Part shown: positions 1 through 64,000 of the stretch, in pieces
Layout of the letters: each line of letters opens with the position of its first letter
Position numbering within the stretch: the first letter of the stretch is position 1
Source: Dissulfurirhabdus thermomarina
GTDB taxonomy: Bacteria > Desulfobacterota > Dissulfuribacteria > Dissulfuribacterales > Dissulfurirhabdaceae
Length of the DNA stretch: 64,000 bases
NCBI RefSeq assembly: GCF_012979235.1
Contig: NZ_JAATWC010000002.1
Coordinates: 1-64,000 of the forward strand
Direction of reading: 5' to 3'
Program-made: the position numbers and the translations under genes
The notes under the pieces: generated by a model
The model's database searches: none
Told to the model about the DNA's origin: nothing
Seen by the model: only the letters and a program-made list of their open reading frames with translations

Positions 1-1
1 G

Positions 2-463
2 TACGACCCGGACATCGCCAGCGACTGCTACCGGTGCCACCCGGGCAACAACGTGAACTGCTTCCGCGGCCACCACACCGGGAAGACCATCGACGGCCAT
101 CCCGTCTGGTGCACCGACTGCCACGGGGACCTCAACCAGCGGGTGGCCGAGGGCCAGCTCCTGGATCCATGGTCCGACCGGACCCTGCCCACCTGTTCCA
201 AGTGCCACAGCTCCACGGGCGAGGGCGACGCCAAGGGTTACCTCAACATGGGGATCTTCGGGCAGTACCTCAACAGCCGCGGCCACCGGAACGACAAGAT
301 CCTCTGCTCCACCTGCCACGGCGAGCCGCATGCCCTCTATCCTTCCACCCTGCCGGCGGACAACGCGCAGATCGAGGCGCTCCAGAACGACCCGCGCCCC
401 ATCGGCGTCTGCGACACCTGCCACACCGGCAAGAGCAGCACCTGGGGCAAGCCGCCGCACTAG
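2..463 (+). CDS. Multihaem cytochrome c, C-terminal part (5' end outside window)
   Basis: The reading frame is already open at the left edge and ends at TAG 461-463. It has five CXXCH haem-binding motifs: CYRCH (29-43), CTDCH (110-124), CSKCH (194-208), CSTCH (305-319) and CDTCH (410-424), with other histidines (GHH near 70, GH near 280) that could be axial ligands. Such proteins carry electrons in the periplasm or outer membrane of anaerobic respirers. The missing N-terminus probably holds the export signal and possibly more haems, so the subfamily cannot be fixed. A strong intrinsic terminator follows, so this is the last gene of its transcript. Confidence 0.9.
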   Translation, partial: YDPDIASDCYRCHPGNNVNCFRGHHTGKTIDGHPVWCTDCHGDLNQRVAEGQLLDPWSDRTLPTCSKCHSSTGEGDAKGYLNMGIFGQYLNSRGHRNDKILCSTCHGEPHALYPSTLPADNAQIEALQNDPRPIGVCDTCHTGKSSTWGKPPH

Positions 464-496
464 GGCTTGACGCCGGTCGCTCGACCGCGTAAGCAA

Positions 497-525
497 GGGG
501 GGAGGGTTCGCCCTCCCCCCTTTTT
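497..525 (+). terminator. Intrinsic terminator of the cytochrome gene
   Basis: A perfect 10-bp stem (497-506 with 511-520) around a TTCG tetraloop is followed directly by TTTTT (521-525). It lies 33 nt after the cytochrome stop codon. Confidence 0.93.
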
Positions 526-633
526 GGGTGCGTCCCGAACGGGTGCCGTCCTTCGGGTGTGCCTGCCCACCGCTTCGAACCGGTACGAGGCATGCCCGGC
601 ACCGGCACGCCGGTCATCCAGGAGTGAGCCGCC

Positions 634-1599
634 ATGATCCGTTTCGTCCTCTTCGTTTTGTACTTGGCCTTCGCCTCGGCCGCCCCGTGTCCCGCCGCCG
701 GGGGAGCGGCTCCGGCCCCTGACCTCGAAAAGACCGCCGCCCTGCTCGACCGGTGGGCCGCCCGCGACCGGTTCCCCGACTCCGTGAGCTTCGCCTACTA
801 CCACGTCTACTCGCGCACGGCCCTCGGCCGGCCCGTGCCGAAGGAGATGGCCGACCGGCTGGCGGCCTTCGTGGCCAAGTGCCAGGGGCCGGACGGGGGG
901 TTCCGCTCCGAGCCGAAGTACGATCCCAGGTCCGGGGTGCTGGAGACCGACTTCGCCCTGCGCGCGCTGGACCTCCTGGGCCGCCGGGACGCCGTGGACG
1001 CCAAGAAGGCCGCCGCCTTCCTCGCCGCCATGGCGGACGACTCCGGGGGGCTTCGGCCCGAGCCCGGGGCGGCCCCGTCCCTCGCGGCCACCTGCCGCGG
1101 GGTGAGCGCCCTGGCCCGGCTCGGCGCCCTGGACCGCCTGGACCGGAAGCGGACCGCCGCCTTCATCCGGCGGCACGAGGCGGCCGGGGGCGGCTTCGCC
1201 ATGCTGCCCGGAAAGCCCGCCTCCGTCCGGGCCACGGACCTGGCGGTATCGGCGCTCGCCGAGCTCGGCGCCCTCACGCCGGAGGTCCGCGCCCGTGCCG
1301 TGAAGTTCCTGAAGGGGACCCGCTATTCCGGGCTCGTCAAGGGGAAGAAGTTCCGGGGGCTGCCCTTCCTGGAGGCCATGGCGCAGGAGCTTTCGGCCCT
1401 GGCCCGGCTCGGGGCCCTGGCGGAGGTGGACACCGCGTCCATCCGCCGGTTCGTCCACTCGCTCTACGTGCCCTACAACGGCGGCTTCGGGCCGCGCCCG
1501 GGATACGGGACCACGCCGCCGGCCACCTTCCACGGCCTCTACTGCCTGGTGCGGCTCGGGGATCTTCCCGATCCCGAGGCCGCCGCCCGGCGGCGTTGA
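634..1599 (+). CDS. Secreted prenyltransferase/squalene-oxidase-type toroid-repeat protein
   Basis: Encodes 321 aa starting at ATG 634 behind CAGGAG. A hydrophobic N-terminus ending near PCPAAGG suggests export. The body consists of repeated helix-rich units with QGPDGGF, ETDFALRAL, ATCRGVSAL, ATDLAVSAL, YNGGFGP and ATFHGLYCL, the pattern of the alpha-alpha toroid shared by protein prenyltransferase beta subunits and terpene cyclases. No DxDD cyclase motif and no zinc-ligand set typical of prenyltransferases is visible, so a catalytic role is not supported; the fold may serve as a binding scaffold. It stands alone after the cytochrome terminator. Fold fairly sure, function unknown. Confidence 0.75.
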   Translation: MIRFVLFVLYLAFASAAPCPAAGGAAPAPDLEKTAALLDRWAARDRFPDSVSFAYYHVYSRTALGRPVPKEMADRLAAFVAKCQGPDGGFRSEPKYDPRSGVLETDFALRALDLLGRRDAVDAKKAAAFLAAMADDSGGLRPEPGAAPSLAATCRGVSALARLGALDRLDRKRTAAFIRRHEAAGGGFAMLPGKPASVRATDLAVSALAELGALTPEVRARAVKFLKGTRYSGLVKGKKFRGLPFLEAMAQELSALARLGALAEVDTASIRRFVHSLYVPYNGGFGPRPGYGTTPPATFHGLYCLVRLGDLPDPEAAARRR

Positions 1600-1620
1600 G
1601 CCGACCGCCGGCGCAAAAAA

Positions 1621-1840
1621 GATGGTCTCGTAAAAGGTCTTCTGAGTGGAGGCTCGGGAAGAATCGCCAAATGCAAGGCTCAAGAAAGCAGCGCGAGGCT
1701 GTAGAGAGGCTTATCAGAGTGGAGGCTCGGGAAGAATCGCCAAATGCAAGGCGCGAGGGAATGAGGCGTACTTGAGCTGCGCCGCAACGACGAGGGCATC
1801 CGAAGCAACACGGCAGCCCGCGACTCTTTGCGACGCCATC
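1621..1840 (+). repeat. Dispersed intergenic repeat family 1, copy A (MITE-like)
   Basis: Begins GATGGTCTCGTAAAAGGTC and ends with a sequence whose reverse complement is GATGGCGTCGCAAAGAGTC, an imperfect terminal inverted repeat. The interior carries the family core (TCGGGAAGAATCGCC, AATGCAAGG, GAATGAGGCGTACTTGAG). In this copy the unit from GAGTGGAGGCTCGG to AATGCAAGG occurs twice (about 1644-1677 and 1719-1752). Other copies lie near 8765, 10884, 21414, 35456 and 56028. No protein-coding gene is supported here. Confidence 0.85.
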
Positions 1841-1842
1841 AG

Positions 1843-1869
1843 AAAAGGGCCGGGCGTTTCGCCCGGCCC
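1843..1869 (-). terminator. Intrinsic terminator of tRNA-Lys
   Basis: A 10-bp stem (1847-1856 with 1860-1869) and 3-nt loop, followed on the minus strand by TTTT (1846-1843), lies just downstream of the tRNA 3' end. Confidence 0.85.
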
Positions 1870-1879
1870 CGTCGTTTCC

Positions 1880-1955
1880 TGGTGGGCCGTCAGGGTCTCG
1901 AACCCCGAACCTACTGATTAAGAGTCAGTTGCTCTACCAATTGAGCTAACGGCCC
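1880..1955 (-). tRNA. tRNA-Lys (anticodon CTT)
   Basis: The 76-nt minus-strand sequence folds into a full cloverleaf. The acceptor strand GGGCCGT pairs with ACGGCCC, followed by A and an encoded CCA. The anticodon stem ACTGA/TCAGT encloses CTCTTAA, placing CTT at positions 34-36. The T arm holds GGTTCGAGA. It has its own terminator. Confidence 0.97.
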
Positions 1956-2069
1956 GATCGTCGGGCTTTACTTACCCACCATCGCGCCGGATGTCAAGGA
2001 CGACGGCGGCCCGGGCATGCTCCCCGCTCGCGCCGCCTCGCCGCCCGGTTGCCCCGGCGGGCTCTCGGC

Positions 2070-3650
2070 CTACTTCTCCATGAAGCTCTTGAGGAGCCGG
2101 CTGCGGCTCGGGTGGCGGAGCTTTCGGAGCGCCTTGGCCTCGATCTGGCGGATCCGCTCCCGGGTGACCATGAAGTCGCGGCCCACCTCCTCGAGGGTGT
2201 GGTCGCACTGTTCCCCGATGCCGAAGCGGAGGCGGAGGACCTTCTCCTCCCGGGGCGTCAGGGTGGCGAGCAGCGACCGGGTCTTCTCCACGAGGTTCTG
2301 GGCGGCGGCGGCCTCCTCCGGCGGCGGGACGTTGGGATCCTCGATGAAGTCCGCCAGCATGCTGTCTTCCTCGTCGCCGATGGGCGTTTCGAGGGAGACG
2401 GGGTCGCGGGCGATCTTGAGGATCTGGGCCACCTTCTTCTCGGGCAGGTTGAGGCAGGCGGCGACCTCGTCCGGCCCGGGCGTGCGCCCGGTCTCCTGGG
2501 TGAGGATCCGGGTGGCCCGGATGACCTTGTTCATGGTCTCCACCATGTGGACCGGGATGCGGATGGTGCGCGACTGGTCGGCGATGGCCCGGGTGATGGC
2601 CTGCCGGATCCACCAGGTGGCGTAGGTGCTGAACTTGTAGCCGCGGCGGTACTCGAACTTCTCCACCGCCTTCATGAGGCCGATGTTGCCCTCCTGGACC
2701 AGGTCCAGGAGGTGGAGGCCGCGGTTTCCGTACTTCTTGGCGATGCTCACCACCAGGCGCAGGTTGGCCTTGATCAGCTGGTCCTTGGCCCTCTTGACCC
2801 GGCGTTCCCCCTCCTGGAGCTGCCGGTGGAAGAGGCGGAGCTGGCCGGTGGTGAGGCCGAAGGCGGCCCAGGTCTCCTCGTCGGGGGCCTCCCGGAATTC
2901 CTCGTAGACCACGCGGAAGGTCTCGCAGGCGCTCAGCAGCAGGGGGCGCTCGATCCGCCGTTCCTGGAAGGGGGCGATCATGTGGCGGCGGTTTCGGGCC
3001 ATCTTCTTCTGGAGGCGGCGGAGCGTCCGCCGGTCGGGGGGGGTGTCGATCCCTTCCTTCCAGAGGGCGAGGTTGGCCGCGTGGCGCCGGGCCACGATCT
3101 CGAGGCAGCGGGCAAGGGCCCCGGCGGCGGCCGGGATCTCCCGCGCCTTCGTCCCGTCGTCTTCGGCGGCCTTCTTCCTGGAGGCGGCGGGCGGGCGGAT
3201 GAGGTCCAGGCCCGTCATGAGGAAGTTCTCCACGGCCCGCGGGCAGCCGAAGGCGGCGGCCAGCATGCGCCGTTCCCCGGATTCCATGGCCTCGGCGATC
3301 CGGACTTCGTCGTCGCGGGTCAGCAGCTCCGTGGCCCCCATCTCCCGCAGGTAGATCCGGACGGGGTCCACCGATGGGCCCGCGGCGTGGACCACCTCCT
3401 CCGGATCGGGCGGGAGGTCGGCCTCGGGTGCCGCGTCGGCTTCCAGGGGGAAGGCGGGATCCCGGTCTTCCGCGGCATCGTCGTCGAGATGCAGGTCGGG
3501 TTCCACGTCGGTTTCGGCGGCCGCCGGGATGTGCTCCGGGGCTTCGCCGGGCAGGATGGGCGGCCGCCGTCTCGGCCGGGAGCGCCCGGCGGAGGCCGCC
3601 GGTGGGGTCTTCTCGTGCACCCCCGTGGAATCCTTGGTCGGGTCTCCCAT
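2070..3650 (-). CDS. rpoD: RNA polymerase primary sigma factor RpoD (sigma70)
   Basis: Encodes 526 aa from ATG at 3650, preceded by an excellent Shine-Dalgarno (AAAGGAGGGG, 3 nt before the start). An in-frame ATG at 3698, overlapping the dnaG stop, lacks such a site and is less likely. Region 1.2 begins near [11 protein letters not shown]. Region 2 has the core-binding and -10 segments ([31 protein letters not shown]). Region 4 ends with [19 protein letters not shown] for -35 recognition. The N-terminus is acidic and low-complexity, with no clear region 1.1. It follows dnaG as in the classical macromolecular-synthesis operon, without rpsU, which lies at 36.3 kb. Confidence 0.97.
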
Positions 3651-3694
3651 GCTCCCCTCCTTTGGGCAGGGCCCCCCGGGCGCGGCGGGGCGTG

Positions 3695-5428
3695 TCATCG
3701 AAGCGCCTGGATCTGTTCCAGTATCCGGGCCGGATCGCCGGCGGGGTCACTCCGGATTCGGTCCAGGAGTTCCCGCCGAAGCGCCTTCTTCCTTTGTTCT
3801 CGGCAATACGTCAAGAGGCGGTGAACCGTCGCCTCGATGTCGTCGCAGGCAGGGGTCTCCTTGGCCAGGCGGGCGGCCAGGGCCTTGAGCTCGGGGAGGC
3901 CTTCCAGGCGGAGGAGGAAGGTGGCCAGGTCCAGGGGGCCACCGGCCTCCATGAGGTGGACGAGGCCGTTCCAGAGTTCCCGGTGGTCCGGGTCGTCCAG
4001 CCAGTTCTCGAGGCCTTCGCCCGCGAAGGCGGGCACGTGCTCCGGGTGGCAGAGGAGGAAGCCCACCAGGGATTTCTGCGCCGTGGCCTGGACGGCGCCG
4101 CCTCCGTGCGCCGCCGCCCGGCGCTCGCGCGGGGCGCCGCGGCGCTCCATCCGCAGGCGCTGGACGAGGCTGTCTTCCCGGAGGCCGGTCCGCCGGCAGA
4201 CGTGGGCCACGTGGAGGGACTGGCGGACCGGGTCGCGGACGGCCTCGAGGAGCGGGACGAGGTCGTCCACGGCCCGGGCCGTGCCCTCAGGGGTGTCCCC
4301 GTGGAGTCGGCGTCCCTGGTCCAGGGCGAAGTCGATCCATGCCGGAGCCGCCTCCGCCAGGGCCCACCAGGCCTTCGGCCCCTCGCGCCGGACGAAGGAA
4401 TCCGGGTCGTCTCCTTCCGGGAGACACAGGACCCGGACGTTGAGATCCTCCCGGAGCAGGAGGGGGATGGACCGGAGGGCCGCCTTGAGGCCCGCCGGAT
4501 CGGCGTCGAAGACCAGGATCCATTCCCGGGCATAGCGGTGGAGGAGCCCCGCGTGCTCCGCGGTGAGGGCGGTGCCCAGGGTGGCGGCCACGGCCTCGAT
4601 GCCGGCCTGGACCAGGGCCAGGAGATCCATGTACCCCTCCACCACGAAGCCCCGGCCGGCCCGCCGCACGGCCTCCCGGTTCTGGTGCAGGCCGTAGAGC
4701 ACCTCGCCCTTCCGGTAGAGGGGGGTCTCGGGGGAGTTGAGGTACTTGGGCTGGCCGTCCCGGATGAGCCGGCCGCCCAGGGCCACCACGCGGCCGGAGA
4801 GGTCGAGGATGGGGAAGACGATCCGCCCGCGGAAGCGGTCGTAGCAGCCGGAACCGCTCCGACGCTCGGCCAGGAGGCCGGCGGCCATGCCGGTGGCCGC
4901 CGGGACCCCGGCGGCCTCCAGGCGCCGGGCCAGGAAGTCCCATCGGTCGGGGGCCCATCCCAGGCGGAAACGCCGCCGGATCTCGGGCGCAAGGCCCCGG
5001 CGGTCGAGGTAGGCGCGAGCCTCGGCGGCCTCGGGGGCCTTCTCGAGGGCCTCCCGGTAGACCTCGGCGGCCAGCTCGTTGGCTGCCGCCAGCTGCTCCC
5101 GCTGGTCCTTTACGGCCTGCTGACGGGGCGAGAGGGGGCGTTCCGGAACGGGGATGCCGTAGCGGGCCGCCAGGGCCTTGACCGCCTCCACGAAGGTGAG
5201 GCCCTCCACCTTCATGAGGAACTTGAAGACGTCACCGCCTTCCCCGCACCCGAAGCAGTGGAAGGTCTGGCGGTCTTCGTTGACGCTGAAGGAGGGATCC
5301 GTGTCGGCGTGGAAGGGGCAGACGCCCATCCAGCTGCGCCCGGCGCGCCTCAGGGGGAGGTATTCACCCACGATCTCGCGAATCCGGGCGGCCTCGCGGA
5401 CGCTTCGGATGACCTCTTCCGGGATCAT
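3695..5428 (-). CDS. dnaG: DNA primase DnaG
   Basis: Encodes 577 aa. The N-terminal zinc-binding domain (about residues 36-65) has CPFH and CFGCGEGGD. The RNA-polymerase/TOPRIM core follows ([21 protein letters not shown] with the acidic metal ligands), then a DnaB-interacting C-terminal helical region. It makes RNA primers for replication. The gene is immediately upstream of rpoD and is driven by a consensus-like sigma70 promoter about 80 nt upstream. Length is typical. Confidence 0.97.
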
Positions 5429-5509
5429 GCTCTCCTTGGCGGGCGGGTGTGGCCCGTTCGCGTCGGCATCCGTGGGTGTCTGAACGACCGGGGAGGAATC
5501 ACCGGCCTC

Positions 5510-5537
5510 ATATTAACAGCCGCCGTTGGCCTGTCAA
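5510..5537 (-). promoter_or_regulatory. Sigma70 promoter for dnaG-rpoD
   Basis: On the minus strand, TTGACA (5537-5532), a 16-nt spacer and TAATAT (5515-5510). The expected start is about 75 nt before the dnaG ATG. The -35 box overlaps the stop codon of the thioesterase gene. Confidence 0.82.
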
Positions 5538-6040
5538 CGGGAGGGAGGGGCCTCCTTGCCGCCAGGACGGCCGGTTGCCGGTGTCCCGACCTCGAGGCAC
5601 CGGCGCAGGGCCTCCGGCAAGGAGGTCAGACGGCCGTTTCGGTCCACGGCGGCATGGGTGGTGAAGGCCGCCGCCAGGAGCCGCCCGTCCGCCTCCCGGG
5701 TGATCTCGTAGTGGAACCGGAGGGTCACCCGGGTGTGGCGGGCCAGCGAGGTGGCGATCACCAGGTCGTCGTCGTAGCGGGCCGAGGCCTTGTACCGGCA
5801 GTAGACCTCGGTCGCCGGGAGGAGGATTCCTTCTTCCCCGAGCTGCCGGTAGGAGAGGCCGAACCGGTGCCGGAAGTATTCCGTCCGCCCCATCTCGAGG
5901 AGGCGGAGGTAGTTGCCGTAGTACACCACCCCGGCGGCGTCGGTGTCGCCGTAGATGACCCGGTACGAATGCCGGTGCACGGGCTCGCGGAGGGCGAGGT
6001 CCGGGGTGGGGCCTCCCCGGTTCCGGGCGGCGGCCGTCAT
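5534..6040 (-). CDS. Acyl-CoA thioesterase, YbgC/4HBT family
   Basis: Encodes 168 aa with a hotdog fold. The active-site segment YGDTDAAGVVYYGNYLRLLE carries the conserved Asp of 4-hydroxybenzoyl-CoA-thioesterase-like enzymes. Length is slightly above typical YbgC because of a short N-terminal extension and a C-terminal tail. The start ATG at 6040 overlaps the stop of the preceding gene (ATGA), making it third in the hom-apgM-thioesterase operon. Substrate is unknown. A Tol-Pal partner role, as for E. coli YbgC, is not supported, since no tol genes are present. Confidence 0.85.
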   Translation of the reverse strand: MTAAARNRGGPTPDLALREPVHRHSYRVIYGDTDAAGVVYYGNYLRLLEMGRTEYFRHRFGLSYRQLGEEGILLPATEVYCRYKASARYDDDLVIATSLARHTRVTLRFHYEITREADGRLLAAAFTTHAAVDRNGRLTSLPEALRRCLEVGTPATGRPGGKEAPPSR

Positions 6041-7338
6041 CGCTTCTTGGGAGAGGGGTCGGCGTCCGCCGGAGGCCGGCCCAGGAGGCGGGGCAGGAGA
6101 TGGTGCCCGGCCTCCAGGCGGATGCCGGTCTTGGCGGCCTCGGCCTCCGTGAAGGCCGCGCCCTGGTGCTCGGCGGGGTTCAGGCTGTCGTAGAGCACGA
6201 AGGGAACCGGTCCGGGGGCGTGGGTCCGGAGCCGGACGGGGGTGAAGTGGTCCGTCACCACCAGCAGCCGGAAGGGGGCCCCGAGGTCCTTGAGGCCCTC
6301 GAGGACGGGGAGCACCAGTTCCTTGTCGAAGCGCTCGATGGCGCGGACCTTGGCCTTGGCGTCCCCCATGTGGCCGGCCTCGTCCGGGGCCTCGAGGTGC
6401 ACCACCACGAGGTCCTTTTCGCGGGCGGCCTCGAGGGCGGCCTGGGCCTTGCCGCGGACGTTGGTGTCGATCCAGCCGGTGGCCCCGGGGACGGAGATCC
6501 CCTGGAGGCCGGCCCAGGCGCCGAGGCCCTTGATGAGGTCCACGGCGGCCACCACCGCCCCCTCCACCCCGTAGAGATCCCGCAGGGGGGCGATCCGGGG
6601 CCGCCGCCCCTGGCCCCAGGGCCACAGGGCGTTGGCCGGGGGTTTGCCCTCGCGGCGCCGCCGCTCGTTGACCTCGTGGCGATGGAAGTAGGTGACCGCC
6701 TTGGTGAGGAGCTCGTAGAGGAGGGGCTCCTCCTCGTAGGCGTACCAGGCCTCCGTGACGTCCTGGCCGGTCACGTCGTGGGGGGGGACGGTGTCGAGGC
6801 CCTCCGGCCCGCCCCGCCAGACGAGGAGGTGGCGGTAGCTCACCCCCGGCCGGAGCTCGAAGGACCGGCCCGAGACCAGGGGGGCCAGGCCCGTGACGAG
6901 TTCCCGGGCCTCGTCGTCGGTGATGTGGCCGGCGCTGTAGTCCTGCATGACCACCCGGCCCTCGCGAAAGCCCAGGGTGACCAGGTTGCACCGGAAGGCC
7001 ACGTCCTCGGGGTTCAGGGCCACCCCCATGGCCGCGGCCTCGAGGGGGCCGCGGCCCGTGTAGTGCCTTTCGGGGTCGTAGCCCAGGAGCGACATGTTGG
7101 CCACGTCGCTCCCGGGCGGCATGCCCTCGGGGATGGTGGTCACCAGGCCCATCTCGCCGAGCCGGGCCAGGGTGTCCAGGGTGGGGGTCCGGGCGGCCTC
7201 GAGGGCGGTCTTGCCGCCGAGCACCGCCTCCGGGTAGTCGGCCATGCCGTCCCCGATGAGGACGACGTACCTGGGCGACTTTTCGGCCGGTTCTCCGGCC
7301 CCTTCGGCCGGGGCGGCCGCCGTCTTCGGCTCGTTCAT
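6037..7338 (-). CDS. apgM: ApgM-type cofactor-independent phosphoglycerate mutase homologue, possible homoserine kinase
   Basis: Encodes 433 aa of the alkaline-phosphatase superfamily, archaeal iPGM branch. The metal-binding and nucleophile segment is IGDGMADYP near residue 27, with DVANMSLLGYDP, YTGRGPLEAAAMG, a substrate Arg/Asp stretch and the C-terminal VVTDHFTP with metal ligands. ATG at 7338 overlaps the hom stop by 4 nt. Known: some members of this family encoded next to hom act as alternative homoserine kinases. Inference: since no ThrB of the GHMP type is seen here, the overlap with hom makes that role as likely as glycolysis. Confidence 0.85.
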   Translation of the reverse strand: MNEPKTAAAPAEGAGEPAEKSPRYVVLIGDGMADYPEAVLGGKTALEAARTPTLDTLARLGEMGLVTTIPEGMPPGSDVANMSLLGYDPERHYTGRGPLEAAAMGVALNPEDVAFRCNLVTLGFREGRVVMQDYSAGHITDDEARELVTGLAPLVSGRSFELRPGVSYRHLLVWRGGPEGLDTVPPHDVTGQDVTEAWYAYEEEPLLYELLTKAVTYFHRHEVNERRRREGKPPANALWPWGQGRRPRIAPLRDLYGVEGAVVAAVDLIKGLGAWAGLQGISVPGATGWIDTNVRGKAQAALEAAREKDLVVVHLEAPDEAGHMGDAKAKVRAIERFDKELVLPVLEGLKDLGAPFRLLVVTDHFTPVRLRTHAPGPVPFVLYDSLNPAEHQGAAFTEAEAAKTGIRLEAGHHLLPRLLGRPPADADPSPKKR

Positions 7339-8672
7339 GCGGGTGTCACCTCCGCGTTGGCGGACGCCGCGAGGGTGGCGGGATCCTCGATGCGGATCAC
7401 CGTGGTCGGGTCCGTCACGACGTCGAGTTCGTCGATGCGGGCGAGGGCCCGGCGCACCCGGGCCTCCTCCGCCTCGTGGGTCAGCATGACGATGGGGACC
7501 GCGGCCCGGCTCCGCCGGCCCTTCTGGATCACCGCGGCGATGCTGATGCCGTTGTCGCCCAGGATGCCGGCGATCCGGGCGAGCACGCCGGGGCGGTCCT
7601 TGGCGGAGAACCGGAAGTAGTACCGGCACACCAGGGCCTCCATTGGCCGAAGCGGCACGGGGGCCAGGGCCTCGAAGGGGCCGCCGCAGGGCGGAACGCC
7701 GGCGGCGATGCCCCGGGCGATGTCCACGATGTCCGCCACCACCGCGCTCCCGGTGGGCATCTGCCCGGCCCCGGGTCCGTGGAGGAGGACCTGCCCCACG
7801 GCGTCGCCCACCAGGTAGAAGGCGTTGGCCGCCCCCTCCACCCGGGCCAGGAGGTGGTCGGCCGGGATCATGGTGGGATGGACCCGGAGCTCCAGGCCCT
7901 CGGGCCGGTGCCGGGCGATGGCCAGCAGCTTGATCCGGTACCCGAATTCCGCGGCGAAGGTGATGTCCAGCGGGGTGAGGCGCGAGATGCCCTCGGTGGC
8001 GATGTCGGCCGGGCCCACCGGGGTGGCGAAGGCCAGCGCGGCCAGGATGGCCAGCTTGTGGGCGGTGTCGATGCCGTCCACGTCGAAGGTGGGGTCCGCC
8101 TCGGCGTACCCGAGGCGCTGGGCCTCGGCCAGGGCCTCGTCGAAGGCGAGGCCGTCGTCGGTCATCCGGGTCAGGACGTAGTTGGCCGTCCCGTTCATGA
8201 TGCCGGCCACCGTCTCGATGCGGTTGGCCACGAGGCCCTCCTTGAGGGTCTTGATGACCGGGATACCGCCGCCCACGCTGGCCTCGAAGCCCACGGCGAC
8301 CCCCGCCTCGGCGGCGGCCGCGAAGATCTCCGATCCGTGTTCGGCGAGCAGGGCCTTGTTGGCGGTGACCACGTGCTTGCCGGCCGCGATGGCCTGGAGC
8401 ACCACGGAGCGGGCCGGTTCGATGCCGCCGATGAGCTCCACGAAGACCCGGATGGCGGGGTCGTCCAGGAGGTCCCGCACGTCGGCCGTCACCCGGCCCG
8501 GGTCCAGGGGGAGCCCCCGGAGGTCGTCCGGGTGCCGGTCGCAGACACGGGCGAGCTCGAGCCGGGAGCCGGCCCGCCGGGCGAGGAGCTCCGCCTGGTC
8601 AAGGAGGATGCGGGCCGTGCCGGTTCCCACGGTGCCGAGGCCGAAGAGCCCGATCTGGCAGACTTTGGTCAT
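7335..8672 (-). CDS. hom: Homoserine dehydrogenase with C-terminal ACT domain
   Basis: Encodes 445 aa. The NAD(P)-binding motif GLFGLGTVGTG is at residues 8-18, the catalytic domain includes GGGIPVIK and GIMNGTANYVLT, and the last 80 or so residues form an ACT domain (RFSAKDRPGVLARIAGILGD), the usual site of threonine feedback. It reduces aspartate semialdehyde to homoserine for threonine and methionine. It is the first gene of a minus-strand operon with 4-nt overlaps; a putative promoter lies about 70 nt upstream. Confidence 0.97.
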   Translation of the reverse strand: MTKVCQIGLFGLGTVGTGTARILLDQAELLARRAGSRLELARVCDRHPDDLRGLPLDPGRVTADVRDLLDDPAIRVFVELIGGIEPARSVVLQAIAAGKHVVTANKALLAEHGSEIFAAAAEAGVAVGFEASVGGGIPVIKTLKEGLVANRIETVAGIMNGTANYVLTRMTDDGLAFDEALAEAQRLGYAEADPTFDVDGIDTAHKLAILAALAFATPVGPADIATEGISRLTPLDITFAAEFGYRIKLLAIARHRPEGLELRVHPTMIPADHLLARVEGAANAFYLVGDAVGQVLLHGPGAGQMPTGSAVVADIVDIARGIAAGVPPCGGPFEALAPVPLRPMEALVCRYYFRFSAKDRPGVLARIAGILGDNGISIAAVIQKGRRSRAAVPIVMLTHEAEEARVRRALARIDELDVVTDPTTVIRIEDPATLAASANAEVTPA

Positions 8673-8735
8673 GGGGTCGCTCCGGGGGCCGGGGGGCGAC
8701 GGCCTCGGGTCTCGAGGCGCCGGCCGGTCCCGGCT

Positions 8736-8764
8736 AATCTAAACACTTCGCCCGGCCTGGGCAA
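8736..8764 (-). promoter_or_regulatory. Putative sigma70 promoter for hom operon
   Basis: On the minus strand, TTGCCC (8764-8759), 17 nt, TAGATT (8741-8736). Each hexamer matches the consensus at 4 of 6 positions. It is located 64-92 nt before the hom ATG. Confidence 0.5.
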
Positions 8765-8905
8765 GCTCGGCGGCGATGCTTCCCATCGCCTCGTCGCTGC
8801 GGCGTACCATGAGTCCGCCTCGTTCCTCGCGATGGTCGGGCCTCGTCCTTGGTGATTCTCGCTGAGCCATCCTCGCGCCATTGGCTCGGGTGGTTCCCCG
8901 GGCCG
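8765..8905 (-). repeat. Repeat family 1, copy B (degenerate)
   Basis: On the minus strand this stretch shows GGCTCAGCGAGAATCACCAA, GAGGAACGAGGCGGACTCAT and GCCGCAGCGACGAGGCGA, recognisable counterparts of the family 1 core. The terminal GATGG ends are not clear. It fills much of the 8673-9084 gap; the rest of that gap shows no other feature. Confidence 0.6.
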
Positions 8906-9084
8906 GGACTTCCGGCGAGGCCGTCGTCAAGCCGACCGCTTCCCGGGAAACTGCGCCGAGGCACCCCGCCGCCTCAAGGGCGTTCCGGGATCGCCCGATA
9001 AGAGCGGTGGAATCGGGGCATCCCGCGGGCCGGCCGCCGGGACGCCCACAGGTCGTGCGCAACGAGAGGGGCACCAGGTCCGCC

Positions 9085-9903
9085 ATGAGCCTCGTGGGAG
9101 AGGAGAAGATCTTCGTCACGCCGGACGAGGGGGCGGGGCTCGGCCGGCCGCGCCGGTTCGCGGCGGCCCTCCTGAGCTTCGGGGTCTTCGCGGCGGTCTG
9201 GCAACTCGGGGTGGCCGCCTTCCACGTCTCGCCCCTGACTCTGCCGGGGCCCGCGGACGTCGCGGCGGGGCTCTGGGAGCTCCTCTGGTCCGGCCGCCTC
9301 CTCGATCACGTGGTGGCGAGCCTCTTCCGGGTGACCTGGGGGTATCTCCTCGCCGTGGTCCTGGCCGTGCCCCTCGGGCTCGTGCTCGGGGTCTGGTCCC
9401 TGGGCTGGCGGCTCTTCAACCCCGTGATCCAGTTCTTCCGGCCCATCTCGCCCTTGGCCTGGATCCCGCTGGCCCTCACCTGGTTCGGCATCGGCGACCG
9501 GCCCGCCATCTTCCTGATCTTCCTCTCGTCCTTCTTCCCGCTCCTGGTCTTCACCATGAGCGGCGTGGCCTGCGTCAAGACCACCTACATCCGGGTGGCC
9601 CTCAACTTCGGCATCCGGGGGGTGGAGCTTCTCCGGCGGGTCATCCTTCCCGGTGCCCGGCCGAGCATCGTGGTGGGGCTCCGGATCACCCTGGGGACGG
9701 CCTGGCTGGTGATCGTGGCGGCCGAGATGATCGCCGTGAAGTCCGGGCTCGGCTACCTCATCGTGGACGCCCGCAACGCCTTCCGCATGGACCAGGTGGT
9801 GGGGGGAATGGTGGTGATCGGCGCCATCGGCCTCGGCCTCGACCTCGTCATCCGCCGCCTCGAGCTGCTGCCGAGCATCCGGTGGCACCAGATGGAGCGA
9901 TGA
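9085..9903 (+). CDS. ABC transporter permease, SsuC/TauC (NitT) family
   Basis: Encodes 272 aa with about six membrane segments. The EAA-type cytoplasmic loop is GIRGVELLRRVILPGARPSI. Family members import sulfonates, nitrate, cyanate or thiamine precursors together with an ATPase and a periplasmic binding protein. ATG 9085 is chosen as the start because the longer in-frame sequence upstream runs through a degenerate repeat; the ribosome binding site is weak. The ATPase gene overlaps the stop codon. No binding-protein gene is adjacent, so the substrate cannot be deduced. Confidence 0.9.
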   Translation: MSLVGEEKIFVTPDEGAGLGRPRRFAAALLSFGVFAAVWQLGVAAFHVSPLTLPGPADVAAGLWELLWSGRLLDHVVASLFRVTWGYLLAVVLAVPLGLVLGVWSLGWRLFNPVIQFFRPISPLAWIPLALTWFGIGDRPAIFLIFLSSFFPLLVFTMSGVACVKTTYIRVALNFGIRGVELLRRVILPGARPSIVVGLRITLGTAWLVIVAAEMIAVKSGLGYLIVDARNAFRMDQVVGGMVVIGAIGLGLDLVIRRLELLPSIRWHQMER

Positions 9904-10688
9904 GGGAGCTGCGCGCCGAGGGGCTGGTCAAGGCCTACCGGGAACGGCGCCGCATCCCCGGACGCCCGCGCCTGGGGGGCACCGGGGCGGACTACCTCGT
10001 CCTCAAGGACATCAACCTCCACCTCAAGGGCGGGGAATTCACTTGCATCCTCGGTCCCTCCGGGTGCGGCAAATCCACGTTGCTCCGCATCCTGGCCGGC
10101 TTCGACCGGCCCACCTCGGGCCGGGTCCTCATCGACGGGGAACCCGTCCGGGGCCCGAGCCCCCGCCACATCTTCGTCTTCCAGGAGGACGGGCTCTTCC
10201 CCTGGATGACCGCCCGGGAGAACGTGGCCGTCGGGGCCCGGTTCATCCCGGACCCGGCGGAACGGGAGCGCCGGATCCGCGAATACCTCGACCTCGTGGG
10301 CCTCGAGGGCTTCGAGGAGCACTACCCGCACCAGCTCTCCGGCGGGATGCGGCGGCGGGCGGAGGTGGCCCGGGCCCTCATCACCAACCCGGAGATCCTT
10401 TTCATGGACGAGCCCTTCGGGGCCCTGGACTTCGTCACCCGGCTCCAGATGCGGGAGGAGATGGTGAACGTCCACCTCATGTTCGAGACCACCCTCCTCT
10501 TCATCACCCACGACATCGACGAGGCCCTCCACCTCGGCGACCGGATCGTGGTCCTGAGCGACCGGCCGGCCGAGGTGAAGGCCAACATCTCGCTCCCCTT
10601 TCCCCACCCGCGGGACCTCGGCTCGGGGGAACTGGCCGATCTCCGCCGCGAGATCTACTTCCTCATGGGCCTCCACGCGGCCCTCTAG
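9900..10688 (+). CDS. ABC transporter ATP-binding protein, SsuB/TauB (NitT) family
   Basis: Encodes 262 aa. Walker A is GPSGCGKST, the Q-loop is FQEDGLFPW, and Walker B is EILFMDEPFGALD. The signature LSGGM is followed by RRRAEVARAL instead of the usual QQRVAIARAL. The H-loop is ITHDIDEAL. The start ATG overlaps the permease TGA (ATGA), so the two are translationally coupled. Length is typical. It energises the importer formed with the upstream permease. Confidence 0.93.
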   Translation: MRELRAEGLVKAYRERRRIPGRPRLGGTGADYLVLKDINLHLKGGEFTCILGPSGCGKSTLLRILAGFDRPTSGRVLIDGEPVRGPSPRHIFVFQEDGLFPWMTARENVAVGARFIPDPAERERRIREYLDLVGLEGFEEHYPHQLSGGMRRRAEVARALITNPEILFMDEPFGALDFVTRLQMREEMVNVHLMFETTLLFITHDIDEALHLGDRIVVLSDRPAEVKANISLPFPHPRDLGSGELADLRREIYFLMGLHAAL

Positions 10689-10732
10689 GCTCGATCCCGC
10701 GGCTTGCCCCCGTTGGGGCGACCGGGTAGTCT

Positions 10733-10883
10733 CCCTGGATCCGCGGCGGCTTGGAGAGGGCGTCGGGCCGAGTCGCGTGGAACTGCAGGTCATGGGGGTG
10801 TGCCCTCCCGCGGCGAGTGCCCCCGCCCTTCGGGACGCCCGATAACGGGCCGTCTGCGGCGTTGGCGACTCGTCGATAATTAT
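10733..10883 (+). repeat. Dispersed repeat family 2, copy 2a (3' truncated)
   Basis: Starts CCTGGATCCGCGGCGGC and contains CGCCCGATAACGGGC and GGCGACTCGTCGATA, shared with the copies at 10996-11198 and 58406-58601. It breaks off at GTCGATAATTAT exactly where a family 1 element begins (GATGG at 10884). Confidence 0.8.
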
Positions 10884-10995
10884 GATGGCCTCGTAACAAG
10901 CCCCTGGGTGGAGGCCCGGCAAAGATCGCCGAATGCAAGGTGCGGGGATGTCGTGGAATGAGGCGTACTTGAGTTCCGCCGCAATGACGAGGCCC
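10884..10995 (+). repeat. Repeat family 1, copy C (3' truncated by family 2)
   Basis: Starts GATGGCCTCGTAACAAGCC and has the core CCCGGCAAAGATCGCC, GAATGCAAGG and GAATGAGGCGTACTTGAG. After GCCGCAATGACGAGG the family sequence stops and family 2 copy 2b begins. Confidence 0.85.
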
Positions 10996-11198
10996 CCGGA
11001 TCCGTGGCGGCTTTCAGCTCCATTGGGCCGGGGTGCCTGGAATCTCACATGGGCAGACATGATCCTCCGTAACGGACCCACCCCGCCGCCCTTCGGGGCG
11101 CCCGATAACGGGTCATCTGCGGTGCTGGCGACTCGTCAGGTATTATCGACATCGTCGCCGCCTTGTCTGGCCCGTTCTTGAACGCCACGGATCCAGGA
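10996..11198 (+). repeat. Repeat family 2, copy 2b (full length)
   Basis: Runs from CCGGATCCGTGGCGGC to CGCCACGGATCCAGGA. The outer ends form an imperfect inverted repeat around GGATCCGTGG. The interior shares GCCCTTCGGGGCGCCCGATA and GGCCCGTTCTTGAACGCC with the copy at 58406-58601. Its right end lies 9 bp before the next start codon. Confidence 0.85.
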
Positions 11199-11207
11199 CA
11201 CCTCCCC

Positions 11208-13715
11208 ATGATCCTCGACGAGTTGCTCCCATCGGTCCGGGCCCCGGCCCGCTACCTCGGAGCGGAGACCAACGCCCGGCGAAAGCCCTGGGACGGCGCC
11301 CGGTGCCGCTGGGCCCTGGTCTTTCCGGATCTCTACGAGATCGGGATGTCGCATCTCGGCCTCCACGTTCTCTACCACGTCCTGAACGACCAGCCGGACC
11401 TCCTCGCCGACCGGGCCTACTGCCCCGACCTCGACATGGAGCGGCTGTGCCGCGAGCGGGGGGTCCCCCTCTGGGCCCTCGAGAGCCGCCGGCCCTTGGC
11501 CGAGTTCGACGTGGTGGCGGTGACGCTCCCCTACGAGCTCTGCTACGCCAACATCCTCACGGTGCTGGATCTCGCCGGCATCCCCCTGCGCGCCGCGGAC
11601 CGCGGCCCCGGCGACCCCCTGGTGCTGGGCGGCGGCAGCGGCGCCGCCAACCCCGAGCCCGTGGCCCCGTTCTTCGACGCCGTCCTCTTCGGCGACGGCG
11701 AGGAGGCCGTGGTGGAGATCGCTCGGGCGGTGGCCGACTGGAAGGCCGCCGGCGGGCGGGACCGGCGGCGCCTCCTGGAGGCGCTCGCCGGCGTCGCCGG
11801 GCTCTACGTCCCCGCCTTTCATCCCGTCCGGTCCGACCCGGAGGGTCGTTTCCTGGTGCCGGTGGGGCCCCCGGAGGGGCCGGCCGGGGTGCCCCGCCGC
11901 GTCGCGGCCGACCTCGACGCCTTTCCCCCGCCGGCGGCCCCGCTGGTGCCCCTCGTCCGCATCGTCCACGACCGGCTCGGCCTCGAGGTGGCCCGCGGCT
12001 GCACCCGGGGGTGCCGCTTCTGCCAGGCCGGGGTGATCTACCGGCCCGTCCGGGAGCGGGACCCGGCCCTCCTCCTCGACCGGGCTGCGGCGGCCCTGGC
12101 GGCCACGGGGTGGGAGGAGGTCTCGCTCCTGTCGCTGAGCACCGGGGACTACTCCTGCCTGGAGCCGCTGCTCGCCGCGCTCATGCGCCGCCTCGGCCCC
12201 CGCCGGGTCGGGGTCTCGCTCCCCTCCCTCCGGGTCGGGACGCTGACCCCGGCGGTCATGGAGGAGATCCGAAGGGTCCGGAAGACGGGCTTCACCCTGG
12301 CCCCCGAGGCCGGGAGCGAGCGGCTCCGCCGGGTCATCAACAAGGGCATCACCGAGGCGGACCTCCTGGACACCGCGGCCCGGGTGTGGGAGATGGGCTG
12401 GCCCGCGGTGAAGCTCTACTTCATGATAGGGTTGCCCACGGAGACCCGGGAGGACGTGCTCGCCATCGCGGATCTGGCGCGGCGCGTGCGCGACGCCGGC
12501 GGGGCGGGGCGGCGCGGGCGCCAGGTCACGGTGAGCGTGGGGACCTTCGTTCCGAAGCCCCACACGCCGTTCCAGTGGGAAGCCCAGGTGGGGGAGGCGG
12601 TGTCCCGGGAGCGGATCGAAGAACTCCGGGCCGCCCTCCGGGGCCGCGGCCTCCGGCTCAAGTGGCACGACCCCCGGCAGAGCTTCCTGGAGGGGGTCTT
12701 CAGCCGGGGCGACCGGCGCCTCGCCGACCTGGTGGAGCGGGCCTGGCGCCTCGGGGCCCGGCTCGACGCCTGGTCCGATCACCTTCGGCCCGACCTCTAC
12801 CGCCGGGCGGCGGCGGATCTCGGGATCGACCTCGAGGCCTATCTCGGCCCCCGGGCCCTCCACGGGCCCCTCCCGTGGGACCACCTCCTTTCGGGTGTCT
12901 CCAGGGAGTACCTCCACCGGGAGCGGGACCGGGCCTTCCGGCTCGAGCCCACCCCGGACTGCCGGCGGGGCGGCTGCACCAAGTGCGGCGTCTGCGACTT
13001 CCGCCGGGTGCGGCCCGTGGTGCGCCCGGGGGCGCCGGATCTCCCCCAGGAGCCGGCCCCGGCTTCGCCTCCGCCTGCCGGGATCGCCCTCCGCCTCCGG
13101 TGGGAGAAGCGGGGGGGCGCCCGGTTCCTCGGTCACCTCGACGCGGCCCGGGCCTTTCACAGGGCGGCCCGCCGCGCGGCCCTCCCGGTGCGGTACTCGG
13201 AGGGGTTCCACCCGATGCCGAGGCTGTCCTTCGGGCCGCCGGTCCCGCTCGGGACGGAGAGCCAGGCCGAATGGGCGGTGCTGGTCCTCGAGCGGCCCGT
13301 GCCGCCCGGGGAGGTGGCCGAGCGGCTCAACGCCCACCTCCCGGAGGGGCTCCGGGTTGTGTCGGCCGAGCCCGCCGGCGCCGATCGGTCCGTGGCGCCC
13401 CCGGCGGAGGTCACCTACCGCCTGGATCTCCCCCGCCCGGTCCCGGACCTCGCCGAGCGGATCGAGGCCTTCCGGGAGGCGGCGGCCTGGCCCGTGACCC
13501 GCCGCCGGGGGGATCGGGAGCGGTCGGTGGACGCGCGCCCCCTGGTGGCGGCCCTCGAGCCCTGGCCGGGGGCCGGGGGGGAGGGGACGGCGCTCCGCCT
13601 CGTCCTCCGCTCCGTGTCCGGGGCCTCGCTCAAGCCCGCGGAGGTGGCGGCCTCGGTGCTCGGGCTCGACGCGGCGGTCCTCGCGGGCGTGCGGGTCCTC
13701 AAGGTGGGGGCGTGA
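11208..13715 (+). CDS. TIGR03960-type B12-binding-like radical SAM protein fused to DUF2344 (TIGR03936)
   Basis: Encodes 835 aa. An N-terminal cobalamin-binding-like region (about 20-190, VFPDLYEIGMSHLG, LGGGSG) is followed by a radical SAM core with C265-x3-C269-x2-C272 (CTRGCRFC). A Cys pair and GVCDF (about residue 590) follow, and the last 230 residues form a DUF2344 domain (FLGHLDAARAFHRA, SEGFHPMPRLSFG). ATG 11208 is preferred over upstream in-frame codons, which lie inside a repeat; AGGA at the repeat end is its only ribosome binding site. The family is widespread in anaerobes, often next to RNase G, and has no settled reaction. It overlaps the convergent DUF5714-like gene by 17 nt. 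Confidence 0.9.
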   Translation: MILDELLPSVRAPARYLGAETNARRKPWDGARCRWALVFPDLYEIGMSHLGLHVLYHVLNDQPDLLADRAYCPDLDMERLCRERGVPLWALESRRPLAEFDVVAVTLPYELCYANILTVLDLAGIPLRAADRGPGDPLVLGGGSGAANPEPVAPFFDAVLFGDGEEAVVEIARAVADWKAAGGRDRRRLLEALAGVAGLYVPAFHPVRSDPEGRFLVPVGPPEGPAGVPRRVAADLDAFPPPAAPLVPLVRIVHDRLGLEVARGCTRGCRFCQAGVIYRPVRERDPALLLDRAAAALAATGWEEVSLLSLSTGDYSCLEPLLAALMRRLGPRRVGVSLPSLRVGTLTPAVMEEIRRVRKTGFTLAPEAGSERLRRVINKGITEADLLDTAARVWEMGWPAVKLYFMIGLPTETREDVLAIADLARRVRDAGGAGRRGRQVTVSVGTFVPKPHTPFQWEAQVGEAVSRERIEELRAALRGRGLRLKWHDPRQSFLEGVFSRGDRRLADLVERAWRLGARLDAWSDHLRPDLYRRAAADLGIDLEAYLGPRALHGPLPWDHLLSGVSREYLHRERDRAFRLEPTPDCRRGGCTKCGVCDFRRVRPVVRPGAPDLPQEPAPASPPPAGIALRLRWEKRGGARFLGHLDAARAFHRAARRAALPVRYSEGFHPMPRLSFGPPVPLGTESQAEWAVLVLERPVPPGEVAERLNAHLPEGLRVVSAEPAGADRSVAPPAEVTYRLDLPRPVPDLAERIEAFREAAAWPVTRRRGDRERSVDARPLVAALEPWPGAGGEGTALRLVLRSVSGASLKPAEVAASVLGLDAAVLAGVRVLKVGA

Positions 13716-14370
13716 GGGGCGGGGTGTCCCGGGAGGCCGGGTAGTAGGGACATGCCCCGCGCCGGCAGCCGTGGGGGTGGCGCTCGGCGTGCCCGCAGGC
13801 CGGGGTGCGGGGGATCGGCAAGGCGACCCCGAAGTAGGCGTGGAGGAACCGGCAGGCCACCTCGATGCACTTGAGGGCGTAGGCCTTGCAGCAGCTCGGC
13901 CCGGTGAGGCCGGCCACGGCGGCCGCTGCCGCGGCCGTCACCGCCATGGTCCGGCGCTGCCGCTCGCGGGTGCCGCACTTCGAGCCCAGCAGGGTGGCGA
14001 AACACGCCCCCACGGCGGGGATCACCCCGCAGACCCCGGTGAGGCCGCAGTAGCCGCCGATGGCCTGGCGCCGTACCCGTTCCAGGATCTCCGCCTCGGC
14101 CGCCGGCGGGATCACCACGGTGCCCTCGGTGTTGAGGGCGGTGACGAGGGCCAGGGCGGCAATGGCGGCGTGGTGGCATCCCAGCATGGGCACGGCGGGG
14201 TCGTCGGTGACGACCTGGAAGAGCCGGACCGGGTCGGGCGAGGGATCGGCCCTGTACCGCGCGGTCGCCAGCTCGATCGCCGCCCGGTCGTGGCAATCGT
14301 CGCAGACGAAGTGTCCGCCGGGGCACCGGATGGCCCCCATGAAGGACCGGCCGCAGGAGGTACAGGTCAT
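13699..14370 (-). CDS. Cysteine-rich DUF5714-like protein; real start probably upstream across an in-frame UGA
   Basis: From ATG 14370 it encodes 223 aa rich in Cys pairs (CTSC, GGHFVCDDCH, GCHHAAIAAL, GGYCGLTGVCG, CCKAYALKC). DUF5714 is assigned from remembered family appearance; function unknown. Upstream the same frame continues through FVENCLTCGAPLEYLDRAIP, which would complete a CxxC...CxxC zinc-ribbon, back to TGA 14487-14485. No ATG, GTG or TTG occurs between that TGA and 14370. Beyond the TGA an in-frame ATG (14514-14512) with GAGG spaced 7 nt upstream encodes MADTHPDRC. So the gene may contain selenocysteine, be broken, or lack its first CxxC. Confidence 0.65.
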   Translation of the reverse strand: MTCTSCGRSFMGAIRCPGGHFVCDDCHDRAAIELATARYRADPSPDPVRLFQVVTDDPAVPMLGCHHAAIAALALVTALNTEGTVVIPPAAEAEILERVRRQAIGGYCGLTGVCGVIPAVGACFATLLGSKCGTRERQRRTMAVTAAAAAAVAGLTGPSCCKAYALKCIEVACRFLHAYFGVALPIPRTPACGHAERHPHGCRRGACPYYPASRDTPPLTPPP

Positions 14371-14602
14371 CGGGATCGCCCGGTCGAGGTACTCGAGGGG
14401 CGCCCCGCATGTCAGGCAGTTTTCGACAAAGCTCCCGGCTTCGCCGGACCCGGCGGCCCGAACGGGTCGCTGGTCGCCAGCGGTTCAGCAGCGGTCCGGG
14501 TGGGTGTCGGCCATGCCGTGCCTCGCGTCCGTGTCTCCGGCGGCGGAAGCCGCCTTTGTTCCATGATACCGCTCCCGGGCCCGGCGGGCCAGCCGGGGGC
14601 GG

Positions 14603-15115
14603 TCAGGCGGGGGGAGCCCCGCGTTTTTCGCCCGGTTCCAGCAGCCCCAGGAGCCCGCCGGCCGCGGCGACCCGATCGGCGAAGGGGGAGGGCGGGGCGA
14701 AGCGGAGCGCCGGGCCGCCGGTGGCGAAGAGGCGCCGGCCCTCCAGGTCGAGCACGGCCTCGAGCTCGGTCCCCGGGGGCCAGGGGACCGCTCCCTCCAC
14801 GCTCCGGTGGGGGATCCCCAGGTTGACGAGGTTCCGGTGGAAGATCCGGGCGAAGCTCCGAGCCAGGACGAGCCGGACGCCCCGCTCCCGGAAGACCTGG
14901 GCCGTCACCTCCCGGGAGGAGCCGCAGCCGAGGTTCCGCCCGGCCACGATCACGGCCCCCGGCGGGACGCGCCGGGACCACTCCTCGGAGACGCCCCGGA
15001 GGAAGCCCTCGCGGATGCGGGCGGGGTCCAGGCTGAAGTAGTCCGGCGGGTGGAGGAGGTCGGTGGAGACGTCGTCGCCCAGGACGAAGACGGGAACGGT
15101 GACGGGGCCGCTCAT
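14603..15115 (-). CDS. Aconitase-superfamily (LeuD/HacB-like) small subunit
   Basis: Encodes 170 aa, the swivelling small subunit of a two-protein hydro-lyase. GDDVSTDLL is near residue 13 and GRNLGCGSSREVTAQVFRE is the conserved substrate-binding core. In archaeal homologues a loop after the TD motif discriminates substrates (YLRT in homoaconitase, YLVY or YLVM in isopropylmalate isomerase); here it reads YFSL, so the substrate is open. Its ATG overlaps the large-subunit stop (ATGA). It is the last gene of a seven-gene minus-strand operon. Confidence 0.88.
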   Translation of the reverse strand: MSGPVTVPVFVLGDDVSTDLLHPPDYFSLDPARIREGFLRGVSEEWSRRVPPGAVIVAGRNLGCGSSREVTAQVFRERGVRLVLARSFARIFHRNLVNLGIPHRSVEGAVPWPPGTELEAVLDLEGRRLFATGGPALRFAPPSPFADRVAAAGGLLGLLEPGEKRGAPPA

Positions 15116-16398
15116 GTGCCGGGCCTCCTTCCGGGTGCCCCGCGCCGCGGCCCGTCCGGCGCCACCTCCTCGGGCGCGGCGATGCGGCCGGCCACGGCGC
15201 TGGCCGCCACCACCGGGGCGGAGGCGAGGTAGGTCTCGCCCCGGCCGGTCCGGCCGGGAAAGTTCCGGTTGGAAGTGGCCACCATGACCTGGCCCCGGCC
15301 GAGGATGCCCTTGTCGATGCCGCCGCAGGGCCCGCAGCTCGGGATGCCCACCATGCCCCCGGCCGCCACGATGTCGGAGAGGTAGCCCGCCTCCAGGGCC
15401 TCCTGGTAGACCGCCCGGGAGGCCGGGATCACCACGAGCCGCACCCCGGGCGCCACCCGGCGTCCCCGGAGGAGGCGGGCCGCGTCGGCCAGGTCCTCGA
15501 TGCGCCCCCCGGTGCACGAGCCGATGAAGGCCTGGTGGATGCGTACACCGGCGAGGGCGTCCACCGGCTCGACGTGCCAGGGGGCGGGCGGGACGGCCAC
15601 CAGGGGCCGGCCGGGAAGGGGGACGGTGAGTTCCCCGTGGTAGGCGGCGTCGGCCTCCGGCGCCAGGGGCGATTCCGGCCACCGCCCCCCCTTGGCCTCG
15701 ACGTAGGCCCGGGTCACCGCGTCGGGCACCATCAGGAAGAAGGCCGCGCCCATCTCGGCCCCCATGCAGGCCAGGGAGAACCGGGAGTCCATGGAAAGCG
15801 GCGGCTCGCACCGGTCCACGCACTCGTAGGCGAGGTCGGCCCCGGCGGGGGCCGGCCCGGTCCGCCGCAGCACGGCCAGGGCGGCGTCCTTGCCGCGGAT
15901 CCACGGCCCCCGGCGGCCCTCCAGGACGAGGCGCCGGACCTCGGGGGGCGCCATCCATGTCCACCCCGCGGCCATGGCGAAGAGGATGTCCGTGGAGCCC
16001 AGGCCCGTGGCCAGGGCCCCCAGGGCGCCGGCGGTCACCGTGTGGGAGTCCGCCCCGATGATGAACTGGCCCGGGCCGGTGGCCGGGTCTTCCACCAGGA
16101 GCTGGTGGCAGATGCCGTCGAAGGGGCGGTTTCGGATGCCCGGGAGCCCGGCGGTGAAGTCGAGGTACTTCTGGAGGATCTCGGCCCGTTCCGCGCTGGC
16201 CGGGGGCACGAAGTGGTCGGCCGCGGCGAGGATCCGCCCCGGGTGGGCCGGCGGGCGGCCCAGGGCCCGGAACCGGTCCACCAGGAGGGCGCCCGTGGCG
16301 TCGTGGAGGAGCAGGTGATCGTAGCGGACGTGGAGGAGGTCTCCCTCCCGGCCGGCGATGTGGGCCTCCAGGATCCGCTCGGTCAGGGTCGCCGGCAT
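15112..16398 (-). CDS. Aconitase-superfamily (LeuC/HacA-like) large subunit
   Basis: Encodes 428 aa, typical of the short LeuC/HacA type. Three cluster cysteines are seen in GSCTGGR and SCGPCGG, and GADSHTVTAGALGALATGLGS is characteristic. With the 170-aa partner it should bind a 4Fe-4S cluster and move a hydroxyl group on a 2- or 3-hydroxy di/tricarboxylate. It begins at ATG 16398 within the 3' end of the synthase gene (16-nt overlap). Isopropylmalate, homocitrate, citrate and citramalate derivatives are all possible substrates; the synthase next door favours homocitrate or citrate. Confidence 0.9.
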   Translation of the reverse strand: MPATLTERILEAHIAGREGDLLHVRYDHLLLHDATGALLVDRFRALGRPPAHPGRILAAADHFVPPASAERAEILQKYLDFTAGLPGIRNRPFDGICHQLLVEDPATGPGQFIIGADSHTVTAGALGALATGLGSTDILFAMAAGWTWMAPPEVRRLVLEGRRGPWIRGKDAALAVLRRTGPAPAGADLAYECVDRCEPPLSMDSRFSLACMGAEMGAAFFLMVPDAVTRAYVEAKGGRWPESPLAPEADAAYHGELTVPLPGRPLVAVPPAPWHVEPVDALAGVRIHQAFIGSCTGGRIEDLADAARLLRGRRVAPGVRLVVIPASRAVYQEALEAGYLSDIVAAGGMVGIPSCGPCGGIDKGILGRGQVMVATSNRNFPGRTGRGETYLASAPVVAASAVAGRIAAPEEVAPDGPRRGAPGRRPGT

Positions 16399-17603
16399 CC
16401 GGTGACCTCGGCGAGCAGGGCGTCCAGCACCGACTCGGAAAGCCCCAGCCGCGAGCGGTAGAAGCGGCGGCATTCCCGGACGAAGGCCCGGAGTTCCCCG
16501 TCCTTGTGCACCTCCTGGAAGGACTTGATCCGCTCGAGGAGACGGCGCTTTTCGGTCTCGGCCAGGCGCACCCCCCGCCGCTCGAGGAGCCACTCGAGGT
16601 GTTCGATCCCCGTGTGCTTGCCCAGCACGAAGCCCCGCTCCTGCCCCACCAGGGCGGGGTCGTAGGGTTCGTAGCTCCCCTCCCGGCGCAGCAGCGCCCG
16701 CGAGTGGAGCCCGGACTCGCAGCGGAAGGTGTTGAAGCCCGCCACGGGCTTGTGGGGGGCGATGGGGATGCCGGAGACCTCCTCCACCAGTTCGCAGAGG
16801 CCCCTGAGGGCCTCGGGGCGGACGTCGGTGGCGAGGCCGAGCAGCTCCCGCGCGGCCACCACGAACTCCTCCAGGGGGGCGTTTCCGGCCCGCTCGCCGA
16901 TGCCGTTCACGGTGCCCGAGAAGTAGGCGGCCCCCGCGGCCACGGCGGCCAGGCTGTTGGCCGTGGCGAGGCCGAAGTCGTTGTGGCTGTGGACGCCCAC
17001 CCGGATATCCGGGAAGGCGGCCCGGAGGCGGGCGACCTTCTCCCGCATCCGCCAGGGGGTGAGGGCGCCGACGCTCTCCGCCACGATGAAGTCGCGCACG
17101 CCGAGGCCGCGGAGCGCCAGGACGGCCTCGTGCTCCGCGGCTTCGCCCGACCGCCCGGCGTCCTCCAGGACCACCATGCAGGCGAGGTCCAGCCGCAGGG
17201 CCTCCTCCACGGCCGCAGAGATGCGGGCCTGGAAGGCCTCGAGGTCCACGGAGCGGATGAGCCCCCGGAGGATCCCGGAGATGGGGAAGAAGAGGAAGAC
17301 ACCCTGGGCCCCGAGGTCCCGGCAGCGCCGCACCTCGTCCGGGTCCGGCCGCACCGTGGCGAAGACCCGGGCGCGGAGCCCCTCGGCGGCGATGCGCCGG
17401 AGGGCTTCGGCCTCCTCCCGGGAGACCACGGGGAAGCCGGCGTCGAGGTAGGTGACGCCGGCGGCGTCCAGGGCCCGGGCGATCTCGACCTTCTCCCGGA
17501 CGGTGAAATAGACCCCGGCGGCCTGTTCCCCGTCGCGGAGGGTGCTGTCGATGGTGAGCACCGGGGGGCGGGCGGCGGGGTCGGCGGCGGTCGGAGCGGT
17601 CAT
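16383..17603 (-). CDS. Homocitrate synthase/NifV-like acyl-CoA:2-oxoacid condensing enzyme
   Basis: Encodes 406 aa of the DRE-TIM metallolyase family. The catalytic motif is DSTLRDGEQAAG (residues 19-30), the metal-binding motif is HSHNDFGLATANS, and GIGERAGNAPLEE follows. The DGEQAAG and HNDFGLATAN forms resemble NifV/AksA more than isopropylmalate synthase, and there is no C-terminal LeuA regulatory domain. No nif genes are nearby. Re-citrate synthase, a related enzyme known in anaerobes including sulfate reducers, is a real alternative. It sits between a lipoprotein gene (4-nt overlap) and the aconitase-like pair. Confidence 0.85.
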   Translation of the reverse strand: MTAPTAADPAARPPVLTIDSTLRDGEQAAGVYFTVREKVEIARALDAAGVTYLDAGFPVVSREEAEALRRIAAEGLRARVFATVRPDPDEVRRCRDLGAQGVFLFFPISGILRGLIRSVDLEAFQARISAAVEEALRLDLACMVVLEDAGRSGEAAEHEAVLALRGLGVRDFIVAESVGALTPWRMREKVARLRAAFPDIRVGVHSHNDFGLATANSLAAVAAGAAYFSGTVNGIGERAGNAPLEEFVVAARELLGLATDVRPEALRGLCELVEEVSGIPIAPHKPVAGFNTFRCESGLHSRALLRREGSYEPYDPALVGQERGFVLGKHTGIEHLEWLLERRGVRLAETEKRRLLERIKSFQEVHKDGELRAFVRECRRFYRSRLGLSESVLDALLAEVTGCRRP

Positions 17604-18385
17604 GGCTCTGGGTGCAGGGCCTCGAGGGGGAGGACCCGCTTCGGCCGGTAGGCCGAAAGGTCGAATGCACCCGCCATGTTACCGTCAATCTCCACTTCGC
17701 TCAAGCGGCACTCGATCCGCCGCCGGGTGTCCGTCGCCTGGATCCGGGTGGGGATCTCCACGCCGGGGGCGGGGGCCCGGTAATCCCCGTAGGTGACCAC
17801 GGCCCCGGCCCGGCGCCAGGCGAGGAGGCGTCCCGTGGCCGCCTCCAGCCGGAGCTCTCCGTTCTCGAGGGGGAGCCGGACCTCCCCGCCGGTCACCTCC
17901 AGCCGGGTGCCCGCCCGGGGCCGCGCCCGGGCGGGGTCCGCCAGCAGGGCCGGAAAGAGGTCGGCCAGGGGGCCGCCGCCCGGCGGGGCCGCCCCGGTCC
18001 GCCCCCGGTACAGCGTGCGCCGGGCGGGGACGTAGACGCGGGTTGCCGCGCCGTCCCGGACCATGTCGAAGACCACGCCGCCGAAGGGCCCGTGCACCTG
18101 GAGGCGCACCCGGGGCGTCTCTCCCCTCAGATCCGCGACGAGGAGCCCCCGGAGGGTGGAGGGGCGGCCCCGGGGCGGAGGCGAGACGGTGAGGGAGAAG
18201 GCGGCCGAGAAGGCGCGGAGCCGCCGCCGCCGTTTCTCCAGATCCCGGAGGACGTCCGCGGGGGTGCGGCCCTCCCAGACCGGGGCCGGTCCCGGGGGCG
18301 CGTGCGGCCGGTCCGGGCCGGGGGCGCAGGCCGCAAGGCCCGCCGCCAGGGCCGCGCCGAGGAGGAACCGGGCCGCGGTCTTCAT
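17600..18385 (-). CDS. Outer-membrane-type lipoprotein, DUF4292/LolB-like
   Basis: Encodes 261 aa with a lipoprotein signal (AALAAGLAAC, lipid-bearing Cys20). The remainder resembles the LolA/LolB beta-barrel family called DUF4292: LRAFSAAFSLTV, VRLQVHGPFGGVVFDMV, LEAATGRLLAW. Such proteins are thought to shuttle or receive lipids or lipoproteins at the outer membrane. It overlaps both neighbours by 4 nt. A lipid-handling protein in the middle of a metabolic operon hints that the product is attached to a lipid or exported. Confidence 0.8.
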   Translation of the reverse strand: MKTAARFLLGAALAAGLAACAPGPDRPHAPPGPAPVWEGRTPADVLRDLEKRRRRLRAFSAAFSLTVSPPPRGRPSTLRGLLVADLRGETPRVRLQVHGPFGGVVFDMVRDGAATRVYVPARRTLYRGRTGAAPPGGGPLADLFPALLADPARARPRAGTRLEVTGGEVRLPLENGELRLEAATGRLLAWRRAGAVVTYGDYRAPAPGVEIPTRIQATDTRRRIECRLSEVEIDGNMAGAFDLSAYRPKRVLPLEALHPEP

Positions 18386-19215
18386 CGGCCGAGCGCCTGC
18401 ACGCAGTCCCATGCCGTGGTGAACTCCAGGCGGTCGAGGAGGTAGTCCCACGCGCGCCGGGTGGAGCGGAGCCCGAAGCGGAGGACGAAACGCTTGACGA
18501 GGGGAAGGCGCGCCCGGGGGCGCTCCCGGACGAACTCCACCGGGTGGAAGTGGAAGACCGCGGGCGAACCCGCGCGGTTCATGGCCCGGGCCCGGGCCAC
18601 CACGGCGGCGAGCGGCCAGGTCCGAAGCCCCCAGCCCCCGCCGGCGGGGAGCGGCAGGCCCGGGAGGTCGAGGACCAGGGGGGGCAGTTCCACCAACCGG
18701 CCGCGGCCCTCCTCCACCTCGAGGACGTGGGCGGAGCGGGGGAAGGCCGGGTTCCCCACGATGGGCAGCGGGGCCCGGCTCGAGTCGTAACGGAAGCCCG
18801 CCCGGATGATCTCGTCCACGGCCCAGGGGGCCCGCTGGTTGAGGGACCACTGGGGGGCCCGGAATCCCCGGATCTCCTGGCCGGTGAGTTCCCCGAGCAG
18901 GGCCCGCCCCATGGCGAGGTCCCCGGCGAAGGCCGCGGGGGCCGTCTCGTAGACCAGGGTGTGGTCGTAGCCGTGGTAGGCCACCTCGTGCCCCTCGCGG
19001 GCGATGCGCCGGACGAGTTCCGGTTGGCGCTCGGCCGAGTAGCCCACCACGAAGAATGTGGCCCGGGTGCGGCGGCGCTGGAGGAGGTCGAGGAGGACGT
19101 CCGTGGCCTCGTCCAGGATGGAGGGGAACGCGTCCCACCGCTGCCGGGGCAGGTGGCGGTCCACCTCGCAGACGTGGAACCAGTCCTCCCAGTCGATGCT
19201 GAGGACGTTCTTCAT
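18382..19215 (-). CDS. Polysaccharide deacetylase, NodB homology with DUF3473-type C-terminus
   Basis: Encodes 277 aa with no signal peptide. NodB motifs are visible: SIDWEDWFHV (metal Asp residues 8 and 11), GHEVAYHGYDH (metal His pair) and RGFRAPQWS. The overall pattern and the HFHPVEF segment match the deacetylases found in XrtA/PEP-CTERM exopolysaccharide clusters. It would remove N-acetyl groups from amino sugars on a lipid-linked or free oligosaccharide in the cytoplasm. It overlaps the ATP-grasp and lipoprotein genes by 4 nt each. No exosortase or PEP-CTERM protein is in the window. Confidence 0.87.
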   Translation of the reverse strand: MKNVLSIDWEDWFHVCEVDRHLPRQRWDAFPSILDEATDVLLDLLQRRRTRATFFVVGYSAERQPELVRRIAREGHEVAYHGYDHTLVYETAPAAFAGDLAMGRALLGELTGQEIRGFRAPQWSLNQRAPWAVDEIIRAGFRYDSSRAPLPIVGNPAFPRSAHVLEVEEGRGRLVELPPLVLDLPGLPLPAGGGWGLRTWPLAAVVARARAMNRAGSPAVFHFHPVEFVRERPRARLPLVKRFVLRFGLRSTRRAWDYLLDRLEFTTAWDCVQALGR

Positions 19216-20453
19216 GGCCGAAGCTTACCACGGGGCGCCTCCCGGCGCTTGAGCACCGCCTTGAGCTGCGGGTCGTAGGGGAGGGCGGCCAGGGAGAGGA
19301 GGCGGGCGAAGAAGGGGGCCGGGTCCTCGGGGTCCAGGAGGTCGCACCGGGTGTCCGGATCCCGCAGCCGCCAAAAGTCCCGGGAGACACGCCCGCGGGC
19401 GGCCACCAGGTGAAGGAGGTCCCCCGGGACGAGGCAGCGGGCCTTGAGGCCCGGGCGCGGTGTGGGAGGCTTCGGGAGCGGGAGCCCCACCGCCCACCGG
19501 TAGAGGAGCACGGGGAAGTTCACGCCGGCCGCCACGGCCAGGGGGAGGGAGCCCCAGAAGCGGGGGTTCACCTCCAGGATCACCGGGCGCCCGTCCCGGG
19601 GATCCACCTTGAACTCCACCATGGCCACCCCGGTGAAGTCCAGCTCGGCCAGGAGCCGCTCGGCCGCGGCCTCGGCCGCCGGGTGCCGGAAGACCTCGCG
19701 GAGGGTGCTCGGCCCGCCGCCCGGGGGATACTCCCGGAGCCGGCGGTGGGTGAACCGGGCGTGCGTTCGCCCCCCGGGGCCCATGAGCAGGGAGACCCCG
19801 AGGGGGTCCCCGCCGGGGGGGATCCACTCCTGGGCCACGTAGGTCCGCCCCGTCGGCTCGATCCGCTCGAAGGCGCGGCCGAGGTCTTCCTCGGAGCGGC
19901 AGTAGTAGAGACCCCGGCCGCCTTCGCCGTACTCGGGCTTGAGGACCAGGGGGAGGCCGGGGTCGTCGAGGAGGCTCCAGTCCCTCGTCCCCCGGGGGAG
20001 GAGCCGGGTCCGCGGGACGGGAAGCCCCGCCCGCCGGGCGGCCTCCGCCGCGTGCCACTTGCTGGCCGCCCGGCGAAGCACGGGGTCCGGGGCGAAGGGG
20101 AAGCGGACGTGGGGGAGGAACCGGTCGCGGTTTACGCTCACCAGGAGCAGGGTCTGGAGCTCCATGGGGATGAGGACGTCGAAGTCGCCCCGGCGGACCG
20201 CGCGCTCCAGGGCGGCGAGGAAGCGGCGCGGCCGGGTGCGCGGCGAGGGGTAGACCACCCGGCGGTGGGCATGGCGCGAGAAGAAGGCGGCGGCGAGCCG
20301 GCTGGTCTCGCCCACGGTCACGTGGAGACCGGCGCGGCCGAGGGCCCGGACCGCGGCCACGGTCTTGGTCCAGTGGCCGTCGGTGACCAGGACCCGCCCC
20401 GTGAGGAGGAGGGGCCGGCGGGCCTTCGGGGTGTTCGGGGTCGGCTCGGGCAT
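19212..20453 (-). CDS. ATP-grasp carboxylate-amine ligase-like protein
   Basis: Encodes 413 aa. N-terminal domain with VLVTDGHWTKTVAAVRALGR. The ATP-grasp core contains LPLVLKPEYGEGGRG (ATP-binding loop), VAQEWIPPG, VAMVEFKVD and VILEVNPRFWGSLPLA with the metal-binding Glu and Asn. The family joins a carboxylate to an amine, thiol or hydroxyl using ATP and is frequent in surface-glycan and amino-acid-conjugate clusters. Substrates unknown. ATG 20453 is used, 26 nt after the acyltransferase gene; the stop overlaps the deacetylase start. Confidence 0.87.
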   Translation of the reverse strand: MPEPTPNTPKARRPLLLTGRVLVTDGHWTKTVAAVRALGRAGLHVTVGETSRLAAAFFSRHAHRRVVYPSPRTRPRRFLAALERAVRRGDFDVLIPMELQTLLLVSVNRDRFLPHVRFPFAPDPVLRRAASKWHAAEAARRAGLPVPRTRLLPRGTRDWSLLDDPGLPLVLKPEYGEGGRGLYYCRSEEDLGRAFERIEPTGRTYVAQEWIPPGGDPLGVSLLMGPGGRTHARFTHRRLREYPPGGGPSTLREVFRHPAAEAAAERLLAELDFTGVAMVEFKVDPRDGRPVILEVNPRFWGSLPLAVAAGVNFPVLLYRWAVGLPLPKPPTPRPGLKARCLVPGDLLHLVAARGRVSRDFWRLRDPDTRCDLLDPEDPAPFFARLLSLAALPYDPQLKAVLKRREAPRGKLRP

Positions 20454-20479
20454 CCCGCCACTATACCCGGGCGCGGGCC

Positions 20480-21394
20480 TCAGGCCGACAGGCGCCGGGC
20501 GGCGGCCTCGAGGGCGTCGCTTCCGGCCGTTCCCAGGACCTCCACCCGGCGGTCGATCCACCGGACCATGCGGGCGAGGGTGTCGGTGGGGTCCAGGCAG
20601 ACCAGGAGTCGCGCCCCCGCCGAGATGACGGCCCGGACCGTCCGGTCCCAGCGGACGGGCTGCCAGAGCTGGTCGGCCAGGGCGCGGCGGACGGCGCGCG
20701 TCCCGGTGAGGGGGGTCGGGTCGTGGCCAGCGAAGAGGGGGACGTCGGGCGGGCGGGCCGGGACGCCCTCCAGGTGCGCCAGGAAGGCGGCTCCCGCCGG
20801 TTCGAGATCGGGGGTGTGGTAGGCCCGCTGGAAGGGGAGCCGCTGCACCCGGAGGGCCCCGGCGGCGAGGACGGCGGCCTCGAAGGCCCCGGCGGCCCGG
20901 GCCGGGAGGCTCACGATCACCTGGCGGGCGTTGTTCACCAGGGAGATCCAGCCGCCGCCGGCCGCGGCCAGGGCGGCCTCGGCCTCGGCCTCGGTGAGCC
21001 CCACCACGGCCACCATGGCGAAGGGCTCCGGGGTGGGGCGGCGGGCCATGAGATCGTGGGCGGTGCGGACGAGGGCCAGGCCCTCCGGGGGGGGGAAGGC
21101 CCCGGCGGCCACCGCCGCGGCGTAGAGGCCGGAGCTGTAGCCCGCGGTGACGGACGGCCGGGCCCCCAGTCGGCGGAGGTGGTCTCCCAGGACGTGGCTC
21201 AGGGTGTAGACCCCGCACTGGGCCGCGAGGTCGTCCATGGGGGCGGCCTGGTGGAAGGCCGCGTACGGGGGCGCCGAGCGGCCCGCGAGGGCCGTGTAGG
21301 CCTCGGCGATCTCCGGGTGGGCGGGATAGAGGCGCTCCGGCGGCGTCTCCGGGACGGCGCCCTGTCCGGGGTAGAGGAAGGCGACGGGTTCCAT
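20480..21394 (-). CDS. FabD-like acyltransferase with atypical active site
   Basis: Encodes 304 aa of the acyl-carrier-protein S-malonyltransferase fold. PGQG is at residues 9-12, the nucleophile elbow is GYSSG (Ser87) instead of the usual GHSxG, a catalytic His193 lies in AYHTP, and VNNARQVIVS is in the expected place. Around residue 112 the Arg that holds the malonyl carboxylate in FabD appears replaced (TAHDLM), so the acyl group may not be malonyl. It is the first gene of the seven-gene operon. A repeat element ends 20 bp upstream and no ribosome binding site is evident. Confidence 0.8.
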   Translation of the reverse strand: MEPVAFLYPGQGAVPETPPERLYPAHPEIAEAYTALAGRSAPPYAAFHQAAPMDDLAAQCGVYTLSHVLGDHLRRLGARPSVTAGYSSGLYAAAVAAGAFPPPEGLALVRTAHDLMARRPTPEPFAMVAVVGLTEAEAEAALAAAGGGWISLVNNARQVIVSLPARAAGAFEAAVLAAGALRVQRLPFQRAYHTPDLEPAGAAFLAHLEGVPARPPDVPLFAGHDPTPLTGTRAVRRALADQLWQPVRWDRTVRAVISAGARLLVCLDPTDTLARMVRWIDRRVEVLGTAGSDALEAAARRLSA

Positions 21395-21413
21395 GTGGCG
21401 TATTTATTCAGAT

Positions 21414-21565
21414 GATGGACTCGTAACAAGCCCTCCGAGTGGAGGCTCGGCAAAGATCGCCACGTGCGAGGCGCGGGATGGCGAGGAATGAGGCCTGCTT
21501 GGGTACGCCGCCATGACGAGCGCATCCGAAGAGCGCCGCAGCCCGCGACTTTTTGCGGCGCCATC
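21414..21565 (+). repeat. Repeat family 1, copy D
   Basis: Begins GATGGACTCGTAACAAGCC, has GGCTCGGCAAAGATCGCC and GAGGAATGAGG in the middle, and ends GCGACTTTTTGCGGCGCCATC. The ends are imperfect inverted repeats. It lies 20 bp from the start codon of the acyltransferase gene. The rest of the 21395-21637 gap shows no gene. Confidence 0.87.
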
Positions 21566-21637
21566 AAAATGTAGCCGGCGGCCCTGCGACAGGATGCAAG
21601 AGGACGGGGCGGAATGCAAGGGGGCGGGCGGGGCGCC

Positions 21638-22183
21638 TCACCCGCCCCGGCGGTCGAGGAGTTCGCGGACCCGGCGGACGGCCTCGAGGAAGGCCGCCTC
21701 CCGGCGGCGGGCCTCGACCCGGAGGAGCCGGACGTCGGGGCGTCGCTTCACCGCCGCGATGAGGCCGCCGCCCTTCGCCGCCACCGTGGCCACCACCACC
21801 CGGGGGCCGCCGAGGAGATCTTCCACCAGCCGGGCGAAGGCGGGGGAGAGACATTCCATCCGCCCGATCTCGTCCAGGAAGACCAGCGGGGCGGCGCCCT
21901 CCGCCAGCCGGAGGCGGGCCAGGAAGGCCTCGAAGCCGGAGAGATCCACCCCGTAGCGGCCGACCCTGGGCGGGCCCTTGAACTTCCGGTGGGCGAGCAT
22001 CCCCTCCGAGCCGTCGAGCCCCACCAGGCGGAAGCCCTGCCGGGCGCCCTGCTTCCGGACCTCCTCGGTGTAGAAGCCCGCGGGGCGGTAGGGGAGGAAG
22101 ACCTCGGCCAGCCGCCGGACGAGGGTGGTCTTCCCGCTGCCGGGAAGGCCCGTGACGAGGAGGTGGCGGGGAGGCGGCGTCAC
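21638..22183 (-). CDS. THEP1-type nucleoside-triphosphatase
   Basis: Encodes 181 aa. Walker A is VTGLPGSGKTTL (near residue 9), Walker B is PLVFLDEIGRME, and GFYTEEVRKQGARQGF is typical of the THEP1/cancer-related NTPase family. These small enzymes hydrolyse nucleoside triphosphates; their cellular role is unclear. The start is GTG 22183, which overlaps the stop of the hydrolase gene (GTGA). Length is normal. Confidence 0.88.
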   Translation of the reverse strand: MTPPPRHLLVTGLPGSGKTTLVRRLAEVFLPYRPAGFYTEEVRKQGARQGFRLVGLDGSEGMLAHRKFKGPPRVGRYGVDLSGFEAFLARLRLAEGAAPLVFLDEIGRMECLSPAFARLVEDLLGGPRVVVATVAAKGGGLIAAVKRRPDVRLLRVEARRREAAFLEAVRRVRELLDRRGG

Positions 22184-23076
22184 CGGGGCCCCCTGCCGGC
22201 GGCGGCCGCGAGGTCCGCCAGGATCTCGTCCATGTGCCGGACGGCGAGGGAGAAGTGGCCTTCCCCGGGGAAGAGGCGGGCCCGGCAGCCCGGGATGGCC
22301 GCGGCCAGGTGGCGGCCCATGGCGGGTGGCACCGTCCGGTCCGCCCCGCCGTGCCAGACCAGCGCCGGGACGCGGATCTTTCCGGGGTCGAGGCCCCAGG
22401 GGCGGGCGTAGATCGCGAGGTCCGAGGCGAGGCCCGCCGCCCCGGGGCGGACGGCCTCCCGGAAGGAGGCGAGGAGGATCCCGGCGGCGGGCGTTCCGCG
22501 CAGGACGGCCCGGTCCGGCGGCGGAAGCGCCGCCGCCATGAGGGCGAAGGCCGCCCGTTCGAAGCGCTTCGTCACCGCCACCACGGGGACCGCGAGCGCC
22601 GCCGTGAGCCCCGGGGCCCGTCGGGCCGCGGCGAAACCGAGGCGCTGGTGGCGGCGCATGGCCCGGGCGAGCTCCGGCAGGTGCGCGGGGCCGAGGGGGG
22701 AGAGCAGACCGGCAGCACGCACGCGGCCGGGGAGGGCGGCTGCGACCGCCGCGGCGTAGGGACCGCCGCCCGAGAGGCCGAGGACGGCGAACCGGGAAAG
22801 GCCCAGGGCGTCGGCGCACCGGGCCACGTCTTCGGCCCAGTCGTGGAGGGTGCGGCCGGGCTGCGGATCCGAGGCCCCGTATCCCGGCCGGTCGAGGGCC
22901 ACCAGGCGGATCCCGGCCCGGGCGGCCGCCTCGTGGGCGAGGCGGGCCTCGATCCGAGACCCCGGAAAGCCGTGGAAGTAGAAGACCGGCCGGCCGGCGG
23001 GGTCGCCGTATTCCGCGGCCCCGATCCGGCGTCCGTCCGGGAGGGGGATGCAGCGGCAGCGGTGGGCGGCGTCCAT
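22180..23076 (-). CDS. Alpha/beta hydrolase
   Basis: Encodes 298 aa from ATG 23076, preceded by AGGAG at good spacing; an ATG 21 nt further upstream is less likely. Oxyanion loop HGFPGSR, nucleophile elbow GLSGGG (Ser), acidic residue in GGADRTVP and catalytic His in GEGHFSLAV are all present. Physiological substrate unknown; esterase, lipase or C-C hydrolase are all possible. It is co-transcribed with the NTPase gene. Confidence 0.9.
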   Translation of the reverse strand: MDAAHRCRCIPLPDGRRIGAAEYGDPAGRPVFYFHGFPGSRIEARLAHEAAARAGIRLVALDRPGYGASDPQPGRTLHDWAEDVARCADALGLSRFAVLGLSGGGPYAAAVAAALPGRVRAAGLLSPLGPAHLPELARAMRRHQRLGFAAARRAPGLTAALAVPVVAVTKRFERAAFALMAAALPPPDRAVLRGTPAAGILLASFREAVRPGAAGLASDLAIYARPWGLDPGKIRVPALVWHGGADRTVPPAMGRHLAAAIPGCRARLFPGEGHFSLAVRHMDEILADLAAAAGRGPR

Positions 23077-23124
23077 GCAGGGGCTCCTGGCGGGCAAGGT
23101 CCGGTCGCGTTCCCGGCCACGGAC

Positions 23125-23153
23125 ATATTAGCCCCGGAGCCGCCGGGTTTCAG
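23125..23153 (-). promoter_or_regulatory. Putative sigma70 promoter for hydrolase-NTPase
   Basis: On the minus strand, CTGAAA (23153-23148), 17 nt, TAATAT (23130-23125). The -10 box matches the consensus at 5 of 6 positions. It lies 49-77 nt before the ATG. Confidence 0.45.
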
Positions 23154-23170
23154 CCGTCCCGGAACGAAGA

Positions 23171-23200
23171 CGGGGCGGCGGAGTCGCCTCCGCCGCCCCG
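23171..23200 (-). terminator. Terminator hairpin after pilY1
   Basis: A perfect 13-bp GC stem (23171-23183 with 23188-23200) with a TCGC loop lies 24 nt after the pilY1 stop. The downstream minus-strand tract (TCTTCGTT) is only moderately T-rich. Confidence 0.7.
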
Positions 23201-23223
23201 GGGACGGGCACGATGCCGTTTGC

Positions 23224-26200
23224 CTATTCGTCGGTGATCTCCCGCCAGTTGACCCGGCTCGATTTCTGGTCTTCCAGCGGGGTGTTCGGCATGTCGATCT
23301 CCAGGATCACGCCCCTGTCAGTCTGGACGAAGGCCTTGTCGCCCCGGCTGTTGAGACTCGGCGGCGTGGGAAGCCCCTTGCGCTTCAGGCGTTCTATGAC
23401 GTTCCTGTTGATGTCCACATAGAGGGGCCCGAAGATGGGTTTATACCAGGGGGTCCCGGTTTGATAGTAGAGGCCGTAGATGTAGTTGTCGCCCAGAGTG
23501 ACGCAGGGGTCCATGGTCGGCTGATAGGTTGTGTAGAGGAGGGCTCCCCGCAACAGGGCGGCTTGATTGAGGCTGCGCTCCCCGGGCTCGGTGAGCAGCC
23601 GGTACCAGCCGTCACGGTAGCCCGTCACGTAGCCGGCGAGGCCGGCGAAGGTGTCCACCTTCAGGGTGCTGTTGGATGGGAGGTCGGGCAGGCAATCGGT
23701 GGTGCCGTCCTTGCACGAGAGGTCGCTCAGCCAGGCGGAGGAATTGGATTCCACCAGGATCTGGTCGGTCCGGACGAGGCCTCGCTGGCCGAAGGCGGCG
23801 CCCGGCGTTCCGTTGAGGGAGACGGTCTCCCACGTGAGGTGGGTACCGCCCGCCGGGGTGGTCGGCTCCATGACCCCGTAGAAGGCCTGGGTACTGGTGT
23901 CGAACTTGTCGAGCACCGGGTCGAAGTAGCGGCCGGTCCCGAAGTAGACCCAGAACCTCCGGCCGTCCGTGGCCACAGTGGGCGCCGCGGTGATGGGCGC
24001 CCCGGCATCCAGGAGCGGGACGGGGTTGGGCATGGGCGACAAGAGCCCGGCCCACTCGTAGGGCTTGGTGAGCCGCTGCTGGCCGGTGGTGGCGTTCACG
24101 TCCCGCGTCACCAGGCGATAGAGCTTCCCGCCCCAGGATCCGAAGTCGCCGGAAACGGTACCGAAGTAGACCGCGTCCGCCTTGTAGTCAGGGCGGAGCT
24201 CCAGGTCGATGGTGATGGGATCCGACACGAAGGAGGCGTTGTCCGGGAGTTCGAAACGACCGGCCTCGTCCATGAAGGAAGGCGGGGCGTCGGGTACCCG
24301 GAAGGCCCCCTGCGGCGTGGCGGTGAGACGGTCGAGGGGGAAGACCGCGAGCCTGCCCCGCTGGGTGCTGGTGCCGTTGACCGCGGTGGGGCCGCTTCCA
24401 AGGACCAGGTACCAGTGGGTCTCGTTGCCGTCCTTCATCGGGATCATGGTCGGAATGACGGTGGAGTAGCCTAGGTCGGTCTCGTTGCCGCCTATCGTTC
24501 GGGTCATCTCGCCGAGGAGGACCGGCGGCTTTTCGGGGTTCGTGATGTCAAGGACGAAGTAGGAAGAGATGGATTCCCTGTTATCGGCCGGATAGTCGGG
24601 TGTCCCGTCCTGGTCGAGGTCGAGTTCGCCGTAGCGGATCTTGCCGCCGCCGAAGCGGAGGCCGCCGACGAGGATGGTGCCCCAACCGTAGGGATGATCG
24701 GCGTCTTCCGGGAAGATCCGGACGTCGAAGATGCGGGGCCGGAGGTCCACGTAGAACTTGTGCCGGTAATCGGGTTGCGTCAGGCACTTCAAGTGGGGCA
24801 GGAGGTTGGTGGGCACGTAGGCCCAGAGCTCCGCCCCCAGCTCGAAGCTGCTGTTTTCGCACTTGCCCGCCGGGTTGATGTGCTGGCAGTACTTCCCCTC
24901 GGCGGGGTTGTAGAAACCGCCGTTCACCGCGTGGAGCATGCCGTCGTTGCCGCCGAAGTAGATGACGTAGCGGCGGTTCCGGTACTGGCGGGCGAAGACG
25001 GCGTAGGTCCGGTCGTTGTAGAGGAGGTGGTAGTTCTCCGCAGGGCGGCTCACCACCATGGGAGAGGAGTGGACGACGTCGCCGAGGCGCCAGGGGACTT
25101 CGCTTTCCAGCGAGCCGTCCTTGTCGGCGTCCACCCAGGCCATGCGGGAGCGCATCCCGGGGAGACCCTCCTCGCCCCGGACCCAGCTGATGATGTCATT
25201 CACTTCGTCCAGCGTGGCCGCAGCGAAGTCGAGGTTCACCGGGCCCCGATTGGCGGCGAAGCAGGACGGCGGGAGATCCACGTTCCACTTGTTGGTGGGA
25301 TAACGTTTCTCGAAGGCGATGACCTCGTTACAGGCGCCGCCCCGGTCCACCACGCCGTCGTTGTCCATGTCGATCCAGGTGAAGATGTAGCGTTCCCTGG
25401 AGTTGTGGTCGTAGAGCGGCCGGTTGAGGTCGACGTTCCCCGGGGGGAGGTTGTTCAGCCAGTCGGCGGCGGACCAGAGATAGTGCACCTCGTCGAGGCC
25501 CTTGCTCTTGCCGCGGCAGGTTCCGTTGGCGGCGATGGTGCCGTTCACGCAGACCCGGGTGTCCTCCTTGGCGGTGTCGTAGTAGTAGATGATGCGATCG
25601 TCCACCGGGTCGAGCTGCTGGTTCTGGTTGGTGTCTTCGTAGATCTGGCCCCGCTTGTCGAGAAGCAGCGCCCGCACGTCCCCCACCCACTTCACCTGGT
25701 GGAAGGTGGTGCCGACGACACCCTGGCGACGGGGGTAGAAGATGGCCTGGTAGATGGTGCCTTCACCGCCCCGGGAGGCGGCCACCACCGACGAAGACGT
25801 TCCGGAGGAGGCCTGCTGGAGGATCTTGGTGAGGGCCCCCAGGATGGCCGCCGCCATCTGGTTGCCGTCCTGGGCCTCGAAGTAGTTGTCCGGGACGCCG
25901 TCGCCGTCCTTGTCCCACTCGGCGCAGCCGGTGGGATGCGGGAGGGGGCCGGAGCAGGCCGAAAGGCCGTTCCCGTAAGGCTGACCGTCGCCGTCCAGGT
26001 CTTCGAAGCCGCCGGCCCGCGCGGCCCGCTTCATGGCGTCCTTGGCGGTGGCCGAGTCATCGAAGCAAAAGACCGTGTAGAGATCGATGGTCTGGTTGCC
26101 GGGGAGGGTGGCCTCGGGCCGCAGGTCTTCCCGGTGGATCTTGAAGGCGATGTCGTCGAAGAGGTCCGCTCCGCTGTCGCCCTGGAAGGTGGCGTCCACG

Positions 26201-27483
26201 CACTGGGCGTCGGTGGGGTCGGTGCAGGACTTGACGCCGCTGTCCTGGGTGGCCTCCCCGTCGGAGACGTAGAGGATGAAGGATCGGGCGCACTCCTGGT
26301 AGTCGCCGTCGAAGTAGTAGGGGTCCCAGGTGGTGCTGACCGTGTAGTGGCCCGTGCCGTAGGCAGGGGTCTTCTGCTTGAAGTACCGCATGGCCTCGTT
26401 CAGGGTCTCGGCCAGGGGGGTCCAGGTGGTGCCTTGCTGGTTGTTGATGGTCTGGATCATGTCCAGGACGACGTCCCCCTGGGGAGTGGTCACGGTGGTG
26501 TTGTCGCCGACGTAGTGGAGCACGGTGCCGCCGTCCTCGCCGGCTCCGTAACCCTCGGCGGGGCCGCGTCCGTAGTTGAACCGCATGTAGCCGAAGCGGA
26601 CCTGGTCCTGGAGCTGCTGGACCACGCCCTGTGGGCGGGTGGGCACTTTGACCGCCACGAAGTAGGTCCCGTCGGTTTCGGCCTCGTTCTCGAAGATGGG
26701 GTTGGAGCTGAGGTCCACCGTACGGGCGATGCAGGTTGCCCCGGTCATGTCGGAGGGGCCATCGAAAACGGCGCCTTGGACGTTGAAGGCCGGAACGGCG
26801 TCACCGCCGGGGTTCCTGGTGGCCGAATCCGTAAAGTAGGAGTAGATGCCCTGGCGGAAGGGGGTGTAATAAACGTTCTTTGCGGGCGGGACGTAGTTCG
26901 GGCTAGGTGGTGTGTCGGAACTCGCATAGTCGTTGAAGATGCGACGATCGTCCCGGTCCTTCTGTGTCCCGATCAGGACGTACTCGCTGGCGTCTCCGGC
27001 CAGGCGGCCCCCGGTGAGGACCTTCTTCGCCACGTCGATGCGCCGCATGGTCCACCAGTTCAGCCAGTTGCCCGAGAAGGCCCGAACCGTGCAGTTGGCG
27101 GCGAGACAGACGGCGCGCTCCGTGATCGGGGTGGAGGGATCGTCCACCGTGTCTCCGACTTCGTAGAAATAGTGGTGGGTGTTGTCGTACTTGTAGATCC
27201 GGTCCGGGTTGAAGATGCCGTAGTAGGCCTTTCCTTCGTCGTAGCCGGTCCAGGCACGGGTGCCGCCTTCCCTGCACCCGGGCACTTCGTGGTAGGCGAA
27301 TTCGTTCATGCTGCCGGAGTTGTCGAGGATGAGGAGGACGTTCGGAGCGGTGCCGTAGGTCACGAAGATCGGATCCTGGGTATAGTCGCCGCACGTGGCG
27401 GCCAGGGCGGTCCCAGACACGAAGGAGAGGAAGAGGAAGATCGACAGCAGGTATTTCGCGAGGTTGTGTTTATGCACGCGCAT
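23224..27483 (-). CDS. pilY1: PilY1-like type IV pilus tip adhesin/assembly protein
   Basis: Encodes 1419 aa. A signal peptide covers residues 1-29 (cleavage near ALAA). The N-terminal half begins with a von Willebrand A-like domain carrying the MIDAS motif DNSGS at 54-58. The C-terminal half has the PilC/PilY1 beta-propeller pattern (YFGGNDGMLHAVNGG, WAYVPTNLL, GTGRYFDP). Acidic calcium-loop-like motifs occur near residues 495 (DLDGDGQ), 523 (DKDGDGVPD), 620 (DTNQNQQLD), 705 (DMDNDGVVD), 783 (DADKDGS) and 956 (DLDQDGTPD). PilY1 sits at the pilus tip and governs extension, adhesion and surface sensing. It pairs with the small gene upstream; no other pil genes are in the window. Confidence 0.93.
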   Translation of the reverse strand: MRVHKHNLAKYLLSIFLFLSFVSGTALAATCGDYTQDPIFVTYGTAPNVLLILDNSGSMNEFAYHEVPGCREGGTRAWTGYDEGKAYYGIFNPDRIYKYDNTHHYFYEVGDTVDDPSTPITERAVCLAANCTVRAFSGNWLNWWTMRRIDVAKKVLTGGRLAGDASEYVLIGTQKDRDDRRIFNDYASSDTPPSPNYVPPAKNVYYTPFRQGIYSYFTDSATRNPGGDAVPAFNVQGAVFDGPSDMTGATCIARTVDLSSNPIFENEAETDGTYFVAVKVPTRPQGVVQQLQDQVRFGYMRFNYGRGPAEGYGAGEDGGTVLHYVGDNTTVTTPQGDVVLDMIQTINNQQGTTWTPLAETLNEAMRYFKQKTPAYGTGHYTVSTTWDPYYFDGDYQECARSFILYVSDGEATQDSGVKSCTDPTDAQCVDATFQGDSGADLFDDIAFKIHREDLRPEATLPGNQTIDLYTVFCFDDSATAKDAMKRAARAGGFEDLDGDGQPYGNGLSACSGPLPHPTGCAEWDKDGDGVPDNYFEAQDGNQMAAAILGALTKILQQASSGTSSSVVAASRGGEGTIYQAIFYPRRQGVVGTTFHQVKWVGDVRALLLDKRGQIYEDTNQNQQLDPVDDRIIYYYDTAKEDTRVCVNGTIAANGTCRGKSKGLDEVHYLWSAADWLNNLPPGNVDLNRPLYDHNSRERYIFTWIDMDNDGVVDRGGACNEVIAFEKRYPTNKWNVDLPPSCFAANRGPVNLDFAAATLDEVNDIISWVRGEEGLPGMRSRMAWVDADKDGSLESEVPWRLGDVVHSSPMVVSRPAENYHLLYNDRTYAVFARQYRNRRYVIYFGGNDGMLHAVNGGFYNPAEGKYCQHINPAGKCENSSFELGAELWAYVPTNLLPHLKCLTQPDYRHKFYVDLRPRIFDVRIFPEDADHPYGWGTILVGGLRFGGGKIRYGELDLDQDGTPDYPADNRESISSYFVLDITNPEKPPVLLGEMTRTIGGNETDLGYSTVIPTMIPMKDGNETHWYLVLGSGPTAVNGTSTQRGRLAVFPLDRLTATPQGAFRVPDAPPSFMDEAGRFELPDNASFVSDPITIDLELRPDYKADAVYFGTVSGDFGSWGGKLYRLVTRDVNATTGQQRLTKPYEWAGLLSPMPNPVPLLDAGAPITAAPTVATDGRRFWVYFGTGRYFDPVLDKFDTSTQAFYGVMEPTTPAGGTHLTWETVSLNGTPGAAFGQRGLVRTDQILVESNSSAWLSDLSCKDGTTDCLPDLPSNSTLKVDTFAGLAGYVTGYRDGWYRLLTEPGERSLNQAALLRGALLYTTYQPTMDPCVTLGDNYIYGLYYQTGTPWYKPIFGPLYVDINRNVIERLKRKGLPTPPSLNSRGDKAFVQTDRGVILEIDMPNTPLEDQKSSRVNWREITDE

Positions 27484-27495
27484 GGTTCTCCTCCC

Positions 27496-27912
27496 TTAAG
27501 GCTGGGCGGGTCGGATCAGCGTGATCCGGGTGAGGACCTTGGCCTCGAATCGGAAGGGATGCTGTTCATCCATGGAGTGCTGGACGTATTCCACGGCGAC
27601 CCGGTCGCCGGGACGAAGATCCCTCCATCGCCGGACGAGTCGTTTCCCAAGGTGTTTCGCAGCGCGGGAGGCAATGGAAAACCGGGTCTGCGGGGTGACG
27701 TGGAAGGTCGCTTCCCCGAGGATCAGGATGTCCTCGTCGACGCCGCCGACCACGGCGTCGGGGAGGGTGTTGGAGATGGCCTCCTCGGATTTCGCCGGGG
27801 AGGGGGGCCCTTCGGTGCCGGCCTGTGTCGGCCGAGGGCCGGGAGAAAGGAATAATGCAGCAAGGACCAGTGCCGGGATGAAGGCGGTGGTCGTCCGGGT
27901 GAATGCGTTCAT
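27496..27912 (-). CDS. Small exported protein co-transcribed with pilY1
   Basis: Encodes 138 aa from ATG 27912, preceded by GGAGG; an in-frame ATG 60 nt upstream lacks such a site. An N-terminal hydrophobic stretch (TTAFIPALVLAALFLS) indicates a signal peptide. The mature part includes GEATFHVTPQTRFSI, RDLRPGDRVAVEYVQ and FEAKVLTRITLI, resembling the small beta-barrel exported proteins of the DUF5666 kind; this likeness is from memory. It is 12 nt from pilY1 and shares its sigma54 promoter, so a role in pilus biogenesis (compare PilY2) is inferred. Confidence 0.75.
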   Translation of the reverse strand: MNAFTRTTTAFIPALVLAALFLSPGPRPTQAGTEGPPSPAKSEEAISNTLPDAVVGGVDEDILILGEATFHVTPQTRFSIASRAAKHLGKRLVRRWRDLRPGDRVAVEYVQHSMDEQHPFRFEAKVLTRITLIRPAQP

Positions 27913-27967
27913 GGTCGGGCCTCCGTGAGATGCTTGCCCTTGGCAGGGATCGTCTGCGTTCTCTCGC

Positions 27968-27983
27968 TGCAACGGCCGTGCCG
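27968..27983 (-). promoter_or_regulatory. Sigma54 (RpoN) -24/-12 promoter for the pilY1 operon
   Basis: The minus strand reads CGGCACGGCCGTTGCA, matching TGGCACGNNNNTTGCW at all fixed positions but the first. GG and GC are separated by exactly 10 nt. The predicted start is near 27957, giving a leader of about 45 nt with a good ribosome binding site. Confidence 0.75.
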
Positions 27984-28054
27984 GGGGGGAGGGTTATATG
28001 TTAAATAAAAACAATAGGATGAATGTATCGAAAGGTATCTTGGGTATGTCGTTC

Positions 28055-28086
28055 GTTACCCACCTGTGGGTAGCCGGTTACCCACC
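28055..28086. promoter_or_regulatory. Operator-like repeats upstream of the sigma54 promoter
   Basis: GTTACCCACC occurs at 28055-28064 and again at 28077-28086 (22-bp period), with an inverted copy between them, so that 28057-28072 forms the perfect inverted repeat TACCCACCTGTGGGTA. The sites lie about 98-129 bp upstream of the predicted sigma54 start, a normal distance for enhancer-binding activators such as PilR. The intervening DNA is AT-rich. Confidence 0.55.
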
Positions 28087-28231
28087 GGCGCAATGGCGGG
28101 GCGGATGCGACCGGGGGACGGCGCGCCGGCCCGGCGCGGCCGCCACGGGCTCCCGGTGCGCCTCCCGGGACACGGGCGGTGGGAGCCGCCGGCGTGCACG
28201 CCGGTCTCGAGGGGACGGGAAGTTGGGAAAA

Positions 28232-28364
28232 TATTATATAAAAAACAGCTAGTTACGTACCACGAGGGTAACCCGCCGGGATGGCGGGGAAATCTCCCTT
28301 TTTCAAGGCGGGGGGCCGCCGGCTCGATACGTAGGTTAGAGAGATTTCAATCTGGAGGTGCGCC
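28232..28364 (+). promoter_or_regulatory. AT-rich stretch and structured leader before a small lipoprotein gene
   Basis: 28225-28256 is strikingly AT-rich for this genome (AAAATATTATATAAAAAAC) and probably holds the promoter. The following 110 nt can pair: CCCGCC/GGCGGG (28272-28288) and GAAATCTC/GAGATTTC (28290-28297 with 28341-28348). No known riboswitch class could be recognised. GGAGG (28354-28358) is the ribosome binding site of the next gene. Confidence 0.4.
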
Positions 28365-28646
28365 ATGCGTGGAAAGGGAGGAGTGCGAAGGCTTCGCCGG
28401 CGGGGACCGTCGCCCTTGTGCGCGGCGGTGCTGGCCGCGGCCCTGGCCCTTTCGGGATGCGCCGCCCTGCACCCGGCCGGGACGGCCATGGACCTGAGCA
28501 TCCACCAGCGGGGCCTGGTCTACGAGGCCGAGGACGGCGAGCCCTCCTTCGACGACGTCATGGCCCTGAACGACCCGGGCGAGCTCTCCGACCTCCTCGA
28601 CACCCAGGAGGCCGTCCTCCGGGCCTTCTTCCAGTTCGCCTTCTGA
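28365..28646 (+). CDS. Small lipoprotein of unknown function
   Basis: Encodes 93 aa. A basic N-terminus and hydrophobic segment end in the lipobox LALSGC (Cys32). The mature part of about 60 residues is acidic and ends in an aromatic patch (AFFQFAF). ATG 28365 follows GGAGG at ideal spacing. It is monocistronic: nadA converges from the other side. I do not recognise the family. Signal peptide and coding status are well supported; function is not. Confidence 0.75.
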   Translation: MRGKGGVRRLRRRGPSPLCAAVLAAALALSGCAALHPAGTAMDLSIHQRGLVYEAEDGEPSFDDVMALNDPGELSDLLDTQEAVLRAFFQFAF

Positions 28647-28703
28647 GCCTGCCTTCCACCCGCGGCACCGCCGGCCCCGGTATGCCGGCCCGGTCTTTCC
28701 CGC

Positions 28704-29615
28704 TCAGTCCCTCGGGACGGCGATCATGCGCTCCACGGCCCGGAGGGCCTTCACCCGCACCGGCTCCGGCACCGTGACGGCGGGCTCCCCGGTCTCGAGG
28801 GCCCGGCGGACGTCCGCCAGGGTGGTGAGCTTCATGTCCGCGCAGACCATGTCGGCGGAGGCCGGGTAGAAGCGCTTTTGCGGGTAGCGCTTCGCCAGGG
28901 GGTGGAGGAGCCCCGTTTCCGTGGCCACGATGAATGCCCCGGCGTCGGATTCGCCCGGGTAGGCCAGCATGCCGCTGGTGCTTCGGACCACGTCGGCGGC
29001 GTCGATGACCTCCGGCGGGCACTCGGGGTGGGCCATGACCACCGCCCCGGGATGGGCCCGGCGGGCCTCGGCCACGGCGGCGGCGGTGAGGTTGTCGTGG
29101 ACCGGGCAGTACCCCTCCAGGTGGTGGATCTTCTGGGAGGTGTGGCGCTGGGTCCAGAGGGCGAGGTTCCGGTCGGGCACCATGAGCACCTCCGGGGTCC
29201 CCAGCGACTTCACCACCTGGACGGCGTTGGCCGAGGTGCAGCAGATGTCGCTTTCCGCCTTGACCTCGGCCGTGGAGTTTACGTAGGTGACCACGGGTAC
29301 CCCGGGGAGGGCCGCCTTGGCCTCGCGGAGCTCGTCGGCGGTGAGCATGTCGGCCATGGCGCAGCCGGCGTTGGGGTTGGGGAGCAGCACCCGCTTGTCC
29401 GGGCAGAGGGTGGCGCCCGTCTCCGCCATGAAGTGGACGCCGCAGAAGACGATGACGCGGGCGTCGGTCTTCGAGGCCCGGATGGCGAGTTCCAGGGAGT
29501 CGCCCGTGAGGTCGGCGACCTCCTGGATCTCCGGGGGCTGGTAGTTGTGGGCGAGGATGATGGCCTGCTTCTCGGCGGCCAGGCGGCGGATCTCTTTCAC
29601 CAGGGTGTCGGTCAT
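28704..29615 (-). CDS. nadA: Quinolinate synthase NadA
   Basis: Encodes 303 aa, the short (Thermotoga-like) type. It condenses iminoaspartate with dihydroxyacetone phosphate to quinolinate in NAD synthesis. LAHNYQPPEIQEVAD and TGDSLELA are family motifs. Likely 4Fe-4S ligands are Cys85 (NAGCAMAD), Cys170 (EGYCPVHD) and Cys258 (DMVCADMK). It is third in the minus-strand ftsK-lolA-nadA series, 15 nt after lolA. nadB and nadC are not in the window. Confidence 0.96.
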   Translation of the reverse strand: MTDTLVKEIRRLAAEKQAIILAHNYQPPEIQEVADLTGDSLELAIRASKTDARVIVFCGVHFMAETGATLCPDKRVLLPNPNAGCAMADMLTADELREAKAALPGVPVVTYVNSTAEVKAESDICCTSANAVQVVKSLGTPEVLMVPDRNLALWTQRHTSQKIHHLEGYCPVHDNLTAAAVAEARRAHPGAVVMAHPECPPEVIDAADVVRSTSGMLAYPGESDAGAFIVATETGLLHPLAKRYPQKRFYPASADMVCADMKLTTLADVRRALETGEPAVTVPEPVRVKALRAVERMIAVPRD

Positions 29616-29630
29616 CTGAGGCTCCTTGTG

Positions 29631-30314
29631 TCAGGGGGCGCCGGTCCGGTAGACCGGGACCCCGTCCGGCGGGGTGAACCGGAAGAGGCCGTCGTCGAGC
29701 CGCCGGTTCACGTCCATGCCGCTGAAGACGATGTGGGTCCGGCCGCCCAGGGCGTCTTCCAGCCAGACCTCTTGGATCAGGTGGGAGGCCGGGTCCAGGG
29801 TGATCCAGAGCCGCTGCGCCCCGGCCGCTGGCGATCGGGGCGTCAGGCGCAGGGTCCAGTCCGCCCGGGGGCGGTCGGGCGCCGCCGGGGCGATGGCGAA
29901 GTGGTCGGCCAGCCGGCCCTTGCCGAAGAAGAATGCCCGGCTCACCTCCGAGGAGAGAAACTCCGCCCGCGGGAGCACCAGGACCTGCCCCGCCTCGGGC
30001 TCGTAGATGAAGACGTCCGCCCCCTCCGTCACGATGAGCCGCCGCTCGGGGGCGGTGTACTCCCACCGCATGCGGTCGGGGCGCTTGAAGAAGACCCGGC
30101 CTTCCGCGGTGACGGGGCGGGAGGCCCCCGCCGGCCAGGTCTCCTGCCGGAAGGCGGCCGAGAGGGTCCGCGTCTCGTCGTAGCGCTCCTGGAGGAGGGC
30201 CGCCAGGCGGTCCGCACCCGGGAGCGGCCCGGCGGCGGCCGGGCCGGCGGCCGCCAGGGCCAGGAGGGCGAGGCCCGCCGCGAGGCCATGGAGCCGTATT
30301 CCGTCGTTTCTCAT
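29631..30314 (-). CDS. lolA: Outer-membrane lipoprotein carrier protein LolA
   Basis: Encodes 227 aa with a signal peptide (LALLALAAAGPAAA). Typical LolA features follow: TLSAAFRQETW, GRVFFKRPDRMRWEYTAPE and FVYEPE-like FIYEPEAGQVLVL, then a C-terminal DPDxxFRF-like DDGLFRFTPPDGV. It carries lipoproteins through the periplasm to the outer membrane, confirming a diderm cell. It lies 23 nt downstream of ftsK, a common order. Confidence 0.93.
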   Translation of the reverse strand: MRNDGIRLHGLAAGLALLALAAAGPAAAGPLPGADRLAALLQERYDETRTLSAAFRQETWPAGASRPVTAEGRVFFKRPDRMRWEYTAPERRLIVTEGADVFIYEPEAGQVLVLPRAEFLSSEVSRAFFFGKGRLADHFAIAPAAPDRPRADWTLRLTPRSPAAGAQRLWITLDPASHLIQEVWLEDALGGRTHIVFSGMDVNRRLDDGLFRFTPPDGVPVYRTGAP

Positions 30315-30337
30315 CCCGATTCCCTCTCCGCCCCGGG

Positions 30338-32491
30338 CTATTCCTCGGGGTAGCCCCGGGCCAAGACCTGCCGGCGCCCCATGCCGTCGGTGGGGCTCAC
30401 GATGCCGTCGCGTTCCATCTGTTCGATCATTCGGGCGGCCCGGTTGTAGCCCACGCGCAGGCGGCGCTGCACCATGGAGATGGAGGCCTGGCCGCTCCGG
30501 GTGACGAGTTCCACCGCCCGGTCGTAGAGGGCGTCCACCTCGCCGCCGGTGCCGCCGGGGGCCTCCTCCCCCCCTTCGCCCTCCACCGGCTCCACCACGG
30601 TGGGGTCGTAGTCCGGCTCGCCCTGGTCGCGGAGGAACCCGGCGATCTTCTGGATCTCCCCCTCCGAGACGAAGGCCCCGTGGATCCGTTCCAGGGTGGC
30701 CGCGCCGGGCGGAAGCAAGAGCATGTCGCCCATGCCGAGGAGCCGCTCGGCCCCCATCACGTCGAGGATGGTCCGGGAGTCCACCTTGGAGGAGACCTTG
30801 AAGGACAGCCGCGCGGGGAAGTTGGCCTTGATGAGGCCGGTGAGGACGTCCACCGACGGCCGCTGGGTGGCCACCAGGAGGTGGATGCCCGCGGCTCGTG
30901 CCATCTGGGCCAGGCGCGCGATGCTGGCCTCCACCTCCTTGGACGAGACCATCATGAGGTCCGCCAGCTCGTCGATGACGATCACGAGGCACGGGAGGGG
31001 GGTCTCGGCGGCCCGGTTGTAGCCCTCGAGGTTCCGGGCTCCGGCCTCCTCGAGGAGCCGGTAGCGGCGCTCCATCTCGCCCACCGCCCAGCGGAGGGCC
31101 CGGGTGGCCTCCTTGGGCTCGCTCACCACCGGGTGGAGGAGGTGGGGGATGCCGTCGTAGAGGGAGAGCTCGATCCGCTTCGGGTCGATCATGAGCAGCC
31201 GCAGCGTGTCGGGCCGGTGCCGATAGAGGAGGGAACAGATCATGGCGTTGAGGCCCACGCTCTTCCCCGTGCCCGTGGCCCCGGCGATGAGGAGGTGGGG
31301 CATGCGGGCGAGGTCGGTCACCACGGGCCGGCCGACGATGTCCTTGCCGAGGGCCAGGGGGAGCAGGCCCTTGTGGCGCCGGAAGGCGTCGCTCTCGAGG
31401 ATCTCCTTCAGGAAGACGGTCTCGCGTTCCGCGTTGGCGAGTTCGATGCCGATGACGGCCTTGCCCGGGATGGGGGCCACGATGCGGATGCTGGCGGATT
31501 TGAGCGCCAGGGCCAGGTCGTCGGCCAGGGCGGCCACCTTGTTGATCTTGACCCCGGGGGCCGGGGCGAACTCGTACATGGTGACCACCGGGCCCGGGCA
31601 GATCTCCACCACCTGGCCCCGCACGCCGAAGTCGTGGAGGCGCCGCTCCAGGGCCTGGGCGTTGGCCAGGTATTCCTCCCGGGCGATCTCCGTCTCGGCC
31701 GGGGGCGGGGTCTCGAGAAAGGCGAGGGGCGGCAGGCGGAAGGCCCCGGTCACCGGCGAGACCTTGAATTCCTCCGTGTCGCCGCCCTCCTCGGCCGGCC
31801 CGGGAAGCGGGCGCGGGGTGGCGATGTGGGGCACGGAGGCCGCTTCGCCGCCGGCCGGGGCCGGCGGGCGCCGTCCCCCGCTGCGGGCGCGGGGAGGCGC
31901 CCCGGCGGGTTCGGGGCGCCTGGCCGCCAGGGCGGCCAGCAAGGCCCAGGCGCGGGCCAGGGTGAGGGGCGTGGCCGCCAGGAGCCCGGCCACCAGGGCC
32001 ACCAGGAGGAGGAGGGCCGCGCCGGCCCCCCCGAACCACGTGGCGAGGAACCGGGCCAGGGCCCAGCCCGCCAGGCCCCCGGGAAGGCCCGCCCCGGCGG
32101 CATCTCCCAGGGTGCCGAGGCCGAGGAGCCCGGCCGTGGCCAGCACCACCGCCGCCCATCCGCCCGCCATCCAGGGGAGCGAGGGCGTCCAGGCCAGGCG
32201 CCGCCACCCCGCCCGGAGGGCCAGCCCCACGAAGAGGACGGGCACCCAGTAGGCGGCGTAGCCCAGGACGTCGCGGAGGAAGGCCGCCAGGTGCGCCCCC
32301 ACCGGGCCCATCCAGTTCCGCGCCGCGTGCAGGGAGGGGTGGTTCCAGGCCGGGTCGTCCGGGGAGTAACTCGCCAGGGCGGCCAGGGTGAAGAGGGCGA
32401 GGGCCACGAGGCAGAGGCCGAGGATCTCGGCCCCGAAGGGACGTTCTCCGGCGGGGGAGGCGGTCCGGACTCTGGAATCGTCTCGGGGCAT
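30338..32491 (-). CDS. ftsK: DNA translocase FtsK
   Basis: Encodes 717 aa. About four membrane segments lie in the first 190 residues, followed by a short Pro/Gly/Arg-rich linker. The motor domain has Walker A GATGTGKSV and Walker B CLVIVIDELADLMM. A C-terminal winged-helix gamma domain (SISMVQRRLRVGYNRAARMIEQME) reads KOPS sites. It pumps chromosome termini and couples division to dimer resolution. Its linker is short, giving a SpoIIIE-like length. Confidence 0.97.
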   Translation of the reverse strand: MPRDDSRVRTASPAGERPFGAEILGLCLVALALFTLAALASYSPDDPAWNHPSLHAARNWMGPVGAHLAAFLRDVLGYAAYWVPVLFVGLALRAGWRRLAWTPSLPWMAGGWAAVVLATAGLLGLGTLGDAAGAGLPGGLAGWALARFLATWFGGAGAALLLLVALVAGLLAATPLTLARAWALLAALAARRPEPAGAPPRARSGGRRPPAPAGGEAASVPHIATPRPLPGPAEEGGDTEEFKVSPVTGAFRLPPLAFLETPPPAETEIAREEYLANAQALERRLHDFGVRGQVVEICPGPVVTMYEFAPAPGVKINKVAALADDLALALKSASIRIVAPIPGKAVIGIELANAERETVFLKEILESDAFRRHKGLLPLALGKDIVGRPVVTDLARMPHLLIAGATGTGKSVGLNAMICSLLYRHRPDTLRLLMIDPKRIELSLYDGIPHLLHPVVSEPKEATRALRWAVGEMERRYRLLEEAGARNLEGYNRAAETPLPCLVIVIDELADLMMVSSKEVEASIARLAQMARAAGIHLLVATQRPSVDVLTGLIKANFPARLSFKVSSKVDSRTILDVMGAERLLGMGDMLLLPPGAATLERIHGAFVSEGEIQKIAGFLRDQGEPDYDPTVVEPVEGEGGEEAPGGTGGEVDALYDRAVELVTRSGQASISMVQRRLRVGYNRAARMIEQMERDGIVSPTDGMGRRQVLARGYPEE

Positions 32492-32689
32492 ATCGTGGTC
32501 TCGGCGCGTCGGCCACGGAATGAACCGTTGGCCGCCACATTATTAGCGCTTTCGCCCCGCTTGCGCCACCCCCGGCCGCGGCGCCGGGGAGGTTGGTCCG
32601 GGCGGCGGATTCTGGTACCCTTCGAACGGCGCGGGAGGCGCGGCCGGGCGGGCCGGCCGCCGGTGCCCGGCCGAAAGGGAGCCGTCGAC

Positions 32690-33436
32690 ATGAAGATCGC
32701 CATCAGTGGAAAGGGGGGGGTCGGCAAGAGCACGGTGAGCGCCTTTGTCGTGGGCGCCCTGGCCGATCGGGGGCGCCGGGTGCTCGCCATCGACGCCGAC
32801 CCGAGCCCGCATCTGGCCCGACTCCTCGACTTCCCCGGGGCCGAGGAGATCCGCCCCATCGCCGAGATGACCGATCTCCTCCGGGAGCGCTCCGAGCGCG
32901 ACGGGCCCTTCTATCGATTGAATCCCAAGGTGGACGACCTGCCCGGGCGGTTCATGCGCCGGCGGGGGAACGTGGCGCTCATGGTGCTCGGGGCCATCCA
33001 GCAGGGGGGCGCCGGCTGCGCCTGCGCCGACAACGCCGTGCTCCGGAACCTGCTCAACACTCTGCTCTTCGCCCCGGACGAAGACGTGGTCCTCGACATG
33101 GAGGCCGGGGTGGAACACCTCGGGCGGGGGACGGTGGCCGGCGTGGACCGCCTCCTGGTGGTGGTCCAGCCCTACCGGGGCAGCCTCGAGACCGCCCGCA
33201 AGATCCAGGGCCTCGCCGCCGACCTCGGCCTCTCCCACCTCGGGTTCGTGGCGAACCAGGTCCGGGGGGAGGGCGACCTCGACTTCGTGCGCGGGGAACT
33301 CGGCATGGACCCGGTGGGGGTCTTCCCGGCCTCCGACGCGGTCCGCGAGGCGGAGCGGGCGGGGCGCCCCGTGTGGGAGGCGGACTCCGCCCTCCGCGAG
33401 GCGGCGGCCCGGCTGCTCGATGGGCTGGGGGCCTAG
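32690..33436 (+). CDS. cooC: CooC-like nickel-insertion ATPase
   Basis: Encodes 248 aa of the MinD/ParA/SIMIBI class. The deviant Walker A is ISGKGGVGKST (residues 5-15) and Walker A' is IDADPSPHLA. A CxC pair (GCACAD) matches the dimer-interface metal site of CooC proteins, which insert nickel into carbon monoxide dehydrogenase. ATG 32690 follows AAAGGGAG. No CODH gene is in the window. folE2 follows after 6 nt, an unexpected partner. Confidence 0.85.
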   Translation: MKIAISGKGGVGKSTVSAFVVGALADRGRRVLAIDADPSPHLARLLDFPGAEEIRPIAEMTDLLRERSERDGPFYRLNPKVDDLPGRFMRRRGNVALMVLGAIQQGGAGCACADNAVLRNLLNTLLFAPDEDVVLDMEAGVEHLGRGTVAGVDRLLVVVQPYRGSLETARKIQGLAADLGLSHLGFVANQVRGEGDLDFVRGELGMDPVGVFPASDAVREAERAGRPVWEADSALREAAARLLDGLGA

Positions 33437-33442
33437 GCGGCG

Positions 33443-34264
33443 ATGAAGCGCCCGACCGGCACGGAGCGGCCCCACGCCGAGCTGGCCGACGTCCAGAGTC
33501 GGAGAGACGACCGGCACATCCCGCTAAGCCGCGTCGGCATCAAGAACATCCGCTATCCCATCACCGTGCTCGACAAGGCCAACGGCACGCAGCAGACCGT
33601 GGCCAGCATCAACATGTACGTGAACCTCCCCCACCACTTCAAGGGCACCCACATGAGCCGGTTCGTGGAGATCCTGAACCGGTACCGGCGCGAGATCAAC
33701 GTCCGGACCCTGGCCGACATCCTGGCCGAGGTGAAGCAACGGCTCGAGGCCGAGGAGGCCCACCTGGAGGTGGATTTCCCCTACTTCATCGAGAAGGCCG
33801 CCCCGGTGACCGGCACCCCGGGCCTCGTGGAGTACCGGTGCGGCCTCCACGGGACCCTCTGCCGGACGCTCGACATGCGCCTCGTGGCCCGGGTGCCCAT
33901 CAACACCGTCTGCCCGTGCTCCAAGGAGATCTCGGATTTCGGGGCCCACAACCAGCGGGGCGAGGTGCGGGTGGAGGTCCGGTTCGACCAGTTCTTGTGG
34001 CTCGAGGACGTGATCCGCGTGGTGGAGGCCGCCTCCTCCTCGGAGGTCTATTCCGTTCTGAAGCGGCCCGACGAGAAGTTCGTCACGGAGCAGGGCTACG
34101 AGCACCCCATGTTCGTGGAGGACGTGGTCCGTTCCGCCTGCCAGGGCCTGAGGGAGCTGCCCGGGGTGACCTGGTTCAGCGTGGAGGCCGAGAACTTCGA
34201 ATCCATCCACAACCACTCGGCCTACGCCGCCACCGAGTGGCGGGCCGACTACGGCTGCGGCTGA
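33443..34264 (+). CDS. folE2: GTP cyclohydrolase FolE2 (type IB)
   Basis: Encodes 273 aa, full length. It opens GTP to dihydroneopterin triphosphate for folate or related pterins. Family signatures are VGIKNIRYPI, FKGTHMSRF and INTVCPCSKEISDFGAHNQRG, whose Cys is the metal ligand. It replaces zinc-dependent FolE in many bacteria and can use other metals. It is separated by only 6 nt from cooC and converges on cobT. Confidence 0.96.
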   Translation: MKRPTGTERPHAELADVQSRRDDRHIPLSRVGIKNIRYPITVLDKANGTQQTVASINMYVNLPHHFKGTHMSRFVEILNRYRREINVRTLADILAEVKQRLEAEEAHLEVDFPYFIEKAAPVTGTPGLVEYRCGLHGTLCRTLDMRLVARVPINTVCPCSKEISDFGAHNQRGEVRVEVRFDQFLWLEDVIRVVEAASSSEVYSVLKRPDEKFVTEQGYEHPMFVEDVVRSACQGLRELPGVTWFSVEAENFESIHNHSAYAATEWRADYGCG

Positions 34265-34301
34265 ACCGCCCGGCGGCGCCGCCGGTTCCCCTCGCGCCCC
34301 G

Positions 34302-35360
34302 TCACGCCTCGTTTCCGGGCGAGACCTGGGCCCCGTCGAAGGTGGCCATCTCTAGGTAGATCTTGAGCCCCGCCTCGATGAGGCCCATGGCCAGGGCGGC
34401 GCCGGTGCCTTCTCCGAGCCGGAGGTCCAGGTCGAGCACCGGCCTGAGGCCGAGCCGTTCGAGTTGCTTCCGGTGGCCGACCTCCACGGATTGGTGTGCG
34501 GCGAACATGTAACCCGCGGCGGCGGGGGCCATGGCCGCGGCCACCAGGGCGCCGGCGGTGGAGATGAAGCCGTCGATCACCACCGGCACGCCCCGGGCGG
34601 CGGCGCCGAGCACGAGGCCGCAGATGCCCGCGATCTCGAGGCCGCCCACCGCGGCCAGCACCCCCAGCGGATCGGCCGGGTCCGGCCGGTTCACCTCGAG
34701 GGCCCGCTCGATGACCCGGACCTTGCGCCGGTGGGCCTCGTCGTCGATCCCGGTGCCCCTCCCGGTGACCTCCGCCGGGGCCGCGCCGCAGAAGACGGCG
34801 GTGAGGGCGCTGGAGGGGGTGGTGTTCCCGATACCCATCTCGCCGGTGGCGAGGAGGCCGATCCCCCGGTCCGCCGCCCCGGAGGCGAGCTCCGCCCCCG
34901 CCAGCACCGCGGCCTCGGCCTCCTCCCGGGTCAGGGCGGGCCCGCGGGCCATGTTCCGCGTCCCGGGGCGGACCTTGCGGCGGATGAGCCCCGGCAGTTC
35001 CGGCAAGTCGTGGTCCACCCCGATGTCCACCACGTGGACCTCGGCGCCCACGTGGCGGGCCAGGACGTTGATCCCCGCCCCCCCCGCGAGGAAGTTCCGG
35101 ACCATCTGGTAGGTGACCTCCCGGGGAAAGGCGCTGACGCCTTCCTCGGTGACGCCGTGGTCCGCGGCGAAGACGAAGACCGCCTTCGCCGGGAGCGCCG
35201 GGCGGCGTTCCCCCCGGATGAGGCAGTAGCGGAGGGCCAGTTCCTCGAGCCGGCCGAGGCTGCCCCGGGGCTTGGTGAGGTTGTCGAGGTGCGCCTGGAT
35301 CTCGGGCGCGGGGGATTCGTCCACGGGCCTGACGGCCTGGAGGAGGGAGTCGAGCTGCAT
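34302..35360 (-). CDS. cobT: Nicotinate-nucleotide-dimethylbenzimidazole phosphoribosyltransferase CobT
   Basis: Encodes 352 aa, typical length. It activates the lower-ligand base of cobalamin with nicotinate mononucleotide. Conserved stretches are [45 protein letters not shown], and [16 protein letters not shown] with the catalytic Glu. The start has GAGGTGA upstream. It lies near cobU, cobQ and cbiB, covering late cobalamin assembly. No cobalamin riboswitch was recognised. Confidence 0.96.
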
Positions 35361-35455
35361 CGTGGGTCACCTCAGTCTTCGTGGGGATCTCGGCGTCGCG
35401 GCCGCCCGGGCCGCGGTCCCAGGAATACCCCCGGTGTCCGTGGGCGGTCAAGGAT

Positions 35456-35621
35456 GATGGCGTCGCGGGTCTCACCAAGCGGGCTGCTTGGCGGCGGTGC
35501 TTCGGATGTTCTCGTCATCGCGATGGAGCCGAGTACGCCTCGTTCCCCGTGATGGTCGCGGCTTGCCCTTGGCTTGGCCATCCCCGCGCCGTGCATTCGG
35601 CGCATTCTCTCCCACGCCATC
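35456..35621 (-). repeat. Repeat family 1, copy E
   Basis: Plus-strand start GATGGCGTCGCGGG is the family end in reverse orientation. The interior shows GTGCTTCGGATGTTCTCGTCAT and GAGTACGCCTCGTTCC, complements of the core. CCATC at 35617-35621 is taken as the other end. It fills the gap between cobT and cobU. Confidence 0.75.
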
Positions 35622-35646
35622 CCCGGCGGATCCTGCGAAGGTCCGG

Positions 35647-36210
35647 CTAAGGCCCCGCCGGGAGATCCAGGCGGCGTCCGGCCACCACGAGGATCACCCG
35701 GGGGCAGACCGCGGCCAGGGCCTGGTGGAGGCGGCCGGCCATGTCGCGGAAACGCCGGCTGGCCGGGTCGGGCGGGACGAGGCCCCACCCCACCTCGTTG
35801 GAGACGAAGACGGCGGGCGTGGCCAGCCGGGCGGCCGCCCCGGCCAGTTCGTCCACGGCCGCGGCCGCCCCGGCCGGATCCCGGGCGAGGCGGTTGGCGA
35901 GCCACAGGGTGAGGCAATCCACCAGGATCACCCCGTAGCGGCCGTCCGCGTCGGCGAGGGCGCCGGCGAGGTCGAGGGGCTCCTCGAGGGTCTCCCAGGC
36001 GGGGCCGCGCTCGGCCCGGTGCCGCGCGATCCGCTCGGCCATCTCCGCGTCCAGGGCCCGGGCGGTGGCCACGAAGAGTCCTCGGGCGTCCGGGCCGACG
36101 CGCGCCAGGACGGCCTCGCCCTCCAGGAGGGCCTGCCGGCTCTTGCCGCTTCGGGTCCCGCCCAGGAAGAGGACGGGAAAGGCGGTGGGGGTGGGGGCGG
36201 TTCGGCTCAT
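35647..36210 (-). CDS. cobU: Adenosylcobinamide kinase/guanylyltransferase CobU
   Basis: Encodes 187 aa. The P-loop is FLGGTRSGKSRQA, followed by VATARALDAEMAERIARHR, LVDCLTLWLANRL and VFVSNEVGWGLVP, the standard CobU/CobP motifs. It phosphorylates adenosylcobinamide and transfers GMP onto it. It lies 77 nt downstream of rpsU on the same strand with a hairpin between them. Confidence 0.95.
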   Translation of the reverse strand: MSRTAPTPTAFPVLFLGGTRSGKSRQALLEGEAVLARVGPDARGLFVATARALDAEMAERIARHRAERGPAWETLEEPLDLAGALADADGRYGVILVDCLTLWLANRLARDPAGAAAAVDELAGAAARLATPAVFVSNEVGWGLVPPDPASRRFRDMAGRLHQALAAVCPRVILVVAGRRLDLPAGP

Positions 36211-36237
36211 GGGGCGGCGGTGCCGGCGCCAACGAGA

Positions 36238-36262
36238 TGCGGCGGCCGGTGGGGCCGCCGCA
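36238..36262 (-). terminator. Hairpin between rpsU and cobU
   Basis: A perfect 10-bp stem (36238-36247 with 36253-36262) with a 5-nt loop. On the minus strand it is followed by TCTCGTT, a poor T-tract, so it may only attenuate read-through from rpsU. Confidence 0.45.
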
Positions 36263-36286
36263 CGAGGGGGATGAAGGTGAGGCCGT

Positions 36287-36478
36287 TCACCGGCGCCGCC
36301 GCTTCGCCTTGCGGCGCCGCCGCTCGGCGTCCTGCATCTTGCGGCGTCGCTTCACGCTGGGCTTCTCGTAGAAGCGCCGGTGCTTGAGTTCCCGCTGCAG
36401 CCCGTCGAGCTGCATCTTCTTCTTGAGCACCTTGAGCGCCTTCTCGAGGTTGCCCTGGACTTCCACAACGATGGCCAA
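36287..36478 (-). CDS. rpsU: 30S ribosomal protein S21 (TTG start)
   Basis: Encodes 63 aa, very basic, with EVQGNLEKALKVLKKK, REFYEKP-like RRFYEKPSVKRRR and an Arg/Lys-rich tail. It helps the 30S subunit engage initiation regions. The start codon is TTG (36478-36476), preceded by AAAGGGGGG. It has its own sigma70 promoter and is separated from dnaG-rpoD by more than 30 kb, so the classical rpsU-dnaG-rpoD operon is split. Confidence 0.96.
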   Translation of the reverse strand: MAIVVEVQGNLEKALKVLKKKMQLDGLQRELKHRRFYEKPSVKRRRKMQDAERRRRKAKRRRR

Positions 36479-36567
36479 GAAAATCCCCCCTTTCGTCTCC
36501 GGAGTCCCCGCCGGGGCGGGGCGCCCGCCCCGCCCGCCGGTTTTGGCGGCCGGGACCGATTCCCGCC

Positions 36568-36597
36568 ACTATAGCGGCCGCCCGGCCGCCGTGTCAA
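36568..36597 (-). promoter_or_regulatory. Sigma70 promoter for rpsU
   Basis: On the minus strand, TTGACA (36597-36592), 18 nt, TATAGT (36573-36568), 90-120 nt before the rpsU start codon. Confidence 0.8.
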
Positions 36598-36650
36598 CGC
36601 CGCCTCGGCGCCGTTGCGGGGCGCGGGGGAAGGTCCTATGGTGTCGAGCC

Positions 36651-38147
36651 ATGGACCGGCGGGCACGCACCATCATGTTCCAGGGCACCGGTTCCGGCGT
36701 GGGCAAGAGCGTGGCGGCGGCGGCCTTCTGCCGGGTGCTGGCCCGGCGGGGCGTGCGCGTGGTCCCCTTCAAGGCCCAGAACATGGCCCTCAACTCCTTC
36801 GTCACCCCGGACGGCAAGGAGATGGGCCGGGCCCAGGTCTTCCAGGCCGAGGCCTGCGGCTTGGCCCCGGACGTGCGGATGAACCCCATCCTGCTCAAGC
36901 CCTCCGCCGACGCCGCCTCCCAGGTGATCGTCATGGGGGAGGCGGTGGGCCACTATTCCGCCAGGGCCTACTACCAGGAGTTCGAGGCCCACCGGCGCGT
37001 GGCCCGGGAGGCCTTCGACGCCCTGGCCGCCGAGTACGAGGTGGTGGTGCTCGAGGGGGCGGGAAGCCCCGCCGAGATCAACCTCCAGGACACCGACCTG
37101 GTCAACATGGACATGGCGGCCCACGCCCGCGCCCCCGTGGTCCTCGTCGGGGACATCGACCGGGGCGGGGTCTTCGCCTGGATCAAGGGGACCTACGACC
37201 TCATCCCCGAGGCCCACCGGGGTCTCGTGGCCGGGTTCCTGGTGAACAAGTTCCGGGGCGACCCGGGGCTCCTCCGGCCCGGCATCGAGGCCTTCGCCCG
37301 GCTCGTGCCCGTTCCCTGCCTGGGGGTGCTGCCCATGTTCCGCGACATCGAGGTGGACCAGGAGGACGGGGTCCACGTGGAGGCCCTGGAGCGGCGGGGC
37401 GCCCGCCGGCCGATTCGGGTCGTCGTGGTCCGGCCGGAACGGATCAGCAACTTCACCGACTTCGGCAGCCTCGCCGCCGAGCCCGACGTTTCGCTGGTCT
37501 TCGCCCGTCGGCCGGAAGAGGCGGAGGGGGCCGACTGCCTGGTGCTGCCCGGCACCAAGGCCACCATGGCCGACCTGGAGATCCTCCGGCGGGCGGGGTG
37601 GGGCGAGGCCCTGGCGGCGGCCGCGGCCGACGGGGTCCCGGTGGTGGGGCTCTGCGGGGGCTACCAGATGCTCGGCGAGGAGATCCTGGACCCCGCCGGG
37701 GTGGAGGGCGGTCCGGCCCGCGTCGCGGGCTTCGGGCTGCTCCCCGTGGTCACGGAGATGGCGCCGGCCAAGGTCCTCGCCCGGACCCGGGCGGTCACCG
37801 CGGGCGGCGGCCTCCTGCCCGGGGGGCTTCCGGCCGAGGGGTACGAGATCCACATGGGCCGGACCCGGGCCTCGGGGGAGGTCCGCCCCCTCTTCGAGGG
37901 ACGGGGCCCCGGGCTCGGCTGCCGCGCCCCCGGGGGCGACGTCCTGGGGACCTACCTCCACGGCCTCTTCGACGCGGACGGCCTGCGCCACGCCTTCCTG
38001 GACGCGCTTCGGCGGCGGCGGGGGCTGGCGCCCCTCGGGGAGCGGCCCGCCTGGCGGGCCGCCCGGGCCGCGCACCTGGACCGGCTCGCCGACTGGCTCG
38101 AGGCGCACGCCGATCTTCCGCGCCTCCTCGCGCTGGTGGGGCTGTGA
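36651..38147 (+). CDS. cobQ: Cobyric acid synthase CobQ
   Basis: Encodes 498 aa. It amidates four side chains of adenosyl-cobyrinic a,c-diamide. The N-terminal ATPase domain has MFQGTGSGVGKSV and VVPFKAQNMALNSFV. The C-terminal class I glutamine amidotransferase domain has the nucleophile in GLCGGYQMLGEE and the His in GTYLHGLFD. ATG 36651 opens the conserved N-terminus; no clear ribosome binding site. cbiB follows 52 nt later. Confidence 0.97.
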   Translation: MDRRARTIMFQGTGSGVGKSVAAAAFCRVLARRGVRVVPFKAQNMALNSFVTPDGKEMGRAQVFQAEACGLAPDVRMNPILLKPSADAASQVIVMGEAVGHYSARAYYQEFEAHRRVAREAFDALAAEYEVVVLEGAGSPAEINLQDTDLVNMDMAAHARAPVVLVGDIDRGGVFAWIKGTYDLIPEAHRGLVAGFLVNKFRGDPGLLRPGIEAFARLVPVPCLGVLPMFRDIEVDQEDGVHVEALERRGARRPIRVVVVRPERISNFTDFGSLAAEPDVSLVFARRPEEAEGADCLVLPGTKATMADLEILRRAGWGEALAAAAADGVPVVGLCGGYQMLGEEILDPAGVEGGPARVAGFGLLPVVTEMAPAKVLARTRAVTAGGGLLPGGLPAEGYEIHMGRTRASGEVRPLFEGRGPGLGCRAPGGDVLGTYLHGLFDADGLRHAFLDALRRRRGLAPLGERPAWRAARAAHLDRLADWLEAHADLPRLLALVGL

Positions 38148-38199
38148 AGGCGGCCGGCGGGGCCGGGCGGGGGGCGGGCGGCCGGCGGGGAGGGGAACC

Positions 38200-39189
38200 G
38201 TGCCGTACGTCCTGACACCGGAGGGGGCCCTGGCCCTGGCGGCGGCGGTGCTGCTGGACCTCGCCCTGGGGGACCCGCGGTGGCTGCCGCATCCCGTCCG
38301 CCTCATGGGTCGGCTCATCGCGCGGGGCGAGGCCGCCGCCCGGCGGCTGCCGCTGCCGCCCCGCTGGCAGGGGGCGGTCCTGGCGGGGGGCCTGGTGGCG
38401 GCGGCCTGGGGGGCGGGGGCGCTCCTCCCGGCGCTGGCGGGGGCGGTGCACCCCGACCTCCGAACCGGGACGGAGGCGCTGCTCCTCTTCTACTGCCTCG
38501 CCCTCCGGTCCCTGGCCGCCGAGGCGGGGGCCGTCCGGAAGGCCCTCGAGGCCGGCGGCCTCGCGGAGGCCCGCCGCCGGCTCTCCCGGATCGTGGGGCG
38601 GGATACCGCGGAGCTCGGGCCCGAAGACGTGGCCCGGGCCGCGGTGGAGAGCGTGGCCGAGAACACGGTGGACGGTTTCCTCTCGCCCCTTTGCTACGCC
38701 GCCCTCGGGGGGCCGGCGCTGGCCCTGGCCTTCAAGATGGCCAGCACCCTCGACTCCATGGTGGGGTACCGGGACGAGCGCTACCGGGAATTCGGCACCG
38801 CCGCCGCCCGCCTGGACGACCTCGCCAACTTCCTCCCCGCCCGGGCCGCGGCCTGGCTGGCGGCCGCCGCCGCCCCCCTCGTCGGCGCCGCCCGGCCCGA
38901 GAAGGTCCTCCGGGTGGTCCGCATGGACGCCGCCACCAGCGACAGCCCGAATTCCGGGTTCCCCGAGGCCGCCTTCGCCGCGGCGCTCGGCGTGCGGCTT
39001 TCGGGGCCGGCCCGGTACCGGGGCCGGCTGGTGGAGCGGCCCTACATCCTGCCGGAGGGCCGGGAACCCGGGCCCCGGGACATCCGGCGGGCGGTCCGGC
39101 TGATGGGGCTCGTGGCGGCGTGCGCCGTGGCCCTGGTCCTTTCTCCGGCGGCCGTGGCCTGGCTGGCGGCCGAGGTCTTCCCCTCGTGA
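38200..39189 (+). CDS. cbiB: Adenosylcobinamide-phosphate synthase CbiB/CobD
   Basis: Encodes 329 aa, a membrane protein with about five hydrophobic segments. It attaches the aminopropanol arm to cobyric acid. Family motifs: DLALGDPRWLPHPVRLMG, IVGRDTAELGPEDVARAAVES, ENTVDGFLSPL and TLDSMVGYRDERY. The start is GTG 38200 behind GGGGAGGGG. It belongs with cobQ in the same direction. Confidence 0.95.
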   Translation: MPYVLTPEGALALAAAVLLDLALGDPRWLPHPVRLMGRLIARGEAAARRLPLPPRWQGAVLAGGLVAAAWGAGALLPALAGAVHPDLRTGTEALLLFYCLALRSLAAEAGAVRKALEAGGLAEARRRLSRIVGRDTAELGPEDVARAAVESVAENTVDGFLSPLCYAALGGPALALAFKMASTLDSMVGYRDERYREFGTAAARLDDLANFLPARAAAWLAAAAAPLVGAARPEKVLRVVRMDAATSDSPNSGFPEAAFAAALGVRLSGPARYRGRLVERPYILPEGREPGPRDIRRAVRLMGLVAACAVALVLSPAAVAWLAAEVFPS

Positions 39190-39211
39190 CGCCGCCCGCC
39201 CGGATCCGTTC

Positions 39212-39240
39212 TTGACACTGGGTTTTCGAGACGATTAGAT
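39212..39240 (+). promoter_or_regulatory. Putative sigma70 promoter for the CBS-ACT gene
   Basis: TTGACA (39212-39217), 17 nt, TTAGAT (39235-39240). The -35 is perfect, the -10 weak. A leader of about 140 nt would precede the ATG. Confidence 0.55.
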
Positions 39241-39387
39241 GGCCTACGATCGGTGCCGCCTCTCCGAAAGGCCATCCCGTCCGCTTCGAGCGGCCCCGGC
39301 GGGGTTCATGTTCCGCCGGCGGGATGCCGATCACGACCTCGACCCACCACGATTTCAGGCGCTCCCCCGGAGCCAGGAGGACACCGC

Positions 39388-40083
39388 ATGCTGGTCAAGG
39401 AATGGATGGCGACGAAGCCCATCACCGTGGAGGAGAACACCTCCATCATGAAGGCCACCCAGCTCATGAAGGAACACGGTATCCGCCGGATACCGGTGGT
39501 CCGGAAGAACAAGCTGGTGGGGATCGTGAGCGACCGAGACGTGAAGGAGGCGGCGCCCTCCAAGGCGACGAGCCTCGACGTCCACGAGCTCTACTATCTC
39601 CTCTCGGAGATCAAGGTGAAGGACATCATGACCCCGGATCCCATCACCCTCCGGGAGAACGACTCCGTGGAGAAGGCCGCGGTCATCATGCTGGAGAACA
39701 AGATCTCGGGGCTCCCCGTGGTGAACGACAAGATGCAGGTCACGGGGATCATCACCCAGAGCGACATCTTCAAGGTGATGATCGGCATCACCGGGATCTA
39801 CCGGGGCCCCATCCAGCTCGGATTCGACCTCGAGGACCGGCCCGGCGCCCTGAACGACCTCCTGGGCGTCCTCGGGGCCCACGAGGCGCGGACGGTGAGC
39901 ATCTCCTCCTGCCAGGAGCACGGGGGGCCCGGCCGCCGGCAGGTCTACGTCCGGATCAGGGACATGGACGACGCCGACCTCGAGAAGCTGGTGGCCTCCC
40001 TCAAGAAGGACTTCCGGGTGCTCTACGTCCTCCGGGAGGACGTCAGCGATATTCCTCGAAAGACTCCGAAGGCTTCTTCCTGA
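39388..40083 (+). CDS. CBS-pair and ACT domain regulatory protein (AcuB-like)
   Basis: Encodes 231 aa from ATG 39388 behind AGGAGG. Two CBS domains (MATKPITVEENTSIMKATQLM and MTPDPITLRENDSVEKAAVIM) occupy residues 1-140 and an ACT-like domain (FDLEDRPGALNDLLGVLG) the remainder. Such proteins bind adenosine nucleotides and sense a small ligand; the partner enzyme is unknown. Its last 41 nt overlap the end of the convergent PBP gene. Confidence 0.9.
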   Translation: MLVKEWMATKPITVEENTSIMKATQLMKEHGIRRIPVVRKNKLVGIVSDRDVKEAAPSKATSLDVHELYYLLSEIKVKDIMTPDPITLRENDSVEKAAVIMLENKISGLPVVNDKMQVTGIITQSDIFKVMIGITGIYRGPIQLGFDLEDRPGALNDLLGVLGAHEARTVSISSCQEHGGPGRRQVYVRIRDMDDADLEKLVASLKKDFRVLYVLREDVSDIPRKTPKASS

Positions 40084-42139
40084 ACCAGGGAAAGCCGCCG
40101 GGCTTCAGCCACGAGGGCAGGTGCAGGCCGTCCCAGGCGGGCGGGCGAAGCGGCGGGAGGGCATCCACCGGCATGGCCTCCCAGACGACTCCGTCGCGGT
40201 CCGGCACCACGATCTCCCCGGTCTTCCGGTTCTCGGGCACGAAGGCCACGCCCTCGGGCACGGGGAAGTCGGTGGCGTTGGCCCCCTCGAGGGCCCGCTG
40301 CATGAAGGCCGTCCAGATAGGGCAGGCCACCCGCCCGCCCGTCTCCCGCTTGGCGATGGGCTTCCCGTCGGTGCGGCCCACCCATACCCCGGCCACGAAC
40401 CGCGGCGTAAAGCCCAGGAACCAGGCGTCGCGGAAGTTGTCCGTGGTGCCGGTCTTGCCGCCCACGTGGCGCCGGAGGGCCCGGGCTCGGCGCCCCGTTC
40501 CGTCCTGGACCACGCCCTCCAAGAGATGCACCATCTGGTAGGAGGTGACGGGGTCCAGGGCCTTGGCCTTTTCCGGCACCATCTCCTCCAGCACTTCGCC
40601 GGTGCGGCTGCGGACCTCCCGGATGAGCCGGGGGGTGACCGTCTCTCCCAGGTTCGGAAAGGTGGAGTAGGCCTGGACCATCTGGATGAGGGGGACGGCC
40701 GAGGAGCCGAGGGCCAGGGAAAGGTCGTTGGCCAGGGGCACGGTGATGCCCATGCGCTTGGCCTGGGCCCGGATGGCGTTCACCCCCACGAGGCCCGCCA
40801 CCTTGACCGAGATGATGTTGCGCGAGTAGGTGAGGGCGGTCCGGATGGTGATGGGCCCCATGTAGGTCTGGTCATAGTTTTCCGGTTCCCAGGGGGTCTC
40901 GATGGTGGCGCCGGGGAGGGTGATGGGTTCCTCCACCAGGAGCGTCCCCGGGGTGATGACCTTGTGCGCCAGGGCCGTGGCGTAGACGATGGGCTTGAAG
41001 GCGGAGCCCGGCTGGCGCCGGGCCTGCACGGCCAGGTTGAACTGCGAGGCCGAAAAGTCGCGCCCCCCCACCATGGCGATCACCGCCCCGTCCCGGGCGT
41101 CCATGGCCACCAGTGCCCCTTCGAGGGCCGTCTCGAGGCCCGGGTCCTCCGGGTGACGTTTTCGGACCGCGGCGAGTCCCTTCTCCACCTCCTCGTAGGC
41201 GGCGGCCTGCCACCGCGGGTCCAGGGTGGTGACCACCCGGAGGCCCTCGGTCTGGACCCGGTCCGGGCCGTAGCGGGCCTCCAGGCGCCGGCGGACCTCG
41301 GCCAGGAAGTACTCCGACCCGGGCGGCTGCACGAGCTCCTCCGGCTTGATCTCCACGGGGTAGGCCCTGGCGGCGGCCGCCTCCTCCGGGGTGATGTAGC
41401 CTTCGGCCACCATCCGGTTCAGGACGTAGGCCTGGCGCCGGAGGGCCCGGTCGAGGTGCCGGGTGGGGGCGTAGCGGCTCGGGGCCTGGGGGAGGCCGGC
41501 CAGGATGGCGCACTCGGCCAGATTCAGCTCCTCCACGTGCTTGCCGAAGTAGGTCCGGGCCGCGGCCTCCACCCCGTAGGCGCCTTCTCCGAGGTAGATC
41601 TGGTTGAGGTAGAGGGTCAGGATCTGGTCCTTGGTGAGGGCGGCGTCGATCTGCCAGGCGAGGATGGCCTCCTTGATCTTCCGGATGAGCTTCTTTTCCG
41701 GCGTGAGGAGGAGGGATCGCGTCACCTGCTGGGTGATGGTGCTCGCCCCCTGGACGATCTCGCCGGCCTGGAGGTTCTTGATGGCCGCCCGGATCACGCT
41801 CCAGAAGTCCACGCCGGGATGCTCGTAGAAGCGGGCGTCTTCGGCGGCCAGGAAGGCGTGGACCAGGGTCTCCGGGATGCGGGCCCGGGGGACGGGCCAG
41901 CGCTTCTCGCGGTAGATGTAGTCGATGGGCGTCCCGTTGGCGTCGAGGATCTCGGTGACCGTGGCGGGCCGGTAGGTCCGGATGCGCGAGATGTCCGGGA
42001 GCCCCAGGATCATGTAGCCCACCACCCCGGCCCCGACCAGGGCCATGGCGGCGAAGGCCGCGGCCAGGAGCGGGGTCACCAGGACCCGGAGGTTGCGGGT
42101 GGCGAAGGGATCCGGCGATTCGGTGGACGTGAACGTCAT
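40043..42139 (-). CDS. mrcA: Class A penicillin-binding protein (PBP1A type)
   Basis: Encodes 698 aa: one N-terminal membrane anchor (about 25-50), a GT51 glycosyltransferase domain with the catalytic Glu in AAEDARFYEHPG and GASTITQQ, and a transpeptidase domain with SAFK, SRN and KTGTT motifs. It polymerises and cross-links peptidoglycan in the periplasm. The C-terminus is basic and Pro-rich (PPLRPPAW, FRKKPSESF). ATG 42139 is chosen because further upstream the frame runs toward the tRNA-Pro gene. Confidence 0.95.
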   Translation of the reverse strand: MTFTSTESPDPFATRNLRVLVTPLLAAAFAAMALVGAGVVGYMILGLPDISRIRTYRPATVTEILDANGTPIDYIYREKRWPVPRARIPETLVHAFLAAEDARFYEHPGVDFWSVIRAAIKNLQAGEIVQGASTITQQVTRSLLLTPEKKLIRKIKEAILAWQIDAALTKDQILTLYLNQIYLGEGAYGVEAAARTYFGKHVEELNLAECAILAGLPQAPSRYAPTRHLDRALRRQAYVLNRMVAEGYITPEEAAAARAYPVEIKPEELVQPPGSEYFLAEVRRRLEARYGPDRVQTEGLRVVTTLDPRWQAAAYEEVEKGLAAVRKRHPEDPGLETALEGALVAMDARDGAVIAMVGGRDFSASQFNLAVQARRQPGSAFKPIVYATALAHKVITPGTLLVEEPITLPGATIETPWEPENYDQTYMGPITIRTALTYSRNIISVKVAGLVGVNAIRAQAKRMGITVPLANDLSLALGSSAVPLIQMVQAYSTFPNLGETVTPRLIREVRSRTGEVLEEMVPEKAKALDPVTSYQMVHLLEGVVQDGTGRRARALRRHVGGKTGTTDNFRDAWFLGFTPRFVAGVWVGRTDGKPIAKRETGGRVACPIWTAFMQRALEGANATDFPVPEGVAFVPENRKTGEIVVPDRDGVVWEAMPVDALPPLRPPAWDGLHLPSWLKPGGFPWFRKKPSESFEEYR

Positions 42140-42214
42140 GGGGAGGCGGCCGGCCGGGATCCGGGGTGGGCGCCCTTGCACGGGGGCCGCGTCCCCGCCA
42201 GCCGAACCTGTGCC

Positions 42215-42243
42215 AAGATAATGGAAGGCGGCCCGGGGTGCAA
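42215..42243 (-). promoter_or_regulatory. Putative promoter for the PBP gene
   Basis: On the minus strand, TTGCAC (42243-42238), 17 nt, TATCTT (42220-42215). Weak match to sigma70; the leader would be about 70 nt. Confidence 0.4.
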
Positions 42244-42314
42244 ACGCCGCCGCGCGGGGCGCGCGGGAATTGAAGCCCCCGGTTCCGTGTGTTAAAGGGG
42301 AGGAGCTTCGCCGT

Positions 42315-42393
<79 letters not shown>

Positions 42394-42429
42394 AGACTTC
42401 TCGATCACGTCCCCCGGGGCCGACATCCC

Positions 42430-43278
42430 ATGGAACTCTGGTACACGGAACGTCATCTCCCGGACGCGGGGCTCACCCTGCGGGTCCGCGAGACCCTCTA
42501 CACGGGGCGCTCCGCCTTCCAGTCCATCGAGGTGCTCGACACCCCGGCCTTCGGGCGGATGCTCCTCCTCGACGGGCTCGTCATGCTCACCGAGCGCGAC
42601 GAGTTCGTCTACCACGAGATGATCGCCCACCCGGCCCTCTTCACCCATCCCGCGCCGCGGGACGTCCTCGTCGTCGGCGGGGGCGACGGGGGGACCGTCC
42701 GCGAGGTCTTGAAGCACGGCGGGGTCCGCCGGGTGGTGCTCTGCGAGATCGACGAGATGGTGGTGGAGGTGGCCCGGCGTTTCTTCCCGGAGGTGGCGTC
42801 CGGGCTCTCCGGCGACCCGAGGGTGGAGATCGCCTTCGAGGACGGGGCCCGCTACGTGGAGGCCCACCCGGGGGCCTTCGACGTGATCCTGGTGGACTCC
42901 ACCGACCCGGTGGGGCCGGCTGAGGCCCTCTTCGCCGAGGCGTTCTTCCGGGGCTGCCGGGGCGCGCTCCGGGAGGGGGGGCTCCTCGCGGCCCAGTGCG
43001 AGTCCCCCTACTACCACCTGGACGTCATCCGGCGGGTCCGGTCGGGCCTGGCCGCGGCCGGGTTCCCCGTGGTCCGGTTCTACACGGGCGGCATCCCCAC
43101 CTACCCGAGCGGGACGTGGTGCTGGGTGATGGCGAGCCTCGGCCCTGACCCCGTCCGCGACTTCGATGCCGCCCGGGCGGCTGCCGCCGGGCTGGCCACC
43201 CGCTACTACTCCCCCGGTCTCCACGCCGGGGCTTTCGCGCTCCCCCGGTTCCTCGCCGAGGCGGTCACCCCCGCATGA
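42430..43278 (+). CDS. speE: Polyamine aminopropyltransferase (spermidine synthase)
   Basis: Encodes 282 aa. It transfers aminopropyl groups from decarboxylated SAM to putrescine or a related amine. Motifs: YTGRSAFQSIEVLDTPAFG, the SAM-binding VVGGGDGGTVREVLKH, and VDSTDPVGPAEALF with the catalytic Asp. Its TGA overlaps the msbA ATG. speD is not in the window. The tRNA-Pro gene immediately upstream may share its transcript. Confidence 0.95.
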   Translation: MELWYTERHLPDAGLTLRVRETLYTGRSAFQSIEVLDTPAFGRMLLLDGLVMLTERDEFVYHEMIAHPALFTHPAPRDVLVVGGGDGGTVREVLKHGGVRRVVLCEIDEMVVEVARRFFPEVASGLSGDPRVEIAFEDGARYVEAHPGAFDVILVDSTDPVGPAEALFAEAFFRGCRGALREGGLLAAQCESPYYHLDVIRRVRSGLAAAGFPVVRFYTGGIPTYPSGTWCWVMASLGPDPVRDFDAARAAAAGLATRYYSPGLHAGAFALPRFLAEAVTPA

Positions 43279-45047
43279 AGGACCGCGCCGCCCTCACCGA
43301 GGTCCTCGACCGGGAACTCGCGGCCCTGATCCGCCCCTACCTCCCCCGGGTGGCGGCGGCCGTCCTGGTAAGCCTCCTGCTCTCGGCCCTGAACGGTGCC
43401 ATCGCCTGGTTCTTCAAGCCCTTCACCAACGCCGTGGTGGGGGCGCACGACTACGCGCTGGTGGCCTGGGTGCCGCCCATCGTGGCCGCGGCGTTCACGG
43501 CCCGGGGCTTCCTCGCCTACCTCTACGCCTACCTCATGCGCTCGGCGGGCATCAAGCTGGTGCGAGATACCCGGGTGCGGCTCTACCGCCACCTGGTGCG
43601 GCTGCCCGTCACGGCCCTCGGCACCGAGACCTCGGCCCGGGTGATCTCCCGGCTCCTGAGCGACACCGGCATCCTGCGGCTCCTGGTCTCCGACACCATC
43701 CTCACGGTCTTCAAGGAAGTGCCCTCCATCCTCACCCTCCTCGCCGTGGCCTTCTACCGTCGCTGGGACGTGACGCTGCTCGCCCTGGTGGTGGCGCCGG
43801 CCATCGGCGCCGGCACCCACCGCTTCGGCAAGGGGGTCAAGCTCAAGCGGAAGCAGGCCCAGCAGACCATCGCCCAGCTCACCCACCGGATCGCCGAGGC
43901 CACCGCCGGGGCCAAGGTGATCAAGGTCTTCGGCCGCGGCCGCGAGATGGAAGAGCGCTTCGCCGCCGACAGCCAGGTCCACTACCGCCAGGAGCTCAAG
44001 ATCGTCCGCCTGAAGGAGATGACCAAGGTCCTGGTGGACGTCTGCACGGGCTTCGGGCTCGCCTTCGTCATCTGGTACGGGCAGTACCTGGTCTCCGCCG
44101 GGACCATCACGGTGGGTGACTACGCCTCGGCCCTGGTGGCCATCCTCATGCTCTTCGGGCCGGTGAAGAAGGTGGGCGGCTCCTATGCGGTGCTCCAGGA
44201 GATCCGGGGGGCCAAGGAGCGGATGAACTGGCTGGAGGGGCTCGCCGAGGAGACGGACGGCGACGTGCCGCTTCCGGCCTTCCGGAGCGAGATCCGCTTC
44301 GAGGGGGTGACCCACCGCTACCGGCCGGATGCCGAACCCGTCCTCCGGGGGATCGACCTCGTCATCCACAAGGGGGAGGTCCTGGCGGTGGTGGGGCCCA
44401 GCGGCGCCGGAAAGACCACCCTCATCGACCTCATCCCCCGCTTCATGGACCCCACCGAGGGGCGGGTCCTGGTGGACGGCATCGATCTCCGGCGGGTACG
44501 GCTCGCCGACCTCCGGGCCCTCATCGGCCTGGTCGGCCAGGACGTGATCCTCTTCAACGACACCGTCCGAGAGAACATCGCCTTCGGCCGGCCGGACGCC
44601 ACCGACGAGGAGATCCGGGAGGCGGCGCGGCGGGCCTACGCCCACGAGTTCATCCAGGAGCTGCCCCGGGGTTACGAGACCCTGCTCGGGGAGCGGGGGC
44701 TCAACCTCTCGGGCGGGCAGCGGCAGCGGATCGCCATCGCCAGGGCGATCCTCAAGTCGCCGCCCATCCTCATCCTGGACGAGGCCACCTCCGCCCTGGA
44801 CTCGGTCTCGGAGACCCTGGTCCAGCGGGCCCTGGACGAGCTCATGCAGGGGCGGACCACCATCGTGGTGGCCCACCGGCTCTCCACCATCCGGAACGCG
44901 GACCGCATCGTCGTCCTCGACCACGGCCGCATCCGGGCGGAGGGGCGGCACGAGGACCTCGTGGCCGGCAGCGGGGTCTACCGGGAACTCTATGCCACCT
45001 TCGAGGCCGGGAGGGGCGGGGCTGCGGGGGAAGAGACGGGTGACTGA
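43275..45047 (+). CDS. msbA: Lipid A/LPS ABC flippase MsbA-like
   Basis: Encodes 590 aa, a half-transporter: six membrane segments (about 1-310) followed by an ATPase domain with Walker A VGPSGAGKTTL, signature NLSGGQRQR, Walker B ILILDEATSALD and H-loop VAHRLSTI. It would flip lipid A-core or another lipid-linked glycan across the inner membrane. It heads a run of LPS core genes with 4-8 nt overlaps, which supports the LPS assignment. Confidence 0.93.
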   Translation: MKDRAALTEVLDRELAALIRPYLPRVAAAVLVSLLLSALNGAIAWFFKPFTNAVVGAHDYALVAWVPPIVAAAFTARGFLAYLYAYLMRSAGIKLVRDTRVRLYRHLVRLPVTALGTETSARVISRLLSDTGILRLLVSDTILTVFKEVPSILTLLAVAFYRRWDVTLLALVVAPAIGAGTHRFGKGVKLKRKQAQQTIAQLTHRIAEATAGAKVIKVFGRGREMEERFAADSQVHYRQELKIVRLKEMTKVLVDVCTGFGLAFVIWYGQYLVSAGTITVGDYASALVAILMLFGPVKKVGGSYAVLQEIRGAKERMNWLEGLAEETDGDVPLPAFRSEIRFEGVTHRYRPDAEPVLRGIDLVIHKGEVLAVVGPSGAGKTTLIDLIPRFMDPTEGRVLVDGIDLRRVRLADLRALIGLVGQDVILFNDTVRENIAFGRPDATDEEIREAARRAYAHEFIQELPRGYETLLGERGLNLSGGQRQRIAIARAILKSPPILILDEATSALDSVSETLVQRALDELMQGRTTIVVAHRLSTIRNADRIVVLDHGRIRAEGRHEDLVAGSGVYRELYATFEAGRGGAAGEETGD

Positions 45048-45879
45048 GACTGCGGGCCTCTTCCGCGGCGGGGTGGACGTGGCCGGGCCGTGGCGGGAGC
45101 GGCTCGAGGCGGCCGGGCTCGACACCCTCGCGGCCCTGGCCGCCGCCCCGGGCGAGGCCCGGTTGCGGGCGGTCCCCGGCCGGGAGACGCTCCGCCTGCG
45201 CCTCGCCGACGGGACGGCCCTCTACCTCAAGCGCCACCGGCGGCCGGCGGGGCGGGGGGCGGTGGCGGCGGTGCTGGGGGCGGCCCGGCGCGAGTACGAC
45301 GCCCTCGGGGCCCTGGCCGCCGCCGGGATCCCCGTTCCGGAGGCCGTGGCCTGCGGCGGGGGCCTCCTGGGGGATGCCGCGGTGGCGGTCGTCGTCACCC
45401 GGGAGATCCCGGGCGGGGAACAGGCCGACTGCCTCCTCGGCCGCCGCCGGGGCCGGCCGGGCCGCTGCCGGTGCCCGGAGCTCGCCCCCCGGGACCGCCC
45501 CCGGCTCCTGCGCCGGATCGGGGACCTGGCCGGCCGCCTCCACCGGGCGGGCTGGGTCCACCAGGACCTCTACTTCTGCCACTTCTTCGCCGTGGCCGCC
45601 GACCCGGACCTGCCCGTCTACCTCATCGACCTCCAGCGGGTGACCCGGCCCGGCGGGCTGCGCTTTGCCGGCCGCCGGTTGAAGGACCTCGGTGCCCTGG
45701 ACTTCGCCGCCTGGGAGTGCGCGCTCACCCGGCCGGAACGTGCCGAGCTCTGGGCGGCCTACCGCGAGGCCGCGGCTCTTCCCCGGTGGCGCCTCGGGCC
45801 GTACCTGGCCGCCGCCCGGGTGAAGGCGCTCGGCATCCGGCGCCGGGACCTGCGGCGCGCCCGGGAGGGACGGCCGTGA
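45040..45879 (+). CDS. waaP: WaaP/RfaP-like LPS core heptose kinase
   Basis: Encodes 279 aa with a protein-kinase-like fold. The catalytic loop WVHQDLYFCHFF closely parallels the HRDCYICHF of WaaP, and LYLKRHRRP supplies the ATP-binding Lys. It phosphorylates heptose in the inner core, strengthening the outer membrane. The start is GTG 45040 behind GGGGGAAGAG, overlapping the end of msbA. A WaaG-like transferase follows directly, as in enterobacterial core clusters. Confidence 0.87.
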   Translation: MTETAGLFRGGVDVAGPWRERLEAAGLDTLAALAAAPGEARLRAVPGRETLRLRLADGTALYLKRHRRPAGRGAVAAVLGAARREYDALGALAAAGIPVPEAVACGGGLLGDAAVAVVVTREIPGGEQADCLLGRRRGRPGRCRCPELAPRDRPRLLRRIGDLAGRLHRAGWVHQDLYFCHFFAVAADPDLPVYLIDLQRVTRPGGLRFAGRRLKDLGALDFAAWECALTRPERAELWAAYREAAALPRWRLGPYLAAARVKALGIRRRDLRRAREGRP

Positions 45880-47015
45880 AGGTGGCCGTCCAGATCGAGC
45901 ACCTCGACCCCGCCCGTGGCGGGGCCGAGACCTACGCGGCGCTCTTGTGCCGGGACCTCGTCTCCCACGGGATCGACGTGGAGGTCCAGGCCGCGAGTTG
46001 GCGGGATCCGCCGCCCGGGGTCCGCATGGTGCGGGTCCCGGTCCGGGGGGCGACCCGGTGGCGGCGCTGGATCTCCTTCTGCGAGGGGTGCCGGCGGCTC
46101 GCCCGGGCCGGGGGCGCCGACCGGGTGCTCGCCATCAACCGCGGCGGCGGCATGGACGTCTTCCAGCCCCACGGGGGGACCGTGGCCGGGAGCCAGCGGC
46201 AGAACGTGCGCCGACGCCGGGGGGCCGTGGCCCGGGCGCTGTGCCGCGCCGCCTACCGGCTGGGCCCCAAGGCCGTGGCCGCGCGGCGGATCGATGCCGC
46301 CATGTACGCCTCCGGCGCGGTCCCCGTGGCCTTGAGCCGCATGGTGGCCGACGACATGGTCCGGGTGCACGGCGTGCCGAGGGACCGGATCCGCCTCCTC
46401 TACAACGGGGTCGACACCGAGCGGTTCCACCCGGAGGTCTTGGCCGGCCTCCGCGACGAGGCGCGGCGGGCCTGGGGGCTTCCCCCGGAGGCCGTGGTCT
46501 TCGCACTGGTGGCCCACAACTTCGCCCTGAAGGGGGTCGACGCCCTGGTCCGGGCCGCGGAACGGCTGGCCCCGGGGCGCGACGTCCGCTTCCTGGTGGC
46601 GGGCCGGGGGCGCCCGGGGCCCTATCTCCGCCGGGCCCGCCCGGAGGCCCGGCGCCGCTTCGTCTTCACCGGGCCGGTGCCCGAGGTGGAGCGGGTCTAC
46701 GCCGCCGCCGACGCCTACGTCCATCCCACGTGGTACGATCCCTGTTCCCTCGTGGTCCTGGAGGCCATGGCCGGCGGGCTGCCCGTGGTGACCACCCGGT
46801 TCAACGGCGCCGGGGAGCTGGTGGAGGAAGGGGTCGCCGGGGTCGTCCTCGAAAGCCCCGCCGACCTGGAGGGGCTGGCCCGGGCCCTCGGGGACCTCCT
46901 CGACGGGGACCGACGGCGGGCCATGGGGCGGGCGGCGCGCCGGATCGCCGAACGCCACCCCTGGAGCCGGCACTTCACCGAGCTCCGGCGGATCCTCCTG
47001 GAGGCCGGGCCGTGA
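45876..47015 (+). CDS. Glycosyltransferase family 4, WaaG-like
   Basis: Encodes 379 aa with a GT-B fold. N-terminal IEHLDPARGGAETYAALL and C-terminal LYNGVDTERFHPE, ADAYVHPTWYDPCSLVVLEAMAGGLPVV with the E-x7-E-type nucleotide-sugar site. It resembles WaaG (core glucosyltransferase I), and its place after the kinase agrees. Start GTG 45876 overlaps the previous stop (GTGA). Confidence 0.88.
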   Translation: MKVAVQIEHLDPARGGAETYAALLCRDLVSHGIDVEVQAASWRDPPPGVRMVRVPVRGATRWRRWISFCEGCRRLARAGGADRVLAINRGGGMDVFQPHGGTVAGSQRQNVRRRRGAVARALCRAAYRLGPKAVAARRIDAAMYASGAVPVALSRMVADDMVRVHGVPRDRIRLLYNGVDTERFHPEVLAGLRDEARRAWGLPPEAVVFALVAHNFALKGVDALVRAAERLAPGRDVRFLVAGRGRPGPYLRRARPEARRRFVFTGPVPEVERVYAAADAYVHPTWYDPCSLVVLEAMAGGLPVVTTRFNGAGELVEEGVAGVVLESPADLEGLARALGDLLDGDRRRAMGRAARRIAERHPWSRHFTELRRILLEAGP

Positions 47016-47893
47016 AGGTCAGCGTCTGCCTTCCCACCTACAACCGGCGGGACCTCGTGGCCGAGGCCGTGGCCAGCGTCCTGGCCCAGGAGGGGGTGGC
47101 GCCCGGCGATCTGGAGGTGCTGGTGGTGGACGACGGGAGCAGCGACGGGACGGCGGACCTCCTCGAGGAACGGTTCGGGGGGCGGATCCGGCTCATCCGT
47201 CGGCCCAACGGCGGGGACGCCGCCGCCCGGAACACGGCGCTCCGGGCGGCCACCGGCGACGTCGTCGCCTTCCAGGACTCCGACGACCTCTGGCACCCGG
47301 ACAAGCTGCACCGCCAACTCAGGCTCCTGGCGCACCGGCCGGAGGTCGGTCTCGTCTACAGCCCGAAGCGGACCGTGGATCTCGCCGGCCGCGAGGTCCA
47401 TCCCCCGAGGGTCCGCTGCCACCGGGGCCGGGTGACCGCGGCCCTCTTCCGGGAGATCTTCGTCCCGACGCCCGCCGTGGTCGTGCGCCGGGAGGTGGTG
47501 GACCGGGTGGGCGGCTTCGACGAGACCCTGCCCGTGGCCTCCGACTACGACTACTGGCTCCGGGCCTCCCTCGTCACCGACTTCGACTTCGTCCCGGAAC
47601 CCCTGGTGACCTGCCGGAAGCACGGGGGCAACCTCACCGCCGCCGACGCCCTTCGGAACCAGGAGGCCCTCCTGGCCGTGCTCGAACGGTTCCGCCGGGC
47701 CCACCCCTCGGCCGTCCCCCGGGCGGTGGTGCGCCGGCGCCTGGCGCGCGAGTACTTCAAGACGGCCCGGGCGTGCGCGGCGGCCGGGCGCGGCGCCGCG
47801 GCCCGGGCCGCCGCCCGGCGGTCCTTGGAATACGGCTTTTCGCTCCGCGCGGCCCTCCTCGCCGCGCGCCCGTTGCGGGAGAAAGGGCGATGA
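47012..47893 (+). CDS. Glycosyltransferase family 2
   Basis: Encodes 293 aa with a GT-A fold: VSVCLPTYNRRDLV, VVDDGSSDGTADLL, the DxD-like DSDD and GGFDETLPVASDYDYWLRA. It transfers a sugar from a nucleotide donor onto the growing glycan. The C-terminal 60 residues are Ala/Arg-rich. Start GTG 47012 overlaps the previous TGA. Donor and acceptor are unknown. Confidence 0.9.
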   Translation: MKVSVCLPTYNRRDLVAEAVASVLAQEGVAPGDLEVLVVDDGSSDGTADLLEERFGGRIRLIRRPNGGDAAARNTALRAATGDVVAFQDSDDLWHPDKLHRQLRLLAHRPEVGLVYSPKRTVDLAGREVHPPRVRCHRGRVTAALFREIFVPTPAVVVRREVVDRVGGFDETLPVASDYDYWLRASLVTDFDFVPEPLVTCRKHGGNLTAADALRNQEALLAVLERFRRAHPSAVPRAVVRRRLAREYFKTARACAAAGRGAAARAAARRSLEYGFSLRAALLAARPLREKGR

Positions 47894-48636
47894 GGACCCG
47901 GCCGGCGGACCTTCCCGGCTCGGCGGACCTCGATCGGCTCCGCTGCGGCCGCCTCCCCCCGGGCTGGGAGACGGTGCCCGCCTCCCGGGACGCCTGGGTC
48001 GCGCGGCGGCGCGATCCCCCGGGGCTCTTCTTCAAGGCGTTTCACCCGAGGTCCGGCATGGAGGTGGTGAAGGCCCTCCTCCGGGGCGGCCGGGCCAGGC
48101 GCTTCGTGCGCGGGACGGAGCGGCTCCGGTCCCTCGGCTTTCGGGTCCCGGAGGTCCTGGCCTGGGGCGGCGGCCGGGACGGCGGCGGGTGGGTGCTCAC
48201 CGCGGCCGTCCCGGGGGAGGGGGCCTTCGATTACTGGCGCCGCCGCCTGGCCGGGGCCCCCGCCGCCCGGCGGCGGGCCTTTCTCGCCGCCCTGGCCGGC
48301 GAGGTGGCCCGCCTCCACGGGGCGGGCGTCCGCCACGGTGACCTCCGGCTCGACAACGTGCTCGTCGTCCCCGAGGGGGAGGAGTGGCGGTTCTGGTGGC
48401 TGGACAACGAGCGAACCGGCCGGCTCCTCGGCACCTTCGGGCCGTGGGGGCGCCGGAAGAACCTCGTCCAGATGAACATGGCCGAGGATCCGGGGCTCAC
48501 CGTGCGCGACCGGCTCTACTTCTTCCGCCGTTACGCCGAGGCGGCCGGCCTGCGCCCCGGCGAGGCGCGGCGGCTCCTCCGGGCCGTGGCCCGCTGGACC
48601 GCCCGCCGGCGCGCGGCGACCGGGTCCCGGGGGTGA
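47890..48636 (+). CDS. LPS kinase-like protein (second in cluster)
   Basis: Encodes 248 aa of the lipopolysaccharide kinase/InaA type. The catalytic loop is GVRHGDLRLDNVLV, the metal-binding Asp lies in WWLDNERTG, and LFFKAFHPRSGMEVVKALL provides the nucleotide-binding Lys region. It differs from the WaaP-like gene and probably phosphorylates another sugar such as Kdo or a second heptose. ATG 47890 overlaps the preceding stop by 4 nt. Confidence 0.82.
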   Translation: MRTRPADLPGSADLDRLRCGRLPPGWETVPASRDAWVARRRDPPGLFFKAFHPRSGMEVVKALLRGGRARRFVRGTERLRSLGFRVPEVLAWGGGRDGGGWVLTAAVPGEGAFDYWRRRLAGAPAARRRAFLAALAGEVARLHGAGVRHGDLRLDNVLVVPEGEEWRFWWLDNERTGRLLGTFGPWGRRKNLVQMNMAEDPGLTVRDRLYFFRRYAEAAGLRPGEARRLLRAVARWTARRRAATGSRG

Positions 48637-49775
48637 GCGCCGTGGCCGGGCGGATCCGGGTCCTCCACGTCCTCGCCCGTTACAAGGGGGACTACCCCCT
48701 CTTCAACCGGGTGGTCCGCGGCCTGGATCCCGCCGTCTTCTCCCACGTGGTCTGCTACCTCTCCGGCCCGGTGCCGGCGGACGAGGAACTCCGGCGCTCT
48801 GGGTTCGACGTGCGCGTGATGCCCTACGGGGCCCGGCAGCTCCGCCGCTTCCGGCCGGGGCTCGTCCGGCGGCTCCGGCGGCTTGCCCGGGAAACCGGGG
48901 CCCACGTGGTCCATGCCCACCGGTACCGGCCCACCCTCTACGCCCTGCTGGCCGCCCGGGGCCTTCCGGGTCTCCGGGTGGTGGCCTCGGTCCACGGCCT
49001 GAACCGGTTCCGGTCGGCCTCCCGCCGGCTGGCCGACCGGCTCCTCTGGCCCGGGCTCGACCGGGTGGTGGCGGTCTCGGAGGGCGTGCGGCGGGATGTC
49101 CTGGCGGCCCATCCCTGGTTCCCGGAGGCCCGGGTCCGGGTGATCTACAACGGGATCGACGTGGCCGCCTTCGCCCGACCCGGGGTGGACAGGGCCGAGG
49201 CGCGGCGCCGGCTGGGGCTCCCGGCGGAAGGGTGGATCTGGGGAACGGCGGGGCGGCTTTCGCCCGTGAAGGGCCACGACGTCCTCCTTCGGGCCTGGGC
49301 GGAGGGCGGCCTCGGCGCCCGGGGGGCGTCCCTCGCCCTGGCCGGGGCGGGGCCCCTCCGGGACGGGCTCGAGGTCCTCGCCGCCGATCTGGGGATCCGG
49401 GGACAGGTGGCCTTCCTCGGAGAGCTGCGGGATATGCCGCTTTTCTACGCGGCCCTGGACGGGTTCGTCTTCCCCTCCCGCCACGAGGGCTTCGGGCTCG
49501 CCCTGGTGGAGGCCCTGGCCGCTGGGCTTCCCGCCGTGGCCTCGGCGGTGGGGGGGATCCCCGAGGTGCTGGGCCCGCTCCCGGCGGCGGGCGCCGCCGC
49601 CCTGGTGCCGCCGGATGATCCCGGCGCCCTGGCGGCGGCCTTGGCGCGCTTCATGGAGGCCGACGCCGCCCGCCGGGGCACGGCCGCCGCGGCCGCCCGG
49701 GCGCGGGCCGGGGTCTTCGACGCGGCCCGGATGCTGGCCTCCCTCGCCGATCTCTACCGGGAGCTCGTGCCGTGA
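48633..49775 (+). CDS. Glycosyltransferase family 4
   Basis: Encodes 380 aa with a GT-B fold: VLHVLARYKGDYPLFNRVV, VHAHRYRPTLYALLAARG, VIYNGIDVAAF, GTAGRLSPVKGHDVLL and PSRHEGFGLALVEALAAGLP with the conserved E-x7-E. It probably extends the outer core or a linked glycan. Start GTG 48633 overlaps the previous stop. Sugar specificity cannot be read from the sequence. Confidence 0.9.
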   Translation: MSAVAGRIRVLHVLARYKGDYPLFNRVVRGLDPAVFSHVVCYLSGPVPADEELRRSGFDVRVMPYGARQLRRFRPGLVRRLRRLARETGAHVVHAHRYRPTLYALLAARGLPGLRVVASVHGLNRFRSASRRLADRLLWPGLDRVVAVSEGVRRDVLAAHPWFPEARVRVIYNGIDVAAFARPGVDRAEARRRLGLPAEGWIWGTAGRLSPVKGHDVLLRAWAEGGLGARGASLALAGAGPLRDGLEVLAADLGIRGQVAFLGELRDMPLFYAALDGFVFPSRHEGFGLALVEALAAGLPAVASAVGGIPEVLGPLPAAGAAALVPPDDPGALAAALARFMEADAARRGTAAAAARARAGVFDAARMLASLADLYRELVP

Positions 49776-50557
49776 GGAGCGGCGGTCTCCAGACCTGGGG
49801 CGGTCGGCCGGTCCGCGTCGGCCCGCACCCGGAGGCCGGGCGGATCCTCGCGGCCTTCCCCTCCTGGGCGGCCTTTCGGGCTGGCGGCACCGTGGCGGCC
49901 TTCAAGCGGGACCGCAAGACCTCTCTCTCCTGGTGGTCGGCCCCGGGGTTTGCCGGCCTGGCCCTCAAGTTCTACCACGACCGGTTCCCCGCCCCGCCCG
50001 GATGGCCCCTGGCCGTGGGCCGCGCGGGCCGGAGCTGGCGGGCCGGCGCGGTCCTCGAGGCGGCGGGGGTCCCGGTGCCCCGGCGGGTCTTCCTCGCCCG
50101 GGTCGGCCCCCGGACCCGGGTCCTGGCCCTGGAGCGCCTGGCGGGCGCCCGGCCCCTGGTGGACCTCGTCCGGGCCGGGGCGGCCGGGCCGGGGCTCTTC
50201 CACCGGGTGGGGGAGGCGGTGGGCCGGATGCACGCCGCCGGGGTGATCCACGGGGACCTCAAGTGGGTGAACGTGCTGGCGGTGCCCGGAGGGGAGGAGT
50301 CGGCCCCCGGCCGGGTCTGGCTCCTCGACCTCGACGCGGCCCGGCGGCCGCGGCTCCGGCGGGGTCTCTTCCGGGGCGCGGTCCGGGACGTGGCGCGGTT
50401 TCTCCGGGCGGCGGCCGAGGCGGGGGCCTCGGGGACCGAGACGGCGGCCTTCTCCGAGGGGTACCGGTGGAGCGCCCCCTTCGAAGGGTCGGAGGCGGTG
50501 GTGGCCGCGGGCGCGCAAGAGGCGGAGCGGTGGGCGGCGAGACGCGCCGGGAGCTGA
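49772..50557 (+). CDS. LPS kinase-like protein (third in cluster)
   Basis: Encodes 261 aa. Kinase-like catalytic loop GVIHGDLKWVNVLAV and DFG-equivalent LLDLDAARR; LALKFYHDR holds the Lys. N-terminal AAFKRDRKTSLSWW may contact the lipid. Start GTG 49772 overlaps the previous TGA. A non-coding gap of 139 nt (50558-50696), in which I see nothing, separates it from the MBOAT gene. Confidence 0.8.
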   Translation: MRSGGLQTWGGRPVRVGPHPEAGRILAAFPSWAAFRAGGTVAAFKRDRKTSLSWWSAPGFAGLALKFYHDRFPAPPGWPLAVGRAGRSWRAGAVLEAAGVPVPRRVFLARVGPRTRVLALERLAGARPLVDLVRAGAAGPGLFHRVGEAVGRMHAAGVIHGDLKWVNVLAVPGGEESAPGRVWLLDLDAARRPRLRRGLFRGAVRDVARFLRAAAEAGASGTETAAFSEGYRWSAPFEGSEAVVAAGAQEAERWAARRAGS

Positions 50558-50696
50558 GGCCGGGGTTGCGCCCCGAGGCCCCAGGGGGCAAAATGGCCGA
50601 TCACGCCGGGTCGGCCCCCGGCCCGAACCCCATGCAACGGCTCCTGACCCCAGCCCCGGACCGGGAGGCGCCCGGCCCCGTTCCGCGCTAAGATCC

Positions 50697-52166
50697 GTGC
50701 TCTTCAATACCTACGAATTCATCTTCGCCTTCCTGCCCGCGGTGCTCGCGGGGTACTTCCTCCTCGGGCGGCTCCGGCTCACCCTGGCGGCCCGGCTCTA
50801 CCTCCTCGCCGCCTCGCTCTTCTTCTACGCCTACTGGAACCCCGTCTACCTCGTCCTCATCCTCTCGTCCATCCTGGTGAACTACCTCGTGTGCCTGGGG
50901 TTCTGGCGGGGCGTGGGGCGCCGGAAGGCCCTGCTCGTGGCCGGGCTGGTCTTCAACCTCGGCCTCCTCGGGGTCTTCAAGTACACGGACATGGCGATCG
51001 GGACCGCCAACGGGCTCTTCGGCCTCCACCTGCCGCTCCAGCATCTTACGCTCCCGCTGGCCATCAGCTTCTTCACCTTCCAGCAGATCGCCGCCGTGGT
51101 GGACACCTACCGGGGGACGACCCGGCCCTGCGCCCTCCACGACTACGCTCTCTTCGTCTCCTTCTTCCCCCAGCTCATCGCCGGTCCCATCGTCCACTAC
51201 ACCGAGATGGTGCCCCAGTTCCGGCGCCTTCGGGCCTTCGTCTTCTCCAACCGGAACGTGGCCATCGGCGCGGGGTTCTTCCTCATGGGGCTCTTCAAGA
51301 AGGCCATCATCGCCGACGGCATCGCCGCCTACGTGGGCCCGGTCTTCGGGGCGCTCTCCTACGACCACCTGCCGAGTTTCATCGAGGCATGGGGCGGCAC
51401 CCTGGCCTATACCTTCCAGGTCTACTTCGATTTTTCCGGCTACACGGACATGGCCATCGGCCTCGGGCGCATGTTCAACATCCGGCTGCCGCTCAACTTC
51501 GACTCTCCCTACAAGAGCCGGTCCATCCGGGAGTTCTGGCGCCGCTGGCACATCACGCTCTCCCGCTTCCTGCGCGATTACCTCTACATCCCCCTCGGGG
51601 GCAGCCGGTGCAGTTTCCCGCGGCGGCTCTTCAACGTGATGGCCACCATGCTGCTCGGGGGGCTCTGGCACGGTGCGAACTGGACCCTGGTGCTCTGGGG
51701 GGCCTTCCACGGGGCCATGCTCTGGATCCAGCTGCTCTGGTCGAAGCTCCATCGGCCGCTTCCGGGGCCGGTGGCCTGGGCGGTGACCTTCACCGGGCTC
51801 GCCTTCTCCATGGTGCTCGTCCGGGCCCCCGACCTCGCCACCACCATGGCGGTCTGGAAGGGGATGTTGGGGTTCAACGGCTTCGCCCTGCCGCTCAAGC
51901 TGCTCCACAAGTGGGGCCCCGTCGCCGCCTGGCTCGCCGACCACGGCGTGACCTTCACCACGCTGGCGCCGTATTGGCGGAGGAGCAAGGAGATCCAGCA
52001 CCTGGCCGCGTGCCTGGTGCTGGTCTTGGCCTTCCCGAACTCCCAGGAGATCTTCGCCCGCTACTTCCGTCCCAGCCGGCTCTGGGCCTTCGCCTACGCC
52101 GCCTGCGCCGTGGTGGGGATCCTCGCCCTCACCAAGGTCTCCGAGTTCCTGTACTTCCGGTTCTGA
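50697..52166 (+). CDS. MBOAT-family O-acyltransferase (AlgI/PatB-like)
   Basis: Encodes 489 aa with about ten or more membrane segments. Typical MBOAT stretches: FFPQLIAGPIVHY, VYFDFSGYTDMAIG, NFDSPYKSRSIREFWRRWHITLSRFLRDYLYIPLGG-type region, and the catalytic His in GGLWHGANWTLV. It moves acyl groups, usually acetyl, across the inner membrane for glycan O-acylation. Start GTG 50697. It pairs with the SGNH-like gene 8 nt downstream. Confidence 0.92.
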   Translation: MLFNTYEFIFAFLPAVLAGYFLLGRLRLTLAARLYLLAASLFFYAYWNPVYLVLILSSILVNYLVCLGFWRGVGRRKALLVAGLVFNLGLLGVFKYTDMAIGTANGLFGLHLPLQHLTLPLAISFFTFQQIAAVVDTYRGTTRPCALHDYALFVSFFPQLIAGPIVHYTEMVPQFRRLRAFVFSNRNVAIGAGFFLMGLFKKAIIADGIAAYVGPVFGALSYDHLPSFIEAWGGTLAYTFQVYFDFSGYTDMAIGLGRMFNIRLPLNFDSPYKSRSIREFWRRWHITLSRFLRDYLYIPLGGSRCSFPRRLFNVMATMLLGGLWHGANWTLVLWGAFHGAMLWIQLLWSKLHRPLPGPVAWAVTFTGLAFSMVLVRAPDLATTMAVWKGMLGFNGFALPLKLLHKWGPVAAWLADHGVTFTTLAPYWRRSKEIQHLAACLVLVLAFPNSQEIFARYFRPSRLWAFAYAACAVVGILALTKVSEFLYFRF

Positions 52167-52174
52167 GGCCCGCC

Positions 52175-53350
52175 ATGCCCGCCTACCGCCGCTTCCTCCT
52201 CACCTTCCTCGCCTTCTGGGCCGGCCTCACCCTCCTCGTGGGCGGCATCACCTACGTGGTGGACCCGTACGGGATCAACTGGCGCTTCGTCCGCAAGGGC
52301 TTCAACCTCAACAAGGCCATGTACCAGAAGGGGGTCCGGCTGACCAAGGCCTACTACCTCCCGGTCTTCCGGCCGCACGCCCTGCTGGCGGGGACCTCCC
52401 GCGCCGAGTACGGGCTCTGCCCCGAAAACCCCCTCCTCGACCCCTGGCGACCGGTCTACAACGTGGCCATCACCGCGGGGAACATGTACGAGGTCCGGCG
52501 CTACATCGAGCACGCGGTCCAGAACGCCGACGTCCGGCTCATCGTCCTCGGCCTCGACCTCGTCTCCTTCGGGACCATGAGCAACAGCCCGGACTTCGAC
52601 GAGCGGCGCCTGGGCCGCACGCCCTTCTTCATGAAGATCCGGGAGTGTTACCTCTCCTGGAACGCGGTCAAGGGCGTGATCCGCACCATCAAGCGCAACC
52701 GCCGGTACCCGGACGAGATCACCATCACCCGGGAGGGCTGGCGCACTCCCTACAAGACCGACCGTGACATCGCCGAGGGGCGGACGACCCTCCGGCTGGA
52801 GTTCGAAAAGAGCGAGCTCGACTACTTCCGCTTCAGTTATTACCGCTTCCGCTTGAGCCCCGAGCGCTTCGAAGACCTCCAGGCCGTCATCGACCTGTGC
52901 CGGCGCCGGGGGATCCGGCTCCTCGCCTTCATCTCACCCGCCCACGCTCGGCAGTGGGAGGTGCTGCACCGGAGCGGGGCCTGGCCCCAGTGGGAGGAGT
53001 GGAAGCGGCGCCTCGTCCGGATGCTCCCGGTGTGGGACTTTTCCGGGTTCAACTCCGTCACGGTCCACGACCGGTACTACCTCGAGTCCTCCCACTACCG
53101 GAAGGAGGCGGGGGACCTGGTGCTGGCGCGGCTCCTCGGGGCGGATGCCGCCGTGCCCGCCGACTTCGGCGTCCTGCTCACCCCGGGGAACATCGAGGCG
53201 CACCTCGCCCGGATCCGCCGGGACCGGGAACGCTGGGCCGCCGCCCACCCGGAGGACGTGGCCGACATCGCCCGCCTCCAGCGCGAGGTGGAGGCCGAGC
53301 GGACCCGGAGCGGGCCGGGGGGCGGGGTCGAGGAGGAGGACGACGGCTGA
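52175..53350 (+). CDS. Membrane-anchored SGNH/DltD-like partner of the MBOAT
   Basis: Encodes 391 aa. One N-terminal membrane segment (about 5-27) anchors a periplasmic domain. AGTSRAEYGL provides the candidate nucleophile block and a late SHYRKEAGD the Asp/His block, as in AlgJ/DltD-type esterase folds. It would accept the acyl group from the MBOAT and place it on a surface polymer. The C-terminus is charged and acidic. Assignment rests on context plus weak motifs. Confidence 0.72.
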   Translation: MPAYRRFLLTFLAFWAGLTLLVGGITYVVDPYGINWRFVRKGFNLNKAMYQKGVRLTKAYYLPVFRPHALLAGTSRAEYGLCPENPLLDPWRPVYNVAITAGNMYEVRRYIEHAVQNADVRLIVLGLDLVSFGTMSNSPDFDERRLGRTPFFMKIRECYLSWNAVKGVIRTIKRNRRYPDEITITREGWRTPYKTDRDIAEGRTTLRLEFEKSELDYFRFSYYRFRLSPERFEDLQAVIDLCRRRGIRLLAFISPAHARQWEVLHRSGAWPQWEEWKRRLVRMLPVWDFSGFNSVTVHDRYYLESSHYRKEAGDLVLARLLGADAAVPADFGVLLTPGNIEAHLARIRRDRERWAAAHPEDVADIARLQREVEAERTRSGPGGGVEEEDDG

Positions 53351-54252
53351 TGGGGCATCCCGCGGTCACCGTGGTCATCCCGTCCCACAACCACCGGCCC
53401 TACCTGGAGCGGGCGGTGGAGAGCGCCCTGGCCCAGACCTGGCCGCGCACCGAGGTCCTCGTCATCGACGACGGGTCCACGGACGGGAGCCGGGAGCTGC
53501 TCGAACGCCTCCATGCCGAGCGGGGCGGTTTCCGGCTGGTGTTCCAGGACAACCGCGGCCTCGTCCGGACCCTCAACCGGGGGCTCCGGGAGGCCACCGG
53601 CGAATTCTGGTGCGAGCTGGCCTCGGACGATTATCTTCCGCCCGAGAGCGTGGAGAAGCGGGCCCGGTTCCTCCTGGACCGGCCGGACCACGTGGCGGTC
53701 TTCGGGGACGGGATCTCGGTGCAGGGAGAGGCGGAGACCGGCCGGTCCATCCTCGATGAGAAGCGCCGGGGGCTCTTCGCCGCCGGCGATCCCATCCGCC
53801 GGATGCTGGAAGGGGTCCTGCCCGTCTTCGCCACCGGGCTCTTCCGCCGCGGGGTGCTGCTCCGCATGGGCGGCTTCGACGAGCGGTTCCGGTTCTACGA
53901 GGACCTCGACACCCCCGTCCGCCTCGTGCTGGAGGGGAAGGTGGGCTTCCTGCCCGAGCCGGTCCTCTACCGGCGGGAGCACGGGGGGAACGTCTCCCGG
54001 GTGACCGACCACGTCCGGCTCGAGAAGGCCCTCTGCTACCGGCTCCTCCTGGAGGATCCCCGCCTGGCCGCCTACCGGCGCCTGCTCCGCCGCCGGCTCC
54101 GCCGGTCCATCCTGGCCCTGGGCCGGTCCGTGGCCCGGCGGGGCGGGGGGAGCGGGCCGGAACACCGGGTGCTTCGCGGCGCCCTGGGACTTTGCCTGTG
54201 CGATCCGCGCCTGCTATGGTACGTTATCCGCTGGGGCTGGCTCCGCGGGTAA
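53350..54252 (+). CDS. Glycosyltransferase family 2
   Basis: Encodes 300 aa: VTVVIPSHNHRPYLERAVESA, VIDDGSTDGSRELL, ELASDDYLPP and GGFDERFRFYEDLDTPVRL. The start ATG overlaps the previous stop (TGATG). It is a GT-A enzyme acting on the same surface glycan; the sugar is unknown. The C-terminal 70 residues are strongly basic, which favours membrane association. Confidence 0.9.
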   Translation: MGHPAVTVVIPSHNHRPYLERAVESALAQTWPRTEVLVIDDGSTDGSRELLERLHAERGGFRLVFQDNRGLVRTLNRGLREATGEFWCELASDDYLPPESVEKRARFLLDRPDHVAVFGDGISVQGEAETGRSILDEKRRGLFAAGDPIRRMLEGVLPVFATGLFRRGVLLRMGGFDERFRFYEDLDTPVRLVLEGKVGFLPEPVLYRREHGGNVSRVTDHVRLEKALCYRLLLEDPRLAAYRRLLRRRLRRSILALGRSVARRGGGSGPEHRVLRGALGLCLCDPRLLWYVIRWGWLRG

Positions 54253-54273
54253 AAAAGTGTTCAGGAGAGATTC

Positions 54274-55254
54274 GTGCCGGTTCGAACGGCGCATCCCCCC
54301 GTTGTCGTGACAGGTGCCCACCGCTCCGGGACCAGCATGGTGGCGAGGCTGCTCGGGCGGCTGGGGCTCGTCCTGGGGGCCGACCTCCAGGGAGACGCCG
54401 AGTCCCGTTTCTTTCTCGGCCTGAACGACACCCTCCTCTTCCTCAACAACTGCTTTTGGGACAACCCCGGCCCCATGGCCTACCTTGCGGAGAGGCCGGA
54501 ATTGCTCGAGGACTACGCCCGGTGCGTGGAACGGGAACTCGAAGGTCTCGGCGCCCGGCGTTTCCTCGGGCGCCGGTGCCTCTGGCGGTGCCGTCCTCTG
54601 GAGCACGTCCCCGGGCCCTGGGGCTGGAAGGACCCCCGGGCCGTGCTGACCTTGCCGGTGTGGCTCCGGGTGTTTCCCGAAGTCCGCGTCGTCTACCAGG
54701 TGCGGAACGGGGTGGATGTGGCCCGGAGCCTCGTGGTGCGAGAGCGCCGGGCCGAGGAAGACCGGCGCCGCCGGCTGGCCCGTCGCCTCCGTCGTCGGTC
54801 CTTCCGGGGAACCCTCAGGGAGTCCGGTCTCCGGGGCTCGCTTCGCTGTGCCACCCTGGAGGGGGCCTTCTCCTTGTGGGAGGATTACGTCGAGATCGCG
54901 GAGCGGAACCTGTCGGCCATGCCGGCGGACCGGGTCTTCCGCCTCCGGTACGAGGATTTCGTCGGTTCGGCCCCGGCCGGGTTGTCCCGCCTGGCCCGCT
55001 TCTGCGGCCTGGACGGGGTGGGCCCGGAAGCGATACGGGAGGCCTGCACGGACCTAAGAGGGGACCGGGCCTTTGCCTATCGCCGGGATCCGGAGCTTTC
55101 GGCCTTCTTCGAACGGGTCCGCGAGACCCCGTGGATGCAGCGGCTGGGCTACGGCGGCGACGGGCGGCGGGACGCCGTCTCCGGGGGCGCGGAGGCGGCC
55201 AAGGCCGCCGAATTCCGGGAGGCCGGTCCTCGTCGCGACCAGAGGGCGCCGTGA
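54274..55254 (+). CDS. Sulfotransferase family protein
   Basis: Encodes 326 aa. The PAPS 5'-phosphosulfate loop is VVTGAHRSGTSMVARLL (residues 11-27) and the 3'-phosphate segment is VYQVRNGVDVARSL; RYEDFVGS is also typical. It would sulfate a sugar or lipid of the surface glycan. Start GTG 54274 behind AGGAGAG. No PAPS-synthesis genes are in the window. Confidence 0.85.
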   Translation: MPVRTAHPPVVVTGAHRSGTSMVARLLGRLGLVLGADLQGDAESRFFLGLNDTLLFLNNCFWDNPGPMAYLAERPELLEDYARCVERELEGLGARRFLGRRCLWRCRPLEHVPGPWGWKDPRAVLTLPVWLRVFPEVRVVYQVRNGVDVARSLVVRERRAEEDRRRRLARRLRRRSFRGTLRESGLRGSLRCATLEGAFSLWEDYVEIAERNLSAMPADRVFRLRYEDFVGSAPAGLSRLARFCGLDGVGPEAIREACTDLRGDRAFAYRRDPELSAFFERVRETPWMQRLGYGGDGRRDAVSGGAEAAKAAEFREAGPRRDQRAP

Positions 55255-55892
55255 GGCCCCGGCGGCTGTTTCGGCGGCTGGGCGAAGGATGGCGCCGCTG
55301 GAGATGGTCGCGGCGCCTCGCGCACCTCGGGCGGGGGGCGCGGCTGGAGCGGTCCGTTCGGATCATGAATCCCGGCGCGGTCCACGTGGGCGAGGGCGTG
55401 GTCATACGGCGGGGTTGTTTCCTCCGTGCCCACAGGGGCCCCGGGCTCCGCATCCGGATCGGCGACGGGAGCTCCCTGAACGAGCGCTGCCGGATCAGCG
55501 CCGCCGAGGAGGTGACCATAGGCCGCCACGTCATGGTCGCCGCCGAGGTCTTCATCGTTGACCACGACCACGTCTTCGACCACCCGGACCTTCCGCCGGC
55601 GCTGGTCCGGGAGGTCCGGTCCCGGCCCGTCCGAATCGACGACGGGTGCTGGCTGGGCTTTCGGAGTATCGTGCTCAAGGGGGTGCGCGTGGGGCGCCGG
55701 AGCGTGGTGGGGGCCGGCGCGGTGGTGACCCGGGACGTGCCGCCCGAATCCCTGGCGGTGGGGGTCCCGGCCCGGGTGGTCGCCCGGCGCGACCCGCGTT
55801 CCGGCAAGTGGGTGAAGGTGGCCGGCGGGCGGGATGGTCCGGGGGACGGCGTTTCCCCCGGCCGCCTTGACAAGGCCGGCCCGGGCCGGTAA
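55251..55892 (+). CDS. Hexapeptide-repeat (left-handed beta-helix) acyltransferase
   Basis: Encodes 213 aa of the WbbJ/maltose-acetyltransferase group. Hexapeptide repeats run from VHVGEGVVIRRGC to VGAGAVVTRDVPPESLAVGVPARVV; the catalytic His lies in VDHDHVFDHPD. It probably O-acetylates a sugar in the cytoplasm. Start GTG 55251 overlaps the sulfotransferase stop. The tRNA-fMet promoter lies in its 3' end. Confidence 0.9.
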   Translation: MRPRRLFRRLGEGWRRWRWSRRLAHLGRGARLERSVRIMNPGAVHVGEGVVIRRGCFLRAHRGPGLRIRIGDGSSLNERCRISAAEEVTIGRHVMVAAEVFIVDHDHVFDHPDLPPALVREVRSRPVRIDDGCWLGFRSIVLKGVRVGRRSVVGAGAVVTRDVPPESLAVGVPARVVARRDPRSGKWVKVAGGRDGPGDGVSPGRLDKAGPGR

Positions 55893-55895
55893 ATA
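55867..55895 (+). promoter_or_regulatory. Sigma70 promoter for tRNA-fMet
   Basis: TTGACA (55867-55872), 17 nt, TAAATA (55890-55895). The -35 lies inside the 3' end of the acyltransferase gene. Transcription would begin a few nucleotides before the tRNA. Confidence 0.8.
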
Positions 55896-55908
55896 TCCGG
55901 GTATCGGT

Positions 55909-55985
<77 letters not shown>

Positions 55986-56000
55986 AATTTTGCAGGAACG

Positions 56001-56027
56001 GCCGGCCTCCCTTGGGCCGGCTTTTTT
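56001..56027 (+). terminator. Intrinsic terminator of tRNA-fMet
   Basis: Stem GCCGGCC/GGCCGGC (56001-56007 with 56015-56021) with a 7-nt loop, followed by TTTTTT (56022-56027). A repeat element begins at the next base. Confidence 0.92.
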
Positions 56028-56180
56028 GATGGCGTCGCGAGAATCACCGATGAAGTCGGTGCTTCAAAGCCCCTCGTCCCTCCGCAGTCCCAGGAATGCC
56101 TCGTTCCTCGAGGTGATCGCGCCTTGCCATTCGGCGATCTTTGCCGAGCCATCCACTCAGAGGACTTTTTGCGAAAACGA
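56028..56180 (-). repeat. Repeat family 1, copy F
   Basis: Starts on the plus strand with GATGGCGTCGCGAG, directly after the T-tract, and ends near CTCAGAGGACTTTTTGCG. The complement of the core (GGCGATCTTTGCCGAGCC) is at about 56135-56152. The outermost GATGG of the far end is lost. Confidence 0.85.
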
Positions 56181-56218
56181 GGCTGTCTCTTTATCGTGGC
56201 GGCGGCCGTCGGCCCGCC

Positions 56219-57016
56219 TCAGGACCGGCGGGGTTTCAGGACGAGTCCCTTTTCGAAGGGGCGCCAGAGCCGCGCCTTTTGCTCGTCCGTCAACTGGTCG
56301 GTGGGCCGGTGGTTTTCGCGGCGTTTGAACTGGATCCAGGCGGGGAACTCCGGGGCGCCGCCGTTGTCCAGGACCACGTCGCCGCCGTTGAAGCCGAGGA
56401 GGTTGTAGACCCAGTAGTTGTGGCGGCGCCCGTCCCGGCCCCGTTCCCCCCTGACCAGGGCGACGTGGAGGAACCGGCAGGTGCCGTCGGCCCGAAGATC
56501 CAGGAAGTCCCGCGGGTCCGGGTACCAGGTCCGGACCACCGAGACCTCGTAGCCGCCGGGGGCCGAGAGGACGAAGGCCACGTTGGCCATGGCGGCCTCG
56601 AGGCCCGGCTGTCCCGACCACACGAAGACCACGAAGTCCGGCCGGTGGTCGCCGTTGAGGTCCGCCCAGTAGACGGCGCGTTCCGTCCTGGGTCGCCGGG
56701 CCACGAGTTGTGGGGACAGGACTTCCCGGCCCCCTTCCAACACCGAGAGGAAGACCCCCTTCGGGTCCAGGGAGGGGATGACCCGGAGCCGGACCCGGGG
56801 CGCCGCCCCTCCGGCCTCGAAGGTGAGCACCGGGAGCCGCCAGTCCGCGGGCGACTCCACGATGTCCACCACCGCGCACTCGTGGACGGCGCAGGCCGGG
56901 GGAGACGCCCCGGGTGGGAAGGGGAGGTAGCGGGGATCGGCCGCCGCCGCCGGGGCGGCGGCCGCCGCCAGGCAGGCGGCGACGGCGGCCGCCAGGAAGA
57001 TCCTCGGGTGGCGCAT
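56219..57016 (-). CDS. Secreted protein of unknown function
   Basis: Encodes 265 aa from ATG 57016, which has GGAGGA upstream; an ATG 75 nt earlier is less likely. A signal peptide (FLAAAVAACLAAAAAPAAAA) is clear. An integrin/FG-GAP-like segment (YWADLNGDHRPDFVVFVW) and a C-terminal EQKARLWRPF follow. Two Cys (ACAVHECAV) may form a disulfide. I do not recognise the family. No operon partner: 44 nt separate it from the next gene on the same strand. Confidence 0.75.
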   Translation of the reverse strand: MRHPRIFLAAAVAACLAAAAAPAAAADPRYLPFPPGASPPACAVHECAVVDIVESPADWRLPVLTFEAGGAAPRVRLRVIPSLDPKGVFLSVLEGGREVLSPQLVARRPRTERAVYWADLNGDHRPDFVVFVWSGQPGLEAAMANVAFVLSAPGGYEVSVVRTWYPDPRDFLDLRADGTCRFLHVALVRGERGRDGRRHNYWVYNLLGFNGGDVVLDNGGAPEFPAWIQFKRRENHRPTDQLTDEQKARLWRPFEKGLVLKPRRS

Positions 57017-57060
57017 GGCGGTCCTCCGGGTGGCGGTGCGTGTGCTCGGGGTTCGGGCGG

Positions 57061-57384
57061 TCACCGGTTCTCCAGGACGTCGCGGATCCACGAGAAGGCG
57101 GCCGCGGCGGCCGGGAAACCCACGGTGCTCACCATCAGGTTGACCACGTGAAATAATTCATCGGGGGCAGCCCCGGCGTCAAGGGCCCTGCGGGCATGGG
57201 AATGGACCGCCCCCTCGCTCCGGATCCCCACGGCCGCGGCCAGCTGGACCAGGTGGGTGGTCTTCTCGTCGAGGGGGCCGGCGGTGCGGGCCCGGCGGGC
57301 GGCCTCCCGGTAGGCGTCGAACATCTCGGGGAATCGCTTCTGGTATTCCTGGAAGTTTGCGGGGCAGGTGGTGCAGGGGTCCAT
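57061..57384 (-). CDS. Carboxymuconolactone decarboxylase (AhpD-like) family protein
   Basis: Encodes 107 aa. The helical CMD core is visible (TTHLVQLAAAVGIRSEGAVHSHARRALDAG, FHVVNLMVSTVGFP). The CxxC-x3-H motif of AhpD is not present at the usual place (GAVHSHARR); instead a CTTC pair occurs at residues 4-7. Peroxidase activity of the AhpD kind is therefore doubtful. Function unknown. Confidence 0.85.
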   Translation of the reverse strand: MDPCTTCPANFQEYQKRFPEMFDAYREAARRARTAGPLDEKTTHLVQLAAAVGIRSEGAVHSHARRALDAGAAPDELFHVVNLMVSTVGFPAAAAAFSWIRDVLENR

Positions 57385-57445
57385 GGAGCCTCCTGAAGTC
57401 CGGTGGGGAAGGGGTCCCCGTGCCCCCGGCGGTCCGCGCCGCCGG

Positions 57446-58357
57446 TCATCCGCCCAGTATGTCCCGGAGGGCCGCTTCCACGGTGGGGAAGCGGAACTCG
57501 AAGCCTGCCTCGAGCAGGCGCTTCGGCACCACCCGCTCGCCCCTGAGGATGACCTCGGCCACCTCTCCCAGGAGGAGCCGCAAAAGGGGGGCCGGGACCG
57601 GCAGCAGGGCCGGCCGGTGCAGCACCCGGGCGAGGGCCCGGGTGAACTCGGCGTTTCGCACGGGGTTCGGGGCTGCCAGGTTCACCGGGCCCTCGAGGTC
57701 TTTCCGCTCGGCGAGGAAGGTGACGGCGCGGGCGAGGTCCGCGACGTGGATCCACGAGAACCACTGGCGCCCCGAGCCGAGGCGTCCGCCGAGGCCGAAC
57801 CGGAAGGGTGGGAGCAGCCGGTCCAGGGCGCCGCCGCCCGGGCCGAGGACCGTCCCGAAACGGGTGACCACCACGCGGGTGCCGTGGTCCCGGGCCTTCT
57901 CTGCCTCCGCCTGCCAGCTCCGGGCGACCTCGGCCAGGAACCCGTCCCCGGGCGGGGCGTCCTCGGCGAGGATCTCGTCGCTCCCTCCCCGGTACCAGCC
58001 CACGGCGTTGGCGTTGATGAGGGTGCCGCCGGCGCCCGGGGCCCGGCGGGCGAGGGCCGCCACGGCCATCCGGGTGGACCGGACCCGGGTCTCGAGGATC
58101 TCCCGACGGACCGTCGGGGTCCAGCGGGCGAAGATCGGGCGCCCCACCAGGTTGACCAGGACGTCCGCCGCCGCGGCCGGTTCCTGCCATCCGCCGGGTT
58201 CGAGGGGGTTCCCGGCCACGGCCGCCACGCCCGGCGGCAGGGTCTTCTCCCCGGCGGCGGACCGGACCAGGGCCGCCACTTCGTGGCCCGCCTGGACGAG
58301 GTGGCAGAGGAGCGCCGTCCCGACGAAACCCGTTCCTCCCATCACGAAGAATCGCAT
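57446..58357 (-). CDS. TIGR01777-family NAD-dependent epimerase (YfcH-like)
   Basis: Encodes 303 aa with a short-chain-dehydrogenase-type Rossmann fold. GGTGFVGTALLCHLV (residues 7-21) binds NAD(P). NANAVGWYRGG replaces the usual catalytic Tyr region, SWIHVADLARAV follows, and the C-terminal DUF1731 domain has RVLHRPALLPVPAPLL. Substrate unknown; family members are associated with cell division (SulA-like annotation) without proof. Confidence 0.9.
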   Translation of the reverse strand: MRFFVMGGTGFVGTALLCHLVQAGHEVAALVRSAAGEKTLPPGVAAVAGNPLEPGGWQEPAAAADVLVNLVGRPIFARWTPTVRREILETRVRSTRMAVAALARRAPGAGGTLINANAVGWYRGGSDEILAEDAPPGDGFLAEVARSWQAEAEKARDHGTRVVVTRFGTVLGPGGGALDRLLPPFRFGLGGRLGSGRQWFSWIHVADLARAVTFLAERKDLEGPVNLAAPNPVRNAEFTRALARVLHRPALLPVPAPLLRLLLGEVAEVILRGERVVPKRLLEAGFEFRFPTVEAALRDILGG

Positions 58358-58405
58358 GACCGTCCTCCCGGCCCGGCGTGTGCCCGCCGTTCGCCTTTTC
58401 GTTTG

Positions 58406-58601
58406 TCCTGGATCCGCGGGCGTTCAAGAACGGGCCAGATGCAAGGCGGCGACATCGATAATACCCCAAGTATATCGACGAGTCGTCAACGCTGCAGATG
58501 GCCCGTTATCGGGCGCCCCGAAGGGCGGCGGGGTGCCCCGTCCCTGGTCCGAAGTCCCCGGGGCCCGGCCCAATCCGCTGGAGGCCGCCACGGATCCAGG
58601 A
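58406..58601 (-). repeat. Repeat family 2, copy 2c (full length, inverted)
   Basis: Ends TCCTGGATCCGCGGGCG (plus-strand left) and GCCACGGATCCAGGA (right), imperfect inverted repeats. Read on the minus strand it matches copy 2b over its whole length, including GCCCTTCGGGGCGCCCGATA, CGACTCGTCGATAT and GGCCCGTTCTTGAACGCC. It occupies the 58358-58614 gap. Confidence 0.87.
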
Positions 58602-58614
58602 GCATGACCGGGGA

Positions 58615-61266
58615 TCATGTGCGGTTGAGACGCCAGTCGTAGGGGAGATAGCGCAGCCGGAATCCGCCGGGAGTCTCCCGCATCCGGGCCGCCAGGTCTC
58701 CGTCGCGGACGTAGGCCGCCAGGAACCGGATCCGGTCCTCCGGGCGGTCGCCGAAGTCCCGGGCGTACCACCGGAAGACCCGGGAGAGGAAGAGGGTGTC
58801 CCGGGCCGGGTCGAAGCGGAGGCCCTCCCCGTTGACGAAGGTCTCCGCCGCCAGCTCCAGCTGGTGGTCCAGGTGCTCGGCGGTGTAGACCTCGATGGGA
58901 GGGCACGAGGAGGAGGCGCAGACCAGGGCGAAGTGGATGCGGGGGTCGAGGGGGGCGAGGGCGAGGGCCCGCCGCGGGTCGCGCCGCCCGAAGGGGCGGA
59001 AGAGGCCGCCGGGCCGGCGCCGGTTGCCGCGGAGGATGCCGTGCTCGATGTGGTCGGGGGACAGGGTGTGGGGGCCGACCCGGTAGCGGATCTTCCGGAA
59101 GAAGGCCGGGACCTCCTTCACCGAGTCCCGGATGCCCAGCTCGATGACGCCGTGGATGACCAGCACGTTGTAGAGGTTGATCCAGAAGGCCTTCCTGGCC
59201 TCCGGCGTCTCCAGGGCCGAAGGATCGAAGGCCGAGAGCCCGCAGGCGAGGTCCAGGTAGTCCCGGTACTCGGGCGATCCCCGCATCTCCTCGTAGGCCA
59301 CCCGCCCCCGGGCCGTGTCGAAGAAGGCCCCCCTGAGGATGTTGAGGTGCCGCATGAGCCGGGCGGCCAGGGCGGACGTGTCCAGGGGGCAGCTCTCGCC
59401 CGAGGCGTTCAGGACCAGCGGGCGGCCGAGGCGGCCGGGGCGCCGCGGTCGTGGGCGTTCGAGGCGGACCTCCGCCCGTCCCTGGGCCCGCCTCAGGGCG
59501 GCCACGCCGATCACCAGCCCGATATGGGTGAAGGCCTGGGGATAGTTGCCGAGGGCCTGGCGCCAGGCGGGGTCGTATTCCTCGGAGAAGAGGCCCAGGG
59601 GGCCGGCCAGGGCGGCCACCCGCCGGAGCGTCTCCTCCGCCTCTTCCAACCGCCCGAGGCCGGCGAGACACTGGGCCAGCCAGCAGGTGCAGAGCAGGAA
59701 GGCCCCCTCCCCGCCGGGGAGGCCGTCGCCTCCCTTGTACCGGTACAGGAGGCCGTCCGCCGCAAGCTCGGCCTGGACGGCCTCCACCGTGGCGCGGACC
59801 CTGGGGTCGTCGAAGGGGAGGAAACCCACGAGGGGAAGGCGCAGGCAGGCGGCGTCGAGGGTATCGCTTTCGTACCGCTGGACGAAGGCCCCCCGGGCGG
59901 GGTTCCACCCCCGCCGGAGGACTTCGTCCCGGATGGCGTCCCGGGTGGCCGCCCAGGCCCGCCGGTCGCAGGCAAAACCGTAGCGGCGGGCGATGGTGAG
60001 CCCCCGGTCCATGGCGACCCAGCACATGACCTTGGAGTGGACGAAGTGGGCCGGCGGGCCCCGGACCTCCCAGATGCCGGAATCAGGTTCCCGCCAGTGG
60101 GCGGCCACGTGGTCGCACACGGATCTCAGGAAGGGCCAGAGGTCCGGGCGGATCTTCCCCGCGTAGTTCGAAAGGCGCAGGGCCGCGTCCAGGATCTCTC
60201 CGTAGATGTCCATCTGCTGCTGGCCGGCGGCCGCGTTGCCGATCCGGACCGGTGCGGAGCCCTTGTATCCCTCGAGGTGGCCGAGGACGTCTTCCCGGAG
60301 GTCTTCCTCGCCGCGCAGACCGTACATGATGCGGAGATCCCGCGCCGACCGGTGCTTGAATCGTTCCTCGATCCACCCGAAGTAGCGCTCCATCTCTTCC
60401 AGGTGGCCGAGCTCGTACAGGGCCTGGAGCGTCAGGGAGGCGTCCCGGATCCAGGTGAACCGGTAGTCCCAGTTCCGCCCCCCGCCGATCTCCTCCGGGA
60501 GGGACGTGGTGGCCGCGGCGGCCACGGCGCCGCTCGGCCGGAACTGGAGGAGCTTGAGGACCAGGGCGGAGCGTTCCATGAGGGGGGTCCAGGGCCCGAA
60601 CCAGGGCCGCCGCCCGGTCTCCCGGGTTTCGAGCCAGCGGCGCCAGAAATTCCGGGTGGCCTCGAGGCAGCGTTCGCAGGCCTCGGGGGCCGGCGGGGCG
60701 GGCCCCGGCCCGTAGTCCAGGCCCCACCACAGGACGTCGCCCCGGCGGAGGACGGCCCGCCCCCGGGCCCCGGCGCCCTCGATCTCCATGGGGAAGGGTG
60801 TCGCCAGGTCCAGGCGCCCCCCGCCGCCCTCGGCGGCCAGGCGTCCGGGCGCCTCCAGGCGGACACGGGTGGCGGCCCGGGCGTAGTCGAACCTCGGCTC
60901 GAAAAAGGCCTCCACCTCGATCTCTCCCCGGGTGCACTCGAGGCGGCGGAGGAGGCGCGAGGGGGGTCGGCCGCCGCCGTCTTCGTCCACGGGCATGAAG
61001 TCCGTGAGCTCGGCCTCGCCGGCCCGGGTCCGGAAGGCGGTCACGAGGATGTTGGTGCCGGCCAGGTAGCGGGCGGCGGTGTCGAAGGGGGCGGTGGGGG
61101 CGATCCGGAACCGGCCCCCCTTTTCGTCGTCGAGGATGGCCGCGAAGACGCCGGGGGCGTCGAGGTGGGGCGCGGGAAGCCAGTCGATGGACCCGTCGGG
61201 CCCCACCAGGGCGATGGTGTGGAGGTTGCCGATGGCGCCGTAGGTCTCGATGGGGTGGTAGGTCAT
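58615..61266 (-). CDS. GH15 glucoamylase-like protein fused to a DUF547 domain
   Basis: Encodes 883 aa. Residues 1 to about 600 form a glucoamylase/trehalase-type GH15 enzyme: N-terminal [26 protein letters not shown], catalytic core [36 protein letters not shown] and LFSEEYDP. Residues about 640-883 are DUF547: [30 protein letters not shown] and [14 protein letters not shown]15 enzymes of this type hydrolyse alpha-glucosides or trehalose. ATG 61266 gives the standard N-terminus; no ribosome binding site is obvious. The frame is continuous through the joint, so this is a real fusion. Divergent from the YyaL-type gene. Confidence 0.9.
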
Positions 61267-61387
61267 GGGGTCGCTGGCGCGCCGATTCGATCCCGGGTAT
61301 TTAGAAGGGGACTTCGGCGCGTTTCTTTTCACCTTAGGCCATGTCCGGTCCGCGGCCAAGGGGAGGCGGCGCCCTGGAGGGTCCCCG

Positions 61388-63481
61388 GTGCCTGGAAACC
61401 GGCTCGCCCGAGCACACAGTCCTTATCTCCTGGCCCACGCCGGCCAGCCCGTGGATTGGTATCCCTGGTGCGAGGAGGCCTTCCGGCGGGCGCGGATGGA
61501 GGATCGGCCGGTCTTCCTCTCCATCGGTTACGCCGCCTGCCACTGGTGCCACGTCATGTCCCGGGAATCCTTCGACGACCCGGAGGTCGCGGCGGTCCTG
61601 AACGAGACCTTCGTGAACGTCAAGGTGGACCGGGAGGAACGGCCCGACGTGGACGCCGTCTACATGGAGGCCTGCCGCCGGCTGACCGGCGGGGGCGGCT
61701 GGCCCCTCACCGTGATCCTCACGCCCGACGGGCGGCCCTTCTTCGCCGCGACGTATCTGCCGAAGGCATCACGCGGCGGCCGGATCGGGCTCCTGGACCT
61801 GGCCCGCCACGTGAAGCGGCTCTGGGCCACCCGCCGGGAGCCGGTGCTGCGGGCCGCGGCGGAGGTCACCGCCGTCCTCGCCGAGGAGGGCCGGGCGGCC
61901 TCCGGCCCCGGCCCGGACGCCGGCACCGTCCGCCTGGCGGTGGAGACCCTCTACGGGATCTTCGACCGGGTGCACGGGGGGTTCGGGGAGGCGCCCAAGT
62001 TCCCGTCGGGCACCGTCCTCTCCTTCCTCGTCCGCCATTGGCGCCGGGCGGGTGACCCGCGGGCCCGGGAGATGGCCGACTTGACCCTCCGGCGCATGCG
62101 CCGGGGCGGCATCTTCGACCAGGTGGGCCTGGGCTTCCACCGGTATTCCACGGACGGGCGATGGTTCCTGCCCCACTTCGAGAAGATGCTCACCGACCAG
62201 GCCCTCCTGGCCACGGCCTACGCCGAGGCCGCCGCGGCCTTCGGCGAGCCGGAGTTCGCCCGGACCGCCCGCGAGGTCTTCACCTACGTGCTCCGGGACC
62301 TGGCGGCCCCGGAAGGCGGCTTCTTCTCTTCGGAGGACGCGGACGTCGAGGGAGAGGAGGGGCGTTACACCACCTGGACCGAGGCGGAGATCCGGGCCGT
62401 GTTGCCGCCGGAGACGGCCGATGCCCTGTGCCGCGTCTTCGGCGTGGAACCCGAAGGCAACTACGCGGAGGAGGCCTCGGGCCGGGTCACGGGGCGCAAC
62501 GTCCTCGCCTTTGCGGATCCCGGGGCGCCTCTGCCCGGCGACGACACCGTGGCGCGCGGCCTGGAACGTCTGGCCGAGGTCCGGGCCCGGCGCCGGCGTC
62601 CCCGCCTGGACGACAAGGTGCTGGCCGACTGGAACGGGCTCATGATCGAGGCGCTGGCCACGGGGGCGCGCGTGCTCGGTGACGACGCTCTCGCCGCCGC
62701 CGCGGTCCGCGCGGCCGATTTCGTCCTCTCCCGGATGCGGGGCCCGGGCGGGCGGCTGTTGCACCGCTGGCACCGCGGGGCCGTGGGCATCCCGGGCTTT
62801 CTCGACGACTACGTCTTCGTGACCGCCGGCCTGATCGCCCTCCACCAGGCGCTCCACGACTCGAGATACCTGGCCGCCGCCGTGGAACTCCAGGACATCC
62901 TCGACGAAGACTTCCGGGACGAGGCGGGCGGCGGTTATCACTTCACGTCCGCGGACGGGGAACCCCTTCTCGTCCGGCGCAAAGACATTTATGATGGGGC
63001 CGTTCCTTCCGGGAACGCGGTGGCGGCCGGGAACCTTCTCCGGCTGGCACGGTTGACGGGCGAGCCCCGGTACGAGGCGGCGGCCGACGCCCTCTTCGGC
63101 GCCTTCGGCGCCGCCGTCCGCGCGGCACCCGCCGCCGCGGTCACGCTCCTCGATGCCTCGGCCGCCGGGTCCGGGGTGGACGTGGTGGTGGCCGGGGAGG
63201 CCGGCGCCCGGGAACTCGTCGCCGTGACCCGGGAGGTGTGGCACCCGGACGACCTGGTCGTCGTTCGGAAGGCCGCCCCGGGCGAAGCCGAGGCGGCGGC
63301 GCCTCCCTTCGCCGCGGCATGCGGCCCCGTGGAGGGGCGGGCGGCGGCCTACGTCTGCAGCCGCCGCTCGTGCCGTCCGCCGGTGACGGACCCGGCGGCG
63401 CTTCGCCGGCTCCTGGCCGAGGCCCGGCAGGCGGGCGCCTTCCCGCCGGACCGGGATGCGCCCGGCGGGCCCGGCGCCTGA
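61388..63481 (+). CDS. YyaL-type protein: thioredoxin-like DUF255 plus (alpha/alpha)6 glycosidase-like domain
   Basis: Encodes 697 aa. N-terminal [23 protein letters not shown] and CHWCH at 51-55 belong to the Spermatogenesis-associated protein 20/DUF255 thioredoxin fold. Then [42 protein letters not shown] and [16 protein letters not shown] mark the barrel. Start GTG 61388 has GGAGG 8 nt upstream; the longer in-frame sequence upstream overlaps the divergent gene. Function not established. Confidence 0.9.
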
Positions 63482-63600
63482 ACGGCGCGGAGGGGCGCGG
63501 CCGGGCCCCCGCGGCTCCACGGCGACGAGAGGTTCGAAGGCCCCGCGGCGGCCATGCGTCCCCGGGGCGCCATCATCAACAACCAGAAGAGAGGACCCAA

Positions 63601-64000
63601 ATGCCAGAACCCTTCACACAGCTGGACGAACGTTGCGTCAACGCCATCCGGATGCTGGCCGTGGACCAGGTGGAAGCGGCCCGGTCCGGCCATCCCGGCA
63701 TGCCCATGGGGGCGGCGCCCATGGCCTATGTCCTCTGGACCCGGTTCCTGCGTTTCGACCCTCGGGACCCGGCCTGGCCCGACCGGGATCGCTTCGTGCT
63801 CTCGGCGGGTCACGGCTCCGCCCTGCTCTACGCCCTTCTCCACCTCTGCGGCTTCGATCTCCCCCTGGAGGAACTCAAGCGGTTCCGGCAGTGGGGCAGC
63901 CGGACCCCGGGGCACCCGGAGTACGGTCACACGCCGGGGGTGGAGACCACCACGGGCCCCCTGGGGCAGGGACTGGCCAACGGGGTGGGCATGGCCATGG
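63601..64000 (+). CDS. tkt: Transketolase, N-terminal part (cut by window end)
   Basis: The first 133 residues from ATG 63601, with AAGAGAGG upstream. [56 protein letters not shown] and [18 protein letters not shown] are the thiamine-diphosphate-domain motifs of transketolase. It exchanges two-carbon units in the pentose phosphate pathway. The reading frame is open at position 64000. Confidence 0.95.

Follow-up and report, generated by a model that had tools for sequence, protein, structure and literature searches.

An in-frame UGA ahead of a cysteine-rich DUF5714 gene

The window, the whole 64,000-nt stretch of contig NZ_JAATWC010000002.1 that was analysed, carries on its minus strand a cysteine-rich DUF5714 gene with an in-frame UGA near its 5' end (Table 1). 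Translated through this codon, 14514-13699 reads MADTHPDRC-U-TAGDQRPV...ENCLTCG..., and downstream of the UGA at 14487-14485 the frame stays open through ENCLTCG, the first CxxC, and MTCTSCG, which begins at ATG 14370. That ATG lies 39 codons past the UGA with no ATG, GTG or TTG in between, and no Shine-Dalgarno match of at least three bases was found upstream of it. A preliminary description of the locus had noted the upstream extension of the frame through ENCLTCG to the UGA, the lack of a usual start on the way, the missing ribosome binding site at ATG 14370 and, beyond the UGA, an ATG at 14514 that has a ribosome binding site and encodes MADTHPDRC; the sequence bears out each of these observations. 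At its other end, at residue 271, the frame overlaps a convergent radical-SAM gene.

Table 1. Features of the putative selenoprotein locus (positions in the window).
Feature	Position	Strand	Remarks
Predicted short DUF5714 selenoprotein CDS	13699..14514	minus	271 residues; Sec at position 10; stop TGA 13701-13699
Start ATG	14512..14514	minus	GAGG six bases upstream
In-frame UGA, predicted Sec (Cys9-Sec10)	14485..14487	minus	UGA beside Cys in relatives; Sec machinery in the genome
Proximal hairpin CGCUGG-CGA-CCAGCG	14468..14482	minus	nt 3-17 after UGA; -7.9 kcal/mol alone
Candidate bacterial SECIS hairpin	14450..14473	minus	nt 12-35 after UGA; two mismatches
CxxC pairs C33xxC36 and C51xxC54	14353..14418	minus	invariant in 33/33 aligned sequences; strands in model
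DUF5714 domain (PF18978)	13741..14241	minus	helical in model; Cys-rich

The DUF5714 assignment is based on a Pfam match of 130.2 bits, compared to a gathering score of 26.2, which spans residues 92-258 and leaves out both the CxxC pairs and the Cys-Sec arm. The two CxxC pairs, modelled as strands, are a probable zinc ribbon, and residues 1-26 of the structure model have a pLDDT below 50. From the sequence comparisons described below, we put at roughly 95% the probability that the UGA is read as selenocysteine, giving a short cysteine-rich selenoprotein with a single Sec.

The Cys-UGA pair recurs in close relatives

Among the close relatives from public genomes with a readable N-terminus, 45 of 53 have a Cys-UGA pair in this position (in one case reversed, UGA-Cys) and eight have no UGA; in the same order, five of five have it. 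Across the genomes compared this recurrence exceeds chance, in agreement with the earlier proposal that the UGA would give Cys-Sec. In the more distant DUF5714 branch a UGA stands beside a Cys in only one of 22 members, which is probably a chance case; L079, a fragment 46% identical with a frame broken upstream, was not counted in this group. Ahead of the UGA, the relatives have only the Cys and a start in common, and the stretch right after the Sec shows no evident similarity between the window protein and its relatives.

UGA is normally a stop, and the codon could therefore end a nine-residue leader or chance ORF, with the gene starting at ATG 14370 or at a rare CTG near the first CxxC. The distant DUF5714 proteins do seem to begin right before that CxxC (e.g., L069-L072 and L085). 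However, ATG 14370 has no ribosome-binding site, and a protein begun there would be missing the invariant first CxxC. A UGA beside Cys followed by a hairpin also recurs in dozens of loci, making this reading very improbable. A start with a Shine-Dalgarno match of at least 4 nt lies upstream of the UGA in 34 of the 50 UGA-bearing loci and within 39 codons after it in 7 of 50. Leader-peptide, pseudogene and alternative-start readings were accordingly rejected on the conserved Cys-UGA, the hairpin, the intact frame and the lack of a Shine-Dalgarno match at ATG 14370.

The UGA is also one base from a Cys codon, as would be expected if a Cys-Cys protein had lately acquired a nonsense mutation or if the base were a sequencing error. 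This explanation is hardly credible: 50 other loci show the UGA in this position, in some cases two per genome, and the frame in the window is otherwise unbroken and retains all the cysteines that are invariant among the 33 aligned sequences.

The genome carries selA, selB, two selD and tRNA-Sec (selC, anticodon TCA). The two tests that had been proposed, alignment of homologues and a search for selA/B/C/D, thus both favour a selenoprotein: the close homologues extend upstream through Cys-UGA rather than starting at the second CxxC, and neither selB nor selC is absent. At least four other genes of this genome have a UGA at classical Sec positions, namely two formate dehydrogenases, FlpD and SelD, and each of these is followed by a possible hairpin with a GU 20-24 nt past the UGA.

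Hairpins downstream of the UGA

A bacterial SECIS is expected as a stem-loop just downstream of the UGA with a G or GU in its apical loop. The relatives share a covarying hairpin of this kind, positioned 19 or 22 nt past the UGA. It is fully paired (5/5 pairs) in 38 of the 50 UGA-bearing loci, compared to 175 of 8000 control windows taken further downstream of the same UGAs; the 12 loci without a fully paired hairpin include that of the window. The loop is GGUC in 34 of 50 loci, and pairs 3-5 covary across GC, CG, UA and AU. Folding z-scores of the family also lie below those of controls (mean -1.14 versus -0.17, p = 9e-8; 400 control windows, mononucleotide shuffles), the window's own value of -0.58 being weaker than the family's.

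Two hairpins compete in the window. The proximal one, which the preliminary description had reported as small, perfect and not a typical SECIS, is present directly after the UGA and is probably not the SECIS because its loop begins 9 nt past the UGA, whereas those of the relatives lie at 19 or 22 nt. It overlaps and competes with the next hairpin, which stands at the distance of the relatives' conserved covarying one and is the better SECIS candidate. The proximal hairpin is thus probably a competing structure. We infer that the window's SECIS is this second hairpin, with the stem CC.GCG.CCC / GGG.CGC.GG and the apical loop GUUC at 14463-14460 (nt 22-25). The candidate departs from the family in having 4/5 pairs, mismatches, competing structures and GUUC instead of GGUC; the same-order loci L107, L109 and L110 have GGUC at nt 22, and L122 does not.

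In folding predictions the candidate is not part of the minimum for the whole stretch. It enters the predicted minimum if folding begins 4-10 nt past the UGA, but drops out of it for starting points of 1-3 nt or of 11 nt and beyond, and it loses to yet another hairpin when at least the first 10 nt are held open.

Relation to MbdU and other selenoprotein families

The best curated relative is NCBIfam NF045648, MbdU, a name reportedly given by Haft and Tolstoy in 2025 (mSystems). Residues 28-261 of the window protein are homologous to profile positions 36-269 of 468, at a score of 281.9 bits with a cut-off of 600. The full-length relatives L028 and L064 share its N-terminal CU but are longer by a further half that holds a second UGA; in L064 Pfam identifies this half as DUF2284. 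The window protein lacks both the C-terminal DUF2284 half and the second Sec, and is 271 residues long. As judged by these comparisons, the gene is almost certainly an MbdU-related selenoprotein gene that differs by its short length and one Sec. Where it treats the family, PMC13188914 (citing Haft & Tolstoy 2025) lists MbdU as a metal-binding double selenoprotein with the motif CU and 2 Sec. Among the literature matches listed for the name MbdU, this is the only one that concerns selenoproteins by its title, and a search under the name DUF5714 gave no match.

When the 33 UGA-bearing sequences, the window's included, were scanned against NCBIfam, only three weak matches were obtained beyond NF045648. 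TIGR01909 (C_GCAxxG_C_C), a possible relative, was matched weakly by 2 of the 33 relatives, with a best E of 2e-4, and the window protein itself gave no match at E 0.001. The arsenite methyltransferase/DUF2284 and arsenite methyltransferase/AhpD selenoproteins (NF041536 and NF041537) have C-terminal Sec modules that match the C-terminal parts of L028 and L064 as well as those of the AhpD-fused relatives L027 and L061. However, their N-terminal half is a methyltransferase instead of DUF5714, and the window protein has no such Sec module.

A gene caller that treats the UGA as a stop would presumably begin downstream and lose the Sec-bearing arm together with the first CxxC, and the curated model, set for the 468-position double form, gives the protein 282 of the 600 bits needed. 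The family also supplies a covarying SECIS set and a small protein in which the part played by a Cys-Sec pair in metal(loid) chemistry could be studied directly.

Proposed function of the Cys-Sec arm

A PDB fold search with the model returned no match at E <= 0.001, and hence no sign of a thioredoxin-like fold; a PDB sequence search gave nine weak matches at E 0.01 or worse, mostly to known zinc-binding proteins. Nearest neighbours were compared for 47 of the 49 other UGA-bearing loci, and of these 90 genes at most 3 fall in any one family, so that no operon partner was found. With neither a fold match nor a shared neighbour, it is the domain fusions that carry the functional half of our proposal. 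In MbdU-like relatives a DUF2284 or AhpD-like Sec module is joined to DUF5714, and in the genome's own paralogue, at L104:1495-3414 on the minus strand, DUF5714 is fused to a methyltransferase. An arsenic link would be likely, as other proteins combine DUF5714 with arsenite methyltransferase-like domains or with the Sec modules found on arsenite methyltransferases.

On this basis, we give an even chance that the cysteine-rich protein acts in metal(loid) handling through its Cys-Sec arm. Most known Sec residues serve redox chemistry, and the protein could instead be a selenoprotein with a plain redox Cys-Sec pair, such as a selenenyl-sulfide peroxide or disulfide reductase, a reading of function that is compatible with Sec at the UGA. 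The weak TIGR01909 matches point the same way, but the fold search and the domain partners, arsenite methyltransferase-like and "predicted metal-binding" DUF2284, speak against it, and we regard it as possible at somewhat below even odds.

For the decoding of the UGA and the role of the product, the following course is proposed. A ribosome would start at ATG 14514, and with the UGA in its A site would open the proximal hairpin, leaving nt 12-17 free to join the SECIS stem. SelB and tRNA-Sec, helped by the downstream stem-loop, would then decode the UGA as selenocysteine to give the 271-residue protein. Its first ~26 residues may form a flexible arm bearing the Cys-Sec pair, which could bind a soft metal(loid) or undergo exchange with the Cys-rich core at a disulfide or a metal site. 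The product would act in metal(loid) or thiol chemistry, likely arsenic-related, as a stand-alone form of MbdU with a single Sec.

A broader and rather unlikely proposal combines three parts: that DUF5714 proteins standing alone with a single Sec form a selenoprotein family apart, one with no curated model of its own and with the commonest architecture among UGA-bearing DUF5714 genes; that, small and mobile, they use Cys-Sec to handle metal(loid)s as partners of arsenite methyltransferase-like enzymes; and that in the window gene the UGA is read through a ribosome-dependent pair of hairpins. The two hairpins would then be mutually exclusive, the arriving ribosome melting the proximal one before the SECIS forms.

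Finally, the terminal TGA of the window gene was considered as a second Sec and rejected, since relatives end nearby and the convergent radical-SAM gene comes next. With TGA counted as a stop, 41 of the 50 UGA-bearing loci, the window's included, have their stop no more than 30 codons from the last conserved Cys.

Conservation of the in-frame UGA

Judged by its frame and its relatives, the window gene is a real selenoprotein gene, about as securely as can be concluded from sequence. The gene is a single minus-strand frame from 14514 to 13699 whose sole break is the UGA at 14487-14485, and the protein is read as MADTHPDRC-U-TAGDQRPVRAAGSGEAGSFVENCLTCG... up to a final stop TGA at 13701-13699. 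The preliminary description had proposed a continuous frame from ATG 14514 past the UGA, and the sequence bears this out, with GAGG six bases upstream of that ATG as the claimed ribosome binding site. It was also right about the internal ATG at 14370: a search upstream of it gave no Shine-Dalgarno match, and no ATG, GTG or TTG was found from the UGA to this codon.

Relatives were collected by a scan of public genomes, from which the best 80 of 104 loci were divided into a close set of 58 (the 57 loci L010-L066 and the fragment L079, 46% identical over residues 100-210) and a distant set comprising the remaining 22 of L067-L089 (26-33% identity). Four close loci with a contig end inside the gene (L019, L020, L055, and L060) and L079, with its frame broken upstream, were left out. 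Alignment of homologues had been suggested as a check on selenocysteine, and among these best 80 of 104 loci an in-frame UGA adjoins a cysteine at the window's site in 45 of the 53 remaining close relatives, as Cys-UGA in 44 and as UGA-Cys in L057 from Thermosulfurimonas dismutans. The eight without UGA are L010, L014, L025, L037, L041, L042, L043, and L065; L010 and L014 have arginine codons at the site and L025 has a different N-terminus. In the distant set, drawn from the same best 80 of 104, Cys-UGA occurs in 1 of 22 (L080), probably by chance, since an ATG follows five codons later. A survey of 46 genomes of the same order, host included, identified seven further short-form loci (stand-alone DUF5714), two of them cut at contig ends (L111 and L112); all five uncut loci (L107, L108, L109, L110, and L122) carry Cys-UGA. 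Among the genera named in the public-genome scan are Desulfosporosinus, Thermosulfurimonas, Aquicultor, Clostridium, Desulfonauticus, and Thermincola.

In total, 51 loci bear the UGA, window included and some two per genome; the counts below use 50 of them (without L108). A start with a Shine-Dalgarno match of at least 4 nt lies upstream of the UGA in 34 of 50 and within 39 codons after it in seven. L122 was matched in pieces; it and the other Cys-UGA relatives L066, L125, and L126 show frame breaks further on, which are possible frameshifts or decayed genes.

The selenocysteine machinery, whose presence the preliminary description had left to be checked, is encoded in the host genome: selA (603 bits), selB (378 bits), two selD genes (383 and 361 bits, the second with its in-frame TGA in TCGU) and a tRNA-Sec (75 bits; ARAGORN tRNA-SeC, anticodon TCA). 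All six other short-form genomes (G004, G006, G025, G027, G031, and G032) have selB; this match adds little, because selB scores above cut-off in 43 of the 46 genomes of the order.

A candidate SECIS hairpin

A five-pair stem around a four-base loop was sought at every position after the UGA. Full pairing was found with the loop starting at nt 19 after the UGA in 30 of 50 loci and at nt 22 in eight, counts somewhat flattered by picking 19 or 22 per locus by best pairing, a choice that the control windows (in frame, 120-600 nt further downstream) also had; 175 of 8000 controls were fully paired at either position. Other loop starts from 13 to 32 gave full pairing in at most 2 of 50 loci each. 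L027, fully paired at 22, also has four of five pairs at 19. The remaining twelve loci have four pairs (L013, L016, L017, L040, L044, L046, L047, L056, L059, and the window) or three (L057 and L122). GGUC is the loop sequence of 34 of the 50 loci. Across the 45 distinct hairpins, the commoner standard pairs were GC 30, CG 7, AU 3, and UA 2 at pair 3, UA 34 and GC 7 at pair 4, and AU 23, GC 16, and CG 3 at pair 5, and the loop-closing pair was standard in just 34. The stem is kept while the encoded peptide varies (SAGQH, QPGQA, DTGQY), so selection acts at least partly on the RNA. Mean fold z-scores, using mononucleotide shuffles, were -1.14 for the 50 loci and -0.17 for 400 control windows (p = 9e-8). 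In L010, the codons AGT TGC CGC AAA place CGC (Arg) in the Sec position and the TCTGGTCAGA hairpin core is kept downstream, which looks like Sec loss with a relic SECIS.

The window itself has CCC-GUUC-GGG at nt 22, lengthened by GCG/CGC and CC/GG over two A-C mismatches, and an unremarkable fold z-score of -0.58. Four other host genes, two for formate dehydrogenases plus those for FlpD and SelD, have UGA where Sec classically occurs, and their candidate hairpins carry GU at nt 20, 20, 24, and 22, compared with nt 22 in the window. When folding begins at nt 4 to 10, the minimum-energy prediction includes the GUUC hairpin (-21.1 to -15.4 kcal/mol); from nt 1-3 the proximal CGCUGG/CCAGCG hairpin, already noted in the preliminary description, is preferred, and from nt 11 or later a different hairpin further down. 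The ribosome might open the proximal hairpin and so make nt 12-17 available to the SECIS. The fold result from nt 11 on weighs against an overly simple form of this idea.

Family assignment and predicted structure

Residues 92-258 match Pfam DUF5714 (130.2 bits, cut-off 26.2). The sole NCBIfam match of weight is NF045648, the metal-binding double selenoprotein MbdU (468 profile positions), with 281.9 bits over residues 28-261 against a cut-off of 600. The review PMC13188914, citing Haft & Tolstoy 2025, lists MbdU with a CU motif and two Sec residues. The window protein lies outside MbdU on score, length, and the second Sec, and is therefore a variant of the MbdU kind. The (seleno)protein family C_GCAxxG_C_C (TIGR01909), to which DUF5714 may be remotely related, weakly matched 2 of 33 aligned UGA-bearing relatives (best E 2e-4).

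An AlphaFold2 model was built from 33 of the 51 UGA-bearing loci, hand-chosen and mostly short forms. Its mean pLDDT is 81.9, with residues 1-26 below 50; beyond these it predicts strands around the CxxC pairs, followed by a helical domain. Seventeen cysteines, Sec10, and three histidines are invariant in 33 of 33 sequences, in an alignment that reads U as C and so hides the Cys/Sec swap of L057, and the GGYCGLTGVCG stretch is nearly so. A fold search of the PDB gave no match at E <= 0.001, and a sequence search of it gave nine weak ones, at E 0.01 or worse.

Architectures and surroundings

With TGA counted as stop, 41 of 50 UGA-bearing loci, window included, end within 30 codons of the last conserved cysteine, a count that the query, having no further domain, may favor. 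The nine other loci comprise three long ones with a second UGA (L021, L028, and L064), three with an AhpD-like part (L027, L059, and L061), one with another tail (L024), and two with broken frames (L066 and L122). The MbdU model scores 789 bits for L028 and 805 bits for L064, in which Pfam finds DUF2284. The AhpD-like loci each have three in-frame UGAs, at an N-terminal CU, C-E-P-U, and a near-terminal ECKTU. The C-terminal part of L027 and L061 matches the module of arsenite methyltransferase/AhpD selenoproteins; L059 was assigned by reading alone. L027 and L061 match NF045648 and NF041537 partially and below cut-off, so a dedicated model for this triple-UGA form seems to be lacking. DUF5714-AhpD fusions also occur in L055, which is truncated at its N-terminus, and in L014, which has lost the CU. 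A short DUF5714 at L053:2875-3713, with AhpD absent, ends in ECKTU-S and apparently carries two Sec residues.

The other DUF5714 gene of the host genome encodes a methyltransferase-DUF5714 fusion, whose methyltransferase part comes closest to the models for arsenite methyltransferase but stays short of their cut-offs (at best 221.6 against 263 bits). Two different Sec modules can thus be preceded by either DUF5714 or arsenite methyltransferase, and the host joins these two domains in one protein; on this domain arrangement, the window protein may have a role in metal(loid) chemistry. Long DUF5714 frames resembling this fusion are present in other genomes of the order. The neighbors of the window selenoprotein gene appear ordinary.

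Features in the window and elsewhere in the host genome (G000)
Feature	Location	Strand	Remark
TIGR03960/TIGR03936 radical SAM fusion	window 11163-13715	+	converges on selenoprotein gene
LeuD-like and homocitrate/isopropylmalate synthase-like genes	window 14603-17603	-	upstream of selenoprotein gene
selD, two genes	G000 C4:99185-100111 and C10:60502-61425		one without, one with in-frame TGA
Methyltransferase-DUF5714 fusion	G000 C8, L104:1495-3414	-	UGA absent before its end
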